From contig JANBPT010000488.1 of NCBI GenBank assembly GCA_027575765.1, positions 1 to 33,801 of the forward strand: a DNA stretch of 33,801 bases, given 5' to 3'. Below are positions 1-33,801 of the stretch, piece after piece; within the stretch, counting starts at the first letter, position 1; every line of letters begins with the position of its first letter. The position numbers and the translations under genes were made by a program. Below the pieces are notes generated by a model. That model saw nothing but the letters and a program-made list of their open reading frames with translations. It was not told where the DNA came from and made no database searches. The DNA comes from Tieghemiomyces parasiticus. Taxonomy: Eukaryota; Kickxellomycota; Dimargaritomycetes; Dimargaritales; Dimargaritaceae.

Positions 1-1
1 C

Positions 2-142
2 TTGACTCGACTGGCCACGCGCTACGGCCTGCCCGGCCCTTACAACCAGCTCGTCACTAGGCTCATTGCTGACCGGGCGGGCCACCCGGAAAGGCAGCTA
101 CTCTCACTGGCTCGAGGAAGCGATGGGCAGGGTGCACCGTGA
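2..142 (+). CDS. 3' end of a possible ketopantoate reductase-like gene (partial)
   Basis: The frame starting at base 2 is open from the window edge to a TGA at 140-142 and encodes 46 residues. Residues 1-23 (TRLATRYGLPGPYNQLVTRL and neighbours) resemble the C-terminal helix of the PanE/ApbA ketopantoate reductase family, where a 'rLg.elGvPtPvN..ly.lv' pattern is usual. That family reduces 2-dehydropantoate to pantoate with NADPH. The catalytic Lys/Glu and the Rossmann domain would lie outside the window, so the assignment rests on one short motif. The last 20 residues match nothing I know. The rest of the gene should lie to the left on the plus strand. Confidence 0.38.
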   Translation: MTRLATRYGLPGPYNQLVTRLIADRAGHPERQLLSLARGSDGQGAP

Positions 143-2623
143 GAAGCGGGCGAGCGTATCGGGATGCGAATCGTAAGGCTGGCGGCCAGGAATCTAGGTC
201 TGCGCACCCCTAAACGTCAGTCGGACAGCTCAAAGAGTACCAGGTACTTCGAGAACGACCGGGTTCAATCTCTACCACCTGCAGAGGCTTAATGGGGTCT
301 CGGAAGGACCTCCTATCCAGAAATTAGCCTTGCAACGGGGTGGCCAATTTATGTCTAACGTAACCTGTGGGGTTCTCTAGGCCGGGGTGATGCACAATTA
401 GGGTGACTACATAGCTAACGTGTCATGCCTCACATGCTGATATCTACCTGCGGTTGGAGTGAACGGAACAATGCGTAGTTGGCATTGGGAGGGGGTGTCA
501 TCAGGTTATTCCCCGCAATAACCGGTGCCATTGGTTGTGATAGGGAAGGTTTTTAGGACACCAGGGAGACGGTGCCTTATGCCCAATATTGTCCATACAT
601 AATCAACTATCGACTAATTGGCCGCAGCTGAAGCCAGTCGGGCCTTTTTTTAAAAAATAAATAAAGAGATTTAAAATAAGCAGTTCCATAGCACATTGTA
701 ACCCATGCTGTCCCATATTATATATCTTTGTGTGACTACACAGATTTGTTATTTTCAAAATGCGCCTGAAAATATCTAATCTAGCTCCTGGCTCGAGTGG
801 CTCGGTTAACGTGCCCATAGATACTATTAAGACCTCAATCCATCCGGCCAGCTAATACCAGGTAAATTATATTATGTAAAGGTAGTTCGAAATGATTGTA
901 ATTGACAAGGCTGGAGATCTCAGACACTGGCATTGTAGATGAAACCTATGAGGGTCGAAGACGAGGAATTGCCTAATGTGATAGGAGTAAACTTACAAAT
1001 AAAAATAAACAAGCCGTTAAGCTCAAACTGGTGGTGCAGATCGTGGATTGGAAGATTGTCGTTTATTGAATGGTGGCCATGAGAACTTTTATACTTGAAC
1101 AGCAATGGCCGGAATCATTCATATTGACTATTTAGTCTAGGCTGGGAAAGTTAGGAGGGTAGGTCGTGGCGGGGCCGGGTACCGGCAGGACATAGAGGAA
1201 CGACTAGGTAGCCGCCAGATCAAGAATAAATAGGGCAATTCTCTAAATGGATGTAAGGTCGCGACACCTGCGAATGGAGGCGACGTCCTGAGAATCAGGA
1301 TGCTGGGATGTCGTTGGAAAGAGATACATAAAGAATGTAGGTAAAGAAGGTAGAGAGCGCATATAGATGAAAGCGTGAAAGCCGGATAGTAGAGACTTCC
1401 AAAATGGATTGGGATAAGGAACGGATAGGCTACTATTGCCCGGAATCAAGTTATGACAAAAAGGTTAATAGAGGCGTGTAGTCGGTGTCAAACAAGGATC
1501 ATGTGTAATTAACATGGGGAGGGAATTTCTACCGACCACTCTAAGTCATCCCACCTTATATAAAGGCACTGCTGCCGTTGTTAATCGAGCATAATCCATT
1601 CACACATAAACACAACGTTTATTATTGATTACTTACGTGCCCTTGCTCGCATCCACCACATGAAGGTAGTTTAGAAAATCAAACGCCAGTGGTCTCAGTG
1701 GGACGGTATCTTCAAAGAGCTGCGGTCCTGAGAGGCACACGGCGGACCTACTAATTCTGCTCTCCTATAAACCGGGTCGAGCTATATCATGAGAGTGTAT
1801 AAAGCTGGGTTAGAATGCAGAGCGAAAGTGAACGGTTGGTTACCGCAGACTACCTTCCACTAATCCCGCTACCAACATGCTCTACAGGTAATGGGTGTAG
1901 GTTCAAGGGCCGATTGATGGTCAACTGGCGACCTGGTATTAATATAGGGTTATCTAAACACCGAGCGGACGCCCTGACTGCTGGTACAACACGAGACCAC
2001 CGCTATCAAAGTTGGCCACCGATTGATCGGGCTACTACGGGCTATCGTCAGCGAGACAAGTCAACCAAGGCTTAAGTTGCTCAGCCCTTCCTCTCAAAAG
2101 CTTGCTCGTGCAGTTGAGAGGCAGTAAGCTGTAGCAAAGAGAGAGAGAGATAAGGGAGAAGGGCAGAAGGCGACCGAACGCGTCTGGGGCGTCCCGATGT
2201 GTAAGGTATGGCTCGTAGACCTTGGCGGCGTGCTTAGTAGCCCCTACGGCATCCATCGGTCGCTGCTTTGGCTGGCTCGCACTCCGGTTTGGTGCCGAGC
2301 TGGCTGCTGTGATATCGAAAGGGGCGAGTACGGGTCCTTTGTTTGGGCCCCCCCTCTCCTCTGATGACCACAAACTCGGTATCTTTAAATTTGAAAAGAA
2401 AAGATGAGCAGAATGGATCTCGTCTGGGACGTAGGATGGGGTCCAGTACCCGTTCCATCAGCAGAATGAGGGGTAGAACAGCCGGTGAAAAGTAAAGGGG
2501 GGGGGATACGCCTGCATTCTATGGCTACCGCTGGATCGATTTTGTCAATTTTATTCTGTCGACGCCCCGTCGCGCTATTCCTGCAGTGGTTGGGAGAGGT
2601 AGGGCTGTCGTGGGGCCGGATCG
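143..2623. other. Intergenic spacer, no recognised gene
   Basis: About 2.5 kb between the left-edge gene end and the GH16 promoter. It is AT-richer than the coding parts. Short open frames occur on both strands, but none shows a domain, a biased third position or paired splice signals that I trust. A TATATAA-like string sits at about 1556-1566 with no convincing gene after it. An (AG)n run lies near 2139-2150. Confidence 0.6.
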
Positions 2624-2630
2624 TATATAA
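2624..2630 (+). promoter_or_regulatory. Candidate TATA box of the GH16 gene
   Basis: TATATAA lies about 335 bp upstream of the GH16 start codon, in a GC-rich context followed by a pyrimidine-rich stretch. If used, it implies a long 5' leader (about 300 nt), possibly with an intron. No transcript evidence is available. Confidence 0.35.
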
Positions 2631-2965
2631 GCCATCTGCACACCCCCCAGTCTTGAATCAAACCGACCCACCTACCGCCCTCCACCACCTCGATACTGCC
2701 ACCATCTCTATCTGCCTGCCTTTGGCTGCCACCTTGCACGCCTCTCTAGTTTCTTATACCGCGCTGTACTATTGGTTACAAGCACGACGCAGAGGCCCCC
2801 TTTTAGGACTGAGTTTATCCCGCGTCCTCTGCCTTCTTAACTTGGGTCTCAATCGCTACTCGTCCCTTCCCAGCCTCAGCCAACCTCTCGGGTGCTGGTC
2901 ACCCGTTTAATCGCTAGGCATCCCTTCTAAGTCCACTCACCTAGCCCTATACCGGTTGCCAAGCC

Positions 2966-4072
2966 ATGGTTCGTCTTACCGCTAGCGTCACTACCATTGT
3001 AGGGTTGCTTTTCACTCACCTGGCAGCGCCTGGTAGGGTGCGTGCCAGCCCCTACCCGGCCGACCCCTCGCCAGTCGTGGTTGTCACCACCACAACTAGC
3101 AACAGTATTGCCCCGATGTCGACGTTGTACGCAGTATCACACCCACCCCGCGCTGGCGGCGACCAAGTGCTTGCTAATCCGACCGTGGTTGCCAGCGTGC
3201 CTGCTGCTCCGACAGCCCCGACCGCACCGGTAGTCCCCGTAACCTCAGCTGCGCCTGTCACCCCGACAGTCTCCGCTGTCGCCGAACCATTGGCAAACGT
3301 GGTTGTGCCCGCTGGACCTCCGGCCAATAATCCCGCCATAACCTCGAGCGTCTCCCCCGCCCCTGCTCCGGCCACCACTGCGGCTGCTCCCGCCGGACCA
3401 CCGGCCCTTGATACCGCCCCTGCTCCGGGGATTACCAATGCCGGAAACACTGCCGTGACCTGCTGGAGTAAGACCTACACCCTGACGAAGGAGGAGCTGA
3501 GCAAGGACTTCAAGTTTTCTTGCCCCAACCATGTGACCTTCAACAACGGTGCCATGCAGTGGAGACTGGACGACCAGTGCGCCGGAGCCGGTCTCGAGTA
3601 CGGCCGCAACGATATCTGGTACGGCCGCGCCTCCATCACCATGAAGGTCGGCGCCAACTCGGGTGCCGTCACCGCCTTCATTCGCGGTGTTCCTGAACAT
3701 GATGAGATTGACCTTGAATGGGTCGGAAAGGACACCAAAGATACTCAAACCATGTATTTCGTAGGCGGCAAGCGCGTAAATGGTGACGATCTAGGAAAAA
3801 AACACAAAATGGGCAAAACGGACTTTGCCACGAGCTTCGTGGAGTACGCTATTGACTTCACCGCGACGCAGATCCAGTGGATTATGGATGGTAAGGTTAT
3901 CCGTACGCTCAAGAACGATTCCAAGAAGAAGTACCCGACCAATGCTCGCGCCTGGATCATGAACATCTGGAACGGCGGGGCGACCAGTTCCGATTGGGCC
4001 GGCAAGACAGACTGGTCCAAAGGACCTTCGACCGTGGAAGTTAAGAAACTATCGTTCCAGAGCTATTGCTAA
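2966..4072 (+). CDS. Secreted GH16 CRH-type transglycosylase (Crh1/Utr2-like)
   Basis: Single-exon gene of 368 residues starting at an ATG in good context (aagccATGg). Residues 1-27 form a hydrophobic signal peptide. Residues about 35-160 are a Pro/Ala/Val/Thr-rich, probably O-glycosylated linker with imperfect AGPPA and PAPAP repeats. Residues about 165-368 are the GH16 jelly-roll domain. The catalytic signature DEIDLEWVG lies at 246-254, giving E247 as nucleophile and E251 as acid/base. Paired cysteines (C166, C186, C204, C368) fit the CRH group. Known CRH enzymes move chitin chains onto beta-1,6/1,3-glucan in the fungal wall. No C-terminal hydrophobic GPI signal is visible (the protein ends SFQSYC) and there is no CBM18, so a soluble secreted or wall-trapped form is likely. 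The family call is firm; the exact donor/acceptor pair is inferred. Confidence 0.93.
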   Translation: MVRLTASVTTIVGLLFTHLAAPGRVRASPYPADPSPVVVVTTTTSNSIAPMSTLYAVSHPPRAGGDQVLANPTVVASVPAAPTAPTAPVVPVTSAAPVTPTVSAVAEPLANVVVPAGPPANNPAITSSVSPAPAPATTAAAPAGPPALDTAPAPGITNAGNTAVTCWSKTYTLTKEELSKDFKFSCPNHVTFNNGAMQWRLDDQCAGAGLEYGRNDIWYGRASITMKVGANSGAVTAFIRGVPEHDEIDLEWVGKDTKDTQTMYFVGGKRVNGDDLGKKHKMGKTDFATSFVEYAIDFTATQIQWIMDGKVIRTLKNDSKKKYPTNARAWIMNIWNGGATSSDWAGKTDWSKGPSTVEVKKLSFQSYC

Positions 4073-4654
4073 TGCCGAGGCTAGCTGATTTGCGTTCGCC
4101 GCTGCTAGCAATAGGAAGCCCCTCCCTCTCAAACTGGCTTCCCATTCAGTTTTATCTGAAAACAGTATTTCCTATGTGAGTTAAAACAGCCGATACTATC
4201 GCGCATCGCCGCTGTGGGGTGCGGAAGGGGGGGTGCTCTCTGCTTATCCGTGTATTCAGGAAACTTCGAGAGCAGGCTTCCTTTACCCATCCTGAATTTG
4301 CTGGCGGCTAGGGCGCGTTTAAATACTCCCACGACAGCCGTGGCTGTACTAGTTCCCAACGGACACCTCGGCGGGTGTCCGTCTATCATATTATTAGCGT
4401 GTTAAGCGTTTATTCTAATGTTCACTGTATTTTCTATTAAACCCCTTATTGCTATACCAGATGAGAGTAGTACAGTGGGCCTAAGACTTAATCGACAGTG
4501 TGGACTGCACAGTTTGGCAGTCGAATAAGTAGTGCAACTCTTTGGTCGGATTACCAATCGGACATCGGTCGTATTATCTGTATGGATTGGTCCAAAGTGA
4601 CCCAATTGTGGCGCTAAAGTGATATGTATGAACAGGGTGTATAGTAAGCTCATA
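4073..4654. other. Spacer between GH16 and mariner copy A
   Basis: About 580 bp holding the GH16 3' flank and the sequence up to the TA at the transposon edge. No gene, clear AATAAA signal or repeat recognised. Confidence 0.5.
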
Positions 4655-4672
4655 ATGTTTCGAGACATCAAA
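4655..4672 (+). repeat. 5' terminal inverted repeat of mariner copy A
   Basis: Eighteen bases directly after the TA at 4653-4654. The inner GAGACAT..CAAA matches the reverse complement of the 3' end at 5905-5922, apart from a one-base indel; the outer bases are diverged. Confidence 0.6.
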
Positions 4673-4856
4673 GCTTGAGGTCTTAGGCAATGACCCCATG
4701 AATAAAACCTAGAGGCGGCTTAGGCAAGGAATTGAATGGTGTAAACCATTTTAGAACTGGTCCTTTTCTCGCTTCACAACTTGCGTCTTTACCTCTTCAT
4801 GCCACTATCTTTCGAAGTTCAATCCCCCCACCCCATCCAACTATACCAGGCGTGGT

Positions 4857-5889
4857 GTGCGGGTCCTCATTTTTAATTCTTATTCCAAGGGCCACAAGGT
4901 AGATTGTCTTATATCTGGATCGTTTGCCCTACAGGGCCTGGCTGCCCCTAGCCATGTCACCGTCTACAGGTGGTCAGCTCGCTTTTTCACCGGCCACTAT
5001 TCCTTTGAGGATAAGCCCCGGCCAGGTCGCCCATCAGATGACATTGGTAAACTTTACAAGGCTGTACTACTGGAACTGTTGGAGGACGACCCACCACTGA
5101 CTGCTGACCAGCTAGGCCATGCCTGCCGCACTTCCCTTAGTACCATGCGTAGAGTCCTGGGGCTGTGTGGCTACCGCGACCGCTGGGCCTCTCATGACCT
5201 CACCAATGACCAGCATCGCCGATAGGCAGGCTTTACCACTGAGTTCCAGGAGAAGTTTGACGGAAGCCAGTGGCTACCTGCTAGACTCTATCTTCCTAAG
5301 TGGTGAGACCTGGGTGTACCTTTGTGCCCCCCCTGCTGGCCCTAATCGCTGGAGGGGGTGTCCTAAAGAGGGCCCTGCACCAACTGAGACCCACTGAGGT
5401 CGTACCACACCCAAAGTGATGCTGACCATTGTTTTTCACCAGGCGTGGCCTGTTGCACCTGAGCGTCAAGCCCCCTGGGTGTCAAGGTCTCCACTGATCA
5501 CTACGTAGAGTGTGGGCTTGAGCCCACGGTCCAGGCCTGGGTGAATGTACATGGAAATCTGGGCCGTTACCCTCCATAGCTCTACCATGGTAATGTACCG
5601 CCGTCTCGTGTTGCATCTACCTAGGCCTATATTTCCGACGCTAAACTTAAAAATATTGCCAGCCCCTCCCTACAGTCCTGCTGACTTGGCCTCCAACGAC
5701 TTCTGGCTGTTTAGGAGTATCAAACAGCAGCTACGGAGTAAGAGGGTCGCCACAGGGAGGGGGGGGGTGGTCACGGAGGCCTGGCAATCGGAGCTAGCCA
5801 GTCTCCAACCAAACTACTTTGGAACTTGCTATGATCGCTGGCTAGTACGAGGTCGCCGAGTAGTACAGAGTGATGGTGATTATTTTTAA
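4857..5889 (+). pseudogene. Mariner transposase, copy A, broken
   Basis: The 5' part (4857-5225) encodes the paired helix-turn-helix region and the linker typical of mariner (VTVYRWSARFFTGHY, then KPRPGRPS, then SHDLTNDQHRR) and stops at TAG 5223-5225. The frame continues beyond the stop and then shifts near 5270-5285. The next frame reads SGETWVYL, matching the mariner 'GDEtWvyl' catalytic block but with Gly in place of the first catalytic Asp. Further stops follow (TGA 5395-5397 and others). Towards the end come a degraded second block (LHSS where the family has HDN), the well-kept PPYSPADLASNDFWLFRS block and a normal-looking C-terminus (SDGDYF) at 5889. Two of the three DD34D-type acidic residues are gone, so no active enzyme is possible. 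Confidence 0.88.
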
Positions 5890-5904
5890 TACATCTCATT
5901 TAAA

Positions 5905-5922
5905 TTTGAATGTCTCAAAATG
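5905..5922 (-). repeat. 3' terminal inverted repeat of mariner copy A
   Basis: Reads, on the minus strand, CATTTTGAGACATTCAAA and pairs with the 5' end at 4655-4672. It is followed by TA at 5923-5924. Confidence 0.6.
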
Positions 5923-5924
5923 TA

Positions 5925-6337
5925 TATCGCCACCTATATATAGACTAGCCATCTGCTACAACCAAATAGCCGGGGTAATTTTTTTTCCATGTGTATAGTC
6001 AGGTAAATGACTGCCAGTGCCTATCTAGTGTACTTGGCCGCGAGGGTCTAAAAGAGCCTAGCGGATAATGAGGACATCACATAGAATGAACGAGCAGACC
6101 TACCTCAATGGACAGGATATGTATTCAATGAGCGTGATGAAGCCGTGTTTCCCATTCAGACATTGGACAAAGTATGTGACCGTGCCCTAACGCACTAGAT
6201 ATACATTTTTGCGAGAGGTAAGGAGTTGTATTGACAATAGCACACCCACACGAGCCAATCGGCCCTGGCGTTGTTGCCGCGCAGCGGACTGGTCAGCGAA
6301 GCGGGTGGGGGAAAAGTGGTCGCCAGCCGAGTCCCGG
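5925..6337. other. Spacer downstream of the NR2C2AP-like gene
   Basis: About 410 bp between the mariner end and the stop of the minus-strand gene. It should contain that gene's 3' UTR. No other gene recognised. Confidence 0.5.
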
Positions 6338-8743
6338 TCAGGCCGTGCGGCCGACGATGTCGAGGCGGTACACGACGATACGCCCATAAAAGTCAGTACT
6401 TGTAGGGAATACGAGTCTAAGACGAGTCATAGTGGTGCCTGTGAACCGCTCTGGGGTGGCCTCCATATCTGTGCTAATGAGCGTCACGGGAGCTTCGCCG
6501 GTCGAGTCTGGTACTTTAAAGACGTGTTTACGATATCGATGTGGTTGGATAATGGGGAAGGGAGGGTGATGGAGGTAAAGCAGGTTCCAAGAAAGATAGT
6601 TAAGGGCACACACACACAGACACACGGAGCTGAGCAAGAGGAGGGGTCACATTTCTAGATTCGCTTGGTGTCACGGAGCATGGGTAATAGACTGGACCAT
6701 CCGGCTTAACGAAGAAGCGAGGAAACCGGCGATTAACGGCGGCCAGAATCAAACTGGTTAGCCGCATCGAAATAGCTAAGATCGAGATTTGGTCTAGCCG
6801 AAAGCAGTACGTGAGTGCAGTGAATGTGAGGGAAGGGGTGACGGTTATACGCCGATCCAGGCCAAAGTATTCTCGTAGGGTATCCCAAGGAAGGGTCCCT
6901 CGATCAGTGTAGCGCCCCAATGGTGGTCTGGTGGCGGCCGCTGATTCGAGCGAGTGGCTAAAGGGGTGCCTCCATTAATAATGTAAGTCACTCGACGTCG
7001 ATCAGGATAGAGATCCAGCGAGTGGTTATGAAACGGAGGAGTGGGCCTAGCGTTGTGGGGTAGGGAGGGCCCGGGACCGTTGCGAAGGGGAAAAGAGAAA
7101 TAGACGCAGGACCAAGGAACAATAAGGTGAGGGGGAGCGGGGGCTCAAGCTGGGTTGATCGGGGAATCACGTCTGAGATTGACCTCTAATACCATCCGGC
7201 GGCTGGGGTGCTGAGAAGGAAGGGGAGGGGCCGATTCAATAAAAAACGGGGAAGATGTCAATGCTATTTGCCCTCATTATGCTTCGATAGGGGAAAAGCG
7301 ATACGTCTGAGGGACCCTCCGTGGCTGGGGTAGGTGGGCGACATATATCAAGCGAGTAGTGCAGGGTTCGCTGCGCCCCAGAGGATCCGGTGATCACAGC
7401 GGGCACTCATACCGTTAATTCGCCAGTATTGACATACGTTGTAAAATCCTATGGCCCAGATAGTCTTATTTCTCCCCAATTGCCATACACTTAGCGTCCG
7501 AGTATTTACAGATACCAGGCGTTGCATACCAAATAGTAATTTGGTCAGGACCTTGGATATTGGCGACAGAGCACTATATCCTATCTACGCATACTGAACT
7601 CCCAGAGTGACGCTGGGAAAGTGCCTTTCACCGACTTACCCTACTTAGTCAGAAATACGGGCCCCGGTTGAAGAATGCGGGTTAGAGCAAAGCCGCCGCA
7701 GTGCCACACCCCGCTGATTTGGCATAAGAGATGGCTGGTCGCGTGGGCCGGGTGACGGACCTGCCATCCGCTAGATATTAAGGCATCGACGCGGCCACAA
7801 GCGGAACCCGGTCGCATCCCTGAGCCCGCCATTGCCCCCACCCACCGAATAGCCGTTTGCTACCTATATCCCGGCCCATCGTATTCACATACTAGGTACG
7901 TTCTAAAGAGGCGCGGCCGATTAAACAAGTCAAATGCAGAAAGTACGGAAGAAAAAGCCGCCGAACAAGAAAAAATACAGTGCTGTTGATCAAAAAAATC
8001 GAGGATATCTGTAGTGCGTTAGTGTCTTCAGGATAGAAGTCAAACCAGGGTCGGGGACGCTCGTCGCCCTCCGCTGCCCACACCTGGGCGTTCTTGCCAA
8101 CGAAGCCACCCTGGAACATGAGCTGTATGTTCTCAATCACGACCGGGGTGTCGAATTTGAGATTGATGAACTGAGGCTCTCCCTGGTTTAACGGGAATTA
8201 TTCCATGTTAAGGTGGAGAGTGAAACGATATATGATGGTGAAGCGGGCTCGGAATTAGGAAAAGGGGGACAAATAGGCCACTCGGAAACACCGATAGTCA
8301 ATTGGCGCGAAGGGAGGCGTACAATGGATAGCTAGCTGCCCTGCCACTCTGGCAGCAACAGCGTGCTTGGCCGATAAATCGCCTAATAGCCCAGGAATTT
8401 ACCATTCCGCCTGGAACCCTGCCTTCGCCCTTGTTTAACTTGCCTTGTCGGAAGCCCAGCACGTTTCATCGTCGCCGTCGGTGAGTTTGCGATTGCCATG
8501 GTTGCGCGTATCCCGATTGAGCACCGAGCTTAGTCTGTGGTGGCGAGCGTGGTCAATCGGGAATGTAGAGGCCAGCCGGATGAGTAACCATTCGACTTGC
8601 GCCAATAGGAGGAGGGGGGAAGACCCATCAGCGCCCTGTTGGCATGCAATGCAAGTGCAAGTCGGCCGGTCGACGATTCCGCGTTAACCCTTTTGCTCGG
8701 TGTCTTACCCGATGGTCGTGATATGCTTGACGAGACTGACCAT
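6338..8743 (-). CDS. NR2C2AP: NR2C2AP-like discoidin-fold protein, four exons
   Basis: Spliced by hand from exons 8743-8709, 8534-8444, 8182-8009 and 6523-6338 (35+91+174+186 = 486 nt, 161 residues). All junctions keep frame. Exon 1 gives MVSLVKHITTIG. Exon 2 carries LSSVLNRDTRN and DDETCWASDK, and exon 3 GEPQFINLKF, LMFQGGFVGK and FDFYPEDTNALQ. Exon 4 has LVFPTSTDFYGRIVVYRLDI. These match, in order, the blocks of the animal NR2C2AP (TRA16) family, an F5/8C-like (galactose-binding-like) single-domain protein of about 140 residues. The extra length lies between the LQ and the last beta strands. Function in fungi is unknown; the human protein is described as a nuclear-receptor (TR4) co-factor. 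Intron 1 is GT-AG, intron 2 is GC-AG and intron 3 begins ATATCCT. The exon 4 start is uncertain: an alternative in-frame AC acceptor at 6585-6584 would add 20 residues. Confidence 0.82.
6524..8008 (-). other. Candidate U12-type (AT-AC) intron, intron 3 of the NR2C2AP-like gene
   Basis: Directly after codon CAG (8011-8009) the minus strand reads ATATCCTCG, almost the U12 donor consensus ATATCCTTT. No GT donor lies within the next 20 nt. The homologous protein resumes in phase at exon 4 after AC at 6525-6524 (phase 0). A nearby alternative is GCCCTTAAC (branch A at 6600, 7 of 9 matches to TTCCTTAAC) followed 16 nt later by GGAAC, ending the intron at 6584; that acceptor is also in phase. The first choice gives 1485 nt, the second 1425 nt. 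I see no other gene or repeat inside it. Confidence 0.62.
8183..8443 (-). other. GC-AG intron 2 of the NR2C2AP-like gene
   Basis: The donor AAG/GCAAGT (intron from 8443) is the classic strong GC donor context, and the acceptor is AAACCAG/GG (intron end 8183). Reading through meets TAA within three codons, and joining restores WASDK-GEPQF of the family. A TTAAC branch-like site lies roughly 30 nt before the acceptor. Confidence 0.75.
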
Positions 8744-11700
8744 GGTGAACGGATAAAGGCCCAACGTAGATTCAAACGAATGGAAATGGGTAAACGACGT
8801 GAGTGGGAGCAGAAGATGATCCCGCAGCTAGGGTTCGCCTTTCTCCTGGTACCGAGCACCGCTGTGGGGCGGGGAACGGGCCACAGCAATATCAGGTAGG
8901 TTGGTACGTCATTGGGAAAATAACTTGTGCACAGAATCTAGCCATCTCGGGCAGGAGTACACTGACCCTGCGGGCATTGCACGGCCGCCCATTCATGAAA
9001 TTGATCGGTGTTCGAGCGGCTTCGCTAATGGAGTGTAGATGCCGAAGTCTTGATTGAGGAGGATAAATGATGATAAACTCATCACGGTTATCCATTAATT
9101 GACTGGAAACCCCTTCATAATGAGGAGGAGAGATCCCACGGACCATCAATATCCCCAAGCCTCTGCGAAATAGAGGTTGGCAAGCGATCCAAATTGTTAT
9201 TAGTAGAGTAGCAACGAATGAGCCATTGGTAAGTGGAAGGCGGCTACAGTAAATAATTCCTGACGACACATCGTGGATAATTCTTTGGCGGAATAGCGGT
9301 GAGCTGGTTGATCTCTCCCATACACCCGCGCAGTGCAACCTGTGATACACGCACTATCCCCGCGCGCCCACCCCATGCCCGAACGCGAAGATTGCATCGG
9401 CCACACTTTCCCTTCGGTCTTTCCTTCGTCACTCTCCGTAACTCCCCAAATTGGTGCTCCAACCACTTTCCAGCTGTTAGTTTGCTTTACCGTTCAGGGC
9501 CGACCCGAATTAACCACGGTCTAATTAGCAGCGTCCTTTGCGAGTAAATCTCTCACCACAAGACACAATCGTCGTCTGCCGCACGCATCATCTGGGGCCG
9601 CCAATCAACTCCGCCGTCGGCCGAAGGCGAGCTGTCGGAACAGGCAATTGCCCGCACTCGCCCCCCCCCCTCCCACTCCTTATTATGGGCATTACCAGCC
9701 CGCTTACTAGGCCTTCTAGATGATGGAGAGAAAAACCAGATTAGGATGGCCCCTCGCGTCGATCGTCCCTGTATCCTTTGAAAGGCGTTTCTCAACCGGG
9801 TTATTGGTCGGCGACCTGGAAAATCGACCAGGTCCGCGCAGGTCGATCCACCCGCTTGGGGCTGCTGGTTCGTCGCCCGATGGGTAATCACGAGGCTATT
9901 TTGGTAGTTGCATGCACCACTGCCTTCCCTTTTTTCTATCACTTCGTTTTGGGTTCCTGAAGCACCTCAACGTTGGCACCAAGCCAAGGCTTCCGCACTC
10001 GGTTGGGGAACTTGGAAGGTAACTGGAAAGCTGATCGCAGCAGTTGCATGCTGTATGGTCTGGCGAGTTTTCCCGCTCAACAGATTGCCATTGGGGACTA
10101 CTCTACAGATTTCCCCTCGTCATCAAGGGATAAGGGCGAGCATACTGCCCCCATAACTGTCACGGCCGGGGACCGAAATCGGGCGCTCTGAATCTGTCTA
10201 TGTAACGGGCTTAAACAGTTTATCCGTCGGACTACACCCCCTAATGAAACCACTTGTTTGAACTTGGCCCTATATAGAACCCGATAGAACGGTGTTCGGC
10301 CGCTAGAGGGCGATATTGTCTATTCGGTAGTGGGGCAGGTTCGCTGATGAGATCTCAGTTGGACCATCCGACAGGACGGAAGACAGCGGATGAGTGCGGT
10401 TTATTAAGGTACCCCCCCCCGTGGAGGAAAAGGAGTGGGGAGTGAAGGAAACGAAGCCCAGTGCCTGGTGTCAGCTAAGCATACCAAATAGTGTAACCGT
10501 CTGGGGACACAACATGTGAAGCGATCACAACGAGGATGCACCAGATAGAGGGGTGGTCGCCATAGCTGAAGGGGAACTCTAATATGTTTCGCCATTTTTT
10601 TTCCGACCAGCAAACTAACGGACAAAACCCCTAGCCTCACTATATCGGTAAGGCTGCCCGCCTGCGCCCAGGCATGGGCGGCTGACCAATGGTCAAGTCG
10701 AGGGAGTTTGGCTTGGTTGGAGGCTTGTTCATCCCCTGCCGGCCATTTGATACTTGAAGTGACATGCGTGGCACAAGCGCCAGTACTACTGGTTGGTCAG
10801 CCGGAGCAGGTAGATCGAAGGAGACCCGGTACAGCGCTTATCCACTCGCAAGAATGGTGTAGAGAAAAATACGCCGCCCCCTCCTACCTCTGCCAGGATC
10901 GGTTAGGTAGCACCTCGCTAGCATGAGGGTGGGCGGGAGAGTAGGGGGAGGGGGGTTCCACAAACCCGTTGCACATGTACCTAACGTGGCGACCTGTTGC
11001 TGAGCGGAGTTTGAAAGCCACTGGACCCCTCTGCTCAGTTATAAAAGTGATGACAGATTAGCTAAAAAAAATAGAGATGATGGCGCATAGAAAAAAAAAC
11101 ATAAGCAGGCGTTACATGTGCTATTCTGCCGACGATCATTTGCCATAGGTTCACCATCAGCGCACATGTGTAATGAGCCTCCCATCTCGGTAGTCCTCCA
11201 GTCGGTAGTAATGGCAAAGAAAGCCACGTAATTTTTCCATTATAAATCGTACTGGTTGATGTGCCGGCACTGAGTTTTTCTCCTCCCGTCTATATATGTT
11301 TAGTACTAGCTCTCTAGGGCGTGACCTTAGTATGCATGTATATAATGTTGCCGATGGTTTGGTGTCAGACTTAATCGGCCATTGGATATATCGGGAGAGT
11401 AAGCAATGGTCCTACAGAAATACCGAGTCGATAGTTTACATCCGACGCTGAAACTATGGTCCGTTTAGAGTAAGGGTTCGGGAGGCCTAATATTTCCACC
11501 AGGCCGAACACCTCCATATATTATCAACTCACATCGATTTTTTTCCTCATACGTGTGACCTACCGGACACCCACCCTTGGGTATTTCCCATCCTCACCTC
11601 CTCCACTGTCTGCAATGGTTTTTCTCTACCTTTCTGCGTTTTAATCCGGATACCGGCTGATGCAGAGATATACCTCGCCTTACCCCAATCTAAACCAACC

Positions 11701-13671
11701 AGGCAATAGGTCACGGTAATACAGGTGGCGCCTGTGGCACTGTTATGGCCGACTACACCACACCTGAATACTGAGGGGTGGTAGACGGATTCAGACTCCG
11801 GCGGTTAAAGGGGTGGAAGCGGATGACTATACTTTGCATCTCACTAAACTAGCCTTGGCTCCCCGGCATGCCCCCCTCGCCACACTCTCCCCAAATAGGC
11901 TATCACTCCTAACGGGTCAGGGTCTTCCACACTGCCATAACAGCCCCGGATTGGGTGTCATCGGCCCACCTCACTGGAGCACTGCCGCCCGATAACGAGG
12001 AGCTTAACACCCCTTCACTGGCCTCGGACGAACTAGAAAGGCCTGGCTAGCAATTGTCAGGGTCTGAAGAAGGGTTAGTCTGGATGGAGCACATAATAGA
12101 CTTGGGAGGGCTAGGAAATGCAGAGACGAAGATAGAGAAATCAATTAGTCGGCACGTCCAGGCAATCCTCAGAGGGATAATCTTACAACGCCTTTGGGCC
12201 CAGTCCTTATGGTGCTGAGGATAACCAACCCGTGCCGCATCTCTGCTAATTGGTGCCATGAGGGGCTGTCACTCTCTTTTCTGCCTCCCACCCTGTAGTC
12301 TCGTGTGGCTGAAAATGTGCTGGACCGTCTCGTCTGTCCTTCAAGTCTGTTGTGTCGGCCGGTTACCTCGCCAAGCCCCCCGGCAGATATTGACGAGCGC
12401 ATGATACCTAGGGGGCTAAGCCAGGGGAGGGAGTGGTTAGCGTCTAAGGTCAAGTCGTTGCCCATTGGTCATTCAGAGGATACCGCGAAGTTTGGGCCTT
12501 GGCCATTCCCATAGCCGCTTGGTCTAAAGCACACTTTTCGCTTTCCAACCGCCGGTCCATTCTCTTCGTCCTAGAACAGCGGCCGTCCCCTCCTCCCACC
12601 AACCGCCGCGTATTCTGCGTTCAGTAGCCAATCGTCACACGGGGCACACAACGGGGAGAGGACGGAGGGGCTGATTCTGATCCACCGTTTGCCCTCCGTG
12701 CCTTTGTCAGGCTTTGGCCGTCCCTCCTCCTCTCTGCGCATCTTTTCCCGGTACTACTGGTTTGGCTGGGCCCAAGTGTCGTCAGTCACCCCCCCAACTG
12801 TGGCCTCATAGCCTTTTTATGAAAGATGCGGCGGGCCCCGAGTCCAGCCGGGCCCCCCTCCTCCTCGTATGTGGTCGACCAATACCTCTTCAACGTGCCG
12901 ACAAGTCAGTGGTCCTAGTCAAACGAAAACCGCCGAACCCGCCGCCACTCCACTGCCAGCCGTCATACGGAGTAAGCAGGCTGGCGCGGTCTGATGATAT
13001 CCTTCTCTGTCGACCATAGGTGTTTCTATCGGCCGAAATCTCAGGATACCCCCCCCCAACTTATCCGTCAACCCTTATTTAGGCGGGCCACTGCCCCTCT
13101 GGTTGGGCGTCCACCTCTAACCGTCAGTATCTTGAGTGGGGCTGACGTACGAGGAAAGAACGGCGAGTAACCTGCTCGGCTAACTGAGGTCCTAGCATGA
13201 ATTGCGAAGATCAACTCTGACGAAGCTGTCATTCGTACTTCGCAACCATTTTGTTGCTCACCTAGATGCTTCCAACCCGCATTGTGTCTCTCCTCCTCCC
13301 CTCCCTCGCTTCTATTTGCACCCAGACCCACCGATTGGTCACCACCCCACTTTTTTGGCCTAGACCTCCCATTTCACTCTCCGACCGACCTTGGGTCCTC
13401 TCATTCGCCACTGCACCTTGATTGACCAGCCGCACATCCTAATCACCCCCTCTTCTTTCTTCCCCCTCCCGTACGCTTGGTCGGTCGAGGTTCCTCCAGT
13501 GGTCACTCTCTCCTCCAGCCTGTAGCCATGTGTAAACCCTTCGCGCCGCTCAATGCCACCCTCTTTTTCGCCTTCTCAATACCGCGTTTGCTGGACCCTT
13601 TATTCCCTCGTCCACACGGCGACTGCCCGTCTTCCCCCCTCTTTGACCTTTTTCTCAAACCTCAGCCACGG
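8744..13671. other. Long spacer (4.9 kb) without a recognised gene
   Basis: Both strands were read. Open frames reach at most about 150 codons, use non-ATG starts or lack domains, and overlap one another in several frames. Poly-C runs of 10 (9661-9670) and 9 (10412-10420) occur. From about 12,500 rightwards the plus strand becomes C/T-rich, as is common upstream of fungal genes. Promoters of the minus gene at 8743 and the plus gene at 14133 should lie at the two ends. Small-exon genes could be hidden here. Confidence 0.5.
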
Positions 13672-13679
13672 TATAAATA
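13672..13679 (+). promoter_or_regulatory. Candidate TATA box of the SANT-like gene
   Basis: TATAAATA about 455 bp upstream of the start at 14133, within a long pyrimidine-rich plus strand. If real it implies a 5' leader of about 430 nt that includes the CA/TA microsatellite. Confidence 0.4.
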
Positions 13680-13920
13680 CCCCATCTCGGTCGCTCCTTT
13701 TTAGAGCATCCAATCCACTGTTTTATTTCACTGCCACCATTGCGTTCTAGTATCACTCCGTCGTATGTCGTCCCGCATCCTTTCACTCGTTCTATACGCG
13801 CTCGAAATCTGCACCGTCTTCTCTCTACCTTGACTTGTATTTTACGACACCAGTTTCATCGGCCGGTCTTTTGTTTCCACGCTTAAATGTCCCAGTGGTT
13901 TCCTTTTCATATTAGCCTTG

Positions 13921-13957
13921 CACACACACACACACATATATATATATAGATATATAG
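13921..13957 (+). repeat. (CA)n(TA)n microsatellite
   Basis: About eight CA units run into TA units and a GATATATAG tail. It sits about 175 bp upstream of the start codon at 14133, probably in the transcribed leader. Confidence 0.85.
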
Positions 13958-14132
13958 TTACGTTTTCCGGTCCTTCGTCTCCACGTTATTACGGCCCCTT
14001 TCTCCTTGTCCCCCTTCCCTCGGTAGTTATACCTAGGATTTCAACTGGCAAAATATCACACCTGACAACTCTGCACCATCGTACTACCATACCTCAATTC
14101 CTCCTGGCCCTCCACTTTCTATCCAGCTCACT

Positions 14133-15887
14133 ATGTCTCAAGTTGCCTACTCTGCCCCCTCGCACGAGGCTATGTTCACCCCGGAAACCAAGGCAATCAC
14201 CATGGACATTGAGCTCGACGACCAGCCACGCTCGCTCAGCCCGACTCCGGCGAACGCACCCAAGTGCTGGGAGGAGGACGAGGTCCTCGTCATGCTCCGG
14301 TGGCTGCGGCCGCATAAGAACCGTCGCCGTTACGCCAACGGTCTGAAGGCCAACTGCTGCCGCGAGCTATCCGAGAAAATCCTACCCAACAAACGCCCCA
14401 AACAAATCCGCAACAAGCTCGAATACATGATTCGCGAATACCAACGTGCTCGCCAGGTTATGAAGGCCTACGCCCGCAAGCGTGCCCTTCGTAAGGCCCA
14501 GGGATTCTCTATCGACTCAGCCACCAATCCCATCACAGACCCCATGGAGGCTGCCCGTAAGGCCTGCGCTTTCTTTGACGAACTCCACGACATTTTTGGC
14601 AATGACCCCGAGGTGGTTACTGACGACGAACTCGACATGCCGCTTGGGTCGGACGAGGGTCTGTCCAGTCACATTAGTGCCGCCCGCGGGGGCCAGGGCC
14701 TGTCGGCGGGACCCGTGCGTCGCCACGCATCATTAAGCCCCAGCCTCGGCCCCATCGGCCGTAACCAGCTCTTCGGACAAACCGACGAGGCCCACGATTA
14801 CGCATCCACGGGCCGGTCTAGCCACTACGGCAACCCGGCCCACCAGCGCGTCGCAATGTCCAAGTCAGCTTTTCACACTAATGGCGGTAACGCCCGTACG
14901 GCCGGCGCGCCCTACCTTATCCCATCGTCGCGGTCGCACCACAGCCCGTCCAACAGCTCGGTGACCCTGCCGCCTATTCAATCCCTCGACGGCCGGTTGA
15001 ACACCACAGCTCCGTCCAAGCTTGGCGCCCTCTACGCCTCCAAGTTCCACACAGTCCCGCGTGGCCAATCCACCCCGCCCCAGTCGACAACCTCGTCCTC
15101 GGACCACCCCCGCTACCAGCAACAGCAGCAGAATAGTGGGGAGGCCCGAAACACTGCCAACTGGACCACGGGCACCTCCCCCGGCACGGGCCTCCCGGAC
15201 CTGGCTACGTTCGCATCGATTGCAGAGTCCCTCCGCCCCAGCTCCGCCACGGCCACTCCAACGCTGTCGACACGTTCCTACCTCGCGACGGCCAGCTCGT
15301 TTGTTCGTGAAGGTTCGGTGCCCATCTATCGTGCCACTCCAGAGCCCGTCCGCAGAACCGAGGCCAGCCCCGGCAGCACCCCGGCCCTCTCATCCACCGT
15401 CTCCGCCGCTTCTTCATCGGCGTTTAGCAACCGGTCTTGCGGGCTCGACACCCTAGCCAGCCTCACCGCCTCCCCGCGGTCGCCCACCCTCCTATTGGCC
15501 GCCCAGGAACAGGCCCGGTCGCAAAAGGCCGCTACCGACGTGACCCCCAGCTATCACCCCCACCCGGCCAAGACATTCACGAGTCAGGAGGTTGACCGGT
15601 TGCTGCACGCTCAGACTCTGCGTATGACTGACTTCATGCAAGAACAGCAGGCCAAAAACCAGGCCTTCCTGCAAGTCCTCACACACCAACAGGATCAGTT
15701 CATGAGCCAGGTGCTGGATACCCTCAAGGAGTTCACCCGCGAGCATACCATCTCGGCAACCACTGTCCCCTCGGTTTCTCCGTTATCCCGGTCGACCAGC
15801 CCTAATCCTGCCCCCTCGGTTTCCCCGCTACCCCGGGCGACCACTCCTATCCCTGTCCCGTCGGCCGATGCTTCCCTACGGCCCTAA
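14133..15887 (+). CDS. Putative Myb/SANT-like (trihelix-like) DNA-binding protein
   Basis: Single-exon frame of 584 residues from an ATG, with strong C preference at third positions, so surely coding. Residues about 43-110 form a helix-rich basic domain: CWEEDEVLVMLRWLRP, then ELSEKILPNKRPKQIRNKLE and a YQRARQ helix. This fits the spaced-aromatic, three-helix pattern of Myb/SANT-like DNA-binding domains. A basic run at 107-122 could be a nuclear signal. Residues 125-170 are acidic. Residues 170-475 are Ser/Pro/Thr-rich low complexity with a Gln run at 329-333. Residues about 484-540 (EVDRLLHAQTLRMTD onward) form a Gln-rich helix, probably a coiled-coil dimerisation segment. The tail repeats a SVSPLxR(S/A)T(S/T)P unit twice (547-571). 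Likely a nuclear regulator; no target or close named relative recognised. Confidence 0.72.
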   Translation: MSQVAYSAPSHEAMFTPETKAITMDIELDDQPRSLSPTPANAPKCWEEDEVLVMLRWLRPHKNRRRYANGLKANCCRELSEKILPNKRPKQIRNKLEYMIREYQRARQVMKAYARKRALRKAQGFSIDSATNPITDPMEAARKACAFFDELHDIFGNDPEVVTDDELDMPLGSDEGLSSHISAARGGQGLSAGPVRRHASLSPSLGPIGRNQLFGQTDEAHDYASTGRSSHYGNPAHQRVAMSKSAFHTNGGNARTAGAPYLIPSSRSHHSPSNSSVTLPPIQSLDGRLNTTAPSKLGALYASKFHTVPRGQSTPPQSTTSSSDHPRYQQQQQNSGEARNTANWTTGTSPGTGLPDLATFASIAESLRPSSATATPTLSTRSYLATASSFVREGSVPIYRATPEPVRRTEASPGSTPALSSTVSAASSSAFSNRSCGLDTLASLTASPRSPTLLLAAQEQARSQKAATDVTPSYHPHPAKTFTSQEVDRLLHAQTLRMTDFMQEQQAKNQAFLQVLTHQQDQFMSQVLDTLKEFTREHTISATTVPSVSPLSRSTSPNPAPSVSPLPRATTPIPVPSADASLRP

Positions 15888-18800
15888 TGGCAAGCTGGAT
15901 TGACTGTTGAAACTGTATACCGAACCGAGAAATTTTTTGTTTGTGCCTTTCTTTCGCGCTCTCTAACCCCCTCGATCCCCCCCCTCTCTTTTACCCTGTA
16001 ATGGGCTAATTTGTGCCAGCTCTAAATCTCCACCCGTGTCTTTTATCCTTTCGAATCCTTTTTGTTACCTTTCTGCATTCGTTCGCTCTGTACAATTCCT
16101 ACACATACCCAAATAACTTTTGACCCCACTTCCTTCACATACCGACTTACACCCCTTCATATGTACCACCCAACACACTACTGTTTTGTAGTAAGCCTTA
16201 GACTAAATAACCCTGTATTCCCTAGAACCAGTCTCAATAATCCAGTGGCCTAAATTCTCCGAAATGACATGCCGCACTGCCTCACTAGAAAAAAAAGCAG
16301 GGCTGGTATGGCGGAACCCTGGCAGTATAGCGGAGAACGCGTCTCAACTTCCAGTCTTCAGATCCAAGCCCATTTTAGAAAACACGAGTGTATGTGGGAT
16401 GGGGTCATACGGCACAACATTCGTTCCTTCCTGGCCCTCTTAACCCTCCCCCCCCCTTTCTCTACTTCGATAACAGCTCCACCCCTCTTTTGATTTTTCT
16501 ACCCAACTTTTCCGGCCGATCACCTTGATTCTGATGCTACGAAGTCACGAGGTTTCTAGATGCATACTTGCAATACATCCTCGCTACTAAAGCCCTTCAG
16601 GGATCCGCGGCTCCGGATATCCTGTCGATCAGCTTCTTAACTGTTTGCGTTCAGTGTGTAAAGAAAGGGGAAGAGGTGTGGTAGGAAATCATCACCCACC
16701 CTTCTTCTCATAAACCCTTCGTGCTCTGTTCCCCACTCGCTTACTCCGCTACTTTGACATCCCGTTCATTCTCGCTCTTCACGTAAAAAAGCTGAGGGAT
16801 TCACTGAAAATTATCGAACGCTGCTCCAGCCTAGCGTAAATGCGATTAACACGCTCCTTCGTTCTCGAGGTACATGGGGTCTGATCTCTAGACATGGAGT
16901 GTTCGAGATAATATAAAGGCAGGACGGATCTGCCGAATTGGAAAAGCCGAGGCTGGAGGGAACTAACCTAGTTTAAATGTAGAATAAGGCATTCAGTGGA
17001 GCAACTTGGAAAATAAAATATATCAACATACGCAACCTCCCTCGCCATTTCGTAAACCACGGTGTTTCCCCCTTTCCATTATTATCCTGACCCTTTCCTT
17101 AATTTACGGCTGTAAGGCTTCTATAGACTACCACTCGATGATGATCGGTTCAGATTAATTAGTGTTGAGCTTTCTGACGGGAGGAAGAAGATGTGCGACG
17201 ATTTCCCCCCCCCATCAATAGCAGTCCAGCTGCTGACAAGACACGGTAGTGAATAATGCGGTTAATTCAGGGTTTGGCAGTGAGGACTTGATGAGCACGG
17301 TATACTCACGATTGACAAGGGCTATAGGTGTCAGTTCTATCATCATTACGCGATCGAATCGACTAGAAAACACTGTCAAGGGTGATCTGAGCGTACCGTA
17401 CGCGTCACGGTTGTGTTACAGTCATACAAAATTACGGGATAAGGATGCTGTAGCTCGTGACTTGGCGGTGGCCAGGGTGATTCTGGCGTATATAATATTT
17501 TTTTCGTTTTTCTCGAGCATCGTTGATCCATTGCCTGGTTCTCTACTAAGTCTTCACTCCAACTTACCATCATCACACTCCTAGGGACCAACTCTGGTAG
17601 CAGGAAACGACGCAGGTTTCTTAACGCTTTTCTTGAAGACCTTGCTCTCCCGATCCATGCGTCTCGGCTCGTCTTTGGTTGGCCAATTCGCATGCCGAAG
17701 CTTCGTCAACTTTTCTAGCCCCTGAGTTGTAACGCTAGGCTCATTCCTTGCTGGCTTATCACTTAGTCGGCCTTAAACGACCCATTGGATTAATGCTGTT
17801 TACCCTTAACTTTACCAGCTTTGTTCCTTGGCGAATTTAATGCATGGTTTGTTTTTTGACCCGGTCAGCTCTCCAACCTTAACAGTGAGTTCCGCTGCTT
17901 ACTCATCTAACGAGGTCTATGTAGCCCTTGACCTGAACCGACGACCATCGTGGATGATGGCTTGAATACACCCTGAAGATTGAAATATAATCACTTCATC
18001 GTCAACCCTTAATCCTAGCCTCTCCGACTTACTGTCGCCGCATCCTCGCGGGCTGGCCCCCCCGGTCTCTCGTGTGTTTTATTCCATGACTGATTAACCT
18101 ACATCTTTTACTTGATTGGAACTTTCAATCACTTTCTTTCTGTTTACCTTACTTGGTATACATTATAACAACACCCTATATGCTGCGGCCCATTATCCCC
18201 ACTCCCCCCCCCCCACATGCAGAACCCCACTTCGGCTACCACATTCAACACATTTTAACCCTTTTGCCTTTCTTATCATTACCTTTCACTACCGATCGCC
18301 AAATTCACTTTCACGGCTAACACCATCCAAAACCATCAGACAGGCGCTTTTCTAGTGAAACCCGATATTACATTTCCAGGATTGGCTTCTAACTATGTCA
18401 CTGGCCACCGGCCACGAACCCCAGTTAATCTGCTGAAGCCAGCGCAGGATGGCATAAACAGGCCTTATCGAGGAAGAGAGCGGAGAGGAAGTGAGAGTCA
18501 GATACCCCAAGAAAAGGGCAACGCTTTTAATGTACCATGCCGGAGTGCGCCAGTCTTTAGCGGGATCTACCTGAGACGACATCGTGACTGAAGCATCCGA
18601 AAGTTACCCAATGATCAAAATGGCTCCTAGCCCCACCCGTTCGTTCGAATGCAACGTGGTCAACTAGGAGGTTACCGCTGATTGCAGGCATTGGGTTCGC
18701 CTGTTCCTATTTCTCTCACCTACATAACCAGATCGCAACCATCTATCCCAGTTTAAGTAACCTGCACTAGTCTACAACTCTAACGTGACACGGCTTACCT

Positions 18801-19055
18801 TAATCAGCTTATAGTATAACTGACAGCGCGTAACGACGAACGCGGCATCCCACACCGTTGTCAGCTATATTCTCGATTTGATCAGGGGGGTCCCTTTACA
18901 AGCAGGATTGCCATGTTTAATATTGGACGTTCACACCGTCTGCGTTGGCAAGCCTGATCAGATAATACAAAAACTATAGCCAGGCCGATCGAGAAGGTCC
19001 ACAGAATTGAAACTGACTCTAAATTTCGACTAGGCTTGATGAAAAAGGGGGGTGG
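15888..19055. other. Spacer (3.2 kb) without a recognised gene
   Basis: The first 600 bp are T/C-rich and probably hold the 3' UTR of the upstream gene. A poly-C run of 11 is at 18204-18214 and one of 9 near 17205. A minus-strand frame about 17581-17775 ends in a Lys-rich tail, but its codon use is unbiased and no partner exon was found. Nothing else recognised. Confidence 0.5.
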
Positions 19056-20159
19056 CTATAGATCTGATTGCGACGTCAAGGACCCGTTGCTCTCGCGAGG
19101 CGTGTTCGGCTCAATGGTACATCCGGCATCGAGTTGTAACTTCATGATCCGGTCGCCGACACGATGGGCCTGGTTCGGATCATGGGTGACCCAAAGACAA
19201 GTATAATCCCTAAGGGTCCGTTCGACCTCGCGTGCGGAGGTAGGATCAAGGGCGCTGGTCGGTTCGTCGAGCAAAAGTACATCAGGTTTACAGGCGACAG
19301 CGATGGCCAGAGCGGCTCGTTGGGCCTGGCCACCGGAAAGGTTCCGCCACTCGCTGCACCAGCATTCTTCAGGTAGCCCCCAGGCGTTACCAATCTCGAC
19401 AGGGTCATCCCAGGTGGGTTTGGCGACGTGGGTGGAAAACTGCTTGATCTTGAAGAAAAAGTCTAGTGGGGAGCCTGGGAAGATGGCTGGATATTGTGGG
19501 ACATACATGACGCGTGACCGCCACTGCGGGACACCCATGGCCTGCGGACTCAGGTCCGGCGCTGTACCGCTCCCGGCCTCCCCTTGATCATTTTCGTCGT
19601 CGTTGTCGTTGCCATGGCGTTGGTTATCTGGTTCGAGGTAAATCACCCCGTGGTCGTAGTCAGTGAGCTGGGCGATGGCTCGTAGGAGTGTGGTCTTGCC
19701 CACCCCGCTGGGTCCCTGAATCACAAGGGTCTCCCCGGACTCAACGGTGAACCCGATATTATACCACATGAAGTCCGACGCGTCCACGTCGGAGGGTGTT
19801 GAGAGCGTAACATCTTCGCCGGGGACCGACACCGAATCGGCCCCGTCACCATCGTGGGTGGTGTCAGCCTCCACATCCGCTTCAGCAGCTGCGTCGCTAT
19901 CGGAATCGTTGCCTGTAGCTGGCTTGGTGCTATGGCTACCTGGCTCCCCGCGCCGGTGACGGTGCGAGCCGCCGTGACCGGATTTGCTGTGTGACGATGG
20001 GGTCCCGTTGCTGTTACCAACCCGCGGGGCCGAAGGTACCGGATGACTACATACGCTGGAGCGGGAGGAAGAGGCCTGCGAAGGTGGACGGAATTGCTTT
20101 GCTGAACCAGTACGCTTCTTGCTCAGCTCCTTCACTATCAAGTGAACGGTGGGTGACAT
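19056..20159 (-). CDS. Stand-alone ABC ATPase, FetA/STAR1-like
   Basis: The frame opens further upstream, but 20159-20157 is its only ATG before the domain and gives 367 residues. MSPTVHLIVKELSKKRTG supplies the first beta strand of a nucleotide-binding domain. About 110 low-complexity, His/Ser- then Asp/Glu-rich residues then intervene before WYNIGFTVESGETLVIQG. Numbered from this ATG: Walker A GPSGVGKT at 149-156, Q-loop in VPQYPAIFPG near 222, signature LSGGQ at 274-278, Walker B VLLLDE at 294-299, D-loop SALD at 302-305 and H-loop His at 326. A second acidic insert (EPDNQ to PQAMG, about 176-208) precedes WRSRVMYVPQ. The order and the WRSRVMYVPQ..IFPGS..D.F spacing resemble bacterial FetA (YbbL) and plant STAR1, which pair with a small FetB/STAR2 permease for metal handling. 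No permease gene is in the window. Substrate unknown; intronless. Confidence 0.82.
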   Translation of the reverse strand: MSPTVHLIVKELSKKRTGSAKQFRPPSQASSSRSSVCSHPVPSAPRVGNSNGTPSSHSKSGHGGSHRHRRGEPGSHSTKPATGNDSDSDAAAEADVEADTTHDGDGADSVSVPGEDVTLSTPSDVDASDFMWYNIGFTVESGETLVIQGPSGVGKTTLLRAIAQLTDYDHGVIYLEPDNQRHGNDNDDENDQGEAGSGTAPDLSPQAMGVPQWRSRVMYVPQYPAIFPGSPLDFFFKIKQFSTHVAKPTWDDPVEIGNAWGLPEECWCSEWRNLSGGQAQRAALAIAVACKPDVLLLDEPTSALDPTSAREVERTLRDYTCLWVTHDPNQAHRVGDRIMKLQLDAGCTIEPNTPRESNGSLTSQSDL

Positions 20160-21099
20160 CGTGTAATAGAGAATTGGTTTTTCGAGATGGAGGGTGGGAT
20201 CAGGTGAGGATGTTTGAAAGATGCAAGCGTGACGAGACAGACAATTCGGCGCGGTATGGTACAAATGGCTGCTACCAGAGTATGGTTGGAGAGAGAACCC
20301 TGTATCCCAATAAATACAAATGCAAAGAACGAGGAAGGGCTGGGAAGTAACCTGCGACCTCCAAAGTCGGCACAGCTTGTGACGCGCTACCGCTGGCCCC
20401 TGGCTAGCCCCTAAAACCTATCCTGCCTTACTCGTGGACCTGGGCTTTACAATCGGTTCATTCTGCGTTGGGCACTCCTCCTACCAACCACAACATACCA
20501 TGCCACTGGCGGAATAGACAGGCAGGGGGTGGCGAGTCATGGTTTTTGAATACCAGTTATCGTTTCTTCGAGCATCTAATGCGTACGCCTTGCCACTCCC
20601 AAACTGCCAATGGCCACAACACCGCCATTATATCGCAGAGGTCAGAGCCACGTCACCCGGACTAACGCCAATGCAACCAAACCGATATATCCTTATCCTG
20701 ATAGCAGGCAGTGATGCCCCACCCACCGTATCAGGGCCGCCACCTGCTCTCTCAGGCGCCTAATGCTATTCGACAGCTACCCGTTTCACTCTAATTGCAT
20801 TGCATCCTACGACCACGATATGGAAGCGCATAAAGTCAGCAGCGGGTCTAGTACATAAGTGAATTAGTAGAGCAGCGACCGGAGAAACCAAGCCTCGGTG
20901 GCTAAATATAAGCAATGACCAGCTGCGGCCCAGCGGTAGGCTGGGTGGGTGGTGGAGGTGCATATCAACAAAGCGCAAAGTAGCCGGAGCGGCAAAGTAA
21001 AATATAGTGTGGAAAAATATGAATAAGAAAATAAAGCAATGCTCCCTCTGGGACGACAGGAATCAATGGGAGGTTTACCCTGTTTCCCAGGTTGGGCTC
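20160..21099. other. Spacer between the ABC gene and ALG10
   Basis: About 940 bp holding the promoter of the minus-strand ABC gene and the 3' flank of ALG10. No convincing gene. A segment at 20335-20410 looks vaguely tRNA-like on the minus strand but does not fold (see rejected items). Confidence 0.5.
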
Positions 21100-22648
21100 T
21101 CACCACATGAACCGTTGTAGCACGCCAGGTTCCTGGAACCATTCGAAGGGCCGTTGAAGGAAGAGGTAGAGCGTCGCGTAATTGACTACGGTGTACCACA
21201 CAAGTTCGTAGGCGGTGCGGTGGACCTTAGGCAGAGGCATGTTAAGGCGGAAAAAGTAGAAGGGCAGGATAAAGTACCGGAACTCAAACAGCGGGCTGGG
21301 AATCAGGGTCAGTGCCGTGCAGGCCAGGTACACGAGGCACCAGAGCAGGGTCTGCTGGGTGGCGATGACACGGGAGAGCAGCCAGAAGGCGAAAAAGTAG
21401 CCGGGGACCAGGGCGTAACGCACGCTCGGGTGGGACTGGTAAATATCCTTCCATACGTAGAAGGAGTAGTGGCGGTTGTCGGCCAGGATGAACGGGTGCT
21501 CGTAGGTGAAGCGGTGGATGGAGTAGGCCGTGCCCACGATCAGAAGGACGCTGAGCCCGATGAAGCGCGTGCTGCGCAGATATTTGGCCGTGTATATGAG
21601 AAAGCCCAGCGGGGACTGAAGCCGGAACAGCAGAGGTGCCATAATGGCCGCTAGAAAGGCTGCGCAGTAGTAGATTTGCGGGAAGTGGAGACCGGCGACG
21701 TGGTGGGCCCGGTCGCCAAGCACGATACCGCGGTTAAGGACGAGAAAGACAATAAAGCACGCCTCGACCGCGGCGTACGGGACCAGGTGGGGCAGCCAAA
21801 CGTCGCGGTGGGCTAGAAGGTCGCGGCCCACGGCCACAAGGTGGTCGATACCTTCGTAGTACACGTTGAGGGAGAGGGCCGGCACGGCGGTGATCCGGCG
21901 GCGAACCTCGTCAGGTAGGCCGGGCGTTCGTCGGACCTCCTGGAGCAGGGCATTAACGGCCACCAGGAGGGTCCACACGGCGTTGGTCTGGCGGAAAGTC
22001 AACGACACGAAGCAGCTCAGGGCGGCGAGCCGGTGCCACCGTTTGAGACCCAGGTAGTATCCGAGCACAATGAAGAAGGTGGACCCTGCGTCGGTATAGA
22101 ACAGGAGTGACACAAAGTAAAGGACGGGGAAGCTGGCGATCGACGCGGCTTCAAAAAAAAGGCGGCGCTGCGGGTGGCCCGGGTTGCGTTCGCGTAGAAT
22201 GGCCACGGCCACCCCGTAGAGAGCCACCAGGAGCAGCCAATTGGTGTACCGGAGCATAGTTGTCGAGCAAGCCCACAGGCCGGCCGGGTCGGCGTAGTAC
22301 CAGCGAAGCGGGGCCGACAGGAGGGTAGACAACACGTAGAGGCCCGGCGGGGTGGTTAACTTGGGCTCCCAGTAGCCGTAGTCCCCGCGACAATAGGCCT
22401 GGGCCTGGGCTACATGGAACTTCTCATCCTGCGAAAACGAGGGGCCGGGTAGGAGGGTCGCGAGTAGGTACGGCGGGGGGGCGGTCGAGTTAGACGGCCG
22501 TCTGTAGTAGTGCCGGTGAGTTGGTCAGATGGTCCACCGCCAAACTTACCATATAGGGGTCGGGCACGCGCCGGTTGACCAGATGCACCAGCAGCCACGT
22601 CACGGCGCTGAAGGTAGCCCAGCAGGTGGCGGCGATGAGCTTGACCAT
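21100..22648 (-). CDS. ALG10: Alpha-1,2-glucosyltransferase ALG10 (DIE2), two exons
   Basis: Exon 1 is 22648-22550 (33 codons) and exon 2 is 22428-21100, giving 475 residues, close to human ALG10 (473). The intron (22549-22429, 121 nt) has GTAAGT and TTCGCAG ends, phase 0, and joins PDPYM to DEKFHVAQAQAYC. The DE pair (34-35) is the acidic motif of the first luminal loop in GT-C enzymes. Further family blocks are LTTPPGLYVLS, FRQTN (178-182), LHFPQ (280-284), ADNRHYSFYVWK (about 349-360), EFRYFILP (415-422) and the C-terminal QRFMW. About ten to twelve membrane spans are visible. The enzyme adds the last, alpha-1,2-linked glucose to the dolichol-linked oligosaccharide in the ER lumen, which promotes transfer by oligosaccharyltransferase. 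Nothing is missing. Confidence 0.96.
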
Positions 22649-24588
22649 GCCGGGAAAGATTGGGTTGCGATGTGGGGGGGAGAACGATGGCTGACGACGT
22701 GCGAAGGTCCAGGGAATGATTCGATTACGAAGCCGGGCCCGTGACAGAGGACCAAAGAACTGCAGAGATGCTATACGGTCGTCAGAGAGGGAAAACAGGG
22801 CAGCCGGTGAAGGCAGAGGGTTGGCGAAGTACCGTTGGCGGACGTCGGTACCTGCTCAACCAAATTGTAAAGTCCTCGGACCCCGGCCTGGCGGAGATTC
22901 GGGACGCGCTGGAAAGGAGAAAAGTGGGGGGGGGGAGAAACGTCGAGCGTAGAAAGTCAGGTCGTGGAAGGTTGACGCAGTTGAGGGCTTGTGGGTACTG
23001 CTGAAAAGAGTAGACGAGCGAGCAAGAGCGACGTGAACATGGAGACTGCTGGCAATTAGGCAGGGGCATCGGGCACAAAAGCATCAAGGGGTAGCAATAT
23101 GCTGGCTGGGAGGGGCAGAGTGGACAAAGGCGCCTTGACTGCAGGGGTGGGGAGGTGGTTGACAGCAGCCACTCGGCGCCGACTGCGGTTCCTGCGAGTA
23201 GCCTGGCCTTGGGACCTGCCAACCTCTAGGCCGAACCAGGAACCTTGCCGAGCGTGCTGGCCGATTTTCAGCTGCGGTTGGGGGAGCGAAAGGAGGCAGG
23301 AAAGGCATGGGCCGATGGCCCACGTTGAGAGTCTTTTCCAGCCGGGGCGCATGATCAGGCCTGCCGGGGAAGGTGAAAAGGTGTCAGCTGATGCTATGGT
23401 GTTCACCGTGACCCGCCCGGGGTTGGTGTCCAGGCGGTAGGTTGGGGAGGGTGAACCAAAGGGAAGCCGATTTGAATATTTCCTCGGGTCTAGGCCGTCC
23501 ATCCAGGCATACCCCCCCCCGCCCTCACGCTCCCAATTACCTTAAGCTACTAATACTGAAAACGCACACTATAGGACAAGACTCCTATTGTAACTATTGG
23601 GCCCACCAGTGCCACCGTCTCCTCTTCGTGTGCACTCGATAGCAGCCTACAGCGTCGCTTCGATAGTGGATGTAACGAGCGCCATTGACGCCTGCACGGC
23701 CCGGGAGACCCCCAGTCACGGTAGCAGAGATGCGCTTTCATTGGTTGCCCTGAACCTCCCTGTAAATTTAGGCTGGATTGGCACAGGATTCGTCATCCTG
23801 AGGGGCCCAATGTCTCGGGCGAAAGAAAGCGTCTCCGTCCAGCTGCAGGGGGTAAGTCGGATGGCCGGCTCCTTAATCCACACTAGCGACGACATTGGGA
23901 TGCAGGTTTTATTTTTGAGCAAGGAACGTCATCAAAATTGCCAAGGATGTTTGCTATTAAAGCCTTACACCGCACATCACATCCAGCCACATTTAATCAC
24001 CGTTGCCACTTTGAGTACCAAACAGCATGATCATTTAAGTTGGTTAAAAACGAGGGGGAGACAGCATAGTCGTCCCCTTCCACTACACAGCAGACGGTAT
24101 TTCCGCTGTCAGAGTGCAACCTCGTTACAGTTAGTGGCCAACATTGACTAGCATGCGGTTACAGCCCCAATGTGGGCTAGCCGTTGGCCTGGTCACAGCG
24201 CCGATTTGGTTGGCTCCCACCCATTCACCGCGAGAATTCAGTTGGTTCACCAGGGCGCCAAGCGAAACAAGAATCTTACTACGGGGGAACAGCTCATTAC
24301 GTTTAATATGTCAGTTATTGCGCGTCAAGATAGTGTATCTATCTGAGCCTTACTAATTACAAAGCCAGAATGCAAGGTCTAGAGATACCGAAAGGGAAGA
24401 GAAAATGTGCTTGGTAAAATGGGCCGGTAAGGCCGGAAAAGGTGAAATCCAAAGCGATTTGCCATAAAACACTGATGACATATAGTCCAGCGGGGCAACA
24501 TCACCATAAAAATATACGCTCAAGTCAAAAGAATTCGTTTCACGGGAGGGCGAAAAACACCCCGCCTGGAATGGACATGATAGCAGCG
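22649..24588. other. Spacer (1.9 kb) between ALG10 and ERG1
   Basis: Holds the ALG10 promoter and the ERG1 3' flank. Open frames up to 184 codons occur (23597-24151, plus strand) but start with TTG and show no domain. A plus-strand ATG at 22769 begins a protein-like run (YLLNQIVKSSDPGLAEIRD) that soon becomes basic low complexity; it could be part of a leader or an unrecognised exon. Poly-G/C runs at 22926-22935 and 23512-23520. Confidence 0.45.
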
Positions 24589-27330
24589 TTAGGACTGCAG
24601 CTCGGCCCAGAGCAAAGGTAGGAAAACTTTGCACCCCATCCACAGCACGGACCCCGCGCGACCCAGGTTCATTACGAAGGCGACGGGACCGGCGGAGTTC
24701 ATCAGAAAGCAGAACATGCCGTACAGAACGACCGCGAAGAAATGGTACATAAGCAGCAAAGGGCTGGAGAACACGCCGCCGAGCAAGCCCATGGGTGTCG
24801 TGATGCAGGTCCCGCCCAGGCGGAAATAGTCAAAGCAGGCCTCTCGGAGCACCTTGAGGTCGGGGTCTAAATGGAGGAAAAGGGTGATAAGGCGGGCATG
24901 AGGTGTGAGATCGCGGAGTCATGTTAACCATCTGGTTGGCTGGAGATGTATACCTGCAGGATGCCTCACGGCGATGTGCTATGCGCTATTTGACCCGCGA
25001 GGTTCAGAGAAGTACTTACCGTCCCGAGCGGAAAAGAGGGTGTACAGAGCCTGGGCGAGAATATTGATGGCGGACGAACGGCTCTTGCGGACCCAGTGGA
25101 AGTTGGACAGTTGGGCCATGACCAGGTGGGAGTCGTAGAAAGACTCGACCACGCTCTTGGACAAAAGATCCTTGAGATGTACGACGTCCCACAGAGCCAC
25201 CGTCATGCCGCCTGGGAGATAGGGAAGATGATGTGGAAACATGGGGTAAAGGGTCGCGGTGGTCAGTACAGAGATTGCGAGGGTAGACAATAAAAAGTTC
25301 CAGCTCAGCACCTGGGGAACAGCGAGTCGACGGTACTAGCGTTCATACGTACCCCCGGTGAGAGGATGCCGCATGTTGAGCGCGTCACCCAAGTACACCA
25401 ACCCGTCCTGGGTGTTCATGGCGGAAGGTAAGAACCGGTTGGGCATGGACCGTAACCGTTCGGTTTCGATGGCCTCGGCGAACTTGGGGCGAAGCACTAC
25501 AGGAATGTCAGGTAGAACCTGCTCGCGCAGGTAGGACTTGATATCGCCCGGATGCGCCTGGCGGGCGGCATTGGGAACGTCGACCAAGACGCGAGTCTCG
25601 TACGTATCAATTTGGTACATAAGCACAGGGGCGATTTTGCTGAGAATTACGTGGCCGTTCTCTCGTGCCGGCAGCGGGCAATCGCGGATAATAAAGCCGT
25701 AGAATTGTGAGCGGCCCACGGGTTCCGTCTTCAGGTATGTCTGTCGGAATTTGGATGCTCCGCCATCGGCCACGACGGTGATGGGGGCGAAGGCCTGTTG
25801 AGGGGGTAGGAACGGAGAGAAGGGGGTAGGGTGATGACATTGGAGCGACAATATATCGTAAGTTCAAACCTAAAATAACGAGGGTAGAGACGAAGGGGAA
25901 ATGCTGCGACAAAACCTGACCCGGGCCGTTCAGAACTTAATGAGATGTATGGGACTTACGGATTCTACAGCACCAGACTTTTTACCGCAGAGAGTGTAGG
26001 TGACGCCCACCACGCGGTCCAGGATTGGGTTTTCGATCAGGGTATTGACTGTTGCTTGCACAACCTTGATGCTAAGGAAGAAATATGGGGATGAGGAGGT
26101 GCGGGTAGGGGGGGGGCTCGGTGAGCGAATTGTAGGAGCAGGCTGGGCTTACCCGTTGCATGGATTGACGTCCGCGGCCGATGCGCGTATATTTGGAAGC
26201 GAACGCTAAAGGTGCACCCGATAACTTACCTCTTCACTTCCTGGCAGGCCCGGCGCAGGTTCTGTACAAACCGGCCGTGATGAAAAGATTTTCCACAGTA
26301 GGCCTTGCCCGTCTGAGGATTGATGGGGTAGTTGAGCGTCACCTGCTTACCCTCGTAGCAAACGAGGTACCCCTGTGTTGTAATGCCGTCAATGTTGTCT
26401 ATGGTATCTGGTGATTATGGGTCAGAAAACGGGTAGGATGGAAGCACAGGAAGTGTTGGATTTACGGCTCAGAGAGATGGAGAAAGTACATCTCAATTTC
26501 CGTAGTGAAGTATATGACCGCCTGGGCAGGTATTGGCCACCTAGATGGTCTTAATAAATGACTTACCTTCTAAGCCAAGTTTCTGAAGTGCCTGGATGCC
26601 GCCGGGCTGCATTAACTCGCCAACAATCCGATCGGGTTCCGCTAGGTCACGCTCTGTATGAATTAGTAAGGCAGCGTAATATAAGTTAAGGTGTTCAGTA
26701 TGACATGCAAGCAGTACCGGATAAGTAAGGCGTGGTCCGGACGAAAATGGCACCGGAAGGGCACCGTTCTTGCCCTCATAGCGCACCGGGCGCTTGATCG
26801 GACCTAGCGTCCAGGAGACGTGGGCAAGGGTTGGCTCCGCCAGCGTGCATGAACCTCGGGCTAGGCCAAACTTACCGATGAGGAGTACTTTGCGACCGTC
26901 AGTGCCCAGGGCGTAGGCCATAGCGGCGCCGGCCACCCCGGCTCCCACGACGATGGCGTCCCATTGGCCGTGTGGTGGGTGGGTGCAGTGGCTGACGTTG
27001 GAATCCTCCGGGCAGGCAGTGAGCTCAGCAGGATGCTGGTCGTCCGTCGCAAGGAAGGAGCTCGACAGTGTCTAACAAGGAGGGTAATGAGGTGGTAGAC
27101 ATTTGGGGGTGCGATAAGGCGTTAGGACCCGGTGTCACGCAGGGATGGCGAGGTATGGGCCCGCTTTGGCCCCGGGACTCGTTCGGTCGGGCAGACAATC
27201 TTCTAATGAGCACCGACAAGAATGCGGCCAACGGAATCGAGGCATGTGCCAGTAAGAGTAGGCGAAGAGGGGGGGGCCAAGCCATCCACCTTCTCATTAT
27301 AGTTTGACGAGCTCAACTCACCTGGACCAT
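24589..27330 (-). CDS. ERG1: Squalene monooxygenase (squalene epoxidase) ERG1, eight exons
   Basis: Hand-spliced exons: 27330-27322, 27071-26876, 26653-26567, 26407-26230, 26071-25960, 25794-25353, 25211-25020 and 24866-24589. They total 1494 nt, or 497 residues (yeast Erg1 has 496), and every junction is in phase. The FAD-binding Rossmann motif WDAIVVGAGVAG lies at 40-51, with acidic E69 in ERDLAEPDRIVGELMQPGG. SFHHGRF follows, then the DG motif VVADGGASKFR at 201-211. The GD motif LGDALNMRHPLTGGG is at 329-343, running into MTVALWDVVHLKDLL. A hydrophobic C-terminal region (about 430-490) anchors the enzyme in the ER or lipid droplet. It oxidises squalene to 2,3-oxidosqualene with FAD, O2 and a reductase, an early sterol step and the target of allylamines. 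Donors are GTAAGT, once GTGAGT and once GTACGT. The first coding exon (ATG GTC CAG) is the least certain part; a further 5' exon could exist. Confidence 0.95.
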
Positions 27331-29510
27331 GCTAGCGGTGCGCTGGAAGCAAAGGGGAAAGGTGTGGGTAGAGGAAAGAGGGTCAGTGGCTAAAAGTGGC
27401 GCAGCACTCGCAAGCAAAAGTTTGGAGTTGGACTGATAAAGGAGTTAAAAGCAGCAAGCTGAACTAGAAAGAGGCAAGGGGCTCAAGTCCTCATGGAAAT
27501 GGATAAGGCACGGTTAAGTCTCAAGCACGCAGCGTAAAGTCTCGGTGTACAGGCCCTAGGGTGCTGGGTCCCAACGTGGAGAGTCGGTTGGCCTCGGCGG
27601 TGGCTGGGAGGAGGGGCGACAGAGACCGTGGCAGAGGATAGGAATGGTGGACGGCAAGGGTTATGGGGTGACAATTGACCAACCCCACCCATCCATAACC
27701 CTGCAACCGACTGGTCAAGCCCTCGCGTGTTCAAATAACGGGTAGCCGAGAGATTGTCAGACCATGTCAAAAAAAAAGTGGTGGGGCCAATAGCCGGTTG
27801 ACAGACGCTCAGTGCCAGTGGAGCGGTGGTGGCTTCTAATGGTAGGACCAAGTTTCCTCCGACTTGCAAAGGGCAGCTGAGGATAGGAAGGACGCGAGTT
27901 TCAAGGCCGTCAAAACACGGCTGGTAATTTGAGCGTTGGAGGATTTTGGCAGCGTGGCCCACAGCCAAAGTGGGATGATGTTTAGTTCGAGGGCCAAAGT
28001 GGCGCCATAGCGGCGGGATCTTGCAGGGCCACGGATCATGAGCCCCCCCTCTCGCACCACTCGGCCCGGCCCCTCGCTTCCCAAGCCCAATGTACAGACT
28101 CTTCCGCGCACCCCTTGGCCACTTGCGCATCTTCTAGGTGCGTTAACGTGGCCCCACCGCAAAAAACGTGTCCATTCCCCCATAGCTGTGGCTTGCCTTG
28201 CGTCAGCCGACGGGAGCGAGAGACTTGGTGTAACTGATATCGTTTGACCTTTGGCCCAACTACCCCCAACGGATTCTTACGAGACCAAGCCCTTTCGTCT
28301 CGCCTCTTGATGGCGAAGTAGTCGATCCTGTTAGGGTCGCACTAGACCCTGGTATGGCAAATCAGGTGATAGATGGACTATCCGTCGTGGACCTGGCAAC
28401 GGTGCCGCCCCCTTTAACAGCCGGCAGACGTTGGCTTCCGGGCCTTGCTCTCCCGAATCGGCGTTATACCGGCCAGGAATATGGCTCAACGGCTCATACC
28501 ACCATTTGAAGCGTCTAGAAATCCGGCTGGAAACCCCCGTACTAGACCAGGCGACACCAGGCCAGCTTACGGTCGACTTAAGGATAGCTTACGAGGCATG
28601 CCTTGCGTCCGCAAAGTTGAATCGTGCTATCCCAAGCTACATTCGCTGAGTGCAAAAGATCAACATAATATGATACCTGCCAGATATTATCACATGCCAT
28701 CTTTCCAACCCAGACAGCCCATCTAAACACAGCGTGGGGTGTATCCAATCCTGAGTAGCGAGGCGTGTGGGGTTCATAAACGAGTCAGAGTTTATAATGC
28801 CATCGAGGGGTAAGTCAGTAGGAATGCGCCAGCGTACAAGCTCGTGCAAGGAGCCATATAGGCAAGCGATGGAAAACGAAGGGGTAAAGGGAGGGGCGGT
28901 GCGTCTATTCCTTATAACCACATAGAAGGTCTACTTGAGCCACTATGGATTAGCACTGAGATCTCTCCTTCACCTATTCAGAGAGACTGTTTCAACCACA
29001 AAGCTAAGGTGTTTGTCAGATAAAACCTCTCTCCCGCAACATTGGTCCAGCGATCAAGACAGGCCACCAAGTGTCTCACCATGCCGCACGAAGCTGTCTA
29101 TCAAAATCTCGCTGGTCGGCTAATCTTGTTTTTAACACAAGAAGGCTCTACAAGTGCTGGTTATAGGCCTAATTCATTCCTATCAGTTGTGACCCTCAGT
29201 AATAACTCTTGGTGGACGGTCGGTAAGAGATGTTCTTTCTCATCTCCTCATCATACTAACACCATCGCTTTACCCCGCTAAAATTCGGTACAGATACTGA
29301 CATCATGAAACCAACGATCATCGGTGGCTCCCCGTGACTAAAAGCCTGATCCGTTGGCGTGGCCATACGGGCATTGGGTGGTTTATGCTTGATGAAGGAC
29401 AGCGTTCCGAAAAAAAATTGGTCCACGCGTGGTGAATCAGGCGCCATCGACACAGTGCAAACTAGCTAAAGGGAGAAGGCTATCGTCCATACCTGTAGAG
29501 ATGCCATTAT
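27331..29510. other. Spacer (2.2 kb) upstream of ERG1
   Basis: Should contain the ERG1 promoter. A minus-strand open frame (28130-27483, 215 codons) lies immediately upstream of ERG1, but its composition is unlike a globular protein and two other frames are open across part of it. No TATA box or gene recognised. Confidence 0.45.
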
Positions 29511-29540
29511 AATGTAAAGGATTCTCTGTCAAATGATAAT

Positions 29541-29632
29541 CGGAGCTAGCCAGTCTCCAACCTAATTACTTTGGAACTTATGATCGCTGGCTAGTACGAG
29601 GCCGCCGAGTGGTGAAGATTGATGGCAGCCAT
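29541..29632 (+). other. Inverted 3' segment within mariner copy B
   Basis: This stretch matches copy A bases about 5788-5880 on the plus strand, whereas the rest of copy B is on the minus strand. It includes the part coding for the Gly-Cys-Tyr-Asp-Arg-Trp-like end of the transposase (TATGATCGCTGGCTAGTACG). The copy A edges carry AATC and GATT, a short inverted pair that could have served as breakpoints. Confidence 0.75.
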
Positions 29633-30557
29633 GTTGTCAGGCCTCCGCGGCCACCTCTTTTGCGGAGACCTTCTTACTCCGTAGCTGCTGTTTGATACTC
29701 CTAAACAGCCAGAAGTCGTTGGAGGCCAAGTCAGCAGGACTGTAGGGAGGGGCTGGCAATAGTTTGAGTTTAGCGTCGGAAATATAGGCCTAGGTAGATG
29801 CAACACGAGACGGCGGTACATTACCATGATAGAGCTATGGAGGGTAACGGCCCAGATTTCCACGTGCCTCCAGCCAGGCCTGGACCATGGGCTCAAGCCC
29901 ACACTCTACGTAGTGATCAGTGGAGACCTTGACACCCAGGAGGCTTGACGCTCAGGTGCAACAGGCCACGCCTGGTGAAAAACAATGGTCAGCGTCACTT
30001 TGGGAGTGGTACGGCCTCGGTGGGTCTCAGTTGGTGCAGGACCCTCTTTAGGACACCCCCTCCAGCGATTAGGGCCAGCAGGGGGGCCACAAAGGTACAC
30101 CCAGGTCTCGCCACCTAGGACGATAGAGTCTAGCAGGTAGCCACTGGCTTCCGTCAAACTTCTCCTGGAACTCAGTGGTAAAGCCTGCCTATCGGCGGTG
30201 CTGGTCATTGGTGAGGTCATGAGAGGCCCAGCGGTCGCGGTAGCCACACAGCCCCAGGGCTCTACGCATGGTACTAAGGGAAGTGCAGCAGGCATGACCT
30301 AGCTGGTCAGCAGTCAGTGGTGGGTCGTCCTCCAACAGTTCCAGTAGTACAGCCTTGTAAAGTTTACCAATGTCACCTGATGGGCGACCTGACCGGGGCT
30401 TTTCCTCAGAGGAGTAGTGGCCGGTGAAAAAGCGAGCTGACCACCTGTAGACGGTGACATGGCTAGGGGCAGCCAGGCCCTGTAGGGCAAACGATCCAGA
30501 TATAAGACAATCTACCTTGTGGCCCTTGGAATAAGAATTAAAAATGAGGACCCGCAC
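29633..30557 (-). pseudogene. Mariner transposase, copy B, broken
   Basis: The first segment (30557-30189) is 122 codons, like copy A, with the same helix-turn-helix block and the same TAG after DQHRR, so that stop predates the split of the copies or was copied with them. The next frame (to about 29906) reads SIVLGGETWVYL: again Gly replaces the first catalytic Asp. Unlike copy A, the codon after PTETH is CGA, not TGA. The second catalytic block is LHSS, as in A. The PPYSP..LA block is present but frame-shifted. The true C-terminal coding part is inverted and so is missing from this strand. Confidence 0.85.
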
Positions 30558-30703
30558 ACCACGCCTGGTATAGTGGGATGGGGTGGGGGGATTGAACTTC
30601 GAAAGATAGTGGGATGAAGAGGCAAAGACGCAAGTTGTGAAGCGAGAAATGGACCGATTCTAAAATGGTTTACACCATTCAATTCCTTGCCTAAGACCTC
30701 AAG

Positions 30704-30719
30704 CTTTGATCTCTAAATT
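30704..30719 (-). repeat. 5' terminal repeat remnant of mariner copy B
   Basis: The minus strand reads AATTTAGAGATCAAAG, matching copy A's TTTCGAGACATCAAAG with a 2-base loss. Confidence 0.5.
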
Positions 30720-33199
30720 TATTGAGTCACCTATAGAAGGCTAAGACACGGATGGTAGTTGCTTAAGGGGTAGGGCTGTCAAAAGATACCACCTTGGCAA
30801 GCGTTGAGGATTAGCCGCGGCCCATATGAGGGATGTGTGGTGCCTATAGACCACACTAGGACTAGCGCATGCTGATACTACCCAGAAGTAACTTCAACAC
30901 AAGCACTTCAGCCTACAACCGGCTACCTGTACCGCAGGAGTCACCCATACATCTCCCCACAAACTCATGCTACCAACGCATGAACCCATGAGGCCCTTTA
31001 CCTTTCAGAATCACCTCCAAAACCAATCGCTCTTGCAGCCCAGCCTTGCTATATGAACCACCAAGTTTGCCTTCAGGTACTCAATCTCCACTCTGTTGCT
31101 TACGCTTTGTATTGCTGGACAGGGCGTGGCACTCGCCACCTACGGGCGGCTCTTAAACTGTTTCGCCTCAACAAACCCTCCCCGCATGTTTACTGGTCCA
31201 GTTGGTGCCAGTCCCCCACGTATGGGCACCACAACGGTGCTCCGGGCCCCAACTCACCCGTTCTCTCTCGTCTACTTTCCTTCTCCCGTCTGGCCTTGTT
31301 AGGCCTCCTCAGTTGATCATGTATTATTGAAGCCCAACACACCACGGTAATCCATCCCCTCCACGCTGTCCGCCTATCCCACTTGCCTTCTACTGTCTAT
31401 TTTGATCCCAGTAGAGGGGGTTGCCTGATGGGCCACAGTGCTAAGAAACGATGGGTTCTGGGGATAGGACCCAAACTCTACTCACTCATGTGGCATTGTT
31501 GATGAGTAGCTAACGCTAGGCCAGCCGTCCAGAGGGTCTAATTGACACCCTCCTCAGCAATGTGAGCCACTCACCCCCCTCCCTTCACCATATGGATGGT
31601 CATCAGGGAGTCTCACAAGGCTGCTAAACAAAGCTGCTGAGAGTGGAATACTTGACTTGCACGGTAGGGCTAATGCTGAAGGTGTGGATTTTTTTTAGAT
31701 TAATACAAATAAGGAAAAAGTAAGCAAGGGATAGTGGTTGTGGTACTGGCGATGATGTTGTTCTTCCTTGGTAGGTGCTGTACCCGATTTAGATGGCCGG
31801 TGGTTGAGTCAGGGGGTGGCCAGTGGCCGTTGGAGGGTCCGAAGCAAAGCGGGTCCTCATGTGCCATTGACCAGGCTGGGCTTGAGTTCATCAAGCCAGG
31901 AGCCTGTCTGCAGCCGAGAATACGGTATGATTAGAGGCAACAGGTAGTGTGTAGAACAAGAGGGAGGAAGGTAGAGGACAGAGAGCAGCGCCTACAGGTG
32001 GTTTAGGAATAGGCTATCGTATAGCGTATAGTTGTTCCCTAGCGGGCTTGGGACGGGCGTGTCATTCGGATACGGCATTGGGTAGGTATACATATACATA
32101 TTCTGGTTGGCAGTCGTACCTGAAAGAAGCGCTAAGCCTCAGGCTACCTCCGGCACCGAGGTACATCCTTTCTGCACCTAGATGCCCGCCCAAACGCCTC
32201 GGATGACCTCACCCTCCAACAGGCCTCATCCACGCTAACCTTGCACCATCAGCTCCGCGACCTTTCCACCAGAGCTCTCCCGACCGAGGTCTCGCCGAGA
32301 GTGCTCGCTCCTAGCCACGACCACGCAAACACGCGAGCCTCCATCCGACTTATAAGGCGCACACAACACCGACTGCAATAAACAACAACTCTATCACTAC
32401 TGCTCTACCCGTGCACTTCTAATCAACCCTTTATTCCCTTCGGCATTTTAGCCCACCACAAGTCGCCAAAAGTGGAAAATAAAAATACTACAATGGTGTC
32501 CTCTGCACGGCTAGAAGTGCCAGCCGGCCACGGGTATTCGTTGTAGTCTCGGTCCACTGTGGAATAGACTGTGTAATAAGCGACTCTACTGGTGGCACTC
32601 CGGGGCGGCCATTTACGCTTTCACCCTTTCCCCTCACATCTCGCCACGGATTCTGCAGGGCAACTGTCTGTTGCAACTGTGCATGGTCCGCCAGACTAGC
32701 CTATGCACTTGAACCAACGTTTGGGAGCCAGGCACAACGTACAGTCCATAGCGGGACCAATGGGTAGGCCGTGGCTTCACTGCCTTGCTTCCTGGCTCAG
32801 CCACATACCATGCCACTTGTGACTGTTCTTTTACTTTGTATTTTACTTGGCCAGGATATGGTATTTTGCTGGGGAGGTTGGACTGGCTAGATGGTAGACG
32901 GACTGTACCGCCTTGACCATCCCCTGTTACCATGCACCGGAATGAGCGCCACTCGCGCGTCGAGAGGTGTATTCATCTCGAGGGGCTTAGGCGGCTGCAC
33001 GTCAACTTCACTATATTGAGCAGCGTATACTTGCTCCGACCAGGTTGGACATTCCCAACGTCAGCGATGGCTGGGTTTGACTGCCTAGTCCGAAGTATCC
33101 GCCGCCACGTCCGCACCTACCCCCCCCTCCATGCTTGAAGCGTGGAGTAGACGGTTTACTCTATTGGCAGCTGTCCCCTCTCTCTCCCCTCTCTACTGC
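30720..33199. other. Spacer (2.5 kb) without a recognised gene
   Basis: Several open frames of 60-100 codons, none recognisable. A minus-strand ATG frame at 32933-32634 (99 codons) and a C-rich plus-strand frame ending at a TAA near 32394 (about 75 codons, directly before an AATAAAC string) are the most gene-like. Neither has a domain or partner exons. TTATAAGG near 32350 could be a TATA box or chance. Confidence 0.4.
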
Positions 33200-33580
33200 T
33201 CAGGCCAGGATATGCCTCTCCAGCATCCGCTCCGTGTCGGTGATGAAAGCCATCTCCCGGTCGAAGGCCGAGTACCGCTCGCGGCCGTCAAGGTAGTAGA
33301 AGGCCGCGCCTTTCGCACAGGCGTCGACGCACTCGACCAGGTCATACACCTCGTCCATGGTGAACTTGGACACGTAGCGTACGGCAAACTCGATTGTCCG
33401 GCGGCGGCGGCAGACGAAAAACCCGACCAGGACCCCGGTGTCGCCAAGGGGCCAGGCCTTAGGGTCGGCTGACCGCAGGCGAGTGACCTGACCATTGGAC
33501 TTGGCGGCGTAGGCGTTGAGGATACGCTTGTACACGCGGTAACGGTCGCAGAGCTCGACGGTGTTGGCGGTGTAGACCAT
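33200..33580 (-). CDS. Unidentified conserved-looking small protein (126 aa)
   Basis: Starts at ATG 33580-33578; the open frame extends nine codons upstream only to a TTG. Strong C/G third-position use over the whole frame marks it as coding, like ALG10 and GH16. Visible features: basic N-terminal helix (CDRYRVYKRILNAYAAK), a hydrophobic strand GVLVGFFVC followed by RRRR (about 49-61), FAVRYVSKFTMDEVYDLVE, and a C-terminal helix ending TERMLERHILA. No signal peptide or membrane span. I recognise no family; an alpha/beta fold is plausible. No splice signals inside. An upstream exon to the right is possible, because a CACAG acceptor-like site precedes the ATG by about 35 nt. Confidence 0.7.
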   Translation of the reverse strand: MVYTANTVELCDRYRVYKRILNAYAAKSNGQVTRLRSADPKAWPLGDTGVLVGFFVCRRRRTIEFAVRYVSKFTMDEVYDLVECVDACAKGAAFYYLDGRERYSAFDREMAFITDTERMLERHILA

Positions 33581-33801
33581 CGTGGCTGGATGGGGACGGT
33601 AGGACAAGGCGTTCTGTGCAGAACCTACGACGTCGCAGGGTCGTCAAAATATCACAATAACGCCTACCGAGCGGTAAACGGCGGCGACTGGCAGCGAAGG
33701 GCAAGGGGATACTCAACGAATGGTGGAATGCTATCGTGAGGGACACATGGGACACACGAAGCTCGGCAGGATCGAAAAGCAGGGAAGGGGGAAGTTCGGT
33801 A
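33581..33801. other. Upstream flank of the right-edge gene
   Basis: About 220 bp, presumably promoter or 5' leader of the minus-strand gene. No TATA box or gene recognised. Confidence 0.4.

What the first reader, a model, noticed from the sequence alone, without database searches (positions are those of the whole stretch)
6524..8008. Probable U12-type AT-AC intron in a fungal gene
Seen: exon 3 of the NR2C2AP-like gene ends in CAG followed by ATATCCTCG (from 8008), with no GT donor nearby, and the homologous coding resumes in phase after an AC. A strong branch-like string, GCCCTTAAC, lies 16 nt before an alternative AC (6585-6584). Known: ATATCCTT donors and TTCCTTAAC branch sites define minor-spliceosome introns; these are lost from most Dikarya but have been reported in a mucoralean fungus. 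Inference: this organism keeps a working minor spliceosome.
Basis: partly seen in the sequence, partly recalled or inferred. Interest (0 to 1): 0.8.

Follow-up and report, generated by a model that had tools for sequence, protein, structure and literature searches.

The report
Ancient minor-spliceosome intron in a mycoparasite
A gene of the mould Tieghemiomyces parasiticus carries a rare AT-to-AC intron at a site where some animals and other fungi seem to carry one too, and its genome holds one clear and one probable RNA of the second, minor splicing machine, both in altered form.

Summary
The minus-strand gene 8743-6338 is an NR2C2AP homologue; intron 3 is exactly 8008-6524 (1485 nt), CAG|ATATCCTCG...AAACAC|GTC, phase 0. 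Of 65 homologues 56 share the junction spacing; four gene models (Mortierella, Syncephalis, Branchiostoma, Pleurodeles) read QISF there, the translation of an unspliced ATATCCTTT. So the AT-AC site looks old and shared.

The genome matches Tieghemiomyces parasiticus (Kickxellomycota). It has U6atac above Rfam's cut-off and a probable, divergent U12 below it. U6atac has A-to-G at the base facing intron position +8, which is C here instead of T: a matched change, but from one intron.

Against: the CCTTAAC branch string lies 76 nt from the acceptor (optimum 11-13) and also occurs in a GC-AG intron of the same gene; U11, U4atac, U11-48K and 25K were not detected; a genome-wide pattern for short minor introns showed no excess; there are no RNA data. 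Best reading: descended from a U12-type AT-AC intron and removed by a minor spliceosome, with the branch site unsolved.

The parts
8709..8743 (-). NR2C2AP exon 1 (start codon at 8743)
   Evidence: spliced translation intact
8535..8708 (-). intron 1, GTAAGA...CACAG, 174 nt, ordinary GT-AG
8444..8534 (-). exon 2
8183..8443 (-). intron 2, GCAAGT...CCAG, 261 nt, GC-AG; also contains CCTTAAC (8213-8207)
8009..8182 (-). exon 3, ends NALQ
6524..8008 (-). intron 3, AT-AC, 1485 nt, phase 0, ATATCCTCG...TATCGTAAACAC
   Evidence: second copy L006
8000..8008 (-). U12-type-like 5' splice site ATATCCTCG (7 of the 8 bases ATATCCTT; +8 is C)
6599..6605 (-). CCTTAAC, candidate branch site, 76 nt from the 3' splice site, preceded by a GT run
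6524..6525 (-). AC of the 3' splice site (CAC|GTC)
6338..6523 (-). exon 4, VFKVPDSTG... to the stop codon

Best explanation
Intron 3 of the NR2C2AP gene (8008-6524) is a phase-0 AT-AC intron inherited from a U12-type intron that sat at this codon boundary before animals and fungi split, and it is removed by the minor spliceosome of Tieghemiomyces parasiticus. Shown: the boundaries and phase, their preservation in a second copy, the junction spacing of homologues, and a U6atac gene in the genome. Strongly suggested: the shared old site (protein models only) and a divergent U12 gene. Inferred: that U6atac pairs with the 5' splice site (its A-to-G change matches the intron's +8 C), that U12 pairs with CCTTAAC or another branch site, and that the intron is spliced in the living cell.
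For: Boundaries CAG|ATATCCTCG and CAC|GTC restore one 161-aa frame in both copies. Exons differ at 9 of 486 positions and introns at 114 of 1916 aligned positions between the copies; the first 10 and the last 28 intron bases are identical. Copy 2 has one more T in the T-run that starts at intron base 11 and lacks the base at 6557, so the frame cannot run through either place in both copies. 56 of 65 homologues match the Q-x-[FL] spacing that the CAC|GTC acceptor gives; 4 of 65 gene models read QISF there, the translation of ATATCCTTT, in two fungi and two animals. U6atac: two copies, 42.5 and 37.7 bits against a cut-off of 33; first 64 bases 64/64 identical while flanking stretches are 84-93%, inside the longest identical run (78) of that alignment. 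U12: one locus in two copies, with AAACUUAUGAGUAAGG, the first stem and an Sm-like AAUAUUUGG. Duplex energy of the donor with this U6atac is -7.8, against -5.7 for consensus with consensus and -4.2 for this donor with the consensus U6atac.
Against: No branch motif lies within the usual distance of the acceptor: CCTTAAC is 76 nt away, against an optimum of 11-13 nt (PMC3584512, passages), with six other ACs between and no hairpin to shorten the gap. The donor breaks the published RTATCCTT rule at +8 (rule in PMC2846911, section 8 part 1). U12 scores only 20.8 and 19.7 bits against a cut-off of 53, and its 59-base identical run is only the 8th longest in the allele alignment, so allelic conservation adds little for U12. 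U11 (E<=10), U4atac (E<=10), the U11-48K zinc finger (both hits are TRM13) and SNRNP25 (E<=1) gave nothing. A genome search for short introns with RTATCCTT and CCTTRAC gave no excess: 13 matches at 10 distinct places against 9 control matches; the stricter pattern gave 0. No RNA data.
Confidence: 0.84

Rival explanations
1. The intron has AT-AC ends but is removed by the major (U2) spliceosome.
For: A CCTTAAC string also stands in an ordinary-looking GC-AG intron of the same gene (8213-8207); no U12-type branch site lies near the acceptor; U11 was not detected.
Against: U2-type AT-AC introns begin ATAAG (recalled); this donor has ATATCCT. The same site reads as ATATCCTTT in 4 of 65 gene models. 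U6atac persists under constraint.
Confidence: 0.08
2. A U12-type intron with the reader's alternative acceptor GGAAC|CTG (6585-6584), using CCTTAAC about 15 nt upstream, adding 20 residues to the protein.
For: Branch-to-acceptor spacing would be near canonical and the window copy stays in frame.
Against: Copy 2 would shift frame and stop; 56 of 65 homologues have no such insertion.
Confidence: 0.05
3. Ordinary GT-AG or GC-AG splicing with exon ends misplaced by the homology reading, or a decayed gene.
For: The intron is long (1485 nt) beside introns of 174 and 261 nt; a GC stands at 8017, 9 nt before the border; gene models in other species are inconsistent here.
Against: No GT between 8045 and 7978, and no AG between 6598 and 6524; using GC at 8017 would remove the conserved residues before the border; exons are conserved between copies (9 of 486 against 114 of 1916 in introns).
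Confidence: 0.03

Closest known systems
U12-type AT-AC introns of animals, plants and some fungi
   Same: ATATCCT donor, AC acceptor, at a codon boundary where four protein models of other species read as if ATATCCTTT had been translated
   Different: +8 is C; no TTCCTTAAC at 11-13 nt from the acceptor; far longer than the other two introns of the gene
Minor introns of Rhizophagus irregularis and Basidiobolus meristosporus (PMC10639083: outline, passages and section 25 seen)
   Same: non-Dikarya fungi keeping minor introns; Basidiobolus is placed in Zoopagomycota there
   Different: that paper counts 205 and 249 minor introns and, in Rhizophagus, all four snRNAs; here one intron, U6atac, and a U12 too divergent for the E-value of 0.01 used in that survey
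U6atac snRNA (RF00619) and U12 snRNA (RF00007)
   Same: U6atac over cut-off with GUUAGCACUCCCCU; U12 with AUGAGUAAGG and the first stem
   Different: U6atac consensus AAAGGAGAGAAGG is AGAGGAGAGCUAG here; after UAAGG the U12 has UAUACACACAC where the consensus has AAAAUAACG; U12 is below the family's cut-off

Membership tests
U12-type (minor) intron | 5' splice site close to ATATCCTT | tested here: met
   ATATCCTC in both copies, 7 of 8 bases
U12-type (minor) intron | strict rule RTATCCTT with only one C-to-T allowed at +5 or +6 (PMC2846911) | tested here: not met
   +8 is C; matched by a change in this genome's U6atac
U12-type (minor) intron | branch site like TTCCTTAAC about 11-13 nt from the 3' splice site | tested here: not met
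   only CCTTAAC at 76 nt
U12-type (minor) intron | AC 3' end paired with the AT donor | tested here: met
   CAC|GTC; frame, homologue spacing, copy 2
U12-type (minor) intron | orthologous to a U12-type intron elsewhere | tested here: inconclusive
   4 of 65 protein models read QISF (ATATCCTTT) at the site; the DNA of those species could not be fetched
U12-type (minor) intron | excised by the U12-dependent spliceosome | not testable with these tools
   no RNA data
Minor spliceosome of this genome | U6atac snRNA | tested here: met
   42.5 and 37.7 bits, cut-off 33
Minor spliceosome of this genome | U12 snRNA | tested here: inconclusive
   20.8 and 19.7 bits, below the cut-off of 53; hallmark sequence, stem and Sm-like site support it
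Minor spliceosome of this genome | U11 snRNA | tested here: inconclusive
   no match at E<=10, 39 of 1578 first-look candidates scored; no known-positive control
Minor spliceosome of this genome | U4atac snRNA | tested here: inconclusive
   no match at E<=10, 48 of 816 candidates scored; a designed pattern did not complete (16 busy replies)
Minor spliceosome of this genome | U11-48K, 25K and 65K proteins | tested here: inconclusive
   both PF05253 hits are TRM13; PF18036 none; 65K: one weak match outside the RRMs, L027, E 0.003, no RRM found beside it

The most novel reading that the evidence does not exclude
The fungus runs a remodelled minor spliceosome: U6atac and the 5' splice site changed together (A-to-G against T-to-C at +8), the U11 particle (U11 RNA, 48K, 25K) is lost or beyond recognition, and U12 finds a distant branch site through an extended helix in which its CACACAC run pairs with the GT run before CCTTAAC.
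Probability: 0.12. Interest if true: 0.82.

Novelty: new variant of a known kind. Interest (0 to 1): 0.52.

Why it matters
It puts a minor-spliceosome intron and minor snRNAs in Kickxellomycota, where my paper searches (listings, partly capped) showed none described, and suggests that Rfam cut-offs and GT-AG gene prediction together can hide a minor spliceosome. The matched change in U6atac and the intron, if it recurs in other introns of this genome, would be a natural test of how snRNAs and splice sites evolve together when few such introns remain.

Tried and rejected
Rejected: the alternative acceptor 6585-6584 (frameshift in copy 2); U11-48K from PF05253 (both hits are TRM13). Of the 17 matches of the RNPC3 search I printed the RRM frames of six loci (L022, L024, L025, L026, L029, L031) and read them, by my own recognition and not by a family scan, as poly(A)-binding protein, SF3B6 (twice), U2B''/U1A-like, another RRM protein and U1-70K, not 65K; the other RRM matches were not looked at. 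Led nowhere: ATATCCTT...TTCCTTAAC pattern, 0; relaxed short-intron pattern, no excess over control; canonical U12 19-mer with up to 2 mismatches, 0 against 1 in control, explained afterwards by the divergent U12; hairpin between CCTTAAC and the acceptor, none; Pfam scan of the L027 frame, only a sub-threshold TFIIA match; the RNPC3 protein search listed its best 120 of 822, which are animal or unnamed sequences, so it says nothing about fungi. The GT run/U12 CA run pairing was seen after the fact, and a second GT run stands elsewhere in the window, so it is only an idea.

Absences (U11, U4atac, 25K) have no known-positive control: the control genomes that the tool names in these answers are bacteria and archaea. 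Control matches at E<=10 in such genomes (U12 in 7, U4atac in 11, U11 in 3 of 14) show that weak hits alone mean little. What PF18036 covers (SNRNP25) and the U6atac/+8 pairing scheme are recalled.

Full report
What is there. The minus-strand gene at 8743-6338 has four exons and encodes a 161-residue protein. Searching the spliced protein finds 65 homologues at E<=0.001, many named nuclear receptor 2C2-associated protein, in animals and non-Dikarya fungi.

The boundaries. The genome has a second copy (contig C497, L006), 95% identical over the searched 1920 bases. Both copies encode an intact protein with the same junction. Exons differ at 9 of 486 positions (6 residues differ between the two printed translations), introns at 114 of 1916 aligned positions; intron 3 has 13 gap columns. 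Copy 2 has one more T in the T-run that starts at intron base 11, and lacks the base at 6557. Hence neither a read-through of exon 3 past the T-run nor the stretch from 6584 to 6557 can be coding in both copies. There is no GT between 8045 and 7978; the only GC close by (8017) lies in the conserved NALQ codons. No AG lies between 6598 and 6524, and of the four ACs downstream of 6557 only CAC|GTC (6525-6524) keeps the frame with CAG|. Copy 2's indels could in principle be assembly errors in homopolymers; the homologues below are independent of them.

An old site. In 56 of 65 homologues the residue after the equivalent Q (or M) is followed directly by F or L and then the next conserved strand (9 rows did not fit the expression, among them incomplete or misannotated models), the spacing that CAC|GTC gives. 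Four gene models instead read QISF: Mortierella antarctica P0015, Syncephalis pseudoplumigaleata P0026, Branchiostoma P0052 and Pleurodeles waltl P0060. ISF is what ATATCCTTT encodes in phase 0, so in these species an unspliced U12-type donor seems to have been translated by the gene caller. I could not fetch their DNA.

The organism. TRM13 from the own genome matches Tieghemiomyces parasiticus: P0067 lies on a contig of 26,495 bases, the length of C1003 here, and is 94% identical to the other copy (C1013), which was the query. The taxonomy places it in Kickxellomycota, Dimargaritales.

The machinery. U6atac: two copies over Rfam's cut-off; bases 1-64 identical in both, flanking stretches 84-93%; a TATA-like ATATAAG upstream and a T-run downstream. 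U12: nothing at E<=0.001; at E<=10 the only two matches, of 42 candidates scored, are the two copies of one locus (92% identical over 3.2 kb), so they count as one hit. They hold AAACUUAUGAGUAAGG, the first stem and an Sm-like site. The first 58 bases are identical and the 50 bases before are 41/50, but seven other identical runs in that alignment are longer, and bases 66-130 are no more alike than the flanks (59/64), so the case for U12 rests on motif and structure. Not found: U11, U4atac, the 48K zinc finger outside TRM13, SNRNP25. A weak match to a non-RRM stretch of 65K (L027, E 0.003; 34.4 bits to a five-sequence profile) stands alone: that profile finds no RRM in the 8.9 kb around it, so I do not count it.

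A matched change. The Rfam consensus of U6atac reads AAAGGAGAG where this fungus has AGAGGAGAG. By the known pairing (recalled: the second of these bases faces intron position +8), A-to-G there matches C at +8 of the intron, ATATCCTC. Predicted duplex energies: this pair -7.8, consensus donor with this U6atac -5.7, this donor with consensus U6atac -4.2, consensus pair -5.7 kcal/mol. It is one intron only, so this may be coincidence; G also pairs with U.

The weak point. The branch string CCTTAAC (6605-6599) is 76 nt from the acceptor, while a review gives 11-13 nt as optimum (PMC3584512, passages). Six other ACs lie between. The intervening RNA is unstructured (z 0.60). CCTTAAC pairs well with the U12 found (-10.6, helped by a GT run facing the U12 CA run), but CCTTAAC also stands in GC-AG intron 2. 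Short introns with RTATCCTT and CCTTRAC are not in excess in the genome (13 matches at 10 places against 9 control matches); that pattern covers only short introns, roughly 40-90 nt. The branch site is therefore unsolved, and by the strict definition the intron does not pass as a standard U12-type intron; I claim descent and likeness of working, not standard membership.

What is known. Larue and Roy (PMC10639083; outline, passages and section 25 seen) report 205 minor introns in Rhizophagus and 249 in Basidiobolus, a low ancestral density in Zoopagomycota, and used Rfam models at E 0.01. A term search of that text found no Kickxellomycotina, Dimargar or Coemansia. This genome's U12 (E 1.2) would not have passed that cut-off; whether the species was in the survey I do not know. 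Bartschat and Samuelsson (PMC2846911, authors recalled; passages and part 1 of section 8 seen) report small sets in Rhizopus and Phycomyces. The one held paper with NR2C2AP and U12 is a rat bilirubin study, seen in the listing only. None of the papers listed (13 of 13; 20 of 115; 1 of 1; 1 of 1; 15 of 249) treats minor splicing in this lineage as far as titles and abstract starts show.

Verdict. A real AT-AC intron with a U12-type donor at what looks like an old shared site, in a genome with U6atac and a probable divergent U12.

Noticed in passing
window 8443-8183: Intron 2 of the same gene is GC-AG (GCAAGT), conserved in the second copy.
   Followed up: partly
L003 and L004 (contigs C1013, C1003): TRM13 carries the zf-U11-48K (PF05253) domain, so that Pfam hit alone is a false lead for U11-48K.
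   Followed up: yes
G000: C796/C497, C1314/C1306, C639/C623, C1013/C1003: Four loci looked at each occur as two closely alike copies on separate contigs: the assembly seems to hold two haplotypes or homeologues.
   Followed up: partly
L027 1501-1656, minus strand: Proline-rich protein with a stretch (ETVLNLASTMAAFPAFYGQVINLGHQLRIPSPFG) like the middle of U11/U12-65K, but no RRM found nearby.
   Followed up: partly
L020/L021 and window 6619-6608: U12 has a CACACAC run after UAAGGUAU; the intron has a GT run just before CCTTAAC, so the branch helix could extend by several pairs.
   Followed up: partly
L001/L002 and L020/L021: U6atac GAGAAGG is GAGCUAG here, in a part that (recalled) faces U12 helix I, and the U12 found has UGCCAAAAC where the consensus has UGCCUuAAAC: possible further matched changes.
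   Followed up: no
window 2966-4072 (+), 21100-22335 (-), 19056-20264 (-): Neighbouring reading frames match glycosyl hydrolase 16, DIE2/ALG10 and an ABC transporter domain.
   Followed up: no
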